A stretch of 64,000 nt of DNA from Paracrocinitomix mangrovi. GTDB taxonomy: Bacteria > Bacteroidota > Bacteroidia > Flavobacteriales_D > Crocinitomicaceae. This document shows, piece after piece, positions 1 through 64,000 of the stretch. The notes below the pieces were generated by a model. The model had not been told where the DNA came from, did no database searches, and was given only the letters and a program-made list of their open reading frames with translations. The translations under genes were made by a program, and so were the position numbers. The stretch lies in the NCBI RefSeq assembly GCF_019740355.2, contig NZ_CP091819.1, positions 1,550,001 to 1,614,000 of the forward strand, read 5' to 3'. Each line of letters opens with the position of its first letter. The stretch's first letter is position 1.

Positions 1-384
1 AAAGAAGCGACTATGGAAGAAGCTGAAGCAGCTAAAATTAGAATTGTAAAAGCTGCAGAAGCAGATGCTGAATCTAAAAGATTATCCGGTGAAGGTATCG
101 CTCAACAAAGACTTGAAATCGTTAGAGGTTTTAAAGAGTCTGTTGAAGATTTTCAAAAATCACTTAAAAACATTACACATGAGGAAGTTATGCAGTTTGT
201 ATTGATGACGCAGTACTTTGATACTTTAAACAGCATTGGATCAAATGGTAAAAATTCTGCTGTATTGATTCCTCATACCCCTTCGGCAATGGCAGATTTC
301 CAACAACAAATTATCAAAGGAACGTTGGTTGGTAACTCTTTAAAAGAGTCTATTGAAGACGCTAAAGGAAAAGACATTGGATAA
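1..384 (+). CDS. SPFH/band-7 family protein, C-terminal part (5' end outside window)
   Basis: The frame is open from base 1, so this is the 3' end of a gene that begins before the window; about 127 residues remain. The visible part starts with an Ala/Glu/Lys-rich helix (for example AEADAESKRLSGEG) and continues into IAQQRLEIVRGF and a more hydrophobic tail. This is how prohibitin/stomatin-type (SPFH, band-7) proteins end: a long coiled coil after the membrane-associated SPFH domain. These proteins usually form membrane-bound oligomers linked to membrane microdomains and proteolysis. The SPFH domain itself is not in the window, so the family call rests on the tail alone. The next gene begins 3 bases after the stop, which suggests an operon. 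Confidence 0.7.
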   Translation, partial: KEATMEEAEAAKIRIVKAAEADAESKRLSGEGIAQQRLEIVRGFKESVEDFQKSLKNITHEEVMQFVLMTQYFDTLNSIGSNGKNSAVLIPHTPSAMADFQQQIIKGTLVGNSLKESIEDAKGKDIG

Positions 385-387
385 ACA

Positions 388-807
388 ATGCTAAAAACAG
401 CTTTTTTATTGAGCTTGACAATTGTTCTAGTCTACTTAGGATTAGAATTGGCAAGTTCATTAACAGATATTCCCCGTTCAGAAATTTTTTCATGGACGGG
501 GATTATATTTTTAGCTTATCTGGTTGAAAAAAGCTTGAAGTATATTTTAATGCTTCCGTTCAAGGCATATTTTAAAGATGTTCAAAGACATGCACTGGCA
601 AAAACAGTTCAGGAAACAGGCATCACACTCTCATACATATCGGTTTGGCTGGCAGTTGGATTTACTCCTATCAACGGAATTGTTCAGGGGAAAGAAATTG
701 ATCATTTGATAACAAATCCAATATTTATAAAAATTGCGCTTGTTTTGTTTTTTGCTACAATTGTATTCTCACTTTTATGGTTACTGTCATTAAAAATTCA
801 AAAATAA
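388..807 (+). CDS. Small integral membrane protein of unknown function
   Basis: 139 residues with about four hydrophobic segments (near residues 4-24, 35-57, 78-98 and 113-136) separated by short charged loops such as KAYFKDVQRHALAK. I do not recognise a family. It starts 3 bases after the SPFH gene and its 3' end overlaps the next coding region by 31 bases in another frame. This fits translational coupling in a three-gene unit with the SPFH protein. A role beside the SPFH protein in the inner membrane is inference from position only. Confidence 0.75.
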   Translation: MLKTAFLLSLTIVLVYLGLELASSLTDIPRSEIFSWTGIIFLAYLVEKSLKYILMLPFKAYFKDVQRHALAKTVQETGITLSYISVWLAVGFTPINGIVQGKEIDHLITNPIFIKIALVLFFATIVFSLLWLLSLKIQK

Positions 808-1829
808 TATTGCTTTTGGCTGTTGCCTTTTGGCAAAACTTCTCGTGGGGACAAAATCCACAAGAAACCAAATCCGGATTGAGAATAATGTTCTACAATG
901 TTGAGAACCTTTTTCATCCCTCTGATGACAGTTTAAAAAATGATGAAGAATTTACACCGGAAGGAACAAGATTTTGGTCGTACAAACGATACAAGGACAA
1001 ACTAAACAAAATAGGCAAAACCGTTTTAGCAGTTGGTGAATGGGAACCACCTGCCGTGATAGGACTTTGTGAAATAGAAAACATTCAATGTCTAAATGAT
1101 CTGGTTTACAATTCTCCTTTGAAGAAATTTGGATATAAGATCATTCATCAAGAAAGCGGTGACCGAAGAGGAATTGATGTTGCCATGTTATACAGAGAAG
1201 ACTACTTTAAACCTGTTTCATTTCACCCATTTGTTTTGAAATTTGGAGAAGATAGCAGACCAACAAGAGACATCTTATATGTTAAGGGTACAACACATCA
1301 TAAAGACACTTTGCACTTATTTGTTAATCACTGGCCTTCAAGATATGGAGGGCAACTAGCTACTGCTCCCAAAAGAGAAGAAGCCGCAAGAGTACTGCGT
1401 TCAAAGTATGATTCAATCATGACTGTTAATCCAAATGCTTCAATTATCGCTATGGGAGATTTTAACGATCATCCAGATGATATAAGTATGCATGAAGTTC
1501 TAAAAGCTCAAAAAGACACTACAACTTTATCCAAGGAAGACCTAATTAATACGGTTTGGCAATATGAGTTCAAAAAAGGAACCCATAAGTATGATCACGA
1601 GTGGGGAATTCTGGACCAATTTGTAATAACACAAGCCTTGTTGAAAGGAAAAAACGGTCTTAAATCAGGACTTGAAAACAGTCATATTTTTGATGCAGAC
1701 TTTTTATTAGAAGAAGAAAAAGACGGTGTTGGAAAAATCACCAACAGAACATACATAGGATTTAAATACCATGGAGGTTATTCAGACCACTTACCTATCT
1801 TCATAGATGTATTGTTCGTTAGGCAGTAA
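777..1829 (+). CDS. Exported endonuclease/exonuclease/phosphatase-family protein
   Basis: 350 residues with an N-terminal signal peptide (hydrophobic stretch near residues 9-25, cleavage probable after SWG). The EEP fold motifs appear in order: FYNVENLF, CEIEN with the metal-binding Glu, DRRGIDVAMLY, NHWPSRYGG with the catalytic His, GDFNDHPDD and SDHLPIF at the end. Such enzymes hydrolyse phosphodiesters in DNA, RNA or lipids using Mg2+. In flavobacteria similar secreted proteins are often annotated as extracellular nucleases, but the substrate cannot be read here. The start is chosen for the signal peptide; it overlaps the upstream gene by 31 bases. The 3' end overlaps the convergent gene at 1791 by 39 bases. 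Confidence 0.85.
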   Translation: MVTVIKNSKIILLLAVAFWQNFSWGQNPQETKSGLRIMFYNVENLFHPSDDSLKNDEEFTPEGTRFWSYKRYKDKLNKIGKTVLAVGEWEPPAVIGLCEIENIQCLNDLVYNSPLKKFGYKIIHQESGDRRGIDVAMLYREDYFKPVSFHPFVLKFGEDSRPTRDILYVKGTTHHKDTLHLFVNHWPSRYGGQLATAPKREEAARVLRSKYDSIMTVNPNASIIAMGDFNDHPDDISMHEVLKAQKDTTTLSKEDLINTVWQYEFKKGTHKYDHEWGILDQFVITQALLKGKNGLKSGLENSHIFDADFLLEEEKDGVGKITNRTYIGFKYHGGYSDHLPIFIDVLFVRQ

Positions 1830-2732
1830 CAACATCCCATTGGGATGCAATCTTTTTAAAATTCCGTTTACCCTCACATTGGCAACAAAATAAGGGCTAT
1901 CAGCTTCCCAAATTTCTTCATACCTACATTTCAAAACCAATTGCTTTCTGAAATAAAGACCTTTTTTATCATTTTTGGTAAGTACTATAAAATCTGTAGA
2001 ACCTGTGGGAAAAGAGATGTCATCATATTTTGGAGGGATTAGAAAATATTTTCCATTTGATTGTTTTTGACAAAAGCCATAGTAAATTCCTTTCTTCAAA
2101 TAAAATCCATTACAATTCAATGCAGGATACATGTCTTGTACCAATCTGGAATTGAATGACATTACTTCATCACCATTGTGATCAACAATTGCTAACTCAT
2201 GTCCTTTTTGGGTGAAAAAAATATAAGAATCAGGATGACAATGCTTGTGAATCTTGATTTTTGAATAAATCGGCGGCAATACCGTTTTTTGCTTGGTCCA
2301 ATCAATTACGCCAAACTTCCCATTCTTTTTTACCAGTAGCAGATCATCATTTTGATATGAACCTTCAGCTCCGAATATGCTCAGCTTATCAAAATCACCA
2401 TTTTCAAGATAAATATTTGAGCCGGTTTCATCCATCACATCTAATCCCCCTCCTTTTCTCAATCCAACAACAATTAAGGATTCAGATAATGAAAAATCGA
2501 ATTTTTTATACGGAGTGATTGCGTTTTTTTCGACTGGTGATAGGTTGTACCACAGATGCTCTTTTTTACCTGCAACAAAATATTCATGGATCACAATTTG
2601 ATCATACTCGGCATTATACATGACAATTCCATTGTACTTTAAACCGTACTTTTCTCCATTTTTAAACTTCTCTTGTCCGTATACAACAGACAGGACGATT
2701 AAAAATAATATCGTCAATGTAATTCGTGGCAT
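1791..2732 (-). CDS. Exported WG-repeat-like protein (paralogue 1)
   Basis: 313 residues with a signal peptide (TLTILFLIVLSVVYGQ). The mature part contains repeated units of the kind KNGKFGVIDWTKQK and KNDKKGLYFRKQLVLKCRYEEI. These are typical of WG-repeat (KWG-like) proteins, which form short beta-hairpin blades and are common secreted proteins of unknown function in Bacteroidota. The adjacent upstream gene at 2765 has the same length and the same plan, so the pair looks like a tandem duplication. The final 39 bases overlap the convergent endonuclease gene. Partner and substrate are unknown. Confidence 0.75.
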   Translation of the reverse strand: MPRITLTILFLIVLSVVYGQEKFKNGEKYGLKYNGIVMYNAEYDQIVIHEYFVAGKKEHLWYNLSPVEKNAITPYKKFDFSLSESLIVVGLRKGGGLDVMDETGSNIYLENGDFDKLSIFGAEGSYQNDDLLLVKKNGKFGVIDWTKQKTVLPPIYSKIKIHKHCHPDSYIFFTQKGHELAIVDHNGDEVMSFNSRLVQDMYPALNCNGFYLKKGIYYGFCQKQSNGKYFLIPPKYDDISFPTGSTDFIVLTKNDKKGLYFRKQLVLKCRYEEIWEADSPYFVANVRVNGILKRLHPNGMLLLPNEQYIYEDR

Positions 2733-2764
2733 TTGACGCTATGCCACAAGATTTGTGCCTAAAA

Positions 2765-3718
2765 TCAAAGGTCTACCAATTTACCTTCAGGTGTTACGTA
2801 ATGACGGCCTTTTTTATCAGTTGCAATTGCTATATAACCGCGCTTATCACCTTTCTCCATGGCGAGATACTCACAAGGCAATATCAACTTACCTTCAAAG
2901 TAAAGTCCGTAACCTTTTTTTCCTTTGACAATGGCTGCTTCAGGTAAGTTATCAATAAGAGCAAACTCATCATACTCAACCGGAATGAACCATTTTTTAG
3001 GCATGTAATAAAAACCATGAAGTGTTCCTTTTTTCCCTTTACTGGTTAATTGAAATCCTCCATCAACAATTTCTTTTACATCCTGAACTGCATTTTCAGA
3101 ATTGATTTCAAATATTTTTTCTCCTTTATTATTATGAAATGTATGAGCAGTTTCTTTGCTACCAATAAAAGCAATTTTACCTACTTCTTCATTCAGATTT
3201 GATTGAATTCCGGTGTAATTAGCCTTCAAAACTTCTTTTCCTTCCATCCAATTAATCAAACCATAGGTTTCGCCTTTAATTGTCATTACAAAATCAGAAT
3301 AACCAGATAAATAATCAGCACCATCATAAACAGCATCTGCCTGTACTCCTCTAATTATAAACTCTGTATTTCCAACGGTATCAACTTTGATTAAATCAAT
3401 GTAACCATCTCTATATGCTACAGCAAAATCAGGCATAAAATCTGGAACAATAATGCTTGAATATTTCTGTTGAGCTACAATTTTGTTTGTTGTAATTAAC
3501 GCCCACTCATCATTTTGCATTCCGCAAAAAACTTTGGCAAATTCATATTCATCTAGCGATTTAATCTCGTCATATTGAGCGCGAACAATGATGCTATCTT
3601 TTTCACCACCATCTCCATCTCTACTTATACCCCATCTTTTTTTATCGTCACGATAAGGTTGTTGAGCGATCAATTGCACTGAGAATAAAACAAGTAATGC
3701 TGTCACTATTAATTTCAT
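2765..3718 (-). CDS. Exported WG-repeat-like protein (paralogue 2)
   Basis: 317 residues with a signal peptide (LIVTALLVLFSVQLIAQQ) and repeats such as MTIKGETYGLINWMEGK, KGKKGTLHGFYYMPKKW and KGKKGYGLYFEGKLILPC. The layout mirrors the downstream neighbour (also about 315 residues, with a C-terminal GLYF..LVLPC-type unit), so the two are probably duplicates in one transcript, 32 bases apart. It is predicted to be periplasmic or surface exposed. No catalytic residues are recognisable. Confidence 0.75.
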   Translation of the reverse strand: MKLIVTALLVLFSVQLIAQQPYRDDKKRWGISRDGDGGEKDSIIVRAQYDEIKSLDEYEFAKVFCGMQNDEWALITTNKIVAQQKYSSIIVPDFMPDFAVAYRDGYIDLIKVDTVGNTEFIIRGVQADAVYDGADYLSGYSDFVMTIKGETYGLINWMEGKEVLKANYTGIQSNLNEEVGKIAFIGSKETAHTFHNNKGEKIFEINSENAVQDVKEIVDGGFQLTSKGKKGTLHGFYYMPKKWFIPVEYDEFALIDNLPEAAIVKGKKGYGLYFEGKLILPCEYLAMEKGDKRGYIAIATDKKGRHYVTPEGKLVDL

Positions 3719-3757
3719 AGGTTCAAAATTTGGTTGAAATAAATGTACAATAAAAAA

Positions 3758-3781
3758 CCCCTCAAGTAAAAAATTGAGGGG
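3758..3781 (-). terminator. Rho-independent terminator after the 139-residue exported protein
   Basis: An 8-base perfect stem (CCCCTCAA / TTGAGGGG) has an 8-base A-rich loop. On the minus strand it is followed by a run of six T. It lies 21 bases past the stop of the gene at 3803 and separates it from the WG-repeat pair, which therefore probably has its own promoter. Confidence 0.75.
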
Positions 3782-3802
3782 CTTTAAAATATGTTTATAG
3801 AA

Positions 3803-4222
3803 TTATAAATCTCCTGGACCACCAACAGTTTTATATTCCTTCTTTTTCGGTTTTAGTTTTTCAACAAAAATCACAAAGAAATGCTCTCCTTTTTCATTGA
3901 TCATTTCTTCAGATATTCCGTTTTCAATTCCCGCCTGATTACCAGCAAGATTTGTAATCTTCATATCCATTAGTTCATAGGTTCCATCCTCAAACTGTAA
4001 AAATACAGATTGGATTTTACCATTTTCAACTCTTGCCTTACCTTCCACGCAATAAGAGTCTTCTCCATCAGCAAAATGGATGTAAACTTTTCTGTGCATA
4101 TCATCTGCTACAGTGTAGGCACCTCTTTTCTTAAAAGCATCTTTCCAAGCTTGTAGGCATCCCTGCGAAAAAGCCCCAGTCACGACACTTGAGAACAACA
4201 GAAGTAAAAATAATTTTTTCAT
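3803..4222 (-). CDS. Small exported protein of unknown function
   Basis: 139 residues with a clear signal peptide (MKKLFLLLLFSSVVTGAFSQ). The mature part is mixed alpha/beta with acidic and aromatic residues and ends in a Lys-rich segment (EKLKPKKKEYK). I do not recognise the family. It is probably monocistronic: a terminator follows it, and the divergently transcribed gmhA lies upstream. Confidence 0.7.
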   Translation of the reverse strand: MKKLFLLLLFSSVVTGAFSQGCLQAWKDAFKKRGAYTVADDMHRKVYIHFADGEDSYCVEGKARVENGKIQSVFLQFEDGTYELMDMKITNLAGNQAGIENGISEEMINEKGEHFFVIFVEKLKPKKKEYKTVGGPGDL

Positions 4223-4334
4223 ACATTTAAATTTATGGTACCCAAATTGGATCTCTCAAATATAATAGAACTTTCTAACTTTGATCACCAATGCGGAATA
4301 CAAATTTGTTACTTTTGATAAATTCAACTTTCTA

Positions 4335-4907
4335 ATGAGTACTAATCAAATAGCGAGCCATTTTTTAGAAGCCCAACGTGTATTAGCCGAATTCACTGAA
4401 AACAAGGCAAATATTGAAGCCATAAAAAAGGCTGGTGAATTGATGGTAAATTCAATACAAAGTGGAGGTAAACTTATCTCATGTGGAAACGGAGGTTCTA
4501 TGTGTGATGCCATGCACTTTGCAGAAGAATTGACAGGAAGATTTAGAGATAATCGTCCTCCCATTGCCGCGGTTTCTATTTCAGATCCTTCTCATATTAC
4601 ATGTGTTGGTAACGACTATGGATTTGACTTTATTTTTTCAAGATATGTTGAAAGTGTTGGAAAATCAGGTGACGTACTCCTAGCTATATCCACATCCGGC
4701 AATTCATCCAATGTGCTTAAAGCTGCAGAAGAAGCTAAAAAGAAAAACATAAAAGTCATTGCCTTAACCGGTAAAGATGGAGGGAAACTTAGCAGTCTAG
4801 CAGATATTGAAATAAGAGCGCCTAAAAGTGAATATGCTGATAGAGTTCAGGAAATTCACATCAAAGTAATACATTCTTTAATTGATTTTATTGAATCTTC
4901 AATTTAA
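4335..4907 (+). CDS. gmhA: Sedoheptulose-7-phosphate isomerase (phosphoheptose isomerase)
   Basis: GmhA converts sedoheptulose 7-phosphate to D-glycero-D-manno-heptose 7-phosphate, the first step of the ADP-heptose pathway for lipopolysaccharide core. From the ATG at 4335 it has 190 residues, the usual family length; an in-frame ATG at 4281 would add 18 untypical residues. The SIS domain has [43 protein letters not shown] and LTGKDGGK. The active-site region near the end ([17 protein letters not shown]) is intact. It is a cytoplasmic homotetramer in characterised relatives. No other heptose genes are nearby. Confidence 0.93.
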
Positions 4908-5080
4908 ATTACAATCTACATACTAAACCGATTTGGGTAACGTTAACAAAGAACCCCAATCCAAATCGTCCATGAAAAAATTGAACTACAATTCTTTTGA
5001 TGCTACTAGCTTTTCATTAGTATTGCTAATACCTAAGAAGATGTTTTGGTTGGAAAATTTCACCTCAAAAACCAAAACAA

Positions 5081-5179
5081 ATGCTGCCACTAACAATCTT
5101 TCTTATCATACTCGGAAGTACATTCCTATTATCTGCTTGTCTGTTGTGTATTAAATTCTTGAAAGTAATTGATTATTGA
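5081..5179 (+). CDS. Possible very short hydrophobic peptide
   Basis: A 32-codon frame starting at ATG 5081 encodes an almost entirely hydrophobic segment (LTIFLIILGSTFLLSACLLC) with a short basic tail. It lies in a 265-base gap that also holds an 8-base inverted repeat (CGATTTGG at 4929-4936, CCAAATCG at 4961-4968). It could be a one-helix membrane peptide or the tail of a decayed gene. The frame is open some way upstream of the ATG. Support is only hydrophobicity, and the last bases overlap the end of the convergent lipoprotein gene. Confidence 0.2.
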   Translation: MLPLTIFLIILGSTFLLSACLLCIKFLKVIDY

Positions 5180-5589
5180 CAAAGTATGGTGTCAACAGCA
5201 CCATAATAAACATGTCTTTCAATAACCATGAATGGACGAACGAAATAAAGGTTTCCCGGATCAAACCCCGGTTCGCCATAATAATCGAAGTCACCATTTA
5301 AATGGATAGAGTAATTCAAAGAATCATTTTTAGCTAAAAAGATATTGGGTTGCTCATAACAGCCATTATTATCTTCAGGATCGGTAATCTTAAGATTACT
5401 ACACATACTCCATAAGATTCCTATTTGCTGTATTTCCGCGCCCGTCTCCACCGTTGCCTGAACATTCACGTCAACACTTGTACATGAATCAACCACTACA
5501 TCAGTTACAAAACTTGTTTCGTAGGTTTTATATTCTTTTTCACAAGCTATAAATGCAAACATCAATATGAAAATACCTATCAACCTCAT
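5173..5589 (-). CDS. Small lipoprotein of unknown function
   Basis: 138 residues with a lipoprotein signal: hydrophobic core then FAFIAC, so the lipidated Cys is near residue 16, followed by EKEY. The rest has a beta-rich look with several Cys (CTS, CSNLK, CYEQ). It begins 3 bases after the stop of the outer-membrane-like gene at 5593, so the two are probably co-transcribed. I do not recognise the family. It is predicted to be anchored in a membrane facing the periplasm. Confidence 0.7.
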   Translation of the reverse strand: MRLIGIFILMFAFIACEKEYKTYETSFVTDVVVDSCTSVDVNVQATVETGAEIQQIGILWSMCSNLKITDPEDNNGCYEQPNIFLAKNDSLNYSIHLNGDFDYYGEPGFDPGNLYFVRPFMVIERHVYYGAVDTILCQ

Positions 5590-5592
5590 CTA

Positions 5593-6597
5593 TTAAAATT
5601 TAAAGAACCATGAACACATTGGAAACGGTATAGTACGCAACTTCTTATCTGGATCTGCAATGCTATAACCGTTTGTGCTATATTGAACAATTCCGGCTAA
5701 AGCAATTTGAAAAGCCCTGTTCTCTTTGTTTTGAAATCTCATTCCCGGCATAAATAGCGTTGAAAAAACTGTACCCGAATTTTCTAAAATAATTTCTTCT
5801 CCAGTAGTATTTGTCCCAGGAATAGTTCCAATAACTTCATAGTTTCTGTTTTCCGCGATCCCAAACATGGAATCAAAAATAAAACTCCCTTTTTTACCAA
5901 CCGGAGCAAGTCCGCCTACTGAAAAAACCGGACCATGATCCATTCTATTCCATCCCGTTTCGTATTCATGCTGATCATTGAAACCCAGGTCAACATATCC
6001 ATATCCGGCTGAAATATTAATATTCTTACCTGGTTGACCATACGTCATAGATGCCCAATGTAATCCTCCCCAACCTTTAGCCTGAAATAAATACCCAGAA
6101 CTTAGCATGATCGTTCCCAATGAAAAATGAACTTTGTCTCCTGCCTGAAATGAGTACTTCATAGCCAAACCAAGTGGAGAGGCCGCCCAAGTTGACATTA
6201 CTCCAAGTGAAAAATTATCTGTAAGTGCAAAATGAACCTCCGGGCCGTATAAATGAACCATTGCATAATGCTCCTTTTTTGTAATAGGTAAAGCATTATT
6301 TGTAAAATAATACCTGGTAGTAAAAGGCCCCACCTCCCTGAAGTTTCCTGATGCAATCTCTTCTTCTTCTACAGTTCTAATTGATCTAATATCCGATTTA
6401 GGTAGATAAATCATACCCAGATCATCAGTTACAATCAGCACTTCTCGGCCATCATCCTTTAGGATTTTACCCACATACTCCATCCCGTTTTGTTTAACGA
6501 CTTTATAAACCTTTGACGTGTCTCTTTCAACTTGTCCAAATCCTAGAAAAGAAGAAGTCAAGAATACACATAATATGAATGCTGATCTCACTAACAT
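5593..6597 (-). CDS. Exported outer-membrane-like protein of unknown function
   Basis: 334 residues with a signal peptide (FILCVFLTSSFLGFGQ). Residues 30-80 look like a small beta module (VKQNGMEYVGKILKDDGR, VTDDLGMIYLPKSDI) often seen in Bacteroidota envelope proteins. The rest alternates short aromatic and glycine-rich strands (SAGYGYVDLGF, FSVGGLAPVG) ending in FFKF, as in outer-membrane beta barrels. It is the first gene of a pair with the lipoprotein at 5173. Barrel topology is inference. Confidence 0.65.
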   Translation of the reverse strand: MLVRSAFILCVFLTSSFLGFGQVERDTSKVYKVVKQNGMEYVGKILKDDGREVLIVTDDLGMIYLPKSDIRSIRTVEEEEIASGNFREVGPFTTRYYFTNNALPITKKEHYAMVHLYGPEVHFALTDNFSLGVMSTWAASPLGLAMKYSFQAGDKVHFSLGTIMLSSGYLFQAKGWGGLHWASMTYGQPGKNINISAGYGYVDLGFNDQHEYETGWNRMDHGPVFSVGGLAPVGKKGSFIFDSMFGIAENRNYEVIGTIPGTNTTGEEIILENSGTVFSTLFMPGMRFQNKENRAFQIALAGIVQYSTNGYSIADPDKKLRTIPFPMCSWFFKF

Positions 6598-6704
6598 AAT
6601 GGCAAATGTAAGAAAATGGGGACCTGACTTTTAATGACTTAGATCATTTTCCGCATTGAATTATATCAAATTACTATTTTTAGTCTTCTTATAAAAATCA
6701 ACAC

Positions 6705-9700
6705 ATGAGATATTTGAGCTTTGCATTGATCTTTTTTTCTACGATTCTTTCGATTGCACAAGAAACGTCTTACTCACAAATTTCAAATGCATTAGAATTT
6801 AGATGCATAGGTCCTTTCAGAGGAGGAAGATCAGCAGCAGTTACCGGTGTACCGGGAAAACCTATGACATTTTACATGGGAAGTACAGGTGGAGGAGTTT
6901 GGAAAACCGAAAACGGAGGCAATAGCTGGAAAAATATTTCAGACGGATACTTTGGCGGATCTATTGGATCAATAGCGGTAAGCAAATCAAACAACAGTGT
7001 ATTGTATGTAGGAGGTGGTGAAGTAACAGTGAGAGGAAATGTTTCTTACGGTTATGGAATGTATAAATCTGTGAATGGAGGAAGAAGTTGGACACACATT
7101 GGATTAGAAAAATCAAGACATATTCCTAGAATTTGTATTGATCCTTTTAACCCTGAAATTGTTTATGCTGCTGTTTTAGGAGACTTATACAAATCAACTG
7201 AAGAAAGGGGTGTATACAAATCTGTTGATGGCGGAAAAAATTGGAACAAAGTACTTTTTAGCAATAAAGATGCAGGTGCTGTGGATTTGGTAATGGACCC
7301 TGAAGATCCAAATATCTTATACGCTTCAACATGGAATGTCAGAAGAAGTCCTTACGATTTTTCTAGTGGTGGTGAAGGTTCAGCCCTTTGGAAAACAACT
7401 GATGGAGGTGAAAACTGGACCGAAATATCAAAAAATGAAGGATTTCCTGAAGGCACATTGGGGATTATTGGAATTAGCGTTTCTCCTGTAAACCCTGAAA
7501 GAGTATGGTCAATTGTTGAAGCCAAAGAAGGTGGTGTTTACAAATCTGATGACGGAGCAAAAACCTGGACCAAAACAAATGATGATCGTAATTTAAGACA
7601 AAGAGCATGGTATTATTCCAGAATATATGCAGACACAAAAGATGAAGACAAGGTATATGTTATGAACGTAGCTTATCATGTTTCATCAGATGGTGGTAAA
7701 ACATTTAATCAACACTATGCTCCACATGGCGATCATCACGATTTATGGATTGCTCCTGAAGATCCTCAAAGAATGATTATCGGAGATGACGGAGGAGCAC
7801 AGATTACTTTTGATGGAGGTAATAATTGGAGCACCTATCACAATCAACCTACAGCTCAGTTTTACAGAGTTACCACAGACAATTCTTTTCCCTATAGAGT
7901 TTATGGGGCTCAACAAGACAATTCAACAATTAGAATTAGACACAGAGTATCAGGAGGACAAATAGGAAGAGGAGCATGGGAAGCAACTGCCGGAGGAGAA
8001 AGCGCACATATAGCCGTAGATCCAGAAAATGATGACATAGTTTATGGAGGAAGTTATGGAGGATTTTTAACCAGAAAAAATCATGACAATGATCAAAACA
8101 GATCAATCAATGTATGGCCGGACAACCCAATCGGTTATGGAGCTGAAGGAATGAAATATCGTTTTCAGTGGAATTTCCCTGTATTCTTTTCACCTCATGA
8201 TTCTAAAAAATTATATGCGGCATCAAATCATCTGCATGTCTCAACAAATGGAGGAGAAAGCTGGAAAGTAATCAGCCCTGATTTAACTAGAAATGACACA
8301 AGCAAATTAGGACCTTCTGGCGGACCAATTACTAAAGACAATACGGGTGTTGAATATTACTGTACAATTTTTGCTGCAGTTGAATCTCCTTATGAAAAAG
8401 ACTTATTGTGGACAGGATCAGACGACGGACTGATTCAACGTTCAACTGACGGAGGTAATGGATGGGTAAATGTAACACCTTCTGATTTACCTGAATGGTC
8501 AATGATAAACAGTATTGAAGTTGACCCTTTTAACAAAGGAGGATTGTACGTGGCAGCAACCAGTTATAAAATGGGAGATTACAAACCATACTTGTACCAC
8601 ACCAAAGATTATGGTAAAAGCTGGGAAAAAATTGTAAACGGAATTGAAGAAGAACACTTTACAAGAGTAATTAGAGCCGACCCAAAAAGACAAGGGTTAT
8701 TATACGCAGGAACTGAGAGTGGATTATACATTTCAATTGATGACGGTAAAAAATGGGAAAAATTCCAGCAAAATTTACCGATAGTTCCAATCACCGATTT
8801 ACATATAAAAGACAATGATTTAATTGTTGCAACGCAGGGGAGAAGTTTTTGGATTTTAGACGATCTGCACTTAATCCATCAATACCTGGATAAAAAGCCA
8901 TGGGATTTGCATTTGTACAAACCTGAAAACGCTTATGCTTTAAGAGGATCTTCTAAAACAAGTAATACTGCCGGAACAAATCATAGCGGAGGAGTGAGGG
9001 TTCATTATTATTTGGAAAAAGAAGTTGAAAAAGAAGATACCATTCAACTTGAATTTCTTGATCCTGAAAATAAAGTGATTCGATCTTTTTCAAATTATCC
9101 AAATAGTGATGAAGGCAAACTTGAAGTAAAAAAGGGAACTAATTTATTTGTTTGGGATATGAAATATCCAAAAGCAGATGATTTTGAAGGATTACTGCTT
9201 TGGTGGGGAACTTTAGAAGGTCCTATGGCACCTCCGGGAACCTATGGTGTTCAAATAAAGAAAAACGGGAAAGCTTACGGATTTACACAAAAGTTTGACA
9301 TCATCAGGGATCCAAGAAGTGAAGGAACCGATCAAGATTTGAGAGATAAATTCAAGTTTTTACTAGGCATAAGAAACAAACTTGATGAAACTCACAAAGT
9401 CATTAAGCATATGCGTTTGATCAAACAGCAAATTGCTAAAATGAATGAGTTGGTTGGTGATGACAAGTCAAAAGAAGATGTAATTCAAAAAGGCAATGAC
9501 CTGGAAAATATTTTAACAGAAATTGAAGGGCAATTGTATCAAACTAAGCTAAAGAGTAATCAGGATATGTTGAATTATCCAATTATGCTGAATAATAAAT
9601 TGGCGCACATTGCTTCACTGGCCAAAATGAGCAATGACAGACCTACGGAACAAATGTATGCTGTTGCCAAAGAGTTAACTGATCAAATTGACTTACTGCT

Positions 9701-9800
9701 AAAAGAATGGTATAAAATATTGAATGAAGAAATTCCTGCGTATAATGCGTTAATCAGATCAAAAGAGATTAATGTAATTGGAATTCCTAAAGAGAAGTAG
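6705..9800 (+). CDS. Large exported VPS10/BNR-repeat beta-propeller protein (glycosidase-like)
   Basis: 1031 residues with a signal peptide (LSFALIFFSTILSIAQ). Many sialidase-type Asp-box repeats are spread over residues 50-680: GGVWKTENGGNSWKNI, GGGKNW, WKTTDGGENW, YKSDDGAKTW, STNGGESW, HTKDYGKSW and SIDDGKKWEKF. They form beta propellers like those of sortilin/VPS10 proteins and secreted glycosidases. The final 200 residues are helical and charged. This architecture is common in Bacteroidota and is usually called glycosyl hydrolase, but no catalytic residues can be assigned here. There is no visible T9SS C-terminal signal, so periplasmic location or another export route is possible. It stands alone between convergent and divergent neighbours. 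Confidence 0.85.
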   Translation: MRYLSFALIFFSTILSIAQETSYSQISNALEFRCIGPFRGGRSAAVTGVPGKPMTFYMGSTGGGVWKTENGGNSWKNISDGYFGGSIGSIAVSKSNNSVLYVGGGEVTVRGNVSYGYGMYKSVNGGRSWTHIGLEKSRHIPRICIDPFNPEIVYAAVLGDLYKSTEERGVYKSVDGGKNWNKVLFSNKDAGAVDLVMDPEDPNILYASTWNVRRSPYDFSSGGEGSALWKTTDGGENWTEISKNEGFPEGTLGIIGISVSPVNPERVWSIVEAKEGGVYKSDDGAKTWTKTNDDRNLRQRAWYYSRIYADTKDEDKVYVMNVAYHVSSDGGKTFNQHYAPHGDHHDLWIAPEDPQRMIIGDDGGAQITFDGGNNWSTYHNQPTAQFYRVTTDNSFPYRVYGAQQDNSTIRIRHRVSGGQIGRGAWEATAGGESAHIAVDPENDDIVYGGSYGGFLTRKNHDNDQNRSINVWPDNPIGYGAEGMKYRFQWNFPVFFSPHDSKKLYAASNHLHVSTNGGESWKVISPDLTRNDTSKLGPSGGPITKDNTGVEYYCTIFAAVESPYEKDLLWTGSDDGLIQRSTDGGNGWVNVTPSDLPEWSMINSIEVDPFNKGGLYVAATSYKMGDYKPYLYHTKDYGKSWEKIVNGIEEEHFTRVIRADPKRQGLLYAGTESGLYISIDDGKKWEKFQQNLPIVPITDLHIKDNDLIVATQGRSFWILDDLHLIHQYLDKKPWDLHLYKPENAYALRGSSKTSNTAGTNHSGGVRVHYYLEKEVEKEDTIQLEFLDPENKVIRSFSNYPNSDEGKLEVKKGTNLFVWDMKYPKADDFEGLLLWWGTLEGPMAPPGTYGVQIKKNGKAYGFTQKFDIIRDPRSEGTDQDLRDKFKFLLGIRNKLDETHKVIKHMRLIKQQIAKMNELVGDDKSKEDVIQKGNDLENILTEIEGQLYQTKLKSNQDMLNYPIMLNNKLAHIASLAKMSNDRPTEQMYAVAKELTDQIDLLLKEWYKILNEEIPAYNALIRSKEINVIGIPKEK

Positions 9801-9801
9801 A

Positions 9802-10029
9802 TTACTCAAATCTCTTCTCAATATTTCTGATAAATGCTTTTCCACCGGCAATTTTGGGTTCAATATATGAAACTCTTGTACCCATTGGCATGGTGTTATA
9901 TGGATCTACCCATTCAACCCACCAGCTTTTATTCTTGATTTTGAAATTTTTAGTGTTTTGTTCTGTTATTTCAATTCCATCTCTGGAAATACCGGTAACT
10001 ACACCATATTTAAATTTGAAATTTGCCAT
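9802..10029 (-). CDS. Small basic protein of unknown function (OB-like)
   Basis: 75 residues, rich in beta-forming and basic/aromatic residues (FKFKYGVVTGISRDGIEI, KNKSWWVEWVD). It has no signal peptide, so it is probably cytoplasmic. The plan resembles a small beta barrel that could bind nucleic acid, but this is inference. The next upstream gene (10076) codes for a similar-sized beta-rich protein, and a terminator hairpin lies between them. The stop is immediately next to the stop of the convergent propeller gene. Confidence 0.65.
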   Translation of the reverse strand: MANFKFKYGVVTGISRDGIEITEQNTKNFKIKNKSWWVEWVDPYNTMPMGTRVSYIEPKIAGGKAFIRNIEKRFE

Positions 10030-10044
10030 AATAAAAAATTAACA

Positions 10045-10068
10045 GGCCACTTTAACATGAAAGTGGCC
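10045..10068 (-). terminator. Hairpin terminator between the two small genes
   Basis: A perfect 9-base stem (GGCCACTTT / AAAGTGGCC) has a 6-base loop. On the minus strand it is followed after a few bases by a T-rich stretch. It lies just past the stop of the 76-residue gene and before the start of the 75-residue gene, so it may attenuate read-through rather than end it. Confidence 0.65.
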
Positions 10069-10075
10069 CATAACA

Positions 10076-10306
10076 TTATTTCTTTTTACCAACTTCTTTT
10101 ACGATTACTCTTCCGTTTGGCAAACCAATTTTTAAAAAAGTTACCACATCTCCTACTCTAAATTCAATTTGAGCTCCCCTTTGTTCAAAAGGATGTCTTG
10201 GATCTGTAGGTTCAATTGGACCAGTTACTGATTCTACAACAGCTCCTGTGTCTGCATCATAAATATCCGATACTCTACCTTCTTTGTATTCTCTTACTAC
10301 TGACAT
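10076..10306 (-). CDS. Small beta-rich protein of unknown function
   Basis: 76 residues without signal peptide. The C-terminal half (IEFRVGDVVTFLKIGLPNGR followed by VIVKEVGKKK) resembles a cold-shock or S1-like strand pattern with a basic tail. The first half contains VSDIYDADTGAVVESVTG. A cytoplasmic nucleic-acid-binding role is possible but not shown. It is paired with the 75-residue gene downstream. Confidence 0.65.
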   Translation of the reverse strand: MSVVREYKEGRVSDIYDADTGAVVESVTGPIEPTDPRHPFEQRGAQIEFRVGDVVTFLKIGLPNGRVIVKEVGKKK

Positions 10307-10500
10307 AATTTAATTTGATTAGTTCAGCTCTAAAATAAAAATTATTATGAATAATCAGATGAGCATCAAACTGTTTAGAATAATAGTTTGATAAAATCAG
10401 TGGAAATACTCGGTTAAATTAAGTCGTTCGTCGAAAAAACACTTTTTTCAATTATTATTACTGCTGTTTACCCCATCAAAATTTATATATTTTCGTTCCC

Positions 10501-12615
10501 ATGAAATCTCTTTGGTGTTATATATTCCTTTTTGCGTCAAGCATTTGTCTTGGACAAGATTTAGACAAAGACAGTTTAAGAGAACTAATCAATGCCTATC
10601 CTGAGAATGACACCAATAAAATCAATAACATTCTGCATTTAGCTAAAGCTTTAGAATTTGATGCGCCAGATCAATATAAAGAGCTTTTAAAGGATGCATA
10701 TGATCAATCCAAAGCGGGCAAACATCCAAGACAATTAGTTTCTACTGCAAATTTGTTGAGTATTGAACTTTATTATCAAGGACAATATGATCAGTGCGAA
10801 GCAATGCTTTATGAAGCCATTGATGTAGCTCAGAAAAATAATCTCACCAAGAGCTTAGCAATGTTATTGACGGATTTAGGTCAAATTGAAGATGCCTTAG
10901 GAAAAGATAAATTATCCCTTGAACACACTTTAGAAGCCATTGATATTCTAGAAAAATCTGAAGATTATGTTTCCTTAACAGGTGCATACAACAACTTAGC
11001 TTCATTCTACTATTATCGTGATAAAAATGAAGAAGCCTTGTCTTATTATTTAAAAGCAAAAGATCTGCTGATTAACCATTTGGCCCAGGAAGAACACTAT
11101 TCTGATTGGGCAGTAACAGAGGCAAATATTGGTTGGTGCAACTATTATATGGGAGACCTAACAACAGCTATTCAACAATTAAAAAGAGCGGTTGATATCC
11201 ACACAAAATACAATTATTATTCACCTTCATCAGGAAATGCAAGAGCTAATTTGGCTTCCTTATATGTTGAGGCCGGTGAATATGATTTAGCAGAAATACA
11301 TGCTAAAGATGGATTAGATATTTGTCAAGAAGTTGAATATCCAGAGGGTATTGGAAATTCATTTTTCGTACTTGGTGAAATTGCATATGCCCAAAATTTG
11401 TATAGTAAAGCAGCTAATTCATTTATGAAATCACTTGAAATTTCAGACAGTTTGGGTGACTTATATGAACAAACGAAAAGGTCTGAAATGATAGCTAAAT
11501 GTTATAGTAAAAATGGGAATTATCAATTGGCATATTCTTTCATTTCTCTTGCAAAACAATACAATGACAGCTTAAATAAAATTGAATCGGACGCTGCATT
11601 TGAAGATGCCATTACAAAATACGAGGCAGATAAAAAAGAGGCTGAAAATGCCTTGTTGCAAAAACAAGCAGAATTAAAAGATATTCAAATTGAACAAGAA
11701 AGAATTGAAACTAAAAGCGAAAAAGAAAGACAATTTTTAATAGGTGGAGGTATCGGATTCACTTTGTTGGTGAGTTTGTTTTTCATGATCAACAGAAATA
11801 GACTCAAAACCAGAACAAATAAGCAATTAGCCTTGCAAAGAGATGAGATTATTGAGCAAAAAAAGGAAATTACAGACAGCATCACTTACGCCAAAAGGAT
11901 TCAAGCCTCATTTTTACCGGCAGAAAAAGACTTTGATGAACACTTCAGTGAATCATTTTTAATGTATGAACCTAAAGACATTGTAGCTGGAGATTTCTAT
12001 ATCCTGGAAGAAGTAGGTGATTATGTATTTTTCTCTGTTGCAGACTGTACTGGTCATGGAGTACCCGGAGCAATGGTTTCTATTGTATGCTCTAATGCAA
12101 TAAGAAAAGTTTTGCACGAATTAAACATTACTGATCCGGGAGAAGTTTTAAATCACACCAGAGATATTGTAATCAATCAATTTGAAAGAAAAGGCCACAC
12201 AGTTAATGACGGAATGGATATTTCATTTTGCAGATTTGACAAAAAGAACATGGAAATTAAATGGGCCGGCGCCAACAATGATTTGCTTTATGTTAGAAAT
12301 GGTTCTGATCAAATGGAAGAAATCAAACCTAACAAACAGCCTATTGGGGGCTATGTTACTACCGATTCTTTTACTACTCATTCATTAAAAGTTCAAAAAG
12401 GCGACATGATTTTTATGACCTCAGATGGATATCCTGACCAGTTTGGTGGACCGAGAGGTAAAAAATATAAATATCAAAGATTTAAAGATCTATTATTAGC
12501 CAATAGCCAACACAATATGAAGCAGCAAAAATCACTCCTATCTACCGAGTTTTTTGAGTGGAAACAAGGTATGGAACAAATAGATGACGTTTGTGTAATG
12601 GGTGTTAAAATATAA
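10501..12615 (+). CDS. TPR-repeat membrane protein with SpoIIE/PP2C phosphatase domain
   Basis: 704 residues. It has a signal peptide (LWCYIFLFASSICLG), then about six TPR-like repeats over residues 40-370, a coiled coil, and one transmembrane segment near residues 415-433 (LIGGGIGFTLLVSLFFMI). The C-terminal cytoplasmic SpoIIE-type phosphatase domain has AKRIQASFLP, KDIVAGDFY, VADCTGHGVPGAM, WAGANNDLLYV, KQPIGGY and MTSDGYPDQFGG. Such proteins sense periplasmic or envelope signals and dephosphorylate anti-anti-sigma-type or other regulators. No STAS or kinase partner is nearby. The acidic metal-binding residues (AGDF, SDGYPD) are present, so the domain should be active. Confidence 0.88.
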   Translation: MKSLWCYIFLFASSICLGQDLDKDSLRELINAYPENDTNKINNILHLAKALEFDAPDQYKELLKDAYDQSKAGKHPRQLVSTANLLSIELYYQGQYDQCEAMLYEAIDVAQKNNLTKSLAMLLTDLGQIEDALGKDKLSLEHTLEAIDILEKSEDYVSLTGAYNNLASFYYYRDKNEEALSYYLKAKDLLINHLAQEEHYSDWAVTEANIGWCNYYMGDLTTAIQQLKRAVDIHTKYNYYSPSSGNARANLASLYVEAGEYDLAEIHAKDGLDICQEVEYPEGIGNSFFVLGEIAYAQNLYSKAANSFMKSLEISDSLGDLYEQTKRSEMIAKCYSKNGNYQLAYSFISLAKQYNDSLNKIESDAAFEDAITKYEADKKEAENALLQKQAELKDIQIEQERIETKSEKERQFLIGGGIGFTLLVSLFFMINRNRLKTRTNKQLALQRDEIIEQKKEITDSITYAKRIQASFLPAEKDFDEHFSESFLMYEPKDIVAGDFYILEEVGDYVFFSVADCTGHGVPGAMVSIVCSNAIRKVLHELNITDPGEVLNHTRDIVINQFERKGHTVNDGMDISFCRFDKKNMEIKWAGANNDLLYVRNGSDQMEEIKPNKQPIGGYVTTDSFTTHSLKVQKGDMIFMTSDGYPDQFGGPRGKKYKYQRFKDLLLANSQHNMKQQKSLLSTEFFEWKQGMEQIDDVCVMGVKI

Positions 12616-12639
12616 TTTTGATTATTTTTTAGTCTTTTT

Positions 12640-12671
12640 ATTGATTAATTTATAATCTTTTCATAGATTTG
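12640..12671 (+). promoter_or_regulatory. Probable Bacteroidota-type promoter of comM
   Basis: TAGATTTG at 12664-12671 matches the Bacteroidota primary sigma -7 box TAnnTTTG exactly, with an ATTG (weak -33) ending 20 bases before it. The predicted transcript would start about 40 bases upstream of the ATG at 12718. Confidence 0.5.
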
Positions 12672-12717
12672 TTTCTGCAGTAACTCGCCTGCGCATTAAT
12701 TCATTAAAATTTTATTT

Positions 12718-14253
12718 ATGTTAATTAAAACGTATGGATGTGCTGTATACGGCATTGAGGCGATTCCAATTACTGTAGAAACCAATATTGGTAGAGGCAT
12801 CAATTTTCACATGGTAGGATTACCTGATAGTGCGGTAAAGGAAAGTCACAAAAGAATTAAAGCTGCTTTTTCTAATGCAGAATTCAAATACCCAGGAAAA
12901 GAAATTACAGTAAATCTTGCTCCGGCTGATATTAGAAAAGAAGGTTCTGCCTATGACCTAACAATTGCCGTGGGAATATTGGCAGCTTCAGATCAAATCA
13001 ATTCTGAAGAGGTTGAGAATTATCTCATCATGGGTGAATTATCACTGGAAGGGAGTTTAAGGCCAATAAAAGGAGCTTTACCCATAGCCATTAAAGCCAA
13101 AGAATTGGGTTTTAAGGGATTTATTTTACCCAAACAAAATGAAAATGAAGTAAGCATTGTTGAAGGGATTGACGTATTTGGAATTGATCATATCAAAGAG
13201 CTGGTAGATTATTTCAATGGCGATACAAAACTTACTCCTGCAGTTTATAAACCCTCCTTAAATGAAGAAGATTTTAACACCCAACAATTAGATTTTTCAG
13301 ATGTAAAAGGACAGGAAAATGTCAAACGGGCATTGGAAATTGCTGCGGCAGGTGGTCATAATATTTTATTAGTAGGACCTCCAGGATCAGGTAAAACTAT
13401 GTTAGCTAAAAGATTACCCTCTATCCTACCTCCATTAACAATTGATGAGGCATTGGAAACTACCAAAATTCATTCAGTTGCAGGTTTAATTTCTTCTAAC
13501 GCAGGTTTAATGCAAAATAGACCATTTAGATCACCTCATCATACCGTAAGTGATGTAGCATTAGTAGGAGGAGGATCAAATCCGAAACCGGGAGAAATAT
13601 CATTGGCACATAATGGGATTCTCTTTCTAGATGAACTTCCTGAATATAAAAGACAAGTTTTAGAGGTGATGAGACAACCTTTGGAGGATAGAATTGTCAC
13701 AATTTCAAGAGCTAAAATGACCGTAGAATATCCTTCCGGATTTATGTTAGTTGCTTCAATGAATCCTTCTCCTTCCGGTAATTTTTATGATCCTAATGAT
13801 CCCAATTCAGATCCGGAATTTATCGTAAAAAGATACTTAAACAAAGTCTCGGGTCCCTTGATGGACAGAATTGATTTACACATAGAAGTTCCTGCAGTAA
13901 AATTTGATGAATTGTCTGATGAAAGAAAAGGTGAAAATAGTGTTGTAATAAGAAAAAGAGTAGTGGCTGCCAGAGAACTACAAGCATTGAGACTAAAAGA
14001 AATGAAAGGCATCCACTACAACGCCCAACTATCAGCTAAAATGATTGAAAAATATTGTAAGATAGACACGCAGGGTAAACAACTGATCAAAACTGCAATG
14101 GAAAAACTTGGGTTTTCCGCAAGATCCTATGCCAGAATTTTAAAAGTTTCAAGAACAATAGCAGATTTGGATAGAAGTGATAAAATTAAAGCCAATCATA
14201 TTGCTGAAGCTATAAGTTTCAGAAGTTTAGATAGAGACGGCTGGTTAAACTAA
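12718..14253 (+). CDS. comM: YifB/ComM-family Mg-chelatase-like AAA+ ATPase
   Basis: 511 residues, the usual length. The N-terminal Lon-like domain (HMVGLPDSAVKESHKRIK, KEITVNLAPADIRKEG) is followed by the Mg-chelatase AAA+ module with Walker A GPPGSGKTMLAKRLP, FRSPHHTVSDVALVGGG, Walker B GILFLDELPEY and the C-terminal lid (LGFSARSYARILKVSRTIAD). In other bacteria ComM acts as a hexameric helicase that drives branch migration when incoming DNA recombines with the chromosome during natural transformation. It is expressed from its own predicted promoter. No competence gene is adjacent. Confidence 0.93.
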   Translation: MLIKTYGCAVYGIEAIPITVETNIGRGINFHMVGLPDSAVKESHKRIKAAFSNAEFKYPGKEITVNLAPADIRKEGSAYDLTIAVGILAASDQINSEEVENYLIMGELSLEGSLRPIKGALPIAIKAKELGFKGFILPKQNENEVSIVEGIDVFGIDHIKELVDYFNGDTKLTPAVYKPSLNEEDFNTQQLDFSDVKGQENVKRALEIAAAGGHNILLVGPPGSGKTMLAKRLPSILPPLTIDEALETTKIHSVAGLISSNAGLMQNRPFRSPHHTVSDVALVGGGSNPKPGEISLAHNGILFLDELPEYKRQVLEVMRQPLEDRIVTISRAKMTVEYPSGFMLVASMNPSPSGNFYDPNDPNSDPEFIVKRYLNKVSGPLMDRIDLHIEVPAVKFDELSDERKGENSVVIRKRVVAARELQALRLKEMKGIHYNAQLSAKMIEKYCKIDTQGKQLIKTAMEKLGFSARSYARILKVSRTIADLDRSDKIKANHIAEAISFRSLDRDGWLN

Positions 14254-14384
14254 TATTTGCGTTGCTTTAAAATGTTTTGTAAATTATGAGACAATACCTT
14301 TAACCAAATTATCGTTAATAAGTCTTTAATAGATTTACCCGTTCATTTTCCAGAATTTATATATTTACCACAAAACCACCTACT

Positions 14385-15197
14385 ATGGAAAAGAGATGTT
14401 TGCTTGTACCGCATGATTTTACTACAGTTGCGGATAATGCGTTAAAATATGCCATGAATTTAGCTGCCGGTATGGACGCAAATGTTGCTCTTTTGCACGT
14501 TGTAAAAGATGCAAAAGCAGAATCAAAAGCTAAAGCAGAATTTGAAAAAATTATTAGTGGAGTAAAAGATAAACCTGCTGGTGTTGAATTAAGCTATCAC
14601 ATCAAATCAGGTTCAATATTTACAGATATTGCCAGTACTGCTTCTGAATTGAAAGCATCTCTTATTATCATGGGAACTCACGGTTCCAAAGGTTTACAGC
14701 AAAAAATGTTTGGTAGTTTCGCGCTTAAAGTAATTACTTCAACACATGTTCCTTTCTTGGTGGTTCAGGATCAATTCACAGGAATGGATTTAAGCAAAAT
14801 TGTAGTTCCCTTGGATGAAACTCAAGAGAGCTTGCAAATTGAGCAAGTTACTGCAGGTTTAGCTGAAATGTTTAAGTCTGAAGTTCATGTATTGACAGAA
14901 AAGAAAGTTGATGCCAACCTTAAACTAAAAGTAGCTGTCCATAGTGGTCTTATATCTAAACAGTTAAAAGAAGCAGGTATCGCTTATCATACAGAAGTCT
15001 TACCTAAGGACAAAGGGTACTCATCTGACATTGTTACTTATGCAACTAAAGCAGGAGCAAATTTAATTGCTTTCGCATATCACAGTGACAGCTTATTGCC
15101 ACAATTTGATTCATTTGCTCAGAACATTATCACCAATAAACAAGGTGTTCCTGTTCTTGTTGTGAACTCAAAAGAAGCAGGTAATTACTTCTTCTAA
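14385..15197 (+). CDS. Universal stress protein with two Usp domains
   Basis: 270 residues. The first Usp domain (residues 1-135) has the expected strand-helix start (CLLVPHDFTTVADNALKYAM) and ends with IIMGTHGSKGLQQKMFGS, close to the ATP-binding G2xG9xG(S/T) pattern. The second domain (residues 140-270) is more divergent: it has KIVVPLDETQES but its C-terminal half lacks a clear glycine motif. The tandem arrangement is common in Bacteroidota. It is cytoplasmic, with a stress or energy-limitation role inferred from the family. It is monocistronic by spacing. Confidence 0.88.
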   Translation: MEKRCLLVPHDFTTVADNALKYAMNLAAGMDANVALLHVVKDAKAESKAKAEFEKIISGVKDKPAGVELSYHIKSGSIFTDIASTASELKASLIIMGTHGSKGLQQKMFGSFALKVITSTHVPFLVVQDQFTGMDLSKIVVPLDETQESLQIEQVTAGLAEMFKSEVHVLTEKKVDANLKLKVAVHSGLISKQLKEAGIAYHTEVLPKDKGYSSDIVTYATKAGANLIAFAYHSDSLLPQFDSFAQNIITNKQGVPVLVVNSKEAGNYFF

Positions 15198-15330
15198 ATT
15201 TTTAACAGAAAGTCATTTTTTTAAAATTTCTTGCTAAATTAAAGCAGGATTACACACGTTTTTACACCTTTTAATTATCTATTAGGCTGTAATACAACTA
15301 TTTGTTTTTTTAACTCAAAATTGACTTTCT

Positions 15331-18300
15331 ATGAGAATACTCTCTACACTCTGCTTATCTCTATTTTCTTTTGCAGTATTTGGTCAAATCAATTTTAATT
15401 CCACAAATGGTTTTACACCAAACCTGGGACAAATTGCCAATGAAAAATACGAAGTACTGGATAGCATAGATTTCAAGCTAGAAACCCCTGGAGCAAATGC
15501 TTATTTTACTCCATCCGGAATTGTTTATCACTTTTATAGATCATTTGACAAAGACAAGTCTTCTTACACAAAAGAAGAACAAGCTGCATATGACAGAGGT
15601 GATTTTAATGAAATTGGTAAAAACATCTATTTCTACAGATTAGATTTTAGATTGATTAATTCCAATGCGGAAGCAAAAGCTGAAAGCGGAACCCCTCTAA
15701 GATCTTTTTCAAACTATTACTTGCCTCATTGCCCTGATGGAATAATCAACGTTCCATCTTATGATGTAATCACTTACAAAGAAGTTTACCCAAATATTGA
15801 TTTAACCTACAAGTTCATTGATGGTCAATTGAAATATGAATTCATTGTTCATCCCGGTGGAAATGTCTCAGACATCCAATTCACTTATGGCGGTGCAAAT
15901 GATTTATCACTTAATGAAGGTGCTTTGAATGTCGCCAATGATTTTGGTCCCTTTAAAGACAACGAACCGGTTACTTTTTATCAAGGTGAAGAAACGATTG
16001 TCAAAAGTGAATTTGAATTGACAGAAAAAGCTGTCAACTTTAAAATTGATGATTACGATCAAACTAAAACACTTGTGATTGACCCTACTGTTACTTGGGC
16101 AACGTATTTTGCTAATGGTGGAGGTTCAGATTTTCACTGTAACGGGGCTTATGATTCTGCAGAGAATATGTATATCGCTTATTCAACTTACTCAGCTGCA
16201 TGGCCAGTAGTTAATGCAGGAAGCGGTCAATACTTTGACGGAACAAAAGACGGAATATCTGACCTTGTTATATTAAGATTTAACAGTGATCACTCATTAC
16301 AATGGGCTACTTATTATGGTGGCGATCAAGGAGATTATTTGTGCGGAACAGGAGGTGACTACGGTAAAACTATTGATGTTGATGACAATGATGGAATTTA
16401 TCTGGGAGGATATGCTAACAGCAACCCTACATCATTCCCTACACAGTCATCCGGAGTTGGTGGAGCTTGGTACCAAGATGATTCCAATCTAAAAGGTGGA
16501 GATAATTCATTTATCATTAAGTTCAATCAAAATGGTGTTAGACAATGGGGAACCTTGTATCAACATACCAATGCAGCAACAGGTGGTGCAGGTATTAGAA
16601 TAAACGGAATCAAATGTAACGGAACTAAAGTTTATTTCACTGGGCAAACATATCAGTTCAGTGGATATGACATTCCGCTAGTTACCCTTTCAGGAGCTTA
16701 TAACAACTCAACATTTGTTGGAAGTCAGGATATCTTTTTAGGAAGATTCAATTCAAACTGTGTCTTGGAATGGAGTACTTATTTTAATAGTGGTAATACT
16801 TCAGCCGGTGGATACAGACAAGGATCTGACCTTACCTTTGACGCATCCGGAAACATGATTCTAGTTGGTCAAGCATCAAGTGACCCGGCATCTCCATATT
16901 TGTTAAACCCTGGTGGAGGAGCATATTTTAGCAATACGATCTCAGGAGGAATTGATGAATATATTGCCAAATTCAATACTTCAATGCAGCCTACATGGGC
17001 CACTATTATTGGTGGAACAGATTTAGACAGAGTTTCTGAAGTTTCAACAGACCCTTCAGGAAATATTCTAGTGGCTAGTAGAATGGCAAGAGCTGGTTGG
17101 CCAACTGCCAATCCCGGAGGAGGAGCATTTTTCTTAGGAGCCTTGCAATCCGGAGGTACAGATGGATTCATTAAAAAATTCAGTTCGACAGGTGTCTACA
17201 CTTGGGGAACATACGTTGCAGGTACAACAGCAGATGCTTCAATTACCGGTATCGCAGCTGATAACAGTGGAAATATTTATGCCATAGGATACACATCTGC
17301 AACTGACTTCCCTACTCAAACTTTATCAGGTTCTTATAATCAAGGAACCAATGCAGGATCAGGTGATCTTGTTTTGATGAGATTTACATCTGGAGGCGTT
17401 AACGAATGGTCAACTTATTACGGTGGATCTAACAATGAATCTTGTTATGGTAGAAAAATTGAACCGGCAACCATTGCCAATTCTTGTGGTTACCAACAGT
17501 TCTTTTCACCTACTACTACAAGTATCAACTTCCCAACTACAAATCCCGGAGGTGGAGCACTTTATGAAAGTACTTTAACCGGATCTTCATCAAACACAAT
17601 ATTACTAATTGAAGAATCTGCAGGATCTTCTGCTACTGCTCCTAGTTCTATTTCAGGAACAACAACAGTATGTAGCGGAAGTTCAACCATTTTAACACAG
17701 GTTGGTGGTTCATTGGGAACTGGAGACAATTATTACTGGTACAGTGGAAGCTGTGGAGGAACACCTGTAGGTACAGGACCTTCAGTTTCTGTTTCTCCAA
17801 CATCAAATACAACATATTATGTAAGAGTAGAAGGACCTTGTGGAATAACTTCTTGTGTTAGTACTTCAGTAACTGTTAATTCAAATTCAACAGCAGCTAC
17901 AGGTATCAATGCTACCAACAATCCAATTTGTTCAGGAAGCAGTACTACTCTATCAGTTTCAGGTGGATCTTTAGGAACAGGCGCCAACTGGCAATGGTAC
18001 TCAGGGTCATGCGGTGGCACATCTGTTGGCTCAGGAACCAGTGTTGCTGTCAGTCCAACTACGACAACCACTTATTATGTGAGAGCAGAAGGAACTTGTA
18101 ACACTACTTCGTGTCAATCAATCACGATTAACGTAAACTCAAATTCAACTGCTCCTACCAGCATTAATGCTTCACAATCTACCATCTGTGAAGGAAGCAG
18201 TACCAACTTAACAGTGAGTGGTGGTTCTTTGGGAACAGGAGCTAACTGGGAATGGTATTCAGGATCATGTGGAGGAACATCTGTAGGATCAGGAAACAGT

Positions 18301-20100
18301 GTAAGTGTTAGTCCAACTTCTACTACAACATATTACGTTCGTGCAGAAGGAACTTGTAACACAACTACATGTGTCTCTGTTACCGTAACTGTTAACGCCA
18401 TTCCGTCTGCATCAATTACCAGTAGTTCAGCAGCCATCTGCGAAGGCGCTACTTTAAATTTAACTGGTACTCCAGCCGGAGGAACCTGGTCTGTAACCAG
18501 TGGTCCTGGAACAATTGCAACGGATGTACTAACAGCAACCGGAGCAGGAACCATTAATCTTGAATATGCTGTTACGCAATCGGGATGTACAGGTACAGAC
18601 ACTCAATCGATCACAGTAAATGCTTCATCAGATGGTTCATGGACCTCTCCTGGAACAGTTTGTGAAGGTGGAGGAACAATTGACCTAAACACTTTAATCA
18701 CAGGTGATACTGGAGGAAGTTGGAGTGGAACAGGAGTAACAGGTACAACTTTTGATCCAAGTGGATTAACAGGATCTACAGTTTCAATTACTTATGATGT
18801 TGGATCTACTTGTCCGGCTTCAGTTTCTCAGGACATTACAGTTGAATCATCTGTTACAGCTACCTGGACACAACCTTCTGCACTTTGTGAAAGTGATGTG
18901 CCATTGGATTTAACTACTTTGATTACAGGAAGTACTGGTGGAAACTGGAGTGGTACAGGTGTAAGCGGAAACACTTTTGATCCAAGTGGATTATCAGGAA
19001 TGATTTCTGTTACATATTCTGTAGGAAGTGGTAGCTGTTCAGACATGTTAACGCAAGACATTGAAGTATTGACAGCTCCTACAGTTCCTACTTTTGAAGC
19101 CAATGACAGTACAGTTTGTGCCGGAACAACGGTAACTCTTACAGGTTCTGGAGGTGGAGCAGCAGCATACAATGTATATGATGCAGCAACTGGCGGAAAT
19201 TTATTAGGAAGTTCTCCTTTAGATGTAACGCCTGGAACAACCACCACATATTATTTGATTTCAGAAGGTGCTAACGGATGTGCCAACATTGGTGGAGCAC
19301 AAGCTTTAACTATCAATGTTAATGCACTTCCTTCATTGGCAGTATCGGCAGATGAAAACATTTGTGCAGGTGAATCAGTTACTTTAACGGCAACCGGTTC
19401 AGGAACCTTATTGTGGTCTACAACTGCCACAACAAACAGCATAGATGTTTCGCCAACTGCAACAACAACATATACTGTTGATTTAACTGATGGAAATGGA
19501 TGTACAACTTCAGGATCTATTACTGTGAATGTACAAAGTTCTTCTACTGTAGATGCACAAGATGACGTTGCATCAACTGCAGTTGGAGCTTTAGTCAACA
19601 TTGATGTTACTGCAAATGATAATGGTGATCCAAATACTGTAGTAATAATACAAAATGCTTCGAACGGTGTTGGTTCGGTTCAAAATGATGGAACAATTGA
19701 CTACTTACCATTTGGCGGCTATGTAGGTGAAGATTCAATAGTATATGCCATTTGTGATGTTTTCTGCTCTTCAATTTGCGATACAGCAGTAGTTCGTATC
19801 AGCATATCAGATGAAGTTGAACTAACTGTTCCGGGTGGTTTTTCACCTAACGGAGACGGAACAAATGAAATATTCATCATTGAAGGACTAGAAGCATATC
19901 CAAACAATGAGCTCACCATCTTCAATCGTTGGGGAGACATTATCTACACAGCAGCTCCATACAACAACAATTGGAGTGGACAGGCCGAAGGAAAAAGAAC
20001 AATTTCCGGAGATGAAGTGGTAACAGGTACCTATTTCTATATTTTGAAATTGGATGACACCATGGAGCCTTTACACGGATCAATTGAAATTAAAAAATAA
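15331..20100 (+). CDS. Giant secreted T9SS cargo with SBBP-type propeller, Ig-like repeats and gliding-type C-terminal signal
   Basis: 1589 residues. The signal peptide ends near SFAVFGQ. Residues 25-250 form the N-terminal domain often found before SBBP propellers (NGFTPNLGQIANE, YKFIDGQLKYEFIVHPGGN). Residues 250-750 hold beta-propeller repeats (WATYYGGDQGD, WGTYVAGTTADASITG). Residues 770-1020 are three nearly identical Ig-like repeats, each with WYSGSCGG and TTYYVR(A/V)EG, followed by further Ig-like modules and a cadherin-like VDVTANDNG-type unit. The last 90 residues (GGFSPNGDGTNEIF, FNRWGD, TYFYILKL) are the CHP04131 gliding-motility-type (type B) T9SS signal. The protein is expected to be moved across the outer membrane by T9SS, helped by the PorP/SprF-like protein encoded 8 bases downstream. 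Confidence 0.92.
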   Translation: MRILSTLCLSLFSFAVFGQINFNSTNGFTPNLGQIANEKYEVLDSIDFKLETPGANAYFTPSGIVYHFYRSFDKDKSSYTKEEQAAYDRGDFNEIGKNIYFYRLDFRLINSNAEAKAESGTPLRSFSNYYLPHCPDGIINVPSYDVITYKEVYPNIDLTYKFIDGQLKYEFIVHPGGNVSDIQFTYGGANDLSLNEGALNVANDFGPFKDNEPVTFYQGEETIVKSEFELTEKAVNFKIDDYDQTKTLVIDPTVTWATYFANGGGSDFHCNGAYDSAENMYIAYSTYSAAWPVVNAGSGQYFDGTKDGISDLVILRFNSDHSLQWATYYGGDQGDYLCGTGGDYGKTIDVDDNDGIYLGGYANSNPTSFPTQSSGVGGAWYQDDSNLKGGDNSFIIKFNQNGVRQWGTLYQHTNAATGGAGIRINGIKCNGTKVYFTGQTYQFSGYDIPLVTLSGAYNNSTFVGSQDIFLGRFNSNCVLEWSTYFNSGNTSAGGYRQGSDLTFDASGNMILVGQASSDPASPYLLNPGGGAYFSNTISGGIDEYIAKFNTSMQPTWATIIGGTDLDRVSEVSTDPSGNILVASRMARAGWPTANPGGGAFFLGALQSGGTDGFIKKFSSTGVYTWGTYVAGTTADASITGIAADNSGNIYAIGYTSATDFPTQTLSGSYNQGTNAGSGDLVLMRFTSGGVNEWSTYYGGSNNESCYGRKIEPATIANSCGYQQFFSPTTTSINFPTTNPGGGALYESTLTGSSSNTILLIEESAGSSATAPSSISGTTTVCSGSSTILTQVGGSLGTGDNYYWYSGSCGGTPVGTGPSVSVSPTSNTTYYVRVEGPCGITSCVSTSVTVNSNSTAATGINATNNPICSGSSTTLSVSGGSLGTGANWQWYSGSCGGTSVGSGTSVAVSPTTTTTYYVRAEGTCNTTSCQSITINVNSNSTAPTSINASQSTICEGSSTNLTVSGGSLGTGANWEWYSGSCGGTSVGSGNSVSVSPTSTTTYYVRAEGTCNTTTCVSVTVTVNAIPSASITSSSAAICEGATLNLTGTPAGGTWSVTSGPGTIATDVLTATGAGTINLEYAVTQSGCTGTDTQSITVNASSDGSWTSPGTVCEGGGTIDLNTLITGDTGGSWSGTGVTGTTFDPSGLTGSTVSITYDVGSTCPASVSQDITVESSVTATWTQPSALCESDVPLDLTTLITGSTGGNWSGTGVSGNTFDPSGLSGMISVTYSVGSGSCSDMLTQDIEVLTAPTVPTFEANDSTVCAGTTVTLTGSGGGAAAYNVYDAATGGNLLGSSPLDVTPGTTTTYYLISEGANGCANIGGAQALTINVNALPSLAVSADENICAGESVTLTATGSGTLLWSTTATTNSIDVSPTATTTYTVDLTDGNGCTTSGSITVNVQSSSTVDAQDDVASTAVGALVNIDVTANDNGDPNTVVIIQNASNGVGSVQNDGTIDYLPFGGYVGEDSIVYAICDVFCSSICDTAVVRISISDEVELTVPGGFSPNGDGTNEIFIIEGLEAYPNNELTIFNRWGDIIYTAAPYNNNWSGQAEGKRTISGDEVVTGTYFYILKLDDTMEPLHGSIEIKK
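17640..18395 (+). repeat. Three tandem Ig-like repeat units inside the cargo gene
   Basis: Three consecutive units of about 250 bases (starting near 17640, 17885 and 18140) encode nearly the same sequence, sharing GGSLGTG, WYSGSCGG, VSPT and TTYYVR. The second and third units are almost identical in protein, including GTCNTT. This suggests recent duplication or gene conversion. Confidence 0.8.
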
Positions 20101-20108
20101 TTAGCCTT

Positions 20109-21041
20109 ATGAAAATGATGAAAAATTTAAGCGTAATTACAGCATTGTTCATGGCTTCATTTGGCTTTGGACAAAGTAGATTTCACATGACTCAATACAT
20201 GATGCATCAACCGTTCATTAACCCTTCTAGCATGGGGATGTATGATAACATGAATGGATCTGTATTCTACAAAAATCAGTGGACAGGATTTGACGGTGCT
20301 CCACAATTGATTGGGTTCAATTTCAACTCTCCTGTTGGAGGTTTAAACAATAGATTAGGATTTACAGTAATCAACGATAGAATTGGCGTCAATAACAACA
20401 CAGAATTATCTGCAGCTTATGCATATACGCTAAAGCTAAGTAACAAGGCAAATCTATCTTTTGGTGTATCGGCTACATTGAGATTATCACAAAGTGATTA
20501 TGCAGAAGTAGAAACCATCATTACTGATCCTGAATTTCAAGCAAATACACCAACCCTGGCAATGCCTAACTTTAAGTTTGGTTCATATTTCAGAACCAAG
20601 AAGTTTTATGTTGGATTTGCCTTGCCAAATCTGTTGAAGAACACCATTGAATATGACAATGAATTCTCGGGCTCTACATCATTTGATTTCTCTGACTGGC
20701 ATTTTTACTTGCACAGTGGATATTCTTGGGAGATTAGTGACAAGTTTGACCTGAACTCATCTTTGTTATTCAAACATGTATCAGGTGCTCCTTTCCAACT
20801 GGATTTAAGCACTATGTTCGTTGTGAAAAAACGATTTGGATTTGGATTAAACTATCGAACTTCAAATGACCTGGCTGCAATGTTGAGATTCAGAATTAAT
20901 CCAATGTTAGAAATGGGATATTCATATGATTACAGTTTTAGCGCTTTGAAAAACTATTCAAGCGGAAGTCATGAAATCATGTTGATATTTGACATTTACA
21001 GTAAGGAAAATAAACCTGAAAATGCAATGCCTAGATATTAA
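20109..21041 (+). CDS. PorP/SprF-family T9SS outer-membrane protein
   Basis: 310 residues with a signal peptide (MKNLSVITALFMASFGFGQ) and the family hallmark near the N terminus: THYM-like TQYMMHQPFINPS, then FYKNQWTGFDGAPQ and FNFNSPV. Twelve or more short beta strands follow, ending near HEIMLIFDI. These proteins form outer-membrane barrels; F. johnsoniae SprF is needed for surface exposure of the type B cargo SprB. The gene begins 8 bases after the cargo stop, so cargo and partner are an operon. A bidirectional terminator follows. Confidence 0.92.
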   Translation: MKMMKNLSVITALFMASFGFGQSRFHMTQYMMHQPFINPSSMGMYDNMNGSVFYKNQWTGFDGAPQLIGFNFNSPVGGLNNRLGFTVINDRIGVNNNTELSAAYAYTLKLSNKANLSFGVSATLRLSQSDYAEVETIITDPEFQANTPTLAMPNFKFGSYFRTKKFYVGFALPNLLKNTIEYDNEFSGSTSFDFSDWHFYLHSGYSWEISDKFDLNSSLLFKHVSGAPFQLDLSTMFVVKKRFGFGLNYRTSNDLAAMLRFRINPMLEMGYSYDYSFSALKNYSSGSHEIMLIFDIYSKENKPENAMPRY

Positions 21042-21062
21042 GAGGCATCAAAATAATGAAAC

Positions 21063-21094
21063 AAAAAAGGAGCATTTTAACATGCTCCTTTTTT
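21063..21094. terminator. Bidirectional terminator between the PorP/SprF gene and dnaJ
   Basis: A GC-containing stem GGAGCAT / ATGCTCC is extended by six A on the left and six T on the right, with loop TTTAAC. Both strands therefore show a stem followed by a T run. It sits between two convergent genes and can end both transcripts. Confidence 0.85.
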
Positions 21095-21098
21095 AATT

Positions 21099-22229
21099 TT
21101 ATCCTGCAAAGAAATCCTTCATTTTACTAAAGAATCCTTGTTCCTTCTTGCCAGGTTTAGGCTTGAAGTTGTCAGATTCTCCGAGTTTTTCCAGAATATC
21201 TTTTTCATCTGAACTAAGTTTTTTAGGTGTCCACACATTGATATGAACAAATAAATCTCCCGTTCCATAACCATGAACACTTGGTAATCCTTTACCTTTT
21301 AATCGCAACATTTTACCACTTTGCGTACCCGGTTCAATTTTAATTTTTGCTCTTCCTTCAACCAGTGGAACTTCCATACTGTTTCCTAAAGCCGCATCCA
21401 CAAAAGACACATATGCCTCAAAATGCAGGTTTGATCCATCTCTTTGAAGTGTATCATTTTTTTCTTCCTCAATCACTACAAGTAAGTCTCCCGGAACACC
21501 GTCAAAAGGACCGGCATTACCTTTTCCACCTACTTTCAATTGCATTCCATCTTCAACACCTGCAGGGATGTTAATCTCTACAGTTTCTTCTTGTCTTTTA
21601 AGACCTTGAGCATCTACCCCTGAAGGGCGTTTGCTAATAATTTTACCGGTACCTCTACAAGTTTGACAAGTGCTTTGCGTTTGCATTGCACCAAGCATGG
21701 TTTGAGTTACTCTAATTACTCTTCCTTGCCCTTTACAAGTGCTACAAGTATTATAGGTTACACCTTCTGCATTGACCAGCTTATTAACCTTAATCTTCTT
21801 TTTAACTCCGGTAGCAACTTCTTTCAAAGTCAATTTGATCTTGATTCTAAGATCTGAACCTCTGGCAACTCTTTGACCTCTTCCGCCTCCAAAGCCACCT
21901 CTGCTCCCACCACCAAAAGCGCCACCAAAAATATCACCAAACTGATCGAAGATATCATCCATATTCATTCCTCCGAATCCACCTCCGCCACCGGCAGCAC
22001 CGCTCACACCCTGATGACCAAACTGATCATATCTTGATCTTTTATCAGGATCAGACAAAATTTCATAGGCTTCAGCAGCTTCTTTGAACTTTTCTTCAGC
22101 TTCTTTATCGTCAGGATTTCTATCCGGGTGATACTTTAATGCAATTTTACGGTAAGCTTTTTTGATCTCCTTTTCATCAGAAGATTTGCTTACGCCCAAA
22201 ACATCATAATAATCTCTTTTGTTACTCAT
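21099..22229 (-). CDS. dnaJ: Chaperone DnaJ (reduced zinc-finger type)
   Basis: 376 residues. The J domain at 1-70 has the HPD motif ([10 protein letters not shown]), followed by a long Gly/Phe region ([19 protein letters not shown] and a [10 protein letters not shown] stretch). The central zinc region has only two CxxCxGxG motifs (CSTCKGQG and CQTCRGTG) instead of the four of E. coli DnaJ; the spacer between them is [11 protein letters not shown]. The C-terminal substrate-binding domains are complete ([19 protein letters not shown]). The reduced finger is, to my knowledge, usual in flavobacterial DnaJ and probably binds one zinc. DnaJ delivers unfolded proteins to DnaK and stimulates its ATPase. 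grpE lies 14 bases upstream in the same transcript; dnaK is not in the window. Confidence 0.95.
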
Positions 22230-22243
22230 CTTCTAGTATACGC

Positions 22244-22798
22244 TTATTGTCCTACTACTACTTTAGCATATCTTAAAACATGCCCTTTCAAGTTGTATCC
22301 TCTTTCAATTACGTCAACAACTTTACCCTTCATATCATCAGAGACCGGAATTTGAGTAATTGCCTCATGCTTATCTGCATCAAACACATCTCCCTTAGCC
22401 TCCATTGGCTCCAATCCTTTCGCTTCTAACTTATGCTTTAACTTATGTTGAATCAGTTTAAAACCTTCTCTTAAAGCTTCAGGATCTGAAATATTCTCAT
22501 TGTTGGCAATTGCTCTTTCAAAATCATCTAACACTTCCAACAATTCTTTAATTACATCACCACTGGCACTGCCAATGATATCAGCTTTTTCTTTTATAGT
22601 TCTCTTTCTGAAATTGTCAAAATCCGAATACAATCTCAAATACTTATCGTTTAACTCTTTGTATTGTGCTTCCAATGAATTGTCTGATTTATTTTCGGAT
22701 TGCTCAGAATTTTCATCTGAATTTTGCGTGTGCTCTTCTTGAGCATTTACATTCTCTTGTTCGTCTATTTCGTCTGTTTTATCTTTCTTTCTAGCCAT
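22244..22798 (-). CDS. grpE: Nucleotide exchange factor GrpE
   Basis: 184 residues. It has an acidic, Gln/Asn-rich N terminus (EIDEQENVNAQEEH), a long coiled coil (YKELNDKYLRLYSDFDNF, RKRTIKEKADI) and the C-terminal beta domain with DKHEAI and GYNLKGHVLRYAKVVV. GrpE is a cytoplasmic dimer that releases ADP from DnaK. It is the first gene of a grpE-dnaJ unit. A 21-base near-perfect palindrome lies 56 bases upstream of the start (see 22854). Confidence 0.95.
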   Translation of the reverse strand: MARKKDKTDEIDEQENVNAQEEHTQNSDENSEQSENKSDNSLEAQYKELNDKYLRLYSDFDNFRKRTIKEKADIIGSASGDVIKELLEVLDDFERAIANNENISDPEALREGFKLIQHKLKHKLEAKGLEPMEAKGDVFDADKHEAITQIPVSDDMKGKVVDVIERGYNLKGHVLRYAKVVVGQ

Positions 22799-22853
22799 TC
22801 CAAAAATATTTTAATTACACATTGTCAAAAAGGTTGCCAATTAAGGTATTAGG

Positions 22854-22874
22854 ACATTGTGTCACAAAATGTCA
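22854..22874 (-). promoter_or_regulatory. Operator-like palindrome upstream of grpE-dnaJ
   Basis: A 21-base sequence in which all but one base pair (plus the centre) is symmetric: GACATT at 22854-22859, TGT-n-ACA in the middle, AATGTC at 22869-22874. It lies in the 126-base gap between the lnt stop and the grpE start. It is not the CIRCE element bound by HrcA. A role in heat-shock control is inference from position. Confidence 0.4.
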
Positions 22875-22924
22875 TAATTCACCAAATTTAGGCCTGCAAA
22901 TTTGTCAATAATAAAGGGAGTAAG

Positions 22925-24550
22925 CTACTTTCTTGTGAAATATTTATCTACGAATTCCACTTTTTTGAGTCTTGTCATTAACCCAAATAAAACCATGGCA
23001 ATAGACAAGAAAGATGATAATCTACCAATTACACTCTCGTATTTTGTAAAAAAAGTAAACTCTTCATTTTTATTGATTGATTCAGACAAAGTTCCGTATT
23101 CATTCCATCCCAATTCTGAAATTATCTCTCCTCTTTGATCAATAAAACATGAAATTCCTGTGTTAGCAGATCTAGCAACAGACCTTCTGTTTTCTATTGC
23201 TCTAATTTGTGAAAACATTCTGTGTTGCTTGTATCCCGGAGTATCTCTCCACCAACCATCATTGGTAATCACACAAATAATTCCCGCACCTTTTCTAACA
23301 AAACGACTAGTTAGGTCACCATAAACGGATTCGTAACAAATAAGCGGTGCAAAATCTACTCCTTTAGCTTCAAAATTAATTGGCTCCTCACCTATTCCAA
23401 GCAAACCGCTTGTTCCTCCTAATTCCACTGAGTACTCAGCTAAAAATGGAAACATATCTAAAAATGGAAGCTTTTCACCTCCAAGTACCAATTCCGATTT
23501 ATGGTAAATCTGCAATGGCATATCTGACTGTACCAGCAAAGCAGTATTATAATTTTCCTGACAATTACCATTTCCTAAATCCCTACAAGCTATACCTCTT
23601 TCTCCTTCAAACAATTTATAGGTATCTGCCCCTATTATCCATGGAATATCTCCATGTGTTTTTATAAATTCTTTTACCGCTAAAATATGTGGATGAAATT
23701 CTAAATTTTCTTCATTTTTTGACCATGGAATAGCCGTTTCAGGCAGCACCACAATATCTGTTTGATCATTAATGGCACTTTCTGCAGCACTGAACATTTT
23801 AGCCAATTGTGTTTCAACCGGAGTGTAAAATTTCTCTGTATGCGCTTCTACATTTGGTTGAACAATTACAATGTTTACCGGATTTTCCTCTTCTTCATAG
23901 TTATAATAAATGATTAAACTACTTACAATTGGAATGACAATGCTTAACCCAAGGAACAAGATATTTGGCGTTTGTATTTTCAAGCTCTCCTTCTTGAAAA
24001 AGACATTTCTGATAATAATGTAAACAACAATATTTACGATTAAAATCCACATGCTTCCACCTGCTACACCGGAATATTCATACCATTGAATTAGTTTAGG
24101 AGATGTGCCAAAAACATGTCCAATATTCAACCATGGCCAAGATAATTCCCAATAATAATGAACGTGTTCAAAGCCTAGCCAAAGCACAAAAAATGAAAAC
24201 AATCCTCTATTATCTTCTAATTGGCGACTTAAAAAACCAAACAATCCCATTACAAATGCCATAAGTAAAGCATTGGCAAAAACGGCCATATACATACCCT
24301 CTTCAGATGCATAATAAATCCACCAGACAGTGATTGCATTGAATATCAAAAAGGTTAAATAGTTTAATCCAAAACGAATTAAAATTCTTCCTTTTCGCTT
24401 GTTTTCATTCAGTTGATGATTGATAATCAACAATGGAACAAAAGCTATAAACATCAAAGGAAAAACACCTCCGGTAAAAGGAAAACCAACACCTAACATC
24501 AAACCCGAAAGGATTGACAAGATTAAAAGGTGAATGATTTTTAGTTTCAT
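22925..24550 (-). CDS. lnt: Apolipoprotein N-acyltransferase
   Basis: 541 residues. There are about seven transmembrane segments in the first 210 residues and one at the very end, with a nitrilase-fold periplasmic domain between. The catalytic triad is visible: Glu in VVLPETAIPW, Lys in GGEKLPFLD and Cys in PLICYESVYG. Lnt adds the third acyl chain to the N-terminal Cys of lipoproteins in the inner membrane, which completes maturation of the many lipoproteins in this window (GldK, LptE and others). It is transcribed toward grpE, 126 bases away. Confidence 0.93.
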   Translation of the reverse strand: MKLKIIHLLILSILSGLMLGVGFPFTGGVFPLMFIAFVPLLIINHQLNENKRKGRILIRFGLNYLTFLIFNAITVWWIYYASEEGMYMAVFANALLMAFVMGLFGFLSRQLEDNRGLFSFFVLWLGFEHVHYYWELSWPWLNIGHVFGTSPKLIQWYEYSGVAGGSMWILIVNIVVYIIIRNVFFKKESLKIQTPNILFLGLSIVIPIVSSLIIYYNYEEEENPVNIVIVQPNVEAHTEKFYTPVETQLAKMFSAAESAINDQTDIVVLPETAIPWSKNEENLEFHPHILAVKEFIKTHGDIPWIIGADTYKLFEGERGIACRDLGNGNCQENYNTALLVQSDMPLQIYHKSELVLGGEKLPFLDMFPFLAEYSVELGGTSGLLGIGEEPINFEAKGVDFAPLICYESVYGDLTSRFVRKGAGIICVITNDGWWRDTPGYKQHRMFSQIRAIENRRSVARSANTGISCFIDQRGEIISELGWNEYGTLSESINKNEEFTFFTKYESVIGRLSSFLSIAMVLFGLMTRLKKVEFVDKYFTRK

Positions 24551-24673
24551 GACCCCAAATTTAATGAATAGAATGGCAGCAGGATTGATTTTTTGTTAAT
24601 TCAATTAAAAGTGTTACCAAATTAGATATTTATGTAACCAGAACTCAACAAAATCAGTATAATCATCCAGCTA

Positions 24674-25786
24674 ATGAGTACAAATAAACGCTTACTATAC
24701 AAAGATTTAGATGCATTGAGATTCTTTGCATTTGTACCGATATATATTTCATGTGTACTCTTTGCCGTTGATACAAAAGAAAATACTTTTATCTCTGACA
24801 TAGCAGGAATCAGTGGTTATATCGCTCAAAATAGTATAGATTTTTTCTTTTTCCTTTCTTCATTTTTGATTACCGCGCAAGGACTCAGAGAATACAAGTA
24901 CACCAAAAGATTTTCAGTAAAGTACTTTTTTATTCGAAGATTAATTAGGATGCTTCCTTTAATGGGACTACTTATTATTTTTGGTTTTATCATTCATCCT
25001 TGGATTCACACTACATTGAAATTAACACCGATTAATTTCCCTTCTATAAAATACTTTTTGCTGATGACTCCCAATTATGGAGGAGTGGAAATTTCAGAGC
25101 ATTTTATATATCTGGGAGTCTTGATAACACTGTATATGTTTATGCAATTCTACCTGGTATGGGGACTTGTTTTAAAATTCTTTTCACAGCAAATTAAATA
25201 TATCGCTTATGGTTTGATAGGGATAGGAATTGCAGCAAGATTGTATCACATACTTTTAAATGAACCTTATGTTTTTGACACTTTAAGCATGGGGATTCCC
25301 ATAGGAATTGGTGCTTTAATAGCAAACACTGCCCGAAAAGAACCAAGATTGGTGGATATTATCAAGCAAGTTGAAAAAAGCACCCTTTTAATCGTATACG
25401 GTATTGGAATTGTAAGTATTCTAGTAGGTTATTTGTTTCTTGCGAACACGTATTTTTCAGTGATCGTACCGATTATCACTTCATTTTTCTTTGGTTTTGT
25501 TGTATTGGAACAAACCTATTGTAAGCACTCCTACATAAAATTCAGAAGGAATAAATTGCTCAGTAGACTTGGAAAAATAAGCTATGGATTAATTGTTTAT
25601 AGCTCGATCTGTATTGTACTTTGCGTGATTTCTGTCTTGTCCTTGAGTGTAGAATTAAACTCACTTCCAATACAATTAATCATTGGGGCTGTTAGTTTTT
25701 TAATTGCGTGGCTAATGGCGGATATCAGCTACAATTATTTTGAGCGCCCAATTTTGAGTATTAAATCAGATTTTAAGAGGATTTAA
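24674..25786 (+). CDS. Acyltransferase-3 family membrane protein (catalytic His position replaced)
   Basis: 370 residues with ten or so transmembrane helices and the usual start LDALRFFAFVPIY. In the OafA-type family this first helix carries an essential His soon after the Arg (motif R-x10-H). Here the matching position is Cys (ISC, residue 27). Several other helices follow a normal plan, and it ends with NYFERPILSIKSDF, a common family ending. Members move acyl groups onto sugars of O-antigen or exopolysaccharide. The gene is transcribed away from lnt and its 3' end overlaps the convergent ABC-F gene by 14 bases. Confidence 0.8.
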   Translation: MSTNKRLLYKDLDALRFFAFVPIYISCVLFAVDTKENTFISDIAGISGYIAQNSIDFFFFLSSFLITAQGLREYKYTKRFSVKYFFIRRLIRMLPLMGLLIIFGFIIHPWIHTTLKLTPINFPSIKYFLLMTPNYGGVEISEHFIYLGVLITLYMFMQFYLVWGLVLKFFSQQIKYIAYGLIGIGIAARLYHILLNEPYVFDTLSMGIPIGIGALIANTARKEPRLVDIIKQVEKSTLLIVYGIGIVSILVGYLFLANTYFSVIVPIITSFFFGFVVLEQTYCKHSYIKFRRNKLLSRLGKISYGLIVYSSICIVLCVISVLSLSVELNSLPIQLIIGAVSFLIAWLMADISYNYFERPILSIKSDFKRI

Positions 25787-27698
25787 GCTGCTCTAATTCA
25801 TCAGCAGAATTTTCCCAAATTGACATTTGTTCATTCAGTTTTTCCTGCAATTCTTTTAGCGTATTAGCAGTTTCTCTGTAACTAGTATCTTCACTGTAAC
25901 CGGCAGCTTCTAATTCAGCTGTTTTTAAAGCTATTTCAGCTTCTAAAATCTCAATTTCAATTTCTGCACTTTTGATGGCACTTTCTAATTTTCTCAACTG
26001 AGCCTTTTCTTCTTTTGTCGCCTGGTAATCTTGTTTTGTTTCAGATTTCTCAGTTACAATTTCCTTTGCAGGATTACTGTTTTTTATTTCTTCTCCGTCA
26101 AACCTTTTCAAGAATTCGTTGACTCCGAAATAATGTGTTTTGATGCTTGTTGGATGAATCTCCCAAATCATATTACTCAAACCATCTAAAAAATCACGGT
26201 CGTGAGAAACCAGCAACAAAGTTCCTTCATATTGCTTCAAAGCATCCTTTAATATCTCTTTACTTTGAATATCTAGGTGATTGGTAGGCTCATCCATGAT
26301 GAGTAGATTAAAATCTGCAAACAACAATTTACAAATCGCTAACCTTGTACGTTCTCCCCCCGATAATACTTTTACATACTTATCTACATCCTCACCACTG
26401 AAAAGAAAAGCACCTAAAATAGATCTGATGTCCTTACGTTTTTCTCCCTTGGCAATGGCGTCAATTGTTTCAAATACAGTTTTTTCAGGATCAAGTGTTT
26501 CGGCTGAATCCTGAGCAAAGTAACCGATAGAAACATTGTGACCGTATTCAACCTCTCCGTCAAAATCAATTGATTTAGTAATACACTTAATCAAGGTTGA
26601 TTTACCTACTCCATTTGGCCCCAACAAAGCAATCTTTTCTCCCCTACTCAACAATACATCCAAATTGGAAAAGATCTTTTTGTCTCCGTATGTTTTTGAT
26701 AATTTTTTAATATCCAAAACTCTCTTTCCTGAAGGGTTGGAGAGTGTAAATTTCACATTAAAAGCGGCTCTTTCAATATTGTCAATTTCAATGCGATCAA
26801 CTTTTTCTAATTTCTTGATCAAACTCTGAGCAAACGAGGCTTTACTAGCTTTTGCTCTGTATTTATCAATTAATTGTTCTGTTCTTTTAATCTCTCTGTC
26901 TTGATTCTTTTTAGCCTGCATTACTCGCTCCATCTCCTCTGCATGCAATACTAAATACTTAGAGTAATTACACTTATAATCATACAATCTTTGATTCGCA
27001 ATTTCAATTGTACGATTGGTAACATTATCTAAAAAACGTCTGTCGTGAGAAATTAACACCAATCCTCCTTTGAAGTTTTTTAAATAATTCTCCAGCCATT
27101 GAATAGACACAATATCCAAGTGGTTTGTAGGCTCATCTATTAGTAAAACATCCGGATTGTTCACCAAAAGTTTTGCTAACTCCACTCTCATCTGCCAACC
27201 TCCACTAAAACTTCCTATGGCATTATCAATTTCATCTCTCTTAAAACCTAACCCTTTCAACACCTGCTCAATCTTTTCATCTAAAGAAAAAGCATCCAAA
27301 ACAGTTAAGCGATCATTCAATTCTGTAACCTCTTCAATCAATGATGCATACTCATCAGATTCGTAGTCTGTACGAGTGGTTAACTCACTGTTTACAAAAT
27401 CCAATCTGTCTTGTAATTTGGCTACTTCTTCATTGGATTTTTGAATATAGGCACGAACACTTATGTCCTTTGGAATTTCAATATCCTGTGTCAGATATCC
27501 TAATGTGATACCTTTTTCATGAGCCACAGTACCTGCTGAGGGTTGAATTCTTTTGGAAATAATCCCCAACAAGGTTGATTTACCAACCCCATTTTTTCCG
27601 GTTAATCCAATTTTATCACCTCTATCAATAAATAATGAGATGTCTTTGTATAAATACCCCTGAGGTAAATGATATGATAAAGCGCCGATTGTAACCAT
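25773..27698 (-). CDS. ABC-F family ATPase (translation-factor type)
   Basis: 641 residues from the ATG at 27698; an in-frame TTG 12 bases earlier is less likely. There are two ABC domains without membrane segments: Walker A GKNGVGKST and GPNGVGKST, signature FSGGWQMRV and LSGGERTRL, Walker B LLIDEPTNHLD and LIMDEPTNHLD. A charged linker separates the domains and a long C-terminal coiled coil (QLRKLESAIKSAEIEIEI) follows. ABC-F proteins bind the ribosomal E site and relieve stalls or give antibiotic resistance; the exact subfamily is not resolved. A GC-rich hairpin holds the start codon in its loop (see 27682). The gene lies 38 bases downstream of gldN copy 2 on the same strand. Confidence 0.92.
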   Translation of the reverse strand: MVTIGALSYHLPQGYLYKDISLFIDRGDKIGLTGKNGVGKSTLLGIISKRIQPSAGTVAHEKGITLGYLTQDIEIPKDISVRAYIQKSNEEVAKLQDRLDFVNSELTTRTDYESDEYASLIEEVTELNDRLTVLDAFSLDEKIEQVLKGLGFKRDEIDNAIGSFSGGWQMRVELAKLLVNNPDVLLIDEPTNHLDIVSIQWLENYLKNFKGGLVLISHDRRFLDNVTNRTIEIANQRLYDYKCNYSKYLVLHAEEMERVMQAKKNQDREIKRTEQLIDKYRAKASKASFAQSLIKKLEKVDRIEIDNIERAAFNVKFTLSNPSGKRVLDIKKLSKTYGDKKIFSNLDVLLSRGEKIALLGPNGVGKSTLIKCITKSIDFDGEVEYGHNVSIGYFAQDSAETLDPEKTVFETIDAIAKGEKRKDIRSILGAFLFSGEDVDKYVKVLSGGERTRLAICKLLFADFNLLIMDEPTNHLDIQSKEILKDALKQYEGTLLLVSHDRDFLDGLSNMIWEIHPTSIKTHYFGVNEFLKRFDGEEIKNSNPAKEIVTEKSETKQDYQATKEEKAQLRKLESAIKSAEIEIEILEAEIALKTAELEAAGYSEDTSYRETANTLKELQEKLNEQMSIWENSADELEQLKSS

Positions 27699-27708
27699 AA
27701 ATCGGCGC
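27682..27708 (-). promoter_or_regulatory. Hairpin with the ABC-F start codon in its loop
   Basis: On the minus strand, GCGCCGAT (27708-27701) and ATCGGCGC (27689-27682) form a perfect 8-base GC-rich stem. The 11-base loop contains the ATG at 27698-27696. It could control translation of the ABC-F gene. It could also weakly terminate the gldM-gldN copy 2 transcript, since a short T stretch follows. Confidence 0.5.
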
Positions 27709-27736
27709 AAAGTTAAGAACTAAATATGTCATCTGA

Positions 27737-28771
27737 TTAAAAACTCCATAAGTTATGTTCCATATTGGAAATTTTCTCCTCAATTCTTTCAGATTCAAGC
27801 AATGCTTCTTGCCCTGCATTGTATTCATTAATGAATCTATCATAAATGTTAGACTCCTTAATTACATAGCTCTGGAACATTCTTTTTTGAAACAAATCAT
27901 CAAATGACATTCTTTGAGCATCATTGTGACGATTTTGAACAAAAAAGTTCTGAAGTTTATACTTTGCTTGTGGATAATACACCCAAAACAGCTCTTTCAT
28001 TCCTATAATATTTCCATCAGGATCTTTTTCATAAACACAAGGTGCAATTCCTATAATTCTCGGCTCAACAATTGATCTTTCCTTATCAAAAAACCAATCT
28101 TCCTTGATGTGATATTGGACGATATCTTCAGATTTATACCAAAAATATTCTCTGGGATAGTAAACCACTTCTCCTCTAGTATTCATTGAATCTATGGTTG
28201 GATCGAGCACACACTTTACAACAACTCTTGGCGAGAAAAAGTCTGTGTATCCAAAATACCCTTCTTTAATAAAGTCTCTGTAAACAGAATCTGTGTAAAA
28301 ATTCCCTTTGATAGATGAACCATATTGCTCTGCTGTAATTGGATATTTGAATTGATCTCCATCTTTCCAATCAACCCAATCCGGATTATAGGGAGAGTAC
28401 ATAGTGATGTCTCCTTTGAGAATAAAATGTAACAACACTGTCCAAAGGCTCCAACGCGTGCTATTTTTTTTCCAGTTCCATTCACCCACCATTTCATCTC
28501 CAGGTTGAATATCATCTAAAGGATAGTATAAAGTATGATTCATTTTTTGCCTTAAATCAATGGCTCTCCATACTCTTTTGCTCCACATCACATCCCTTTC
28601 ACTTACACTTTCATAAACCAGGGGTTTCTTAGTAGGAATATGTTCTTGAATATAAACTCCATCCAGAACTCCGGGTGCAGGAGTATTGATGGGTCCGTTA
28701 ATGTCATTGCTTTGTGCTAGGCTCAATTGACAAGATGTCGCCAAAAGAGCTGAAAAAATCAGTCTTCTCAT
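27737..28771 (-). CDS. gldN: GldN-family T9SS protein, second copy
   Basis: 344 residues, exactly the length of the main GldN at 38924. It has a signal peptide (MRRLIFSALLATSCQLSLAQ) and shares with that copy APGVLDGVY, EHIPTKK, RVWRAIDLR, DWVDWKDGD-like PDWVDWKDGDQFKYP, YYPREY, EDIVQY, KEDWFFD, RHNDAQRMSFDDLF and a C-terminal EHNLWSF. GldN is a periplasmic ring component that works with GldK at the outer membrane. It is downstream of gldM copy 2 with an 82-base gap containing an inverted repeat that covers its start codon. The duplication means a second, partial T9SS core or a cargo-specific variant. Confidence 0.93.
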   Translation of the reverse strand: MRRLIFSALLATSCQLSLAQSNDINGPINTPAPGVLDGVYIQEHIPTKKPLVYESVSERDVMWSKRVWRAIDLRQKMNHTLYYPLDDIQPGDEMVGEWNWKKNSTRWSLWTVLLHFILKGDITMYSPYNPDWVDWKDGDQFKYPITAEQYGSSIKGNFYTDSVYRDFIKEGYFGYTDFFSPRVVVKCVLDPTIDSMNTRGEVVYYPREYFWYKSEDIVQYHIKEDWFFDKERSIVEPRIIGIAPCVYEKDPDGNIIGMKELFWVYYPQAKYKLQNFFVQNRHNDAQRMSFDDLFQKRMFQSYVIKESNIYDRFINEYNAGQEALLESERIEEKISNMEHNLWSF

Positions 28772-28843
28772 AAAATTCGTTTTGGGTCTGCCATGAGGCA
28801 GTGTTCGTATTACTTTTCAAAACAAATAACGAGAAGACTGACT
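28757..28843 (-). promoter_or_regulatory. Long inverted repeat pairing the gldN copy 2 start with the end of the intergenic leader
   Basis: GAGAAGACTGACT at 28831-28843 and AATCAGTCTTCTC at 28757-28769 are complementary over 13 bases with one G-U pair. On the minus-strand transcript the second arm covers the ATG and codons 2-4 of gldN, and the first arm lies just after the gldM stop. A smaller hairpin (CTGCC at 28788-28792, GGCAG at 28797-28801) sits inside the loop. The structure could hide the gldN start until ribosomes finish gldM. Confidence 0.5.
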
Positions 28844-28853
28844 GTGGTTACTA

Positions 28854-30563
28854 TTAACGTTTTACTTTAAAGCTAAAAGACTCTCTTTTGGTTATTCCAG
28901 AAGGATCTCTATATGATACTTCTCCTGAAATGGTTTTTCCTCTACATTGATTTAATATGCTACCTGCATCTGAACTAATTCTTCCACCAGGTAAGATCTT
29001 TTTAGCTCCACCTACTCCTTCAACTCGTATCTCACCTCCAGTAATATCAAACTTAACACCGGTAAGGGTAATGGATTCGTCATAAGCCAATCGGACTTGT
29101 GAAAAATTCTTTCCTTGAACGTATTGAATATCTGAACCATTAATTGCACCATCAATGGTTAGTTCAGGTCCGGGTAACGGAACACATTTAAATTCAAATG
29201 AACCTAAACTGGTGGTTGTACCATCCTCATTTCTACCCACTACTCCAATGGTTGCTCTTCTGGTTCCTCTTTCTACCTTAGCAAGCATTTTTCCATTTTT
29301 GCGCTCAATTCTGCATCCGGATGTAGAAACTGAAATGTTTTCAGATGGAAAACCGGAACCGGTAGCTTCGATAACGTTGTCATATCCCCAATAAAGCACA
29401 CGCATTTCAGGCTGAGCAACAACTCCCATTGGTTGACCTACGGTATAATTAAATTCCCATGGCCTCCAGGTTCTGTCACCTCTTTCATTTACACCAATAA
29501 CACCCTTCACTCTATGTTCACCCGGAGATTGACCCGATAAACTTAAGCCTCCTTTTGTTTCTTTCCATCTTTCAGGAATTGTGTCTCCATCAATACCGTA
29601 TTTGATTACTGCAATGTCATTGGTATCATAGGCTGCGATCATCACTCTTAAACCCAATGAATCACCTTGATTAATATATGCCGTTTGTGCAATTGGCATT
29701 GGTTCAATTTTATTAAAATCAAACATTGGTGCATCAATCTTGGAAACAAAATAAGCAGCTGCCATTGACTCAGCATTTTTAACATCTAATTTTAAGGATG
29801 TAAACATTGCTGCAGCAGCAACTATTGGCGCGTGATCAAACATTACAGATACCCATGGCATCAACTCCTCCTCTCCATGCGAATACAATTTTTCAGGAAT
29901 GGTTAGTGTTTTATACATCTGAGATATTTTAGATGTATCCACTGGATTTGCTGTTTTAAAAGCATCTGCTAAACCACTTGAATTTTCTGGAGCTGTAAAG
30001 CTATAATCCTTACCTCCGTATTTATATGTTCCCATTGAAGAAGTGACTGCATTTCTGTATGCATGGATCCTATTGATTAAATCCAAACCTCTATCATTAG
30101 GTTCATTAGGATTACCTCCAACAAACATATTAGTGGGGATATCATAATTATCCATTGATTGGATATCATCTAATGGTCTTAATTGGGTAATGTTTCCATT
30201 TTCATCTCTGTTTTCAACCCAATCTTCACCTTCTGCGGTGTAGATCATGTCATTGCATTCTCCTAATAAAAATCCAATTAATTCAGCTGTTTGATCTCTC
30301 ATTTCATACGCCTTCTGCTCCCAGAACAACACTTCAGTTAGATCACCTTCAAGGGCTTGAACTGCAGCTTTTTTTTGTCCTATTTGACTATAAGCATCTT
30401 TGGCTTTGATATCAATGATTTCGGCACTGTTATCCAGTTTATTATTTAGTGTTACAAATGCCGCAACTATTTGCTTTGCTACATTTAATGCAAGCAGAGC
30501 AGTTAAGACGAGGTACATCATACCAATCATCTTTTGTCTAGGGGTTTCTTTTCCTCCTGCCAT
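28854..30563 (-). CDS. gldM: GldM-family T9SS motor protein, second copy
   Basis: 569 residues. The N terminus is nearly identical to the main copy (MAGGKETPRQKMIGMMYLVL) and contains the single inner-membrane helix with the conserved Glu-bearing cytoplasmic end. The large periplasmic part has four domains seen in the family (PWVSVMFDHAPIVAAAAMFT, INQGDSLGLRV, YTVGQPMGVVAQPEMRVL, GSGFPSENISV). GldM with GldL forms the proton-driven motor of T9SS and reaches GldK/GldN across the periplasm. No gldL copy accompanies this pair, so this GldM copy must use the main GldL or a distant one. The 250-base upstream region holds paired direct repeats (30712). Confidence 0.94.
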   Translation of the reverse strand: MAGGKETPRQKMIGMMYLVLTALLALNVAKQIVAAFVTLNNKLDNSAEIIDIKAKDAYSQIGQKKAAVQALEGDLTEVLFWEQKAYEMRDQTAELIGFLLGECNDMIYTAEGEDWVENRDENGNITQLRPLDDIQSMDNYDIPTNMFVGGNPNEPNDRGLDLINRIHAYRNAVTSSMGTYKYGGKDYSFTAPENSSGLADAFKTANPVDTSKISQMYKTLTIPEKLYSHGEEELMPWVSVMFDHAPIVAAAAMFTSLKLDVKNAESMAAAYFVSKIDAPMFDFNKIEPMPIAQTAYINQGDSLGLRVMIAAYDTNDIAVIKYGIDGDTIPERWKETKGGLSLSGQSPGEHRVKGVIGVNERGDRTWRPWEFNYTVGQPMGVVAQPEMRVLYWGYDNVIEATGSGFPSENISVSTSGCRIERKNGKMLAKVERGTRRATIGVVGRNEDGTTTSLGSFEFKCVPLPGPELTIDGAINGSDIQYVQGKNFSQVRLAYDESITLTGVKFDITGGEIRVEGVGGAKKILPGGRISSDAGSILNQCRGKTISGEVSYRDPSGITKRESFSFKVKR

Positions 30564-30711
30564 AATTTTAGGTTTTAATTGCTGCGACGGCCATCACAAT
30601 CTGGTTTCTAAACCTTAAATGACAGTTAAAAGAAAAAGTAACAAAGCTTTGTAATTGGTTGATTTAGAGTGTTTTGAGGAATAGTAATTATAAAAGAGAA
30701 TCTCCTTAAAG

Positions 30712-30744
30712 TTGAGGGAAAATGTCTAAATTTCAGGGAAAACG
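30712..30744. promoter_or_regulatory. Two direct repeats 20 bases apart upstream of gldM copy 2
   Basis: TTGAGGGAAAATG (30712-30724) and TTCAGGGAAAACG (30732-30744) are 11/13 identical and start exactly 20 bases apart, about two helical turns. A partial third copy (TTGAGGAAT) starts at 30674. They lie between the divergent gldM copy 2 and the lipoprotein gene at 30817. Protein binding is inference. Confidence 0.35.
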
Positions 30745-30816
30745 ATAATTTTAGGTGGTTATTTGCCTTAGAAGCAGGGGCTTTACATCAATAGATTTTT
30801 ATTCAATAATTCATTA

Positions 30817-31212
30817 ATGATGAAAAGACAAAAAATATACTTATTGTTTCTATTTACAATATTTGGTTGCGGTCCTGAGAAAAATTCTTCTTTTTTTTCA
30901 ACTGAACAAAATGACACAATTAAATTATTTTGGGAATTTAAGCATATAAAAACTATTGTTGACACTAAAACTGAGGAGTCAATATTTTTACCAATTGACA
31001 GTAGCTTGAACTCGGCTGAAATAGACTCATTAATACCTATTTTGGAATTTTATCGGCTTAACTATAAAATAACTATAGATAGCATAGTTTTAATTTCTAA
31101 AGGATATGATGGTATTTATAGTTATGAGGACATGTTAATATATGACACTGAGCTGCGCAATAAAATTCAATGTACATACTGCCCTAAATTATTAGAGTAT
31201 ACTAATAATTAA
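30817..31212 (+). CDS. Small lipoprotein of unknown function
   Basis: 131 residues starting at a double ATG. The lipobox TIFGC places the lipidated Cys near residue 18. The rest is short, with alternating hydrophobic and acidic residues and two late Cys (CTYC). I do not recognise the family. The stop is followed by the first palindrome of the island only 10 bases later. Divergent from gldM copy 2. Confidence 0.6.
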   Translation: MMKRQKIYLLFLFTIFGCGPEKNSSFFSTEQNDTIKLFWEFKHIKTIVDTKTEESIFLPIDSSLNSAEIDSLIPILEFYRLNYKITIDSIVLISKGYDGIYSYEDMLIYDTELRNKIQCTYCPKLLEYTNN

Positions 31213-31222
31213 TACGCCCCCC

Positions 31223-31247
31223 GCTCCGCAGTAGCTGTGCTGCTGCG
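31223..31247. repeat. REP-like palindrome R1
   Basis: GCTCCGCAGTAGC-TGT-GCTGCTGCG. The core CCGCAGTAGC pairs with GCTGCTGCG through one G-T pair. It lies 10 bases after the stop of the lipoprotein gene and opens RAYT copy 1. Confidence 0.8.
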
Positions 31248-31276
31248 TCTATTTCGTCAATCAAAAGCTGCTGCAC

Positions 31277-31865
31277 TTACTTTGTTTCAATCAACATCCC
31301 GGGTAAACAAAATACTTTCTCAAGAATCCCATTACCGTCCCAATAGTTTGAAGCTGATGAATACACCCAATGCTCAGCTTTGGTCACAAATCCTTCTTCA
31401 ACAGGGTTATTATGTATATAGTTAATCTTCTCCCAAACAAATTTTTCCGAATACAATTCGATTGCATGATTTCCCGATTTCCAAAATTTAATTTTCTCAT
31501 TTTGAGAATAATTTGTTCCGTTCCTCTTAAAAAAAAAGTTCCATCATCCATTCACGCCTCGATTCGGGTTCATTTTGTATTTGAAACAATATTTGCTTTA
31601 CAGTGTGTCTTTTAAAATCCCGAATTGTATTTTTCAACTCGAAAGGTTCATTGCAATTAACTATCAAATGTAAATGGTTTGTCATCAAACAATAGGCATA
31701 AACGTTCAATCCTTTGTGTTCAATACAATATCGTAGTGATTGAATGATTGCGTCTTTATGATTTTTTCTTGTAAATACATCTATCCATTCAACAATTGTT
31801 AAAGTAAGGTAATAAGAACCATTCTTTTTAATAGTATGTTTAACTCCCTGTTTGATAGAGTTAAT
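31277..31865 (-). pseudogene. REP-associated tyrosine transposase (RAYT), frameshifted copy
   Basis: Same reading as the intact copy at 32591, including the HUH motif (TNHLHL). A run of nine A at 31529-31537 replaces the five A at 32843-32847 of the other copy. This +4 change shifts the frame and stops the protein straight after WMMELFF. The C-terminal part with the YIHNNP-type motif is still present in another frame. The copy is otherwise near-identical, so the damage is recent, unless the run is a sequencing error. Like the other copy, it lacks ATG, GTG or TTG at the expected N terminus. Confidence 0.85.
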
Positions 31866-31888
31866 TTAAGTAAAATGTTTAATATTGA

Positions 31889-31914
31889 CCGCAGCAGCAT
31901 AGCTACTGCGGAGC
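31889..31914. repeat. REP-like palindrome R2
   Basis: CCGCAGCAGC-AT-AGCTACTGCGGAGC, the inverse orientation of R1. It closes RAYT copy 1 and lies 67 bases from the stop of the exported-protein gene at 31981. Confidence 0.8.
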
Positions 31915-31980
31915 TGGGTGAATAAATATTGGCTTTTTTGGTTAATAGTTCATTTACATTAATCTTGAACATCAAAATTA

Positions 31981-32496
31981 CTAGTTGAAGGAGATAGAAT
32001 TCATGATTATTTCAAAAATATTTTCATAATTGCTATCATCACAATCTTCCCAAAATTGCCTAATTTGAATTACTTTATTTTGGTATTTGAAGAGAATTAA
32101 ATTTCCAAGAACGGGAACATCAAGCCACATTTTTTTATATCGATAACGTTTTGCATTCAATCCAGAGATTTCTATATCTTCTATAAATAAAATCTTCACT
32201 TCTGAATTAATATTCATTTTTATTTGAGATTCAAAATACTCATTGGCATAATTTGAGATTGTTTTCTTTTTTTTATAAAGTTTAATGAACATATTCGCTG
32301 GAAAATTATTTGGACAAATAGTTTTATTTGGAATAGCTGAAACCCCGCCATTGCTGTATGGGATCACTTTCCATTTTCTAGGAATTGCAATTTTATAAAA
32401 GCCTGATGAATCATTGAAAACATTAAATGACGAGTCAATTTGACAAAATGTCACTAAGCAAATCACTTGAAATAGTAATAATAATTTAAGCTTCAT
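31981..32496 (-). CDS. Exported protein of unknown function (island cassette)
   Basis: 171 residues with a signal peptide (KLLLLFQVICLVTFCQ). The mature part begins with a KIAIPRKWKVIPYSNGG pattern like that of PsbP/DcrB-type exported folds (a beta sheet with W at the start) and continues with KRYRYKKMWLDVPVLGN. The fold suggestion is weak. The gene is alone between palindromes R2 and R3, which face each other, as in the unit 34101-34538. A short piece of a relative of this gene survives at 36628. Confidence 0.6.
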   Translation of the reverse strand: MKLKLLLLFQVICLVTFCQIDSSFNVFNDSSGFYKIAIPRKWKVIPYSNGGVSAIPNKTICPNNFPANMFIKLYKKKKTISNYANEYFESQIKMNINSEVKILFIEDIEISGLNAKRYRYKKMWLDVPVLGNLILFKYQNKVIQIRQFWEDCDDSNYENIFEIIMNSISFN

Positions 32497-32536
32497 AATT
32501 AAAGGTTACTCTCTTATTAATTCAATGATCCTCCCC

Positions 32537-32561
32537 ACTCCGCAGTAGCTATGCTGCTGCG
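32537..32561. repeat. REP-like palindrome R3
   Basis: ACTCCGCAGTAGC-TAT-GCTGCTGCG, same orientation as R1. It opens RAYT copy 2, about 40 bases upstream of the gene at 31981-32496. Confidence 0.8.
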
Positions 32562-32590
32562 TCTATTTCGTCAATCAAAAGCTGCTGCGC

Positions 32591-33175
32591 TTACTTTGTT
32601 TCAATCAACATCCCGGGTAAACAAAATACTTTCTCAAGAATCCCATTACCATCCCAATAGTTTGAAGCTGATGAATATACCCAATGCTCAGCTTTGGTCA
32701 CAAATCCTTCTTCAACAGGATTATTATGTATATAGTTAATCTTCTCCCAAACAAATTTTTCCGAATACAATTCGATTGCATGATTTCCCGATTTCCAAAA
32801 TTTAATTTTCTCATTTTGAGAATAATTTGTTCCGTTCCTCTTAAAAAGTTCCATCATCCATTCACGTCTCGATTCGGGTTCATTTTGTATTTGAAACAAT
32901 ATTTGCTTTACTGTGTGTCTTTTAAAATCCCGAATAGTATTCTTCAACTCGAAAGGTTCATTGCAATTGACAACCAAATGTAAATGGTTTGTCATCAAAC
33001 AATAGGCATAAACGTTCAATCCTTTGTGTTCAATACAATATCGTAGTGATTGAATGATTGCGTCTTTATGATTTTTTCTTGTAAATACATCTATCCATTC
33101 AACAATTGTTAAAGTAAGGTAATAAGAGCCATTCTTTTTAATAGTATGTTTAACTCCCTGCTTGATAGAGTTAAT
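32591..33175 (-). CDS. REP-associated tyrosine transposase (RAYT), Y1/IS200-like
   Basis: The frame is open for 194 codons, about the usual RAYT length. It reads YYLTLTIVEWIDVFTR near the start, then the HUH motif TNHLHLVV, then the family C terminus YIHNNPVEEGFV and WVYSSASNYW, with the candidate catalytic Tyr in that region. Such proteins are single-strand DNA nucleases that recognise REP hairpins. After the upstream stop (33178-33176) there is no ATG or GTG before the conserved N-terminal part; the first TTG is at 33019, already inside the domain. Initiation at ATT/ATC, or loss of function, must be considered. Same sequence context in both copies. Confidence 0.8.
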   Translation of the reverse strand: MNSIKQGVKHTIKKNGSYYLTLTIVEWIDVFTRKNHKDAIIQSLRYCIEHKGLNVYAYCLMTNHLHLVVNCNEPFELKNTIRDFKRHTVKQILFQIQNEPESRREWMMELFKRNGTNYSQNEKIKFWKSGNHAIELYSEKFVWEKINYIHNNPVEEGFVTKAEHWVYSSASNYWDGNGILEKVFCLPGMLIETK

Positions 33176-33198
33176 TTAAGTAAAATGTTTAATATTGA

Positions 33199-33220
33199 CC
33201 GCAGCAGCACAGGAGCTGGT
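33199..33220. repeat. REP-like palindrome R4 (truncated)
   Basis: CCGCAGCAGCAC followed directly by AGGAGCTGG. Compared with R2 about ten bases of the second arm (AGCTACTGC and neighbours) are missing, so the hairpin cannot form. It lies 14 bases from the stop of the gene at 33234. Confidence 0.7.
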
Positions 33221-33233
33221 GAACATTGCTTCC

Positions 33234-33791
33234 TTACCATTCAGGACCATGATGAGCATGTCCCCAATGCAACCTTTTTTTTTCTCCAAATATATTAGAA
33301 AATCCACAAGTTGAAAAAACGGGAATTCTTAGCCCCATATTATGACCACTATTATAAAAACTGGCATCCTTGTTACTAGAAAAAGAGTATGAATATGTTA
33401 TTTTGGCAAAACGTAAATCAAGAAAAACATTAGGTTTGATGTAATACATTATTTCAGAAATCTGGTAACCATAAGAAATTCCCGTAATGAATCCAAAAGA
33501 TAAAAAACCAACATACAAATTTTGTCTTGTCTCAATGATCATTGAGTTTTTAAAAGGCGATACTCCAAGATTGACAGATTGCTCATAAAAGCCCATGCCA
33601 TCAATAATGTCAACAGCTAGTATTCCTTCTAATCCTAAAAATCCAGTTCTAAGCTGCTCAAAACTGAAATCTAACTCAAAATCTTTTTCATACTCTACAT
33701 CTCCTGTGACGCAACGATTGGAATCAATCATGTTTTGAGTATAACCCGTAAATGAAATTAAAAGCAACAATAATAATTTTAGTTTTTTCAT
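33234..33791 (-). CDS. Exported protein, possible small beta-barrel, unknown function
   Basis: 185 residues with a signal peptide (KLKLLLLLLISFTGYTQ). The mature part alternates aromatic and glycine residues (FLSFGFITGISYGYQI, ITYSYSFSSN) as in outer-membrane barrels, and ends in a His-rich tail (HWGHAHHGPEW). I do not recognise the family. It is the second unit of the island, next to the truncated palindrome R4. Confidence 0.6.
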   Translation of the reverse strand: MKKLKLLLLLLISFTGYTQNMIDSNRCVTGDVEYEKDFELDFSFEQLRTGFLGLEGILAVDIIDGMGFYEQSVNLGVSPFKNSMIIETRQNLYVGFLSFGFITGISYGYQISEIMYYIKPNVFLDLRFAKITYSYSFSSNKDASFYNSGHNMGLRIPVFSTCGFSNIFGEKKRLHWGHAHHGPEW

Positions 33792-33850
33792 AACAAATTT
33801 TAATGTTTCTTACTGCCTATCAAACATTTCAGAACCATTATTAATTTCAT

Positions 33851-33943
33851 TTAAAAGCTTTTATCTTCTTGTTGCAAATAATCATCATATGCTCCATTTA
33901 TTTCATCAACGATACGAAGCTGGGTTAATTTAGGTAAAATGTA
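33851..33943 (-). pseudogene. Decayed gene tail
   Basis: An open frame of 30 codons ends in a normal TAA and reads like a protein C terminus (LRIVDEINGAYDDYLQQEDK). It begins inside sequence shared with the RAYT end and has no start codon. It is probably the remainder of a gene removed by a rearrangement. The family is not recognised. Confidence 0.4.
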
Positions 33944-34028
33944 TTAATCATGGTTTTTTCAAAGCATCACAATTGTAGACCAATACTTGATTAAAGTGGG
34001 CTAATATAGAACAAGTGCAGAGATGTTA

Positions 34029-34060
34029 CCGCAGCAGCACAGCTACTGCGGAGCGGGTGG
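34029..34060. repeat. REP-like palindrome R5
   Basis: CCGCAGCAGC-ACA-GCTACTGCGG followed by AGCGGGTGG. Same orientation as R2. It lies 40 bases past the stop of the gene at 34101. Confidence 0.8.
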
Positions 34061-34100
34061 TCGTAAAGCGGTAAAAAGCTAAAATCTAAGACTATTTTTA

Positions 34101-34538
34101 TTAATAATAGAGTCCGCTTTTTTTCTTTTTAATTATTAAATCGAGACCATTTCTAGAAATGTGAAACTCAATAGTCATTTTATTCTTTAGGTATGCAGGA
34201 TAAAAAGAAAAGTCTTTTTTGCCTATATAAATTTTAAACCAATAATTTCTTTTCCTGTTTAATTCGTATGTCATATTAAAGGCAATACCAGTTGAGTATT
34301 CAGTTGTTAACTCAGAATTATAAAGTAGAGTATCAATATCTCTGTTATTTCCTTGGTTATGTTGTATTAGTAATGAACAAATTGTATTCTTTAATTTTCC
34401 TGAGATGACAATGTTTACTTCTTTTGAAAATGATTCAAATGGAATAATTATTATTATAAGAACTGGAATTAGTTTAATTGCCAGATTTAATCGTTTCTTT
34501 TTCATTTGTTCCATCTTCATCTTCATTTCGATTTTCAT
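34101..34538 (-). CDS. Exported protein of unknown function (island cassette)
   Basis: 145 residues. The N terminus is strongly basic (KIEMKMKMEQMKKKRLN) before a hydrophobic signal (LAIKLIPVLIIIIIPFESFS), so the real start may be one of the later Met codons. The mature part is short, with lysine-rich beta segments. Family unknown. The gene is flanked by palindromes R5 and R6 with their GGAGCGGGTG arms facing inward, the same arrangement as gene 31981-32496. Confidence 0.55.
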   Translation of the reverse strand: MKIEMKMKMEQMKKKRLNLAIKLIPVLIIIIIPFESFSKEVNIVISGKLKNTICSLLIQHNQGNNRDIDTLLYNSELTTEYSTGIAFNMTYELNRKRNYWFKIYIGKKDFSFYPAYLKNKMTIEFHISRNGLDLIIKKKKSGLYY

Positions 34539-34559
34539 GTTGAGTTTTAAATATTCACC

Positions 34560-34590
34560 CGCTCCGCAGCAGCACAGCTACTACGGAGCG
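34560..34590. repeat. REP-like palindrome R6
   Basis: CGCTCCGCAGCAGC-ACA-GCTACTACGGAGCG, the most complete palindrome of the set: 12 of 14 positions pair. It separates the genes at 34101 and 34616. Confidence 0.8.
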
Positions 34591-34615
34591 AGGAGTAAAA
34601 TTCCTAATATTTCGA

Positions 34616-35068
34616 TTAAAAGTTTTTCAAATGCGTTTTCAAAGATTCAAATAAATCATCAATTTTTAACTTTCGCTCAACCGTACAATTATTATATACA
34701 ATTTCTATATTATGATCTTTAAGTTTTCTCCAATAAAGATCAGTCCCTGATATGATACCTTTTTGATCTGTTATCCCTTCTTCAACAGATTTATCAAGTT
34801 CGATATACTTATTGTTGTCAGAACAACAAGAAAATAAAGCATTTGCAAAAATAAAGTTGATTCTAATGTAAGAAGTATCGTCTAAAAACGAAATCAAAAA
34901 AAGCTCTCCTTCATGATACGTCAAAGTGTCTACAAAAAAAGTATCAATTTCTAATTCAAAAGTTAAATCGTAAAATTCTTTATCAAATTTCCATGACTTG
35001 AGGTTTTCTTGGGAGAATGCACCAAAATTTAAAGTTCCTACTATTAACAATACCAACATATTTTTCAT
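34616..35068 (-). CDS. Exported protein of unknown function
   Basis: 150 residues with a signal peptide (KNMLVLLIVGTLNFGAFSQ). The mature sequence is rich in Phe, Tyr and Asp (FDKEFYDLTFELEIDTFF) with a CCSDN segment. Family unknown. The unit is bounded by R6 on its downstream side and by the second hairpin family upstream (35126). Confidence 0.55.
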   Translation of the reverse strand: MKNMLVLLIVGTLNFGAFSQENLKSWKFDKEFYDLTFELEIDTFFVDTLTYHEGELFLISFLDDTSYIRINFIFANALFSCCSDNNKYIELDKSVEEGITDQKGIISGTDLYWRKLKDHNIEIVYNNCTVERKLKIDDLFESLKTHLKNF

Positions 35069-35125
35069 GTTCTTTTTATCTTTAAAGTGATTAGTATTCC
35101 ACGTGGTTTAAGAATTAAATACTCA

Positions 35126-35148
35126 CTCGTCAAAGATGAGCGCGAGCG
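35126..35148. repeat. Second hairpin family, copy H1
   Basis: CTCGTC-AAA-GATGAG followed by CGCGAGCG. The six-base stem includes one G-T pair. It is followed by ATCTAAAAACAATTTA, a stretch also seen near copy H2. Confidence 0.6.
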
Positions 35149-35187
35149 ATCTAAAAACAATTTAAATAAAAATTGAAAAAATAAATA

Positions 35188-35784
35188 ATGAAGAATAGTT
35201 ATTTTGTTGTTTTAATAGCATTAGTTATTTGTAATTCAATCTCTTATAGCCAAGAAGTATTAAAGATTGAAACAATCAGTTCAAGACATGTGACTTTTTC
35301 ATTTGTTAATCAAAAGAAAGAGGATATATATTATTTTAACCCTGATGTTTATTTTTATGGGTTTTATAGAACAACTAAACAAAAATCCAAAATAGTCCAT
35401 ATTTTTAACGACAGAGCTATTCTCTTTAGTGATACGTTACAATTTTATTTACATCATTTTGACTTTTGGGATTCGATACCTGGCAGTAATCCAAATTTTG
35501 AGAATAGAAAAATGGATGGAATGTGGAAATTTAATAAATTATCCCCAGGTCAAAAATCAAATACCTGGAAAATAAAGTTTAATTGTAAAATTCCATATAA
35601 AACAATGATTTTAATATTTAGTTATAAAGAAAAAAACATTGTACACTGGATCAAATTGAGTATTGACAAGAGAATTCTATCAAAAAGTACCATCCAAAAA
35701 GAAATTAAACCTTTTTATTATAGAGATCACTTGAATGATAGGAATTTAGATTATTATGGCTCAGAAGGATTTGGATGTGAATAA
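35188..35784 (+). CDS. Exported protein of unknown function
   Basis: 198 residues with a signal peptide (VVLIALVICNSISYSQ). The mature part is aromatic and basic, with a Trp-containing middle (KMDGMWKFNKLSPGQK) reminiscent of small beta-sandwich proteins. Family unknown. It is the first of four rightward genes in the island and follows hairpin H1 by about 40 bases. Confidence 0.6.
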   Translation: MKNSYFVVLIALVICNSISYSQEVLKIETISSRHVTFSFVNQKKEDIYYFNPDVYFYGFYRTTKQKSKIVHIFNDRAILFSDTLQFYLHHFDFWDSIPGSNPNFENRKMDGMWKFNKLSPGQKSNTWKIKFNCKIPYKTMILIFSYKEKNIVHWIKLSIDKRILSKSTIQKEIKPFYYRDHLNDRNLDYYGSEGFGCE

Positions 35785-35864
35785 TCTGAGAAAATCTCAC
35801 AAACTTTATTCATACTTCTTTGCTCGACATTAGCAGCATTACAGTTCATGATAATTAAATAATT

Positions 35865-36401
35865 ATGAAAATAAAATATATTCCGCTTTATCTTACATTA
35901 ACAGTCCTTTTTTGCTGTGCTAGACCTAGTGAGTATTGTCCTCACAAGTTTGATTTTGGATTTCATAATTTTGACTCCTCTTATTTTGAGAAAGATTTTA
36001 TTGGTAAACATGAAAATGATACATTAATCATTTATAGCATGCATAATCCAATCATAAACACGTATGATATCGATAGCACCAATTTCTTTGGAGGCAGAAG
36101 CTGTCAAGTTGGTTTTAGATATGATTATTACTTAATCACTCCTAACAATAAGGAAGAATCTTTTAGTATTGAGTTTTGGGGAAATAATGATAATGATTCA
36201 ACATATTTTTTTCAATTTTTTATTGCAGGTTGTTATGATTTGAAAAAAGAAGTTTACAATCTTAATGAAGCAAATGTCACGTTTAACATTCCTAATGAAA
36301 ATAGGGGTCAATTATATATCAACAAAATCGAATTTGAAGAAGGAAAACTAAAAACTATATATTCAAGTGATTCAAAAATTTGGGAATTTCAAGTAGATTA
36401 A
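35865..36401 (+). CDS. Lipoprotein of unknown function
   Basis: 178 residues with a lipobox (VLFCCARPS), lipidated Cys near residue 18-19. The rest is acidic and aromatic with several Asn/Asp-rich turns (GNNDNDSTYFF) and two late Cys. Family unknown. Very AT-rich, as are its neighbours. Confidence 0.6.
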   Translation: MKIKYIPLYLTLTVLFCCARPSEYCPHKFDFGFHNFDSSYFEKDFIGKHENDTLIIYSMHNPIINTYDIDSTNFFGGRSCQVGFRYDYYLITPNNKEESFSIEFWGNNDNDSTYFFQFFIAGCYDLKKEVYNLNEANVTFNIPNENRGQLYINKIEFEEGKLKTIYSSDSKIWEFQVD

Positions 36402-36403
36402 AG

Positions 36404-36600
36404 TTGAATATAGATGCAATAGAGCCTGATGATGCCACTTTAAAAAGGTAAAGTCTATTTTCAAAATGTCTGATGAAGATAATGGGTATTTCTTTTGGCT
36501 TATTGATGCGTATATTGCGAAAACTTAAATGTAGGAATAGATTTAGATGAAGAACAAAGGTGTTTAAATTCTAATTGCTTTGCTGGCTGTAAATTAATTA
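36404..36600 (+). pseudogene. Frameshifted remnant of a small gene
   Basis: Three consecutive open pieces in three different frames read like one protein: LNIDAIEPDDATLKR (36404-36448), KSIFKMSDEDNGYFFWLIDA (from 36451) and VGIDLDEEQRCLNSNCFAGC (from 36531). The amino-acid composition is like that of a small cytoplasmic immunity-type protein, but I do not recognise it. No start codon or promoter is left. Confidence 0.45.
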
Positions 36601-36604
36601 CATA

Positions 36605-36625
36605 CTTGTCACAGACGAGCGCAAG
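36605..36625. repeat. Second hairpin family, copy H2
   Basis: CTTGTC-ACA-GACGAG followed by CGCAAG. It matches H1 (35126) in stem positions, loop length and following bases, then is interrupted by about 53 bases of foreign-looking sequence before the shared ATCTAAAAA stretch. Confidence 0.6.
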
Positions 36626-36741
36626 AGTTTTTTATAACGATAACGTTTTGCATTTAATCCAGAAATGTTTTGGAAGGCTATCTAAAAATAATTTAGAATA
36701 AAAAACTATAAAGGTATTCCGTATTTCTATTTTTAAAAATC

Positions 36742-37455
36742 ATGAAAAATCACATATTCGGTTTAATTTATTTAATACTAGTTCTTTTATTTAATTCATG
36801 CTCTGAAAGTAAGATGAAATCAAAGCAGACTGAAAATAATATAGTTGATGAGTTATACGAAAACCAGAATTTAAGAGTTCAAATAAAATTTCTTAAAGAA
36901 AAGACTGCTATTGAAGTAAAAAAAGTTAATGAGCAGATTTTTGAAAATCAAAAATTAACTAATGAAAATAGAGTTACAAGATTAGGAGATTCCTTGATAT
37001 TTGATTTTAGTAATAAGAGAAATCAAATATATATTAATGTGAATCGTACAGAACCGAAAATATATTGGGAAGATTTCATTTTTAAAGGTCAGATAGGAGA
37101 TTCAAAATATTGGGAGATTCTTTACGGTCAGTATAATTGCTGCTCTTATTCGATTCTTTTGAACAGTGAGACAGGAGACACTTTAAATGCCATTGGATCT
37201 ACTTTTAAATCACCATCAGGGAAATACTTACTGTCTTTAAGTTATAGTCCGAATGACAGTTTAATTTTTAATGGGTTTGAAATTTTCAAAAAATATTCAC
37301 CAAACTATAAACGATTAGGTAGGTTTAGAACAACTAATTGGAGTCCATATGCATTTTCATGGAAAAATGATAATGAGTTAATACTTGAAACAAAAAACTC
37401 AAAAAATATTAAGGGTGAATTTCGTTATGCTAAGATGATAATTCAGGAGAAATAA
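36742..37455 (+). CDS. Lipoprotein of unknown function
   Basis: 237 residues with a lipobox (LLFNSCSES), lipidated Cys near residue 20. The following region is helical and charged, then a beta-rich domain with CCSYSILLNSETGDTLNAIG and several Trp. It resembles small propeller-like periplasmic domains, but the family is not assigned. Transcribed with the island genes, 340 bases after the last. Confidence 0.6.
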   Translation: MKNHIFGLIYLILVLLFNSCSESKMKSKQTENNIVDELYENQNLRVQIKFLKEKTAIEVKKVNEQIFENQKLTNENRVTRLGDSLIFDFSNKRNQIYINVNRTEPKIYWEDFIFKGQIGDSKYWEILYGQYNCCSYSILLNSETGDTLNAIGSTFKSPSGKYLLSLSYSPNDSLIFNGFEIFKKYSPNYKRLGRFRTTNWSPYAFSWKNDNELILETKNSKNIKGEFRYAKMIIQEK

Positions 37456-37515
37456 CATTTTTTAGTAGCAGTGCAATTTCTATAAGTAATGGGTATCACC
37501 TTAATAAAATATAAT

Positions 37516-38034
37516 ATGAAACATTCTTTAATAATCTACTTCGTGCTAATATCTTTTTATTCATTTAATCAGAAATTTGAACTAGTGTATGAAGACCAAT
37601 TTCATACGATAGACACTGTAATGAAAGGAGGAAAAATAGATCATATAAATTATTATGATTATACAGAATTTGATAGTTCGTTTTTATCAAAAGTAGGACA
37701 CAAATATTTTTATGAAAATGGTGTAATTAAAAATGAATGGTGGGTATCAAAAAAATTAAACTATAAGTATAGTGCATTTAGGGATACCAATGGGAATTTT
37801 TATCGTGAATCTCTCAAAATGGGTATTTATCTTATTGAGAGGGAATATTACTTGAATACAAGTAATATTCGTCAAATTATTAATTATAAGATGAAAATAA
37901 ATTATAAAAAGCCAGAAAAATCAAGAATTATAAAACATGGATTTAGTTATTTTTATAATAGGGATGGTTCCATAGACAAAATTGAACTTTATAAAAATGG
38001 TCATTTAGTGAAAATTAAAGGACTTAAATATTAA
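37516..38034 (+). CDS. Exported MORN/YwqK-like protein
   Basis: 172 residues from the ATG at 37516, which gives a signal peptide (LIIYFVLISFYSFNQ); an ATG 27 bases earlier adds an untypical segment. The mature part has repeats of the form YFYENGVIKNEWWVSKK and YFYNRDGSIDKIELYKNG. These look like MORN/YwqK-type antitoxin-like repeats that are frequent in Bacteroidota. Target unknown. Confidence 0.6.
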   Translation: MKHSLIIYFVLISFYSFNQKFELVYEDQFHTIDTVMKGGKIDHINYYDYTEFDSSFLSKVGHKYFYENGVIKNEWWVSKKLNYKYSAFRDTNGNFYRESLKMGIYLIEREYYLNTSNIRQIINYKMKINYKKPEKSRIIKHGFSYFYNRDGSIDKIELYKNGHLVKIKGLKY

Positions 38035-38145
38035 ACACTGAAGGGTAAGTAAATTTATAAATGGCGCTATTTCCTATTTGTTGCGGGCTATAAATCATTC
38101 CGGTTGTAAATGGCCATTGTAAAATCATTGTTCTGCAGTTGAATA

Positions 38146-38176
38146 GCGGCTTCAATAGAGCTACTACGGAGAGGGG
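38146..38176. repeat. REP-like palindrome R7 (degenerate)
   Basis: The second arm AGCTACTACGGAG followed by AGGGG matches R6. The first arm is worn down (GCGGCTTCAAT). It lies at the stop of the gene at 38164, so the palindromes mark gene boundaries up to the right end of the island. Confidence 0.5.
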
Positions 38177-38718
38177 TACAATAACATTACATCTGCTAAT
38201 TCTTTGTTATCACTTTTTTTCTCCTTTGAATGAGGAACAGGAACCCATTTGCGCCTACCCACAGTTCTTCCATCACCACCGATAGAATAAATCTTCCCAG
38301 AATAAAAGCATACAGGAGTATAAGAATCCCTAGTGACAGATTCCACAACTAAAGAACAATCACATAACTTATCATAATAAAGGCTGTATGGAGTTTTTAT
38401 TATCTCTTCATCCCAGTAATAGTTTATTTCTTGACCAGCTGCTGTTAAATCATATGATAAAATCATATGATTTATTTTGTTTATGAAATAGGCTGATCCA
38501 TCACTAGTATCTGATTTGAGCTCTTGTGGTTTAAAAAATAACTGATCAACAATCTCAGAAAATAAAAGACTGTCTTTAATACTTTTTATATAATCGTTCA
38601 AAATTGGCTTACAATTAACTTCGCTTTGTTGTTCCGAAACATTTTGATCTTTCTCAGAACTGTTGTTACAAGATAGTAGAAAAATCCCAATCATTGTTAT
38701 AAACGCTTTTTTTAACAT
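38164..38718 (-). CDS. Lipoprotein of unknown function
   Basis: 184 residues with a lipobox (GIFLLSCNN), lipidated Cys near residue 17. The linker is Ser/Gln/Glu-rich and the domain carries Cys pairs (CDCSL, CFYSG) plus a VGRRKW stretch. Family unknown. It is the last gene of the island, beside the main gldN. Confidence 0.6.
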   Translation of the reverse strand: MLKKAFITMIGIFLLSCNNSSEKDQNVSEQQSEVNCKPILNDYIKSIKDSLLFSEIVDQLFFKPQELKSDTSDGSAYFINKINHMILSYDLTAAGQEINYYWDEEIIKTPYSLYYDKLCDCSLVVESVTRDSYTPVCFYSGKIYSIGGDGRTVGRRKWVPVPHSKEKKSDNKELADVMLLYPSP

Positions 38719-38879
38719 ACTCTAATTTCATGTTATTCAACAACTTGCCCCCTGCTAGCGGATCAATAGATTTCCAATCCATTGAAGAAGTAGCGGTAGT
38801 CAGTTCCATTTTTTTCCTATTTCTCAATATTCCTAATAAGGAACAGTTCTAATTTACAAAACACCTAGGCATAAAAAAA

Positions 38880-38900
38880 GCCTCCCGAAATTCGAGAGGC
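38880..38900 (-). terminator. Terminator of the gldKLMN operon
   Basis: A stem GCCTC-n-CGAA / TTCG-n-GAGGC with one internal mismatch has a single-base loop. On the minus strand it is followed by seven T. It lies 24 bases after the gldN stop. Confidence 0.85.
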
Positions 38901-38923
38901 TTTCAATATTATCAAGTTGAACA

Positions 38924-39958
38924 TTAGAAACTCCACAAGTCGTGTTCGAACTTAAAGATTTTATCTTTTATTCTTTCAGACTCTAACAAAGCTTCAACAC
39001 CAGCTCTATAGTTTTGTAACTCTCTATCATAAAGATTTGACTCTTTAATGATGTAGCTGGTAAACATTCTCTTCCAGAACAAGTCATCAAATGACATTCT
39101 TTGAGAGTCGTTGTGTCTACTTTGTACATAGAAGTTTTGGAAGATGTATCTGCACTCTGGGAAATATAACCAGAACAGTTCTTTCAATCCAACAATGTTT
39201 CCATCAGCATCTTTCTCATAAGTTACCGGGCAAATTCCGATAATTCTTACATCTAATACTGATCTTTCATTGTCAAAGAACCAATCTTCTTTTACTCTGT
39301 ACTGAACGATATCCTCAGAATTTAACCATGTGTACTCTCTTGGGTAGTAAACTACCTCTCCCAAGTCATTGATCGAATCCTCACCAGGATAAAGAATCGA
39401 TTGTACGGCTACTAATCCTGAAGAATAATCTGTTGCTCCAAAGTATCCTTCTTTTAAGAAATCTCTAAACACTGTATCTGTATAGAAAGTTCCTCCAGGT
39501 TGTCCTAAACCGAACTTCTCAGATGTCAGTGGATATTTAAAAAGGTCACCATCTTTCCAATCTACCCATTCAGGATCCATTGGCGAATAAGCAGTTAAAT
39601 CACCAGAAAGTACGTGATACTTGATGATTGTCCAAAGACTCCATCTAGTTGGATTTCTTTTCCAATCATTATCTCTGTACCATCCTGGCTTTGGTGCCAT
39701 ATCATCTAATGGATAGTGAAGTGGGTGATTAAATTTCTCTCTCAAATCAATAGCTCTCCATACTCTTTTACTCCAAGCGACATCAGCCTCTCTTACAAAC
39801 TCGTAAGGAACTACTTTTTTAGTAGGAATATGTTCTCTAACATACACTCCATCCAAAACACCCGGCGCAGGATTAGCAATCGGTCCACGGATATCTCCCT
39901 GGGCATTTGCTATCATAGCTGCACACAACAACACGAAAGAAAAAATCAACCTTTTCAT
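38924..39958 (-). CDS. gldN: T9SS ring protein GldN (main copy)
   Basis: 344 residues with a signal peptide (LIFSFVLLCAAMIANAQ) and the family features APGVLDGVYVREH, KRVWRAIDLREKF, PEWVDWKDGDLFKYP, EDIVQYRVKEDWFFD and RHNDSQRMSFDDLF. GldN and GldK form the periplasmic ring at the inner face of the outer membrane. It is the last gene of the operon, 21 bases after gldM. The copy at 27737 shares all these features. Confidence 0.95.
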   Translation of the reverse strand: MKRLIFSFVLLCAAMIANAQGDIRGPIANPAPGVLDGVYVREHIPTKKVVPYEFVREADVAWSKRVWRAIDLREKFNHPLHYPLDDMAPKPGWYRDNDWKRNPTRWSLWTIIKYHVLSGDLTAYSPMDPEWVDWKDGDLFKYPLTSEKFGLGQPGGTFYTDTVFRDFLKEGYFGATDYSSGLVAVQSILYPGEDSINDLGEVVYYPREYTWLNSEDIVQYRVKEDWFFDNERSVLDVRIIGICPVTYEKDADGNIVGLKELFWLYFPECRYIFQNFYVQSRHNDSQRMSFDDLFWKRMFTSYIIKESNLYDRELQNYRAGVEALLESERIKDKIFKFEHDLWSF

Positions 39959-39979
39959 AATTCAACTTTTGTTTAAATA

Positions 39980-41707
39980 CTATTTTACTTTAAACGCAAG
40001 GGCTCCAATACGTGTGATCCCATCAGGACCTTTGTATTTTACCTCCATTGCAACGTTTTTACCTTTTGACTGGTTCATCATTGATTTAGCTTTACCATCT
40101 AAGGCTCCACCTCTTTCAATATTACCAGCACCAGGAACACCTGCAACGATAACAGTACCTCCCATTACGGTGTAGTTTACACCTTGTAAAGGAGATGAAG
40201 GGTCTAACATTACTGTAACTCTACCTACGTTCTTAGCTTCAGTATAAGATGCATTTCCTCCAGATTCAATACTACCGAACTTAATTAAAGCTGGTGGCAT
40301 AGGCTTACATTTGAAATCAAATTTACCTAAGCTTACTGAACCTCCATCTTCTTTCTTACCACTTACACTAATACTAGCTGTACGAGTTCCTCTTGATACT
40401 TTGGCGATATATGTACCACCACCAGCAGAAGATAATGAACATCCGCTACCAGAAAGTGAAACTTTATCTGCAGGGAAACCTGAAGCGGTTCCTTCTACTT
40501 TATTGTCATATCCCCAGTATAATACTCTCATCTCAGGTTGTGCTACAACACCCATTGGCTGTCCAACTGTATAGTTATACTCAAAGTTTTTCCAAGATAA
40601 TTCACCTTTTTCTTTAACTCCGATTTGACCTTTGATTTTGTGCGGACCTGGTTTATCTCCAGGAAGCCCAATATCTCCAGTAACAGTCTTCCACGCATCC
40701 GAGTTTGCAGTGTCAGCGTCCATACCATAACGTATCTTCGAAACTTCGTTACTATCATATGCGGCAATTTTTACACTTAATGCCAAAGAATCACCCTGAT
40801 TAATGTAACTAGAACGAGCAAACGCTAATGGTTCGATCTTATTAAAATTAAATGTTGGAGCGTCTACTTTACTCAACATGAAATCAGATGCCATTGCTTC
40901 GGCATTTTTGATGTCAAGTTTTAATGAAGTAAACATTGCAGCAGCTGCAACAATTGGCGCATGGTCAAAAGTAACAGATGGCCAAGGCATTTCACCTTCA
41001 CCGTGCATTTCCAATTTCTCCGGCAACGTTAAAGCTGAGTAAACTTGTCTAATTTTTGATGTATCCTTTGGATTACACCCTTGTAAAGACGCCTCTAAAC
41101 TTCCTGCAGCAGGATCAAATTTCCATTCGTTTTTACCTGAAGTATAGGTTCCCATTAATCCACATACAAGATCTCTATATTCATGAATTTTCTTCGGAAT
41201 ATTTAATCCTTTTTCTACTGGATTATGAGGATCTCCCCCCACAAATAAATTGGTTGGAACGTCATAGTTATCAAAGGAAGAAATTTCTTCTAATCCTTTT
41301 AAATTGGTAACAACTTTATGACTTTGACCGTCAGCTGTTGTAACGTCGATTTCTTTTTCAACCCAATCGATTCCATCAGCTTCAACAATCATTTCATTTG
41401 CTTCTCTCAACAAATAGTCGATAACTATATAAGTTTGCGCTTTCAATTCGTTGGCTGCACCCTCCCATTGGTCGAGTAATTTCATATCCCCTTTCGTTGC
41501 AACAAGTGCTGCACGTTTAGCATCAAAACCGTAGTATGTACCTTCGATTTTGTTGTTTATAATTTCAGCACTTGCATCTAACTTATTATTAAGCGTAATG
41601 AAGGCTGCAATCACTTGTTTAGAAACGTTAAGGGCAAGTAGAGCGGTAAGTACTAAGTACATCATACCGATCATCTTCTGTCTTGGGGTTTCTTTTCCTC
41701 CTGCCAT
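39980..41707 (-). CDS. gldM: T9SS motor protein GldM (main copy)
   Basis: 575 residues. One inner-membrane helix near residues 12-32 (MIGMMYLVLTALLALN) precedes four periplasmic domains (PWPSVTFDHAPIVAAAAMFT, INQGDSLALSV, YTVGQPMGVVAQPEMRVL, ASGFPADKVSLSGSG). GldM dimers rotate with GldL and carry energy across the periplasm. The gene is 71 bases downstream of gldL and 21 bases upstream of gldN, a compact operon. The N-terminal 25 residues are almost the same as those of the second copy. Confidence 0.95.
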   Translation of the reverse strand: MAGGKETPRQKMIGMMYLVLTALLALNVSKQVIAAFITLNNKLDASAEIINNKIEGTYYGFDAKRAALVATKGDMKLLDQWEGAANELKAQTYIVIDYLLREANEMIVEADGIDWVEKEIDVTTADGQSHKVVTNLKGLEEISSFDNYDVPTNLFVGGDPHNPVEKGLNIPKKIHEYRDLVCGLMGTYTSGKNEWKFDPAAGSLEASLQGCNPKDTSKIRQVYSALTLPEKLEMHGEGEMPWPSVTFDHAPIVAAAAMFTSLKLDIKNAEAMASDFMLSKVDAPTFNFNKIEPLAFARSSYINQGDSLALSVKIAAYDSNEVSKIRYGMDADTANSDAWKTVTGDIGLPGDKPGPHKIKGQIGVKEKGELSWKNFEYNYTVGQPMGVVAQPEMRVLYWGYDNKVEGTASGFPADKVSLSGSGCSLSSAGGGTYIAKVSRGTRTASISVSGKKEDGGSVSLGKFDFKCKPMPPALIKFGSIESGGNASYTEAKNVGRVTVMLDPSSPLQGVNYTVMGGTVIVAGVPGAGNIERGGALDGKAKSMMNQSKGKNVAMEVKYKGPDGITRIGALAFKVK

Positions 41708-41778
41708 GTCTTATAATCTATTTTTTAATTAAACAATTGTTACATCAATTCATATTACTTGAATAGTAACTAAATAAT

Positions 41779-42618
41779 TTAATCTCTAGTTATTGTCATG
41801 GCTTTTAGCATATTACCATAAACTTGATTTAAGTCAGTCAAGTTTTTAGTTAACATTGCCATATTTTCTTTGTACAATCTTGTGTCTTCAACTGAATCAC
41901 TCAAGTTTTGCATCATTTCGCTAACTTGACCTTGGAATTTCTCAGTAGCTTCCAAGTGAGCAGAAGAACCTTTTAATTGTAATTCGTAAACATTATTTAA
42001 AGCAGCTAAGTTTGTTGATACTTTTTGTAATTGCTCACCAAACGAAGCTCCATCTTCTGCAGAAGAAGTTAATCCTAATAAAGAAGAAGATGCTTTTTCA
42101 TAAGTATCAGACAAAGATTTAACTTGCTCTGAAGCACTTTCTAAGCTTGCTACGTAACTATCAGTTGCAGCAGCTGCACCAGAAACAGCTTTTAAACCTT
42201 CAGCGTTATCACTTAAAGTTCTAATTCCATCTCCTAATCTATTTAATAAATCAGCATCAATTTTTGCTTCTTCTAAAAGGCTATCAAATTTTTCAGTAAT
42301 TCCTGTTGCAGAACCACCTCCTCCGCCACCGCCGAAGTTAGATTCACCTTTTTCGTCGATATAAGCGTGTAAATCAAAATCTTCATCATGAGCTAATGCC
42401 AATTCTGGGTATACTAATTCCCACTTTGGATCCTCATGTAACGGCTCAAATGCCGAGAAGAAGAAAATTACGGCTTCCGTAGAAAGTCCTACAACCAACA
42501 TCAATCCCGCGAACGGCCAGTGCATGATTTTAAATAGGGCTCCCATAATTACGACTGCTGCACCAATACCGTACAACTTCGCCATAAATAATTTCCATTT
42601 TTTAGTTCCTGGTCTCAT
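41779..42618 (-). CDS. gldL: T9SS motor protein GldL
   Basis: 279 residues. Two transmembrane helices occur in the first 65 residues (IGAAVVIMGALFKIMHW and FAGLMLVVGLSTEAVIFFF), with the conserved Glu in the second that is needed for the proton path. A long cytoplasmic helical domain with Ala/Ser-rich coiled-coil repeats follows, typical of GldL. A Gly run (GGGGGG) lies near residue 100. GldL is the inner-membrane stator-rotor partner of GldM. It appears once here, although gldM and gldN are duplicated. Confidence 0.95.
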   Translation of the reverse strand: MRPGTKKWKLFMAKLYGIGAAVVIMGALFKIMHWPFAGLMLVVGLSTEAVIFFFSAFEPLHEDPKWELVYPELALAHDEDFDLHAYIDEKGESNFGGGGGGGSATGITEKFDSLLEEAKIDADLLNRLGDGIRTLSDNAEGLKAVSGAAAATDSYVASLESASEQVKSLSDTYEKASSSLLGLTSSAEDGASFGEQLQKVSTNLAALNNVYELQLKGSSAHLEATEKFQGQVSEMMQNLSDSVEDTRLYKENMAMLTKNLTDLNQVYGNMLKAMTITRD

Positions 42619-42670
42619 AGTTTCCTTGCTTTAAGTTTAACATTTATTTATTTGGTTATTATATACTCTT

Positions 42671-44251
42671 TTATCTTAACTCAATATCTGATTTAAGCTC
42701 TTCTCCACCTTCTTTAGAGAAGTCTCTACCACCACGACCGATATGAGTTTGAACACATCTAAATCCTAAGTATGATTTAGCAGTATCTTGGTATTCATAA
42801 GTTCTTGCAGATGTTTGCATATAGAATCCGATATCCTTCCACGATCCTCCACGAACAACTTTACGTTTCATTGAAGGTGGATCCCAGTCCATTGCATAAT
42901 ATCTGTATTCAGGCATAAGGTCATGTGAGAATTCGTAAACTGACTCATCAAAAGCAGTTTCTGTCCACTCACAAACGTTACCAGCCATACAATATAATCC
43001 GTATCCGTTAGGGTTGTAAGAGAAAGCTTTCACTGGATAGAAACCTCCATCATCAAAGTATCTACCTCTCATTGGTTTAAAGTTTCCTAACATACATCCT
43101 GCAGAGTTTCTAATGTAAGGACCTCCCCAAGGATATGGTGAATGTTTTAAATCACCTCTAGCACAATACTCCCACTCACCTTCTGTAGGTAATCTGAAAT
43201 CTTGCACCCATAACTGTCCAACTGAAATTAACCAGTTGTTTAATTTTTGTGTTCTCCAAACGCAGAATGCTCTAGCCTGAACCCAAGTAACACCAACAAC
43301 CGGATAGTTGTCGTATGCAGGGTGCCAGAAATACATATTTGTCATTGGATCATTGAAAGAGTAAGTAAAGTCACGTACCCAACATAATGTATCAGGATAA
43401 ACGTTGATTTGCTCTTCAATAATAAATCTACTTCTGTCCTCATGTCCTCTCAAGGCATTGTTTTGTCCTTTTTTATTGAACCAACCCATGTCTTTATCCA
43501 AACCTACAGGTTCTCCAGTAAATGGATGATCCGGGTTTTTCAAATCACGGTGTTGAGGATTTAATGAAGGATTTGTGTAGTTACCTGATGGCGTATATCC
43601 ATTTCTAACAATATTGTTACGACCTCTTTTGGCAGCTTCTGGTAGATCGATCCAATAATATTTGAAGTTTAACTTACGCGTATCAAACTCTCTTCTTTTA
43701 TACCATCTTTCGTTAGGTCTTAAATACATGTCAGAAATTAAAGGAATGATTTGCTCATCCTTAATTCCTTTCATTCTCCAAGATAACGGGAATAAACCTC
43801 TATTGATAAATGGTTGCGAAGGATCAAACTCAGCCCAAGTTAAGTTCACCTCATCATAGAATACATCCGGGTGATTTAACATGTCCCCAATCAACTCATC
43901 ATCAATTGCGTTATTTCCTGTAGGGTCTGTATTCATGTATACCTTCTCTAAAATAATAGAGTCACGTACCCAATAAACAAACTCTCTCCATTCATTATTA
44001 GTGATTTCAGTTTGATCCATATATAAAGCGTGGATCGAAACTACTTTAGTTCTATTTTGATGCAGGAATGGAACATCCTGATCACCACTACCCATTGTGT
44101 AAGAACCAGAAGGGATGTAAACCATTCCCAATGGAATTTCCGGGTAAAACGTCTTTCTACCTTGCACACCGGTCAAATGACCAGTACCCTGGTTACAGCT
44201 TGATAACAAACCTGCAACTGCTACTACTACAAAAACCAATAATTTTTTCAT
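42671..44251 (-). CDS. gldK: T9SS lipoprotein GldK
   Basis: 526 residues from the ATG at 44251, which gives a good lipoprotein signal (LLVFVVVAVAGLLSSC); a start 21 bases earlier is also open. The rest is an FGE-sulfatase-like domain (IPSGSYTMGSGDQ, TQKLNNW, FRLPTEGEWEYCARGD, MAGNVCEWTE, VVRGGSWKD) without a proven enzymatic role. GldK is anchored at the outer membrane and forms the ring with GldN. First gld gene of the operon, 109 bases after the PorP/SprF gene. Confidence 0.95.
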   Translation of the reverse strand: MKKLLVFVVVAVAGLLSSCNQGTGHLTGVQGRKTFYPEIPLGMVYIPSGSYTMGSGDQDVPFLHQNRTKVVSIHALYMDQTEITNNEWREFVYWVRDSIILEKVYMNTDPTGNNAIDDELIGDMLNHPDVFYDEVNLTWAEFDPSQPFINRGLFPLSWRMKGIKDEQIIPLISDMYLRPNERWYKRREFDTRKLNFKYYWIDLPEAAKRGRNNIVRNGYTPSGNYTNPSLNPQHRDLKNPDHPFTGEPVGLDKDMGWFNKKGQNNALRGHEDRSRFIIEEQINVYPDTLCWVRDFTYSFNDPMTNMYFWHPAYDNYPVVGVTWVQARAFCVWRTQKLNNWLISVGQLWVQDFRLPTEGEWEYCARGDLKHSPYPWGGPYIRNSAGCMLGNFKPMRGRYFDDGGFYPVKAFSYNPNGYGLYCMAGNVCEWTETAFDESVYEFSHDLMPEYRYYAMDWDPPSMKRKVVRGGSWKDIGFYMQTSARTYEYQDTAKSYLGFRCVQTHIGRGGRDFSKEGGEELKSDIELR

Positions 44252-44359
44252 GCTACCTTGTTTTTCTACCAATCAAATTATTCCGACTATCAGGACTCTT
44301 TAAGGGTTGGGTCTATAATTTAACGTTACTTTATTTAATTGGTTACAAAAAATTTTTTC

Positions 44360-45325
44360 CTACTGTAATATAAATGGATTACCGTGTCTAGGAATCGCCG
44401 GAGGTGGCGGGAACATGCAGAAGTTAAGCATTAACTCATGCGTTCCTTTTCCATATGTATTCAGTGGGTTAGTCATTATATCAAATGAATATCCAAATTT
44501 CAACATATTCACATTCTTGTTATTTACAGGAGAGAAAGCATACCCTAATTGCAATGCAACAGCATCAGCCAATCTGTAAGTAAAACCTCCCCATAAATAA
44601 GAATAGTTATTCAACCAAAAATCTCCCATTACATTTAAATCAAACACCATTGTAGCTCCATCAGCTTTAATCAAAGTACTTGGTTTAACAACAATAGGGT
44701 TTCTTGGATTAATCCATCCTAATTCTCCTAAATCTAAATCATAACCAGCAATAACATAATAATGTCTAGCTACAGAAAAGTTAATAGAAGACAATGTTGG
44801 AGGCAATAAATGCGTCATTGACAAACCAACATAGTAAGGATGAGATGTTCCGTGCCAATACAAACCTAAGTTCATATCGAAACCAGTTCCAGCAGTAGCT
44901 GTTGGCAATAATGCATCTGAATAAGTTTGAGGAGGAATCCATGTAGGACTAAATCCAACATTTACAATTCCCAATCCTAAACCACCAGATAAAATACCGT
45001 AAGCAGTTGGATAGTGATAAGCTGCATTTAATGTTACTGTATTGTTTCTTTGAAATCCAATAGCATCATTTGTAAAAGACAAGCCTACACCCAAATTATA
45101 CTTTTGAATATTTCCTTGCAAGTTCAAAAGTGTGGTGTTAGGAGCATCTTGTACTCTATCCCATTGATTTCTGTAAATAACCGTTCCACAATATCCTTTT
45201 GCCCCTGTCGCTGCAGGATTAAAAGAGATCTTGTCAAACATGTAATGAGTGTACTGTTTATCTTGCTGTGCAAATGACAGATTCACTGCTAAATAACACA
45301 ACGTCAGAGATAAAACTTTCTTCAT
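44360..45325 (-). CDS. PorP/SprF-family T9SS outer-membrane protein
   Basis: 321 residues from the ATG at 45325, with a signal peptide (VLSLTLCYLAVNLSFAQ); a start 24 bases earlier is open but unlikely. The family start is clear: YTHYMFDKISFNPAATG, VIYRNQWDRVQDAPN. Many beta strands and HELMLNFCM at the end follow. In Porphyromonas PorP is encoded with PorKLMN and is needed for secretion; the same order is seen here. An inverted repeat overlaps the putative promoter upstream (45389). Confidence 0.93.
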   Translation of the reverse strand: MKKVLSLTLCYLAVNLSFAQQDKQYTHYMFDKISFNPAATGAKGYCGTVIYRNQWDRVQDAPNTTLLNLQGNIQKYNLGVGLSFTNDAIGFQRNNTVTLNAAYHYPTAYGILSGGLGLGIVNVGFSPTWIPPQTYSDALLPTATAGTGFDMNLGLYWHGTSHPYYVGLSMTHLLPPTLSSINFSVARHYYVIAGYDLDLGELGWINPRNPIVVKPSTLIKADGATMVFDLNVMGDFWLNNYSYLWGGFTYRLADAVALQLGYAFSPVNNKNVNMLKFGYSFDIMTNPLNTYGKGTHELMLNFCMFPPPPAIPRHGNPFILQ

Positions 45326-45388
45326 AAGGTTTGTTTTTTTCAATACCATTTATCGTCAGACTATACCCAACAAGCCGCTAAAATAAGT

Positions 45389-45421
45389 AAAATTTATTTA
45401 AATGTGAATTTTTTTCACAAA
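45389..45421 (-). promoter_or_regulatory. Possible promoter and operator of the porP/sprF-gldKLMN operon
   Basis: On the minus strand TTTG (45421-45418) and TAAATTTT (45396-45389) resemble the -33 and -7 boxes with 21 bases between them. The inverted repeat TGTGAA-n5-TTCACA (45403-45419) overlaps the -33 box. Both are weak predictions; the repeat is CRP-like but with one base too many in the middle. Confidence 0.3.
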
Positions 45422-45454
45422 TCATATAAAAAATATCTCTAAGCAGCATAAACG

Positions 45455-46609
45455 CTACGACAGCTTCTCAAAAGTTCGCCACCATAAGTTAGGCATCTCA
45501 TTTGTCAACGCATTTTTATAATCTTCGTAATCACAAGGCACTAATAAGTGTCTTTGGAATTTAGCTCCTTTCACCTTTGGATAAGGAACTTCCATCCACC
45601 ATCTTCCACTTTTGTCACTCTTGTAAAATACAATTTCGTCCTTAAAATTATCTATACTAACTAAATACTTAGTATAATTTGATTTGCTTCCAATTGGATA
45701 ATCTCTTTTTCTGTTTTCATATCCCTCAATAAAATACCAAATCATCTGCGCCACTAAATTGGCGTTCATTTCAGTATTTCCAACTCCATTTAGATTGAAT
45801 ATCCCCAATGAAGTTAACTTATCACTCAATCCTGCATATCTCATTATTCTACACGCATCCTCTCCATACAACCCATGAGGCAAATCTCTTGAATTACCGC
45901 TGTAATCCGAACCTCTAATCGCATCCATATCAAAACTTAGAATATCTGCATTCCTTACTAATGGCTCAACCATTCTAGGATTCGAATAGAAGTCTCCTAA
46001 CCTATACGCATCAAAAAATAATTTGTTCACCAAATCCAATTCTCTGTGTCTAATCAAGTAAGATTGATATCCCAAAAGTGAATAATTGAAAAGGTAATTT
46101 GGACGCATCATTAGCACCTTGCTCAGCCATCCTCTAGCATTAATACTTTCATCAGGATCACCCATGTCAATTCCCGGATCTACATCCAAAATATTAACAG
46201 TTTGTTCCAATGTTTGATAAGCTTGAAATATAGGATATGTTAAATCTTGAGAACCACCAACTACGACTGGGAAAACCTGATTTTTAATTAACTCCGTAAC
46301 TACATCCTTTACCGCAGCATATGTATCTTCTACCGTATTTCCCGGACTAATGATTCCTAAATCTGTAATAGCAACTTTCCATTTACCTGGGAAAAGCCTA
46401 TATAATTGGTGACGGACTTCGTTCATCAAATCATTTGAGGCCGTCACATCACCATTTCGGTATTCCGGAACAAATAAAAGTGCTATTTCGAACTTGCCGG
46501 GAAGATTAAAATCATCTTCTGAATTAACTTTAATGTATTTACCTAGCTGGTCTGAAGCATTTACAGAATTATCTCCATAATTGCTAAAATAAATTCCCAA
46601 ATCTTTCAT
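45455..46609 (-). CDS. Arginase/formimidoylglutamase-fold protein with altered metal ligands
   Basis: 384 residues. The fold is recognisable (VVVGGSQDLTYPIFQAYQ, ILDVDPGIDMGD, ILSFDMDAIRGSDYSG), but the three metal motifs are changed. The GGGHD motif has Gln for His (GGSQD), the DAHxD motif is absent as such, and the SxDxDxxDP motif is only partly kept. As a hydrolase it would lack metal ligands, so a structural or regulatory role is more likely. Close relatives sit beside T9SS genes in other flavobacteria (from memory). It follows topA by 15 bases and precedes the gld operon by 129 bases, all on one strand. Confidence 0.75.
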   Translation of the reverse strand: MKDLGIYFSNYGDNSVNASDQLGKYIKVNSEDDFNLPGKFEIALLFVPEYRNGDVTASNDLMNEVRHQLYRLFPGKWKVAITDLGIISPGNTVEDTYAAVKDVVTELIKNQVFPVVVGGSQDLTYPIFQAYQTLEQTVNILDVDPGIDMGDPDESINARGWLSKVLMMRPNYLFNYSLLGYQSYLIRHRELDLVNKLFFDAYRLGDFYSNPRMVEPLVRNADILSFDMDAIRGSDYSGNSRDLPHGLYGEDACRIMRYAGLSDKLTSLGIFNLNGVGNTEMNANLVAQMIWYFIEGYENRKRDYPIGSKSNYTKYLVSIDNFKDEIVFYKSDKSGRWWMEVPYPKVKGAKFQRHLLVPCDYEDYKNALTNEMPNLWWRTFEKLS

Positions 46610-46624
46610 TCGGAATTAAAGATA

Positions 46625-48925
46625 TTATTTTTTCTTCTTTTTACCTTTTGCTTGGTTCTGAGAAATTTCAATACACTGTTCGTATGTCAATTCTGAAGGC
46701 TCAACATCTTTCGGTAATCTGAAATTATTTTTACCGATTTTAAGATAGGCCCCATATCTACCGTTCAACAACTGTACATTCTCATCTTCTTCAAAAATCT
46801 TAATGACCTTGTTTTTATCCTCTTCTCTTTTTTCCTCTATCAACTCTATTGCTCTATCAATGGTCATTCCTTCTAAGGTGTCACCATTTGCCTCTTTTAT
46901 AGAAACAAATGTTTTGTCAATTTGGACATAAGGACCAAATCTACCTTTGTTAACTTTCACTGGTTTCCCTTCGTATTCACCAATCACTTTTGGATACTTG
47001 AACAACTCTAAAGCTTCATCCAATTGAATTGTTTGAATACTTTGATCTTTTTGTAAAGAAGCAAAAACAGGTTTTTCCTCATCATCTTGCTCCCCTATTT
47101 GAATCATTGGACCAAATCTTCCGATTCTAGCGTAAACATTTCTACCAGTTTTAGGGTCAACCCCTAACATTCTTTCTCCCGTAGCGCGCTCAGAATGCTC
47201 AATGGTATGTTCTACATTTTCATGAAAAGGACCATAAAATTCCTTTATCATTTCGGTCCACTTCATCATTCCTTGTGCAATGTCATCAAATTCTTTTTCT
47301 ACTGAAGCTGTAAAGCCATAATCCATGATTTTTCCGAAATGCTCAATCAAGAATTCAGTTACAATTCTTCCAATATCTGTAGGAATCAACTTTCCTTTGT
47401 CAGATCCGGTTTTCTCAGTCAAAGTTGATGAATCAACATTTCCTTTTTCCAGTTTTATCTGGATATACTCTCTTTCTACACCTTCTTTTTCACCTTTTTC
47501 AACATATCCACGTTTTTGAATCGTTGAAATAGTAGGCGCATAAGTAGAAGGTCTTCCAATTCCTAACTCCTCTAATTTCTTAACCAAACTAGCTTCTACA
47601 TATCTTGCAGGTGGTCTGGTAAATCTTTCAGTAGACGTAATCAAATCTTCTTGCAAAGACTCTCCTTCTTTGATATCCGGTAATAAACCTTCCATTTCTT
47701 CTTCGTCTTCATCAAGATTAGATTCAAGATATACTTTCAAAAACCCTTCAAACTTGATCACCTCGCCATTAGCTGTGAACTCAAGATTTTGAGGAGCTTG
47801 GATTTTAATTGCAGTTCTTTCTAATTGCGCCTCACTCATTTGAGATGCAATTGCCCTTTTCCAAATTAATTGGTACAATTTCTCTTCATCCGAACCTGCT
47901 GAAACTGTATGGGCCGAAAAATCTGTTGGTCTTATTGCTTCGTGAGCCTCTTGTGCACCTGCACTTTTGGTTTTAAAAGTTCTAAACTGATGAAACTCTG
48001 CCCCATATGCTTTGGTAATCTCAGCTTGAGCTGCATCCGTTGCTTGTTTAGATAAGTTAACAGAGTCAGTTCTCATATAAGTAATATGTCCAGCTTCATA
48101 TAACTTTTGAGCAACAGACATAGTTCTAGAAACAGAATAACCAAGTTTTAAACTGGCCTCTTGCTGCAAAGTAGATGTAGTAAAAGGAGCAGTTGGAGAC
48201 TTTTTTGCAGGCTTTTTAGTAACTGAATTCACTTTGAAATCAAATCCATTACAATCATCTACAAATGATTTCGCTTCTTTTTTAGTATTAAAATTAACAC
48301 CCAATTTGGCCTTAACTTTTGATGATCCTGCTTTAAAAATCGCATCTGTTCTGTAGAAAGGCTTAGATGTAAAACCTTCAATCTCCAATTCTCTTTCAAC
48401 AATTAATCTTACCGCTACAGATTGAACACGACCGGCAGACAATGATGGTTTTACTTTTCTCCACAAAACCGGAGACAATTCAAAACCAACTAACCTATCT
48501 AATATTCTTCTTGCTTGTTGAGCATTTACTAAGTCAGCATCAATTTCTCTAGGATTCTCAATCGCATTTAATACAGCTGTTTTAGTAATTTCATTGAACG
48601 TAATTCTCTTATACTTTTCAGGTTTCAACCCTAGCGCCTCTTTTAAATGCCAAGATATGGCCTCACCCTCACGGTCCTCATCAGATGCTAACCAAACCAT
48701 TTCTGCATCCTTGGCTAACTTTTTAAGCTCAGTAATTACTTTTTTCTTATCTGTTGAAACTATATACTTTGGAGCAAAATCCTGCTCAACATCAATAGAT
48801 TTATCACCTTTTGCCAGATCTCTGACATGCCCCATACTAGACTTTACAACAAAGTCTTTACCTAAATATTTTTCAATGGTTTTTGCTTTTGCCGGTGACT
48901 CAACGATTACTAGGTTTTTCGCCAT
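46625..48925 (-). CDS. topA: DNA topoisomerase I
   Basis: 766 residues. The Toprim domain opens the protein (NLVIVESPAKAKTIEKYLG, DEDREGEAISWHL), and the catalytic Tyr lies in ITYMRTDSVNLS. The C terminus has several topoisomerase C-terminal repeats (RIGRFGPMIQIG, NKGRFGPYVQI, GAYLKIGKNNFRLP) instead of classical zinc ribbons, and ends in a lysine run (KGKKKKK). It relaxes negative supercoils behind RNA polymerase. Transcribed away from miaB. Confidence 0.95.
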   Translation of the reverse strand: MAKNLVIVESPAKAKTIEKYLGKDFVVKSSMGHVRDLAKGDKSIDVEQDFAPKYIVSTDKKKVITELKKLAKDAEMVWLASDEDREGEAISWHLKEALGLKPEKYKRITFNEITKTAVLNAIENPREIDADLVNAQQARRILDRLVGFELSPVLWRKVKPSLSAGRVQSVAVRLIVERELEIEGFTSKPFYRTDAIFKAGSSKVKAKLGVNFNTKKEAKSFVDDCNGFDFKVNSVTKKPAKKSPTAPFTTSTLQQEASLKLGYSVSRTMSVAQKLYEAGHITYMRTDSVNLSKQATDAAQAEITKAYGAEFHQFRTFKTKSAGAQEAHEAIRPTDFSAHTVSAGSDEEKLYQLIWKRAIASQMSEAQLERTAIKIQAPQNLEFTANGEVIKFEGFLKVYLESNLDEDEEEMEGLLPDIKEGESLQEDLITSTERFTRPPARYVEASLVKKLEELGIGRPSTYAPTISTIQKRGYVEKGEKEGVEREYIQIKLEKGNVDSSTLTEKTGSDKGKLIPTDIGRIVTEFLIEHFGKIMDYGFTASVEKEFDDIAQGMMKWTEMIKEFYGPFHENVEHTIEHSERATGERMLGVDPKTGRNVYARIGRFGPMIQIGEQDDEEKPVFASLQKDQSIQTIQLDEALELFKYPKVIGEYEGKPVKVNKGRFGPYVQIDKTFVSIKEANGDTLEGMTIDRAIELIEEKREEDKNKVIKIFEEDENVQLLNGRYGAYLKIGKNNFRLPKDVEPSELTYEQCIEISQNQAKGKKKKK

Positions 48926-49132
48926 AATTTGAATGTACGATTTGAGAAAAAATTTGTCAAATATCGATATAAGAAACGAATAAACGACTGTAAAGTTTCG
49001 AATGAAGATCTATTTAATTCCCTTATTATTTATAATAATAAATTTTTTGATTTTTTTTTGAGATCTAATTTCCTCAATCAAATAATAACGATTTTTTACT
49101 GTCAAATTGACAGATTAGTTTATTGAATTAAC

Positions 49133-49140
49133 TAATTTTG
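49133..49140 (+). promoter_or_regulatory. Probable -7 box of the miaB promoter
   Basis: TAATTTTG is an exact TAnnTTTG match 25 bases upstream of the miaB ATG. No convincing -33 TTTG lies at the usual distance; TTG occurs at 49107. The 240-base region between topA and miaB holds nothing else I can name. Confidence 0.4.
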
Positions 49141-49165
49141 CATGACTTTTTAAAGTAATCAATAA

Positions 49166-50593
49166 ATGTCAATAGAGGAAAAAGTAATAGACGAGAGCAT
49201 ACAAGGACAAGCAACCATGGTAGAGAATAAGAGCGGATCAGGAAAAAAGCTCTACTTAGAGAGTTATGGTTGTCAAATGAATTTTTCAGACAGTGAGATT
49301 ATCGCATCCATCCTTTCAGAAAATGGATACGCCACTACAAGAAATGTAGACGAAGCAGATGTAATTCTTATGAATACCTGCTCTATTAGGGAAAACGCCG
49401 AGCAAAGAGTTAGAAATAAATTATCTCAACACAATAAAAGAAAAAAACAAAATCCAGGATTAGTCATTGGGATATTAGGCTGCATGGCAGAAAGATTAAA
49501 AAAAGATCTTTTAGAACAAGAGAAGTTAGTTGATCTGGTAGCAGGACCTGATGCATACAGAGATTTACCCAATTTAATCTCAGATGTTGGAGGAGGACAA
49601 AAAGCCGTAAATGTGCTTCTATCAAGAGAGGAGACATATGCAGACATTTCTCCTGTAAGACTTGATAAAGGAGGAGTTACCGCTTTCATTTCAATTATGA
49701 GAGGATGCGATAATATGTGCTCTTTTTGTGTTGTGCCATTTACAAGGGGAAGAGAAAGAAGCAGAGATCCTGAATCTATAGTACAAGAAGCAAAAGATTT
49801 GTTTGAAAGAGGATACAGAGAGGTAACCTTGCTAGGTCAAAATGTAGACAGCTACAGATGGAACATTACAAAAAAGGGAGAGATAATAGATCCTGAGAAA
49901 GAAGTAGTAAACTTTGCTATGCTTTTGGAAAAAGTAGCATTGGTCAATCCTTTATTACGTGTGAGATTCTCTACTTCTCATCCAAAAGATATGACAGATG
50001 ATGTTTTGATCACAATGGCAAAACACCGCAATATTTGTGATTACATTCATTTGCCGGTTCAATCAGGAAACAATGAGGTACTTAAAAGAATGAACAGAGG
50101 TTATTCAGTTGAGTGGTACAAGGATCGATTAGATGCAATCAGGAGAATAATTCCTGAAGCTTTTATATCAACAGATATAATTACGGGATTTTGTGGAGAA
50201 ACAGAAGAACAACATCAAGATACAATGGAACTGATGAAGTATGCCAAATATGAATTTGCATATATGTTCTTTTATTCAGAAAGACCAAAAACTTTGGCAG
50301 AAAGAAAATTCGAAGACGATATACCGGAAGACATTAAAAAACGTCGCTTAAATGAGGTACAGGAACTACAGGTAGAATTGTCATTTGACGCACATAAAAG
50401 AACAATTGGAAAAGTATGTGAAGTTTTAATTGAAGGTTTATCTAAAAGATCTGAAGACTTTTTAGTTGGACGTAATTCTCAAAATTTAACGGTCATATTA
50501 CCAAGAGAGAATCACAAACCTGGTGATTATGTGAATGTTTTAATTGAAGACTGTACAAGTGCAACAGCAACTGGAGTTGTGGTAAATGATTAA
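49166..50593 (+). CDS. miaB: tRNA-2-methylthio-N6-isopentenyladenosine synthase
   Basis: 475 residues. The N-terminal UPF0004 domain carries the three auxiliary-cluster Cys ([31 protein letters not shown]). The radical-SAM motif is [20 protein letters not shown], and the C-terminal TRAM domain spans about the last 65 residues. MiaB adds a methylthio group to i6A37 of tRNAs reading codons that begin with U. An N-terminal 20-residue extension before YLESYGC is longer than in E. coli. First gene of a rightward block reaching secG. Confidence 0.96.
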
Positions 50594-50596
50594 AAG

Positions 50597-51841
50597 ATGG
50601 ACGTACAACAAATAAAACAACGTTTTGGTATAATTGGAGATTCTCCTGCACTCAACAGAGCGTTGAATGTAGCCGCACAAGTAGCTCCTACAGACATTAG
50701 TGTTTTAATTACTGGTGAAAGTGGAACCGGTAAAGAGGTTATGCCAAAAATAATCCATCAATTAAGTAGTAGAAAACACGGTGCATATATTGCTGTTAAC
50801 TGTGGTGCCATACCTGAGGGGACAATAGATAGTGAACTTTTTGGACATGAGAAAGGATCATTTACAGGAGCTCATGACCAAAGAAAAGGGTATTTTGAAG
50901 TAGCCGATAAAGGAACCATCTTCTTAGATGAAGTTGCAGAACTTCCATTGCCAACACAGGTTAGATTGCTGAGAGTACTTGAAACCGGAGAATTTATCCG
51001 TGTTGGTTCTTCAAAAATCATTAAAACAGATGTTAGGGTTGTGGCTGCCACCAATGAAAACATGTTGAAAGCGGTACAGTCAGGAAAATTTAGGGAAGAC
51101 TTATTTTACAGATTGAGTACAGTTCCAATTTCTTTACCTCCTTTGAGACAAAGAAAGGATGACGTCCACTTACTGTTCAGAAAATTTGTGGTTGACTTCA
51201 GTGAAAAATATAGAATGCCTCCAATAAAATTAACAGATGATGCGGTACATATGCTTGTTAATTACAATTGGCCGGGAAATATCAGACAATTGAAAAATAT
51301 TACTGAACAAATTTCAGTAATTGAAAGTGAAAGAATCATTACAGGAGAAATTCTGCACAACTACTTGCCTGATTATACTGCGAACAATTTACCTGTTTTA
51401 GCATCCAAAGAAAAAAATGATTTTAGCGAGAGAGACCTACTCTATAAGGTGCTCTTTGATATGAAAAAGGATTTAACAGAACTTAAAAAACTGGTCATTG
51501 ATATACTTCAATCCGGAGGAGGAAGCAACATCTCATCTGAAGATAAAAATGCCATTATCAAAAGACTATATTCTGATATTTCTGAAGGAGGAGAGAGTAA
51601 ACTTGAATTACCTGTAAGCATCAATAAAACAAGTCCGGAAATTGAAGAAACAGCAACTTTCCACGACAATTTTGAAGACCACATTGAAGTTGAGGAGTCT
51701 CTATCTCTTGAGGATCGTGAAAAAGAGTTAATCCAAAAAGCGCTAGAAAAGCATAGAGGCAAGCGAAAGTATGCAGCTCAGGATCTAGGTATATCTGAAA
51801 GAACTTTATACAGAAAAATAAAGGAGTACGGTTTAAAATAG
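50597..51841 (+). CDS. Sigma-54-dependent activator without a receiver domain
   Basis: 414 residues. The AAA+ domain comes first (residues 10-240): Walker [10 protein letters not shown], the sigma-54 contact loop GSFTGA, Walker [12 protein letters not shown], then [21 protein letters not shown] charged linker and a Fis-type helix-turn-helix ([18 protein letters not shown]) end the protein. There is no receiver or sensor domain, so activity must be controlled by amount or by partners. Such activators open promoters with RpoN. Starts 3 bases after miaB. Envelope genes follow (lptE, secG), so an envelope regulon is possible. Confidence 0.9.
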
Positions 51842-51867
51842 TTGTTTTAAAACTGCGTTTTAGTCAC

Positions 51868-52359
51868 ATGAAAAAGCTGTTATACATATTTACATTTATC
51901 GCATTATCTTCTTGTGAAGTTCAGTACTCTATGCTTGACACAACTATTAAAGCAGATACTTTTTCAGTTGCTATTTTTGAAGAACAAGCAGCAAATGCTC
52001 CTGCAGGATACGGTATAAACTTTACTGAATTTTTAAGAAATTATATTGTCTCAAGAAGCAAACTTAAATTGAAGAGTGACGAAGCCGATATTGAGATTTC
52101 GGGTAAGATTGTAAACTACTATACAGCTCCTATATCAGTTCAATCTGATCAACAGGCAGCAAATAATAGATTGACAATCGCGGTTGAAGTCTCAGTTATC
52201 AATAATAAAGATGAAAAGGAAAGTTTTGAAAAAAGATTTTCGCAATTTTCAGATTATGACGCTACATTTGATTTAAGTTCTGTGGAAGATGAATTATTGA
52301 GAGATATCAATGATAAACTATCACAAGATATTTTAATGCAACTGTCATCCAATTGGTAA
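51868..52359 (+). CDS. lptE: LPS-assembly lipoprotein LptE
   Basis: 163 residues with a lipobox (FIALSSC), lipidated Cys near residue 16. The rest matches the short LptE type of Bacteroidota: FEEQAANAPAGYGINFTEFL, then DIEISGKIVNYYTAPISV, and a final amphipathic helix with LSQDILMQLSSNW. LptE plugs the LptD barrel at the outer membrane and guides LPS to the surface. It lies between the sigma-54 activator and the TPR gene, whose start overlaps its stop by 7 bases. Confidence 0.85.
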   Translation: MKKLLYIFTFIALSSCEVQYSMLDTTIKADTFSVAIFEEQAANAPAGYGINFTEFLRNYIVSRSKLKLKSDEADIEISGKIVNYYTAPISVQSDQQAANNRLTIAVEVSVINNKDEKESFEKRFSQFSDYDATFDLSSVEDELLRDINDKLSQDILMQLSSNW

Positions 52360-53363
52360 TTAGCAGTGAAAAAATAGGGCAATTTATAAAGAATCCATCA
52401 TTGGTTTCTTCAGATCACTTAAAGGATATCCAGACTTTAATTGAAAAGTATCCGTATTGCAGCACTCTGTATATTTTAAATTTAGTAGGATATGCAAAAA
52501 GTAAAGACGCAGGATATGAAGACCAACTTAAACTAGCTGCAGCTAACGTAAGTGACAGAGCCAAACTTCACAGTATAATATCTCTATTGGATGAAGACAC
52601 AACAGAGAATGATGTTGAGATTGAGAATGAAGTGGAGAATGAGATTGAGGTTGAGAATGAGAATGAAGTGGAGAATGAGATTGAGGTTGAGAATGAGATA
52701 GAAAATGAGACTGAAGAAGAAGTAGAGATTGAGGAAGATATTGAAATGGCCAAGCTTGATGCTTCAATATTATCAGAAGTAGTTGCAAATGCTTTTGATA
52801 TTGGCAACGAACTAGATGAGGAGAATGATATTGAGAATGAGGAAGAGAATGAGTATGAGGTAGAGATTGAGAATGAGAATGAAGAGGAGAATGAGGTTGA
52901 AGAAGAGTTAGTCATTGAGGAAGAGACACCGACCCAGAATGAAATCTCTGTCAAAAGGGAGGACATGACTTTTATTGAATGGTTGAAGTATAAAAAGTCT
53001 GTAATTGAAGGTGGTGCACCTCAAAAGCAAAATTCAATTGAAAAAGAGATTACTTCTAAAGAAATAAAAGAGGCTGGCAACATGTCAAAAAAAGAAATTA
53101 ATGATCTTTTAGACAAGTTTATTGAAGAAGAACCAACCCTATCTTCGGGTAGCAAAGATTTCTTTAATCCTAGTGCCAATGCTAAGAAAAGTGTAGAAGA
53201 TTCACTTGATATTGTATCAGAAACTTTAGCTAAGATTCATGTAATGCAGGGAAATTATTCAAAAGCAATTGCAGCATATAAACAATTGAGTTTGTTATAT
53301 CCAGAAAAAAAGACTTTCTTTGCAAATCAAATTAAAATAATAGAAGAAAAAAGAAATAATTAG
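52353..53363 (+). CDS. TPR protein with a Glu/Asn low-complexity repeat
   Basis: 336 residues from a TTG at 52353, which overlaps the lptE stop; no ATG lies at the expected place. The N terminus has IGQFIKNPSLVSSDHLKDIQ. Residues 88-130 and about 155-190 are long Glu/Asn/Val/Ile stretches (ENEVENEIEVENEN and similar). The C terminus has a TPR-like unit (LAKIHVMQGNYSKAIAAYKQ). Other flavobacteria carry a comparable TPR gene between lptE and secG, so the role is probably structural in the envelope; the acidic repeat is species-specific. Confidence 0.8.
   Translation: MVISSEKIGQFIKNPSLVSSDHLKDIQTLIEKYPYCSTLYILNLVGYAKSKDAGYEDQLKLAAANVSDRAKLHSIISLLDEDTTENDVEIENEVENEIEVENENEVENEIEVENEIENETEEEVEIEEDIEMAKLDASILSEVVANAFDIGNELDEENDIENEEENEYEVEIENENEEENEVEEELVIEEETPTQNEISVKREDMTFIEWLKYKKSVIEGGAPQKQNSIEKEITSKEIKEAGNMSKKEINDLLDKFIEEEPTLSSGSKDFFNPSANAKKSVEDSLDIVSETLAKIHVMQGNYSKAIAAYKQLSLLYPEKKTFFANQIKIIEEKRNN
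52605..52741 (+). repeat. Acidic Glu/Asn codon repeat with a 30-base exact duplication
   Basis: The DNA is a chain of GAG/AAT/GTT/ATT codons. An exact 30-base repeat occurs at 52623-52652 and 52659-52688 (period 36). A second, less regular block lies at 52818-52925. Such repeats change length easily by slippage or recombination; both keep the reading frame. Confidence 0.8.
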
Positions 53364-53366
53364 GAG

Positions 53367-53726
53367 ATGGATTCATTGTTAACAATTTTAGTAATTATCG
53401 GTTGTGTAGGTTTGATCCTTTTTGTTTTAATACAAAACCCAAAAGGTGGAGGATTGAACTCGGAGTTTGGATCTGCAGTGCAGTTGGGTGGAGCGAAAAG
53501 AGCTACAGATATTTTAGAAAAAGGTACATGGGGATTAGCCATTGGTATTGCATTGATTTGTTTAGTTTGGGTAAAACCGGCGAATAACAGCACTGAAAAC
53601 AATGGAATTCAAGGAGATCCGGACATGGAAATTCAGGATAATTCAGGAGCAGGTGATAATCAAAATTTCACTCCTACTCAAATACCTGGTGGCGGAATGC
53701 CAAATGGTGGAGGAGCTCCACAATAG
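53367..53726 (+). CDS. secG: Preprotein translocase subunit SecG
   Basis: 119 residues with two transmembrane helices (SLLTILVIIGCVGLILFVL and TWGLAIGIALICLVWV) around the conserved loop (NPKGGGLNSEFGSAVQLGG). A polar, Pro/Gly/Asn-rich tail of about 45 residues ends the protein, as in many Bacteroidota. SecG assists SecYE during export of the many signal-peptide proteins in the window. Starts 3 bases after the TPR gene, followed by a terminator. Confidence 0.93.
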   Translation: MDSLLTILVIIGCVGLILFVLIQNPKGGGLNSEFGSAVQLGGAKRATDILEKGTWGLAIGIALICLVWVKPANNSTENNGIQGDPDMEIQDNSGAGDNQNFTPTQIPGGGMPNGGGAPQ

Positions 53727-53750
53727 ACCTAAGAAATAAAAGAAGATTTT

Positions 53751-53788
53751 AAAATGTCAGTATGTCACTTCATACTGACATTTTTTTT
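53751..53788 (+). terminator. Terminator after secG
   Basis: A 14-base stem (AAAATGTCAGTATG / CATACTGACATTTT) with loop TCACTT is followed by a run of eight T that continues the stem. It ends the miaB-secG operon. Confidence 0.9.
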
Positions 53789-53803
53789 CTATGACAAAGC
53801 AAT

Positions 53804-53834
53804 TTTGACATAAAAAAACCTCAAAAATCCTTTG
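53804..53834 (+). promoter_or_regulatory. Possible promoter of groES-groEL
   Basis: TTTG (53804-53807) and ATCCTTTG (53827-53834), exactly 19 bases apart, resemble the Bacteroidota -33/-7 pair, though the first two bases of the -7 box are not TA. It lies 77 bases upstream of the groES ATG. No CIRCE element is present. Confidence 0.35.
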
Positions 53835-53910
53835 GCATAAAATCTGAGTAAGGCAGGATAAAAAGTATAACCTCTCTCCTATTTGGAGAAAATAGAAAAA
53901 AATAAACATT

Positions 53911-54180
53911 ATGTTAAAACCATTAGCAGATAGAGTTTTAATTGAGCCAGCACCGGCAGAAGAAAAAACAGCTAGCGGAATCATTATTCCGGATACAGCT
54001 AAAGAAAAACCACTTCAAGGAAAAGTAATAGCTGTTGGACCCGGAAAGAAAGACGAACCAATGACTGTTAAAGAAGGTGACAAAGTACTTTATGGTCAGT
54101 ATTCAGGAACTGAAATCAAATTAGCCGGAAAATCTTATTTGATTATGAAGGAAGCTGACGTTTACGGAATCATTCAATAA
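53911..54180 (+). CDS. groES: Co-chaperonin GroES
   Basis: 89 residues, slightly shorter than E. coli GroES (97). The start is [20 protein letters not shown], followed by the mobile loop region ([16 protein letters not shown]), then GKVIAVGPG and [19 protein letters not shown]. It caps the GroEL ring. It shares an operon with groEL, 26 bases apart. Confidence 0.96.
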
Positions 54181-54206
54181 TAGAAAGAACAAAAAAATCA
54201 AAAGAA

Positions 54207-55841
54207 ATGGCAAAAGATATTGTATTTGACATTGACGCTAGAGATAGATTAAAAAAAGGAGTTGACGCTCTTGCTAATGCAGTTAAATCTACGTTAGGAC
54301 CAAAGGGAAGAAACGTAATTATCGATAAGAAATTTGGAGCACCACATGTAACTAAAGATGGAGTTACAGTAGCTAAAGAAATTGAACTAGAAGATCCTAT
54401 TGAAAACATGGGAGCTCAAATGGTTAAAGAAGTTGCTTCAAAAACTGCAGATATTGCCGGAGACGGAACAACTACTGCAACAGTATTAGCTCAGGCTATT
54501 ATCACTGCTGGGTTAAAAAATGTGGCTGCAGGAGCAAATCCAATGGATTTGAAAAGAGGAATTGACAAAGCTGTAGCAGCTGTTGTTGAAAATCTTTCAA
54601 AGCAATCAAAAGAAGTTGGATCTGACAATGATAAAATCAAACAAGTTGCAACAATTTCAGCTAACAATGATGAAAATATTGGATCATTGATTGCTGAGGC
54701 AATGAAAGCTGTAGGTAACGAAGGAGTAATTACTGTAGAAGAAGCAAAAGGAACATCAACTGAAGTTAAAACGGTTGAAGGTATGCAATTTGACAGAGGT
54801 TACTTATCACCATATTTCGTAACTGATTCTGAAAAGATGGTTGCTGAATTAGAGAATCCATTCATATTAATTTATGACAAGAAGATCTCTAATATTCAAG
54901 AGATTCTTCCAATTTTAGAGCCGGTTGCACAATCAAACAGACCATTATTGATTATTGCTGAAGATGTTGATGGTCAAGCGTTGGCGACTTTGGTAATTAA
55001 CAAGCTTAAAGGAGGATTAAAAATTGCTGCGGTTAAGGCCCCAGGATTTGGAGACAGAAGAAAAGCAATGTTGGAAGACATAGCTATTTTAACCGGAGGA
55101 ACTGTAATTTCTGAAGAAAGAGGATTTACCTTAGAAAATGCAACAGTTGAGCACTTAGGTACTTGTGAAAAAGTTGATATTGACAAAGACAATACAACAA
55201 TAGTAAACGGTGCAGGAGAAAAAGAAATGATTACTCAAAGAGTAAATCAAATCAAAGCTCAAATTGACACTACGACTTCAGAATACGACAAAGAAAAGCT
55301 ACAAGAAAGATTAGCGAAATTGTCAGGGGGAGTTGCTGTGTTATATGTTGGAGCAGCTACTGAGGTTGAAATGAAAGAAAAGAAAGACAGAGTTGATGAT
55401 GCATTATCTGCAACAAGAGCTGCTGTTGAAGAAGGTATCGTTGCCGGAGGAGGTGTTGCATTAATTAGATCAATTAAAGCAATAGAAAAAGTAAAAGGAA
55501 GCAATGATGACGAAACTACTGGAATAATGATTATCAAAAGAGCTGTAGAAGAGCCTTTAAGACAAATCGTTGCTAATGCCGGTAGTGAAGGAGCTGTTAT
55601 AGTTCAAAAGGTAGCAGAAGGAAAAGACGACTTTGGATACAATGCAAGAACTGAGAAGTACGAAAACATGTTCAAAGCAGGAGTAATTGATCCAACAAAA
55701 GTTACTAGAATTGCTATTGAAAATGCAGCATCTATTGCTTCAATGTTATTGACAACTGAAGTTGTAATTGCTGATAAACCAGAAGACGAACCAGCTATGC
55801 CTATGGGCGGTGGCATGGGAGGTGGAATGCCAATGATGTAA
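54207..55841 (+). CDS. groEL: Chaperonin GroEL
   Basis: 544 residues, full length. ATP-binding motifs ([29 protein letters not shown]) and a Gly/Met-rich C terminus ([12 protein letters not shown]) are as expected. It folds cytoplasmic proteins in a double ring with GroES. A terminator with a long T tract lies about 100 bases downstream, after an extra hairpin. Confidence 0.97.
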
Positions 55842-55846
55842 TAAGT

Positions 55847-55881
55847 TTATTCTAATTGTTTTTAACGAAACATTAGAATAA
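55847..55881 (+). promoter_or_regulatory. Stable hairpin directly after groEL
   Basis: TTATTCTAAT (55847-55856) and ATTAGAATAA (55872-55881) form a perfect 10-base stem extended by a short inner stem after a bulge. No T tract follows, so it is not the main terminator. It may protect the 3' end of the groESL mRNA. Confidence 0.45.
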
Positions 55882-55944
55882 TTCCACACGATCTGCTTTT
55901 CCTCCAGAGAAATCAGGAGATAGAGTGGAACGATAACATATATT

Positions 55945-55977
55945 TCCCGTCGTACTTTGTGCGACGGGATTTTTTTT
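55945..55977 (+). terminator. Terminator of the groES-groEL operon
   Basis: The stem TCCCGTCG / CGACGGGA (8 perfect bases, loop TACTTTGTG) is followed by eight T. Confidence 0.9.
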
Positions 55978-56042
55978 GAAATACACCTAATCTTAATACT
56001 GGCAAAATCTTTGTAAATTCAAATCATAACTTCTAACACATT

Positions 56043-56846
56043 ATGAAATATATCCTTTTAATAGCTCTTGTAAGCTTCAATGTTTTCTGCTTTTCACAGG
56101 AAATGGAATCAGACATTTTTGGCACTAACACTCAAAACAATTTGATACTTTTTAAGACAAGTGAGAAAACAAAAATGGAGGTTACTACCTATAGGAATTC
56201 AAAGACGAAAGGAACATTAGAAGAAACATCAGCCACTTATAGAAAAGGAAAGATTAATCCTGATAGAATCAACTTTAGCATTAAATACACGGAACATTAC
56301 ATAGTTGAAGACAGAAAGAAATCAATTGGAAAATATGATATTACAGAAGGGAAGATCAGACATTATGAAAGATCTGATATCAATACCAAGAATATTAAAA
56401 TGTATACATGGTACTACTATTTCACCTATAAAAATGATGTAGTATTGAAAGAAACAAACAGGTTTAAAGAATATTCAGGAATTGGATCAATAGACATGGA
56501 CACTACAGTCACAAAAGATTCAGTAATTTATGAGGTATTAGATGAAAATAATCAATACAAGCAAAACAACTTAAGTGATCCCGGAGTTTATGCTATTTAT
56601 GAATTTAAGGACGATAAACTGATCAGTAAAACCAGTTATTTTGAAGGATTCAATGAAAAGGTTGTTTACGTTTATAATAACCAAAATCAGATAGCCCAAA
56701 TTGAAAACATTTTAACCGGCGAGGATAATAATCAAATCAAAACGAGGACGGAGCTCAATTACGACAATGAAGGCCTACTTATTGAATCAAAATTTTACAA
56801 TGAGTTAAATGAGCTTTTAGAACGAAAGGTATTCTCCTATAAGTAG
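56043..56846 (+). CDS. Exported protein of unknown function
   Basis: 267 residues with a signal peptide (YILLIALVSFNVFCFSQ). The sequence has many Tyr/Lys/Asp-rich beta strands, and the end (YDNEGLLIESKFYNELNELL) resembles an RHS/YD-type unit. Family unknown. Its stop is next to the stop of the convergent Cys-rich protein gene. Confidence 0.7.
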   Translation: MKYILLIALVSFNVFCFSQEMESDIFGTNTQNNLILFKTSEKTKMEVTTYRNSKTKGTLEETSATYRKGKINPDRINFSIKYTEHYIVEDRKKSIGKYDITEGKIRHYERSDINTKNIKMYTWYYYFTYKNDVVLKETNRFKEYSGIGSIDMDTTVTKDSVIYEVLDENNQYKQNNLSDPGVYAIYEFKDDKLISKTSYFEGFNEKVVYVYNNQNQIAQIENILTGEDNNQIKTRTELNYDNEGLLIESKFYNELNELLERKVFSYK

Positions 56847-58517
56847 TTACTTTTTAACGAATCTCTCCATTTGAACTCTTCCTAACTTGTCTGTATATTT
56901 AATCATATACACACCAGCCTCAATATGTTTCAGGTCGATTTCTAACAACTTATATTGATCGTAATTTATTTCATCCCTATAGATGGTTGTCCCTCTTGCA
57001 TCTACAATTTCAAGCAATCCGTTATTTGCTCCCACTAAAGGATTTAACTCCACAAACAATACATCAACAACAGGGTTTGGTTTTATTCCGACTATACCAT
57101 ATTCATCAGCTTCTCTGTCTAAAACAATTACTTCCGTTAACTCTGATTTACCATCAATATCAACTTGATTTAATCTGTAATACACTTTACCAATTCGAAT
57201 ATCTTCATCTTCAAAACTGTAATACAAAATAGATGATGAATTTCCAGCTCCATCAACTTTTCCAATTGGATTAAAATCAATTCCGTTATAAGATTTTTCA
57301 ACCGTAAAATAATCGCTATTTAACTCTGATTTAGTAGTCCAGCTAATAAAGTTTCTAGTTGGCATGGCTACTCCTTTTAATTCTACCAATTCTACCGGTA
57401 ATATTCCGGTCGCTGTCCAGTTAGATACCGTAAAATCACAATCATCTCCAGCGTTACCATCTACCATTAGCATATAAGTTTGCCCTACTGTTAAACCAGT
57501 TGCAGTAACCGTACCTGTGGTAGTAGATGCAGGGTTATAACAATTAGACATAGATGTAAATCCTGTACAGCATCCATTAACATCATAGGTAACTTCATAA
57601 ACCTCAGCCTGAATTCCCCATCCACTTGTACAATTAAAAACTGAAGTAATAGGAAAAGTTTCAGTTGTGGATAAAGCAGTAAACATATACCATGAATTAT
57701 TCTCTATTGAACCACAAAACTCAGAGCTTATATTACCAGGTAGATCTGCTGTAAAGGTAGAAGATGTTGTACTTGACCATGTACCTGAACCCTGAGTAAG
57801 AATTGCAGCATCATTGCAGAAGTCATTTGTAGTTTGCCCTGAACAACCTGTACCACCTCCTGAGCACGCATCATAATCTCCCTGACAAATGATATCCCAA
57901 TCTGTATCACAGCAATAGGAATCATTATTAATTACTTGCTGATAACATGCATCATAAGGGACTGGAGCAGCTACACAATTGGTTGAATAATAACAAGCAT
58001 CATAATCAGATTGGCAAAGTGCATCCCAATCTGTATCACAACAATATGTATCATTAGTTACTACCTGTTGATAACAAGCATCATTTGGAACAGGAGCTAC
58101 CACTGAACAGCCTCCTCCTCCACCACAAGAAACACAAGAAATTGTAGAAGTTCCACAACTTGTATTAGTGATACAGAAAACACAATCTAAAGTATAATGT
58201 ATGTAATACGTTCCACTAACTGTAGCTGTCCAGGTTAAAGGAGCACTACCAAATGCCACAACAGGACCTCCTGGGGTTCCACTATGAACAGTAATACAAC
58301 CACCCAAATCATAATCTGATTGATATGTATTACCTGCCACAACACTAGTTAAAGTATTATACTCTTCCTGGTAAGTACAGAAACTAATAGTTGTTGTAGT
58401 TGTACCAGTAGGTGCAGCTGCCGACCCAAAAGACCATAGATTAGTACATTGGGAGTAACCTAAGGAAGAGAATCCTAGCCACAAAATCAAGAATGATATT
58501 TTATTGAATAAACTCAT
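56847..58517 (-). CDS. Cys-rich T9SS cargo with type A sorting domain
   Basis: 556 residues with a signal peptide. Residues about 145-220 hold two near-copies of a unit of the form ACYQQV-x3-D-x-YCCDTDWD-x2-CQ-x-DYDAC, a Cys-dense motif I also associate with planctomycete and Bacteroidota surface proteins. A central beta-sandwich part follows, and then the C-terminal type A sorting domain (IKPNPVVDVLFVEL, then GVYMIKYTDK). T9SS would attach it to the cell surface. Transcribed with the small gene at 58520 (2 bases apart). Confidence 0.88.
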   Translation of the reverse strand: MSLFNKISFLILWLGFSSLGYSQCTNLWSFGSAAAPTGTTTTTISFCTYQEEYNTLTSVVAGNTYQSDYDLGGCITVHSGTPGGPVVAFGSAPLTWTATVSGTYYIHYTLDCVFCITNTSCGTSTISCVSCGGGGGCSVVAPVPNDACYQQVVTNDTYCCDTDWDALCQSDYDACYYSTNCVAAPVPYDACYQQVINNDSYCCDTDWDIICQGDYDACSGGGTGCSGQTTNDFCNDAAILTQGSGTWSSTTSSTFTADLPGNISSEFCGSIENNSWYMFTALSTTETFPITSVFNCTSGWGIQAEVYEVTYDVNGCCTGFTSMSNCYNPASTTTGTVTATGLTVGQTYMLMVDGNAGDDCDFTVSNWTATGILPVELVELKGVAMPTRNFISWTTKSELNSDYFTVEKSYNGIDFNPIGKVDGAGNSSSILYYSFEDEDIRIGKVYYRLNQVDIDGKSELTEVIVLDREADEYGIVGIKPNPVVDVLFVELNPLVGANNGLLEIVDARGTTIYRDEINYDQYKLLEIDLKHIEAGVYMIKYTDKLGRVQMERFVKK

Positions 58518-58519
58518 CT

Positions 58520-58882
58520 TTACTTGATTTTATGATCAATCGTAATGAAAGTGGAATAATCCAAATTCACTGTATATCCTAGATCCTGTAATTTCTGTGT
58601 TAATTTGGGTACCCTTACATAAGAAACATGTCTTATTGTTATCTTCTTCAGATCCGAAGAAAAACGCACCCTGAACACCCCTCTGTTATAGTTATAAAGC
58701 TCTTCTTCAAGTAACTCAGCCTGAAGTGCCGTTAAGTTCGTATCCAAGACATAACCACATTCCATAGCTCTGCAATCATCTCTTTTGATTAACTCAACAC
58801 TATAATCGTAGTTCTCTGCCTCGGTTTGTGAAAATAGCACAGATGAGAAGCAAAGCGCCAAAGCAACCAACAAAGTTTTCAT
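58520..58882 (-). CDS. Small exported protein of unknown function
   Basis: 120 residues from the ATG at 58882 with a signal peptide (TLLVALALCFSSVLFSQ); a TTG 6 bases earlier is also open. The mature part is helical with a Cys pair (RDDCRAMECGY) and a tail ending in ITIDHKIK. Upstream partner of the Cys-rich cargo; family unknown. Confidence 0.65.
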   Translation of the reverse strand: MKTLLVALALCFSSVLFSQTEAENYDYSVELIKRDDCRAMECGYVLDTNLTALQAELLEEELYNYNRGVFRVRFSSDLKKITIRHVSYVRVPKLTQKLQDLGYTVNLDYSTFITIDHKIK

Positions 58883-59027
58883 AGGCAAATTATTGGTTAA
58901 TAACCAATTGGGTTCAGCGAAATGTACAAATAAATGAAAGCAAGCGTGGAAATACGCTTAAGAAATAGTTAACATTGAAAAAAATCTAACCAATTTTCAA
59001 CAAACTGTTACTAATCAAACTGTTAAT

Positions 59028-59291
59028 CTATGAATTTTTGAATCTAAGCGTGTAGATGAGTCTAGCTCCAAGCAAAGCACCAGCAAGCAATAAGAACACC
59101 ATTCCTCCATCAATTGGAATACAGGCAGCATCCCAACAAGGTTGACCAGCAGCTCCGGCTGGCGGATTAGTTGGGGGTGTACCCGGAGGTCCTACTGTTG
59201 GAGGCTGTGCAAAGCCTAAAACAGCACTAAATAATATAGTAGCCACTACTAAAAATGACTTACTTATCAAAGTTTGTAATTTGAAATTCAT
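59028..59291 (-). CDS. Small exported protein with IPIDGG C-terminal sorting-like tail
   Basis: 87 residues with a signal peptide (LVVATILFSAVLGFAQ). The mature part is a short Pro/Gly-rich spacer (PPTVGPPGTPPTNPPAGAAG), a Cys pair (CWDAAC) and the motif IPIDGG followed by a hydrophobic helix (MVFLLLAGALLGARLIYTL) and a basic end (RFKNS). This tripartite tail matches PID-CTERM-type sorting signals of Bacteroidota (named from memory). An exopolysaccharide cluster begins 95 bases away, as for PEP-CTERM genes in other phyla. No exosortase is in the window. Confidence 0.75.
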   Translation of the reverse strand: MNFKLQTLISKSFLVVATILFSAVLGFAQPPTVGPPGTPPTNPPAGAAGQPCWDAACIPIDGGMVFLLLAGALLGARLIYTLRFKNS

Positions 59292-59386
59292 TCCTCCTCC
59301 TTTATAGCATCATTTCTGACACTCAACTGCAAATATAGTCATTTATTAATTCGCCTAACACTCTGATAGCGCAATTGTTGTCGTTT

Positions 59387-59983
59387 TTATCTAAAAATTC
59401 TACCAATGGTTTTAAAAATCAGATAAATGTCAAACCAAAAGTTAGCTTTTTCAACATATTGCAAATTAAGGTCCAACTTTGCAGGCATAACTTCATCAAT
59501 ATATGTTTGTTCAGGATTTTCAGCCTTCCCAAGAATCTCTTGTTCTTTGATGTATTCAATGGTAGCAATATCAGTTAATCCAGGTAAAACACTCAAAACC
59601 TTTTGTTGTTTTTCATTATACAAAGCAACATACTTAGGAACTTCTGGACGTGGACCTACAATACTCATTTGACCAGCAATGATGTTAAGTAATTGTGGAA
59701 ATTCATCCAATTTAAATCTTCTAATAAACCTACCAACACCTGTAACTCGAGCATCATTACCTACAGTTAATTGACCCTTTGCATCTGAACCTGCTCGCAT
59801 GGACCTAAATTTTAAAAGACCGAACTCTTTACCATTCTTACCCACTCTAACTTGCTTGTAAAAAATTCCTCCAGGACTGCTAACCAAAACAAGTATTGAT
59901 ATAATTAACAAAATCGGCATCAGTATTATTAATACTACAAAAGATGCCAAGACATCAAATATTCGTTTGGATATAAAGTACAT
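59387..59983 (-). CDS. Undecaprenyl-phosphate sugar-1-phosphate transferase (priming enzyme)
   Basis: 198 residues, the short WcaJ/PglC-like type without the long N-terminal membrane part. One membrane-associated helix (VLASFVVLIILMPILLIISI) precedes the catalytic part: KFRSMRAGSD, FIRRFKLDEFPQLLN and GPRPEVPKYV. It transfers a sugar phosphate to undecaprenyl phosphate at the start of polysaccharide synthesis. Its ATG overlaps the DegT gene stop by one base (TAATG). Confidence 0.9.
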   Translation of the reverse strand: MYFISKRIFDVLASFVVLIILMPILLIISILVLVSSPGGIFYKQVRVGKNGKEFGLLKFRSMRAGSDAKGQLTVGNDARVTGVGRFIRRFKLDEFPQLLNIIAGQMSIVGPRPEVPKYVALYNEKQQKVLSVLPGLTDIATIEYIKEQEILGKAENPEQTYIDEVMPAKLDLNLQYVEKANFWFDIYLIFKTIGRIFR

Positions 59984-61191
59984 TAGATAACTTCAGAAAC
60001 AGACTCAACAACTGCATTTACCACCAATTCCAAATCACTATCAGTTAAGTCAAAATAAACCGGTAAAGTTATTTCGTTGTGATACTTATTAAAAGCTTCA
60101 GGGTAATCCTCCATCTTATAACCTCTTGTATTGTAAGCCGTCAATAATGGCAATGGTTGAAAATGAACATTTACAGAAACCTGTTTATCAAATATTTTAG
60201 ATATTATCTCATCACGTTGATCCTCTGTAATATCCTTAATACGCAACAAAAATAGATGATAAGAAGACTCTTTACTTTCACTAATAAAATCAGGAATTTG
60301 TGCCCAATCATATTGACCTAAAGCATTGGCATAATAGTTCACTATTTCTTTTCGGCGCTTAAGTGTTTCATCATATCTATGCAACTCAACCAAACCTATG
60401 GCAGCTTGAATATCCATCATGTTACACTTATATCCAGGCTCAAGCACATCATATCTCCAATTCCCTACCTGGGTTTTTGCAAGCGCATCCTTAGATTGCC
60501 CGTGTAAAGATTTTATATTGAGTATTTGGTAAACCTCATCACAATCAAACTGCTCTGGTAGGTTCATGCAAACCGCACCTCCCTCAGCTGTTGTAAGATT
60601 CTTTACTGCATGAAATGAAAACACAGTAATATCAGCTAAACTACCTGTCATTTTACCATTCATGCTTGCACCAATGCTATGAGCAGCATCAGACATGACC
60701 AATAATCTACCTAGCTTTTTTTGGACCTCATTATTTGGTGTAAATACAGCCTTAATAGAAGGTTCATTCACCAATTCATTAATTAGATCATAATCACAAG
60801 GCCAACCTCCAATATCAACAGGAATAATAATTTTTGTATTCTCAGTTATGGCCTCTCTGATATTATTTACGGATATATTAAAATCTTTTTCGTCAATATC
60901 AACTAATACAGGTTTGGCTCCACAATGAAGAATAATATTTGCAGAAGCACAATAGGTGTATGCTGGAACAATAACTTCATCTCCTTCTTTCAACCCGAAC
61001 CACCTACAAACAAGTTCTAGACCAGCTGTTGCAGAATTCAAACAAATTGTTTTTCTGCATCCAACATAATCACTAATCTCCTTTTCAAATTGCTTTGTTT
61101 TAGGACCTGTGGTAATCCATCCTGATAATAAAACTTCAGACACTGCATCTACAGTAGTTTGATCTAATCTTGGTGGAGAAAATTTTAACAT
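59983..61191 (-). CDS. DegT/DnrJ/EryC1/StrS-family PLP aminotransferase
   Basis: 402 residues. The N terminus has FSPPRLDQTTVDAVSEVLLS, and the substrate/cofactor segments are LNSATAGLELVCR and EVIVPAYTYCASANI. The PLP-binding Lys lies in FSFHAVKNLTTAEGGAV, and the C terminus carries HEIT-like YHNEITLPVYFDL. These enzymes put an amino group on nucleotide-linked keto-sugars. It sits just upstream of the priming transferase in one operon, so an amino sugar is probably part of the polymer. Confidence 0.92.
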   Translation of the reverse strand: MLKFSPPRLDQTTVDAVSEVLLSGWITTGPKTKQFEKEISDYVGCRKTICLNSATAGLELVCRWFGLKEGDEVIVPAYTYCASANIILHCGAKPVLVDIDEKDFNISVNNIREAITENTKIIIPVDIGGWPCDYDLINELVNEPSIKAVFTPNNEVQKKLGRLLVMSDAAHSIGASMNGKMTGSLADITVFSFHAVKNLTTAEGGAVCMNLPEQFDCDEVYQILNIKSLHGQSKDALAKTQVGNWRYDVLEPGYKCNMMDIQAAIGLVELHRYDETLKRRKEIVNYYANALGQYDWAQIPDFISESKESSYHLFLLRIKDITEDQRDEIISKIFDKQVSVNVHFQPLPLLTAYNTRGYKMEDYPEAFNKYHNEITLPVYFDLTDSDLELVVNAVVESVSEVI

Positions 61192-61214
61192 AATCTAATT
61201 TAGAAAAGGTAAAA

Positions 61215-62249
61215 TTAACGAGAAATGTTGACAGTTTTCCCTTTCTTTTCAACTCCGAGTGCTGTAAAATCAAGAATACCTCTTAAATATCCCCAACCAT
61301 AGCTGAAATGAATTATGAAAAAAGCCATCCAAACGAGTAACTTATATCCTTTTGAATTGCTCATAGTTAAAGCAACTAATAATAATCCAAATATGTACAA
61401 TACAAGGCCTGCCAGGTAAATAAAGATAAATGGTGTCCAAAACAAAGCCGGAATCCAGCCGCAAAGAATAGACAATACCAATATTGGTGGTGCAAATTGA
61501 CGAGCAGTGGCCGGTTTATTTCTCTTTTTATTTACCAAAGGTTTGAAATAGCCATATTGGAAAAACATTTTGGCCATTTTACTAAAATTTGGTCTCGCAA
61601 AATATTTGATTTGAAGTTCAGGTATCAGATATATTTTACCGCCATTTTCAATAATTCTTGCATTAAATTCATCATCTTGATTTCTAACCAAATCTGTATC
61701 AAACAGACCAATTTTATCAAAAACCTCTCTAGGAAAACAACCAAAAGGCACTGTATCTACCGATTTCACATCTGTTCCTTTTAACCTGTAATCAGCATTA
61801 CCGATTCCTGCAGGATGTGAAGTAGCCGCTACGATTGCTTTTGCCATTTTAGTATCTGCACCTGGTTGAGTATCCCAACAGCCTCCTACATTCCATGCAT
61901 CTTCTCTCTTATTTAATTCCTCCACTAATCTTGAAACATAATTGGCAGGATAAACAGAATGTGCATCCAATCTAATAACAATTTCACCTTTACTGAGTTC
62001 AATACTTTTATTAAGTGCGGGCGGCACAATTCTATCAGGATTCTCAATTAACTGTAAATTGAGTTGCGGGTGATCCGATTGAAACCTTTTAATTTCATTG
62101 ACTGTGTCATCATCACTCAATCCATCCGCTATAACAACATCAATAAGATCAGTTGGATAATCTTGCTCAAGGATATTCTCAAGAACCTTGTAGATAAACT
62201 TTTCTTCATTTCTACAGGGTATAATAAGTGAGACTGTTTTTTTATCCAT
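61215..62249 (-). CDS. Family 2 glycosyltransferase, membrane-anchored
   Basis: 344 residues. The GT-A start is SLIIPCRNEEKFIYKVLE and ADGLSDDDTV, the metal site is in RLDAHSVYPANY, and the acceptor region includes RNQDDEFNAR. The last 100 residues hold two or three transmembrane helices. The gene overlaps the O-antigen ligase gene by 8 bases. It adds one sugar to the growing polymer. Confidence 0.9.
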   Translation of the reverse strand: MDKKTVSLIIPCRNEEKFIYKVLENILEQDYPTDLIDVVIADGLSDDDTVNEIKRFQSDHPQLNLQLIENPDRIVPPALNKSIELSKGEIVIRLDAHSVYPANYVSRLVEELNKREDAWNVGGCWDTQPGADTKMAKAIVAATSHPAGIGNADYRLKGTDVKSVDTVPFGCFPREVFDKIGLFDTDLVRNQDDEFNARIIENGGKIYLIPELQIKYFARPNFSKMAKMFFQYGYFKPLVNKKRNKPATARQFAPPILVLSILCGWIPALFWTPFIFIYLAGLVLYIFGLLLVALTMSNSKGYKLLVWMAFFIIHFSYGWGYLRGILDFTALGVEKKGKTVNISR

Positions 62250-63501
62250 GTTTGAGCTTATAATTAGAATAGCTATCCAAAATTAAGGTAAAGAAGACCA
62301 CGAAGAATATCCCTACCTGCAATTCAAGAATACTTTCAAAAAGTGCGTTAAACAAAATTAATAGGCCAAAAACAATAGACAACAAAGATTTACGCCTAAT
62401 TCCTGAAAAAAGCGAATATCCAAAAATACATAGCAAGAGAACCAAACCTGGTATTCCGATTCCAAAAGCTGTTTGTAAGTACTGTGAATGGGGATTTAAT
62501 TCCTTTTCTCTAAGCTTGACATAACCAAACTCTTCATACTTCTGATTTAGTTTTTGTTGTACATCACCCGGACCTACACCAAAAGGATTTTCAGCTATCA
62601 ATTTTAAAGATGTATCCCAAACTAATACTCTTGCGACATCACTTTGGATTTGGTCTTTATTTTCATTCCTAAAAGCATCTGAGTCTGAAATGTAAGCCTT
62701 TAATGAGGCAGTAGTTTTGGCAAACTTGGCAGTTGTTAGAATATAGCTTACACCTAACAATCCTGTAAGGAAGAAAAAAATCAAGAAAACATTAAATGTT
62801 CTTCGTTTAAGTACTTTAAAAGCCAAGGCTCCCAAAACAAACATAACACCCAATAACAAACCTAAAATTCCGGCTTTAGAACTCACCATATACACATAAG
62901 TTGAGTTACCTATGAAAAACAAGAGCCACAGATATTTTGTCCAACTCCATTTTGAAAGCACAGAATTTTCCACCTTAAATACAAATTGATAAAATGCAAT
63001 AATGGCAGCAAAACCAGCATACATCCCCATATAAGTTGGATGAATATTCATGGCATTTGATTCATAAGAAAACCAACCCCATGAAAGTTCGTGAATCACA
63101 ATAAAATCAAATAAATTCTTTAAAAAGATGCCAAAGATTACCAGGTTGAAAAACAGAAAGAAAAATTCCAAATCTCTTTTTTTCCAATTGATAAAAGTAA
63201 AAATCAAAGGTGCCGCTAACAACAATAATTTAAATTCCAGATCTCTTTGACCAAGTTTTAAATTGTCCGTCCATAAAAGGGATAATCCAAACAATAAATA
63301 CAGGGCAATAAAAAACAGATAAAACTTAGGAAAGTGAATTCGCTCTTTATTTACTCTATCTAGTGTAATTGTGCTTAATGCATATCCTAAAGTTCCAAAA
63401 AACAGATATGGAGGAAAAATTAAAACAACTCCAATAAGCAATGCGAAAAGAATTCCTTTCAAGCCTATATTGTCTATATTATTTGATTTAATCCCTGTCA
63501 T
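62242..63501 (-). CDS. O-antigen ligase/polymerase-like membrane protein
   Basis: 419 residues with about eleven transmembrane segments. The O-antigen ligase motif region is clear: MNIHPTYMGMYAGFAAIIAF, then SLKLIAENPFGVGPGD and NPHSQYLQTAFGIGIPGLVLL. Members join polysaccharide units or attach them to lipid A. Substrate cannot be read from the sequence. Confidence 0.85.
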   Translation of the reverse strand: MTGIKSNNIDNIGLKGILFALLIGVVLIFPPYLFFGTLGYALSTITLDRVNKERIHFPKFYLFFIALYLLFGLSLLWTDNLKLGQRDLEFKLLLLAAPLIFTFINWKKRDLEFFFLFFNLVIFGIFLKNLFDFIVIHELSWGWFSYESNAMNIHPTYMGMYAGFAAIIAFYQFVFKVENSVLSKWSWTKYLWLLFFIGNSTYVYMVSSKAGILGLLLGVMFVLGALAFKVLKRRTFNVFLIFFFLTGLLGVSYILTTAKFAKTTASLKAYISDSDAFRNENKDQIQSDVARVLVWDTSLKLIAENPFGVGPGDVQQKLNQKYEEFGYVKLREKELNPHSQYLQTAFGIGIPGLVLLLCIFGYSLFSGIRRKSLLSIVFGLLILFNALFESILELQVGIFFVVFFTLILDSYSNYKLKHG

Positions 63502-63564
63502 AATCTACTTTGGGCAGCATAGATTAAAACCCTATTACTTAATGCAATTGGGAACATCACTACT

Positions 63565-64000
63565 TTATTGTGTGTTCTTTTGTTGAGAGGTGGTTATACC
63601 ATACAACAATACATATAAACCAATAGTAGTCCATACATATGCTTGCATGAGAAACTCGCTTGGTCCAAATGAGTTGATAAATAAAATGGCAATGAAAGTA
63701 AGGTGATAAAGCAATTCTAATGTAAACTTAAATTGTTTGATTAAAATTGACAACCAACCAACAACTAAAAAGAGCAACAATGTTAAACCGGGAATGCCAT
63801 AATTGGCAACAATTTTCCATAAGAACCCGTGCGGAGACTGAATTCCTTCAACGTCATACTCCAACTCTTCTGAAACTAATTTAGATTTAAATTGACCAGG
63901 ACCAAGTCCAAGGTAATTTGATTCTTTCATTGCATTGAATGAGTTTTTCACAATACCCACTCTAATATTGGCTGATTTGTCAGGATTTACCAGTGAATCT
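63565..64000 (-). CDS. Second O-antigen ligase/polymerase-like protein (start outside window)
   Basis: The frame stays open to the window edge, so only the C-terminal 144 residues are seen. They carry MKESNYLGLGPGQFKSKL, QSPHGFLWKIVANYGIPGLT and three transmembrane helices, matching the end of the protein at 62242. Two such genes in a row are often a polymerase plus a ligase; which is which is not known. Confidence 0.8.
   Translation of the reverse strand, partial: DSLVNPDKSANIRVGIVKNSFNAMKESNYLGLGPGQFKSKLVSEELEYDVEGIQSPHGFLWKIVANYGIPGLTLLLFLVVGWLSILIKQFKFTLELLYHLTFIAILFINSFGPSEFLMQAYVWTTIGLYVLLYGITTSQQKNTQ

Follow-up and report, generated by a model that had tools for sequence, protein, structure and literature searches.

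A RAYT locus close to group 5, with clustered GCT-footed hairpins, in an AT-rich island of Paracrocinitomix mangrovi

Why do GC-rich palindromes stand at gene boundaries throughout a short, AT-rich stretch of the Paracrocinitomix mangrovi chromosome, and do they make the genes between them exchangeable? The initial annotation of this DNA listed seven palindromes around two RAYT units and several unrelated genes, and proposed that some of these genes are one-gene cassettes. All coordinates given here are positions in the window, i.e., the whole stretch of 64,000 nucleotides that was analysed (NZ_CP091819.1, positions 1,550,001-1,614,000; assembly GCF_019740355.2). The reading favoured here, with a probability of roughly 0.8, is that of a RAYT locus near group 5 in which recognition of GCT hairpins, local spread of REPs and a single duplication of one unit account for the palindromes, the orphan genes being bystanders.

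The island and its genes

The island differs in composition from the remainder of the window, which has a G+C content of 35.9% on one side and 35.4% on the other, in line with its earlier description as very AT-rich. It is an insertion between gldN1 and gldM2: in tblastn comparisons, this junction spans 8360 bases in P. mangrovi versus ∼217 in G003 and ∼129 in G022, two relatives in which the 8.4-kb island is missing at that place. The island and the genes discussed below are the following:

30564..38923, island of 29.6% G+C between gldM2 and gldN1
31981..32496, minus strand, g31981, orphan 171-aa protein with a signal-like start, between two REPtrons (Pfam, genome search)
33234..33791, minus strand, g33234, secreted-type protein with no family over the cut-off (family scans)
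34101..34538, minus strand, g34101, orphan protein between R5 and R6 (genome scan)
34616..35068, minus strand, g34616, secreted-type protein with no family over the cut-off (family scans)
36621..36666, 46-base fragment resembling part of g31981 (87% to 32124-32169), beside a REP2 copy

For g31981, no Pfam family exceeded the cut-off, and a search of 399 genomes returned, besides the gene itself, a single poor, stop-containing match and no credible relative; a pattern-based scan of genome contigs found no relatives of g34101. The remaining island genes were compared with the collected loci only. Ten island proteins had no convincing match outside their own genome among 136 loci, 40 of them around Rhs cores, in a comparison from which matches of >95% identity (own genome) were omitted, as were the queries for gld, ABC, and RAYT genes. 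The NCBIfam and Pfam assignments of island proteins were weak matches below the cut-off and were set aside (the family scan of g30817 covered NCBIfam only). No integrase was seen among the island ORFs, and an Rfam scan of positions 30000-39500 gave nothing at the gathering score. The island is best explained as accessory DNA whose gaps are tolerant of insertions and whose orphan genes are bystanders.

Palindromes and RAYT units

The palindromes, the RAYT copies, and the associated remnants are arranged as follows:

31216..31250, minus strand, R1, left-hand REP of REPtron 1, with its GCT foot outward, to the left (covariance model, 52.1 bits)
31280..31856, minus strand, RAYT copy 1, its frame interrupted by 4 inserted bases; the start position reads ATC, whereas ATG is found in most relatives (sequence alignment)
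31887..31921, plus strand, R2, right-hand REP of REPtron 1, with its foot outward, to the right (49.6 bits)
32530..32564, minus strand, R3, REP at the left end of REPtron 2, foot ACT (51.3 bits)
32594..33166, minus strand, RAYT copy 2, open over 191 codons, with the HUH and catalytic Tyr residues retained and ATC versus ATG in most relatives (NF047646, alignment, fold)
33199..33222, plus strand, R4, damaged right REP of REPtron 2 (sequence and alignment)
33918..33950, short remnant near R5 resembling the 5' end of the RAYT unit (33924-33942, 95% over 19 bases to 31860-31878; remainder by eye)
34027..34061, plus strand, R5, REP standing alone or terminating a third, eroded unit (51.6 bits)
34562..34596, plus strand, R6, solitary REP with GCT on both sides, strand assigned by stem asymmetry (48.7 bits on plus, 19.1 on minus)
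35122..35142, minus strand, decayed copy of REP2, a second palindrome family (3 mismatches)
36601..36621, minus strand, second decayed copy of REP2 (3 mismatches)
38145..38179, plus strand, R7, degenerate REP standing alone and overlapping g38164 at its 3' end (37.1 bits)

A palindrome is present at each of the seven places originally listed. R1, R2, R3, R5, and R6 are good copies, R7 is degenerate, and R4, which keeps about half of its stem when aligned to R2, is not among the covariance-model matches. The REP2 pair had gone unmentioned in the initial annotation.

The palindromes of the island are not a product of chance. With up to 3 mismatches allowed, their 25-base pattern matches the 4.37-Mb genome at six sites, five of which fall in the island, and its reversed control matches nowhere. 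The covariance model finds at least nine genomic sites at E < 0.01 (150 of 233 candidates scored), six of them here within 7 kb and at least three, a low number, beyond the island; none of 200,000 random placements put six of nine sites into so short a span. The genome-wide covariance search that had been suggested as a check thus shows the palindromes to be clustered and not uniformly spread. Such clustering does not settle the question of cassettes, since excerpts of PMC2817692 describe REP families gathered near their RAYT in some other REP/RAYT systems as well.

Both RAYT units are present, the first with a frameshift, and their identity was confirmed by family model and predicted fold. 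The protein scores 90.6 bits on NF047646, the NCBI RAYT model (cut-off, 80), and 22.4 bits on NF033573, below the cut-off of 55 for IS200/IS605 membership. The best Foldseek match of its AlphaFold2 model (pLDDT 90) is the RAYT structure 4er8 (E 7e-8, TMt 0.64). Residues N60, H61, H63, and Y145 are invariant across 19 aligned RAYT sequences, and the W residue of the W motif is likewise conserved in all 19. Inverted palindromes flank both copies, R1 (minus) and R2 (plus) the broken one, R3 (minus) and the damaged R4 the open one. The two copies are alike only between their REPs (98% and 97% in two 300-base blocks); one duplication of an entire REP-RAYT-REP unit, bounded by REPs, has taken place here. 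The duplicate probably arose through movement of the complete unit and not through recombination. The two RAYT copies may both be inactive now, as neither has ATG, GTG, or TTG at the conserved start and one is also frameshifted.

Relation to described RAYTs and the GCT foot

The view that a REP/RAYT system would be new for Bacteroidota has to be given up: in excerpts of PMC6006769, subclass 2.6, equivalent to RAYT group 5, is found mostly in Bacteroidetes, its genes flanked by atypical hairpins. Most motifs of the P. mangrovi protein fit this subclass, and systems of this kind were thus already on record for the phylum. NHLH and YIHNNP match the published NH[LIV]H and YIH[QN]NP, the HUH-Tyr spacing is 84 versus a published median of 82, and the likeness extends to the SS pair past the core, to flanking hairpins without GTAG at either end, to further copies at other genomic places, and to the phylum itself. 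The W motif, in contrast, reads WK against the consensus WQ (WQ, WK, WR, or WM among the 19 aligned sequences), and the locus is for this reason called close to subclass 2.6 (group 5) and not a proven member. The hairpins differ, too: a strong stem with a 5'-GCT foot characterizes the closer relatives here, whereas the same excerpts give subclass 2.6 weaker, atypical structures and name no foot.

Gammaproteobacterial systems, as presented in parts of PMC2817692 and PMC8266576, share the RAYT between two inverted REPs and the 4er8-like fold, but their REPs carry a GT[AG]G foot and usually exceed 100 copies per genome, whereas strict motif sites number 2-23 in those 13 of the genomes examined here that have at least two. 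No good copy in the window has the canonical GT[AG]G; their foot is GCT or, in R3, ACT. With the IS200/IS605 elements, the locus shares the HUH-Y1 core and hairpin ends, but the protein scores under the IS200 cut-off and the hairpins at the two ends are inverted.

The motif GCTSCGCWG-N11-CWGCG was detected at 115 sites in 17 of 59 genomes (2 sites for the reversed control). Of the 13 genomes in which the motif occurs at least twice, 10 also have a RAYT match with an identity of 49% or higher (fragments counted, including one of 49% in G032), as against only 4 of the 46 others (p = 4e-6); G001, G002, and G056 have at least two sites yet no such RAYT. Of 49 distinct palindromes of the motif form, 41 carry GCT on one side alone and none carries it on both; omitting the loci that were retrieved by means of the palindrome leaves 31 one-sided cases out of 38. 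In R1 and R5, the GCT strand folds better than its complement. Among related loci picked by eye, 12 of 13, the P. mangrovi locus included, have inverted palindromes on both sides of the RAYT. A strict automatic rule finds a pair at 16 of 37 distinct RAYT copies and none at the other 21, which include the P. mangrovi copy with its damaged R4 (three further copies run off their locus and stand outside the 37; the pairs in L009 and L149 are locus-end artefacts and were left out). GCT is present on at least one REP in 13 of these 16 pairs and on both in 10. It is not a mark of all relatives, since three loci whose RAYTs are more distant, at 45-51% identity (L150, L152, and L153), have other feet.

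We propose that the RAYT, an HUH-Y1 type single-strand DNA nuclease, would recognise hairpins with a 5'-GCT foot as its guide and, acting on single-stranded DNA, most likely carries out their cleavage and joining. Extra REPs would in this way settle near the source gene, and the REP-RAYT-REP unit would have been copied once as a whole. The island hairpins look like local by-products of such activity. The placement of the palindromes at or between gene ends would also suit sequences whose sole role, and the reason for their retention, is to end transcription or stabilise mRNA, but such a function needs neither the one-sided foot, nor the orientation around RAYTs (feet outward in 7 of 9 REP pairs that span one), nor any tie to a RAYT, which makes it highly improbable as the whole explanation. 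A secondary terminator or stabiliser role may exist.

Gene exchange and Rhs neighbours

If one-gene cassettes were exchanged, REPs would be recombination ends, and the RAYT or REP-REP recombination would move the enclosed gene. Genes and REPs do alternate in the island, as in integrons, where single genes are parted by imperfect palindromes; integron cassettes differ in that here no exchange, and no integrase, was observed. The palindromes had been reported to face inward around g31981 and g34101. The feet indeed point inward around g31981, where R2 and R3 are the outer REPs of two adjoining RAYT units, but R5 and R6 around g34101 are direct repeats; the covariance model assigns the plus strand to each of R5, R6, and R7, relying for R6 on stem asymmetry because GCT stands on both its sides. 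By analogy with IS608, direct REPs, as in R5-g34101-R6, and not inward-facing ones would be the working geometry, and 13 of 21 adjacent REP pairs that lie 300-4000 bases apart with no RAYT between them are direct. With 6 inward and 2 outward pairs (taken by eye from the motif-site list, plus R3, R4, R6, and R7), this amounts to no clear bias. The RAYT holds its place in the sister loci L142, L143, and L146, and a 1.25-kb gene present in L142 and missing in L143 has no hairpin by the rule used. The comparison of relatives suggested in the initial annotation revealed a difference in gene order, namely, the absence of the whole island from the junction in two genomes, but no gain or loss of a gene-plus-palindrome unit either at the gldN1-gldM2 junction or in these sister loci. 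No exchange of g31981 or g34101 could be seen, as neither has a credible relative. Exchangeable one-gene cassettes are unsupported and, in our estimate, very unlikely. It is quite unlikely as well that group 5-like Bacteroidota RAYTs with GCT hairpins still move their own unit entire, as with copies 1 and 2, and sometimes a gene between direct REPs, for example R5-g34101-R6; moving larger pieces would set them apart from the described domesticated RAYTs.

The orphan secreted and lipoprotein-like genes could alternatively be orphan immunity genes of a toxin-immunity island in which REPs gather for that reason. In L058, REPs adjoin the genome's only Rhs core match among the matches listed; in L090, a REP separates the gene past one Rhs tip from the tip that follows; in L089, small ORFs ∼4-7 kb from an Rhs tip have three REPs among them. 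At least 9 of 45 RAYT loci are within 5 kb of an Rhs core, against an expected 0.33 (Rhs matches listed down to E ∼5e-4; the expectation ignores contig ends). The same holds, however, for ordinary rve integrases (at least 6 of 59 loci; RAYT versus rve, p = 0.26, Fisher test with 58 rve loci), so that nearness to Rhs loci is regarded as common to mobile DNA in general, and a specific RAYT-Rhs link, not significantly above this control, was dropped. A literature search for papers that name RAYT together with Rhs, each as a whole word, returned none. No Rhs-type gene was noticed in the island, whose proteins, as described above, lack convincing matches even around Rhs cores, and an immunity island appears unlikely.

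Apart from the hairpin signature and the REP-bounded duplicate, the locus is ordinary, and the new details, the one-sided 5'-GCT foot and the duplicate unit bounded by REPs, are modest. For part of a little-studied RAYT subclass, GCT-SCGCWG-N11-CWGCG provides a searchable hairpin signature and the probable recognised strand, so that counting these REPs in Bacteroidota no longer calls for inspection by hand. The near-identical REP-bounded duplicate bears on whether RAYT units can move whole; a RAYT that moved larger pieces, if such movement is real, would help to build islands of orphan genes.

An AT-rich island with REP-like palindromes

The window covers bases 1550001-1614000 of the complete 4.37-Mb genome, and gldM and gldN are tandemly duplicated in it (27737-30563 and 38924-41707). 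The stretch between gldN1 and gldM2 (8360 bases) has a G+C content of 29.6%, versus 35.9% and 35.4% in the parts of the window that flank it.

Features of the island and its borders
28854-30563, gldM2, left border
31280-31856, broken copy of the REP-associated tyrosine transposase (RAYT), with a 4-base insertion
32594-33166, minus strand, open RAYT copy, passing NF047646 with 90.6 bits
38924-39958, gldN1, right border

The gldN1-gldM2 junction was compared with those of four relatives. The spacing from gldN1 to the next gldM is ∼217 bases in G003 and ∼129 in G022, G013 has the order gldM-gldN-gldN-gldM without the island, and in G001 (order M-N) the second gldM is absent at the junction. On this comparison, the island is an insertion relative to these genomes. 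The gldM/gldN cluster itself is arranged otherwise in relatives, such as M-N-M in G003 and G022.

The island contains one imperfect palindrome in five closely similar copies (R1, R2, R3, R5, and R6), a degenerate one (R7), and a damaged one (R4). A covariance model trained on R1, R2, R3, R5, R6, R7, and a copy at 3.7998 Mb detected nine sites in the genome at E<0.01: six within the island and three elsewhere (two at 3.80 Mb, one at 1.32 Mb). The training sequences match by construction, and the sites at 1322445 and 3801573 lay outside the training set. The 3.80-Mb region (L058:8276-11608) contains the genome's only Rhs core match, a fragment, with small lipoprotein-like open reading frames (ORFs), two first-family sites, and, ∼20 bases from one of these, a site of a second palindrome family (CGCTCGTTTGTAACGAGTGCG). 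Two of the three copies of this second family flank ORF L057:9485-9763 (within L057:9439-10577, 3.517 Mb), which looks by eye like an internally deleted RAYT, gave no match in the RAYT search, and directly follows a 1861-codon ORF (toxin-like by eye) and a 362-codon ORF. At 36621-36666 of the window, a 46-base piece resembling part of g31981, an orphan island gene, adjoins a decayed second-family palindrome.

RAYT copies and the GCT foot

In an alignment of the open copy with 18 relatives (43 to 74% identity, including the second RAYT of the same genome), the HUH pair, W124, and Y145-I-H-x-N-P are conserved throughout. The AlphaFold2 model (pLDDT 90) has as its best PDB match 4er8, a RAYT with a bound REP hairpin. 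Close RAYTs are carried by, among others, Crocinitomix catalasitica and uncultured Flavobacteriales. The conserved start codon is ATG in 7 of 10 relatives, GTG in one, ATC in one (L139), and another codon in one; since both window copies have ATC there, each may yield little protein. The second full-length RAYT of this genome (L010:1501-2016, G000:C1:137842-138357; 43% identity) has different palindromes on its two sides, and L156:1-1223 is a tandem of three partial RAYT copies, ∼404 to 415 bases apart.

The similarity of the two window RAYT units runs from the foot of the left REP into the right REP (98% and 97% identity in two 300-base blocks), and their flanks are unrelated. Such a duplicate is consistent with movement of the whole unit, with recombination as the alternative. 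A pair of RAYT copies in G028, 861 bases apart and flanked by the same hairpins, looks like a plain tandem duplication.

The loci examined, some of which had been selected by the palindrome itself, contain 49 distinct palindromes with the pattern SCGCWG-N11-CWGCGS. GCT immediately flanks the stem on one side only in 41 of them, on neither side in 8, and on both in none; without the palindrome-selected loci, the counts are 31/38 for one side and 7/38 for neither. By a strict rule, inverted REP pairs surround 16 of 37 distinct RAYT copies, with GCT at at least one REP in 13 of these pairs and at both in 10. The GCT foot marks closer relatives of the window RAYT, not every relative, because L150, L152, and L153 (45 to 51% identity) have other feet. 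The odd pair on the GCT strand is mostly T-T or T-G, and this strand folds as DNA at -8.1 (R1) and -10.2 (R5) kcal/mol, with -6.9 and -8.7 for the complements. We infer that the GCT strand would be the one recognized, by analogy with the GTAG strand, which is the recognized strand of known REPs (PMC8266576).

The motif GCTSCGCWG-N11-CWGCG was found at 115 sites in 17 of the 59 genomes searched, which include three more of the same genus; a reversed control gave 2 sites. RAYT matches of at least 49% identity, fragments included, are present in 10 of the 13 genomes that have at least two sites, versus 4 of the 46 others. Those 13 genomes carry 2 to 23 copies, often clustered; REPs gathered near RAYTs have already been reported from three marine gammaproteobacteria and one betaproteobacterium (PMC2817692). 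One inverted pair of palindromes 96 bases apart, REPIN-like, occurs in G049 at both C14:86984-87104 and C20:58370-58490.

Cassettes and the Rhs neighborhood

The initial annotation viewed two orphan genes, g31981 and g34101, as exchangeable cassettes between inward-facing palindromes. For g31981 the inward feet hold, but the gene simply lies between REPtron 1 (R1, the broken RAYT copy, R2) and REPtron 2 (R3, the open copy, R4). For g34101 the covariance model places R5 and R6 in the same direction; the inward reading is understandable, as a foot flanks R6 on each side. The 21 neighboring REP pairs that enclose no RAYT are direct in 13 cases, inward in 6, and outward in 2. No scanned island protein other than RAYT reaches a curated family cutoff. 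Besides itself, g31981 had a single match in 399 genomes, poor and stop-containing, and a pattern-based scan found no relative of g34101.

Exchange of cassettes is likewise unsupported by the sister loci L142, L143, and L146, whose surroundings are 90% and 77 to 81% identical and in which the RAYT sits at the same position; the L146 copy has an interrupted frame, with no palindrome listed downstream. L142 has a 1.25-kb segment, including a 385-codon ORF, that L143 lacks, and the rule applied finds no hairpin for it. These comparisons speak against cassettes in the relatives and offer no proof for the window island.

Rhs cores lie within 5 kb of 9 of 45 RAYT loci and 5 of 29 REP loci, against roughly estimated chance values of 0.33 and 0.15. 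For ordinary rve integrases, taken like the RAYT loci from the 59 genomes, the figure is 6 of 59, not significantly fewer than for RAYT. In L090, one Rhs tip is followed by a gene, then a REP, and then another Rhs tip. No Rhs-type gene was seen among the window island genes, and the island proteins had no convincing match outside their own genome among 136 loci.

Overall, cassette exchange is unsupported. The accessory island holds a REP/RAYT locus that is ordinary but clearly defined and lies close to subclass 2.6; its foot signature is useful, and its one duplicate is unusual.
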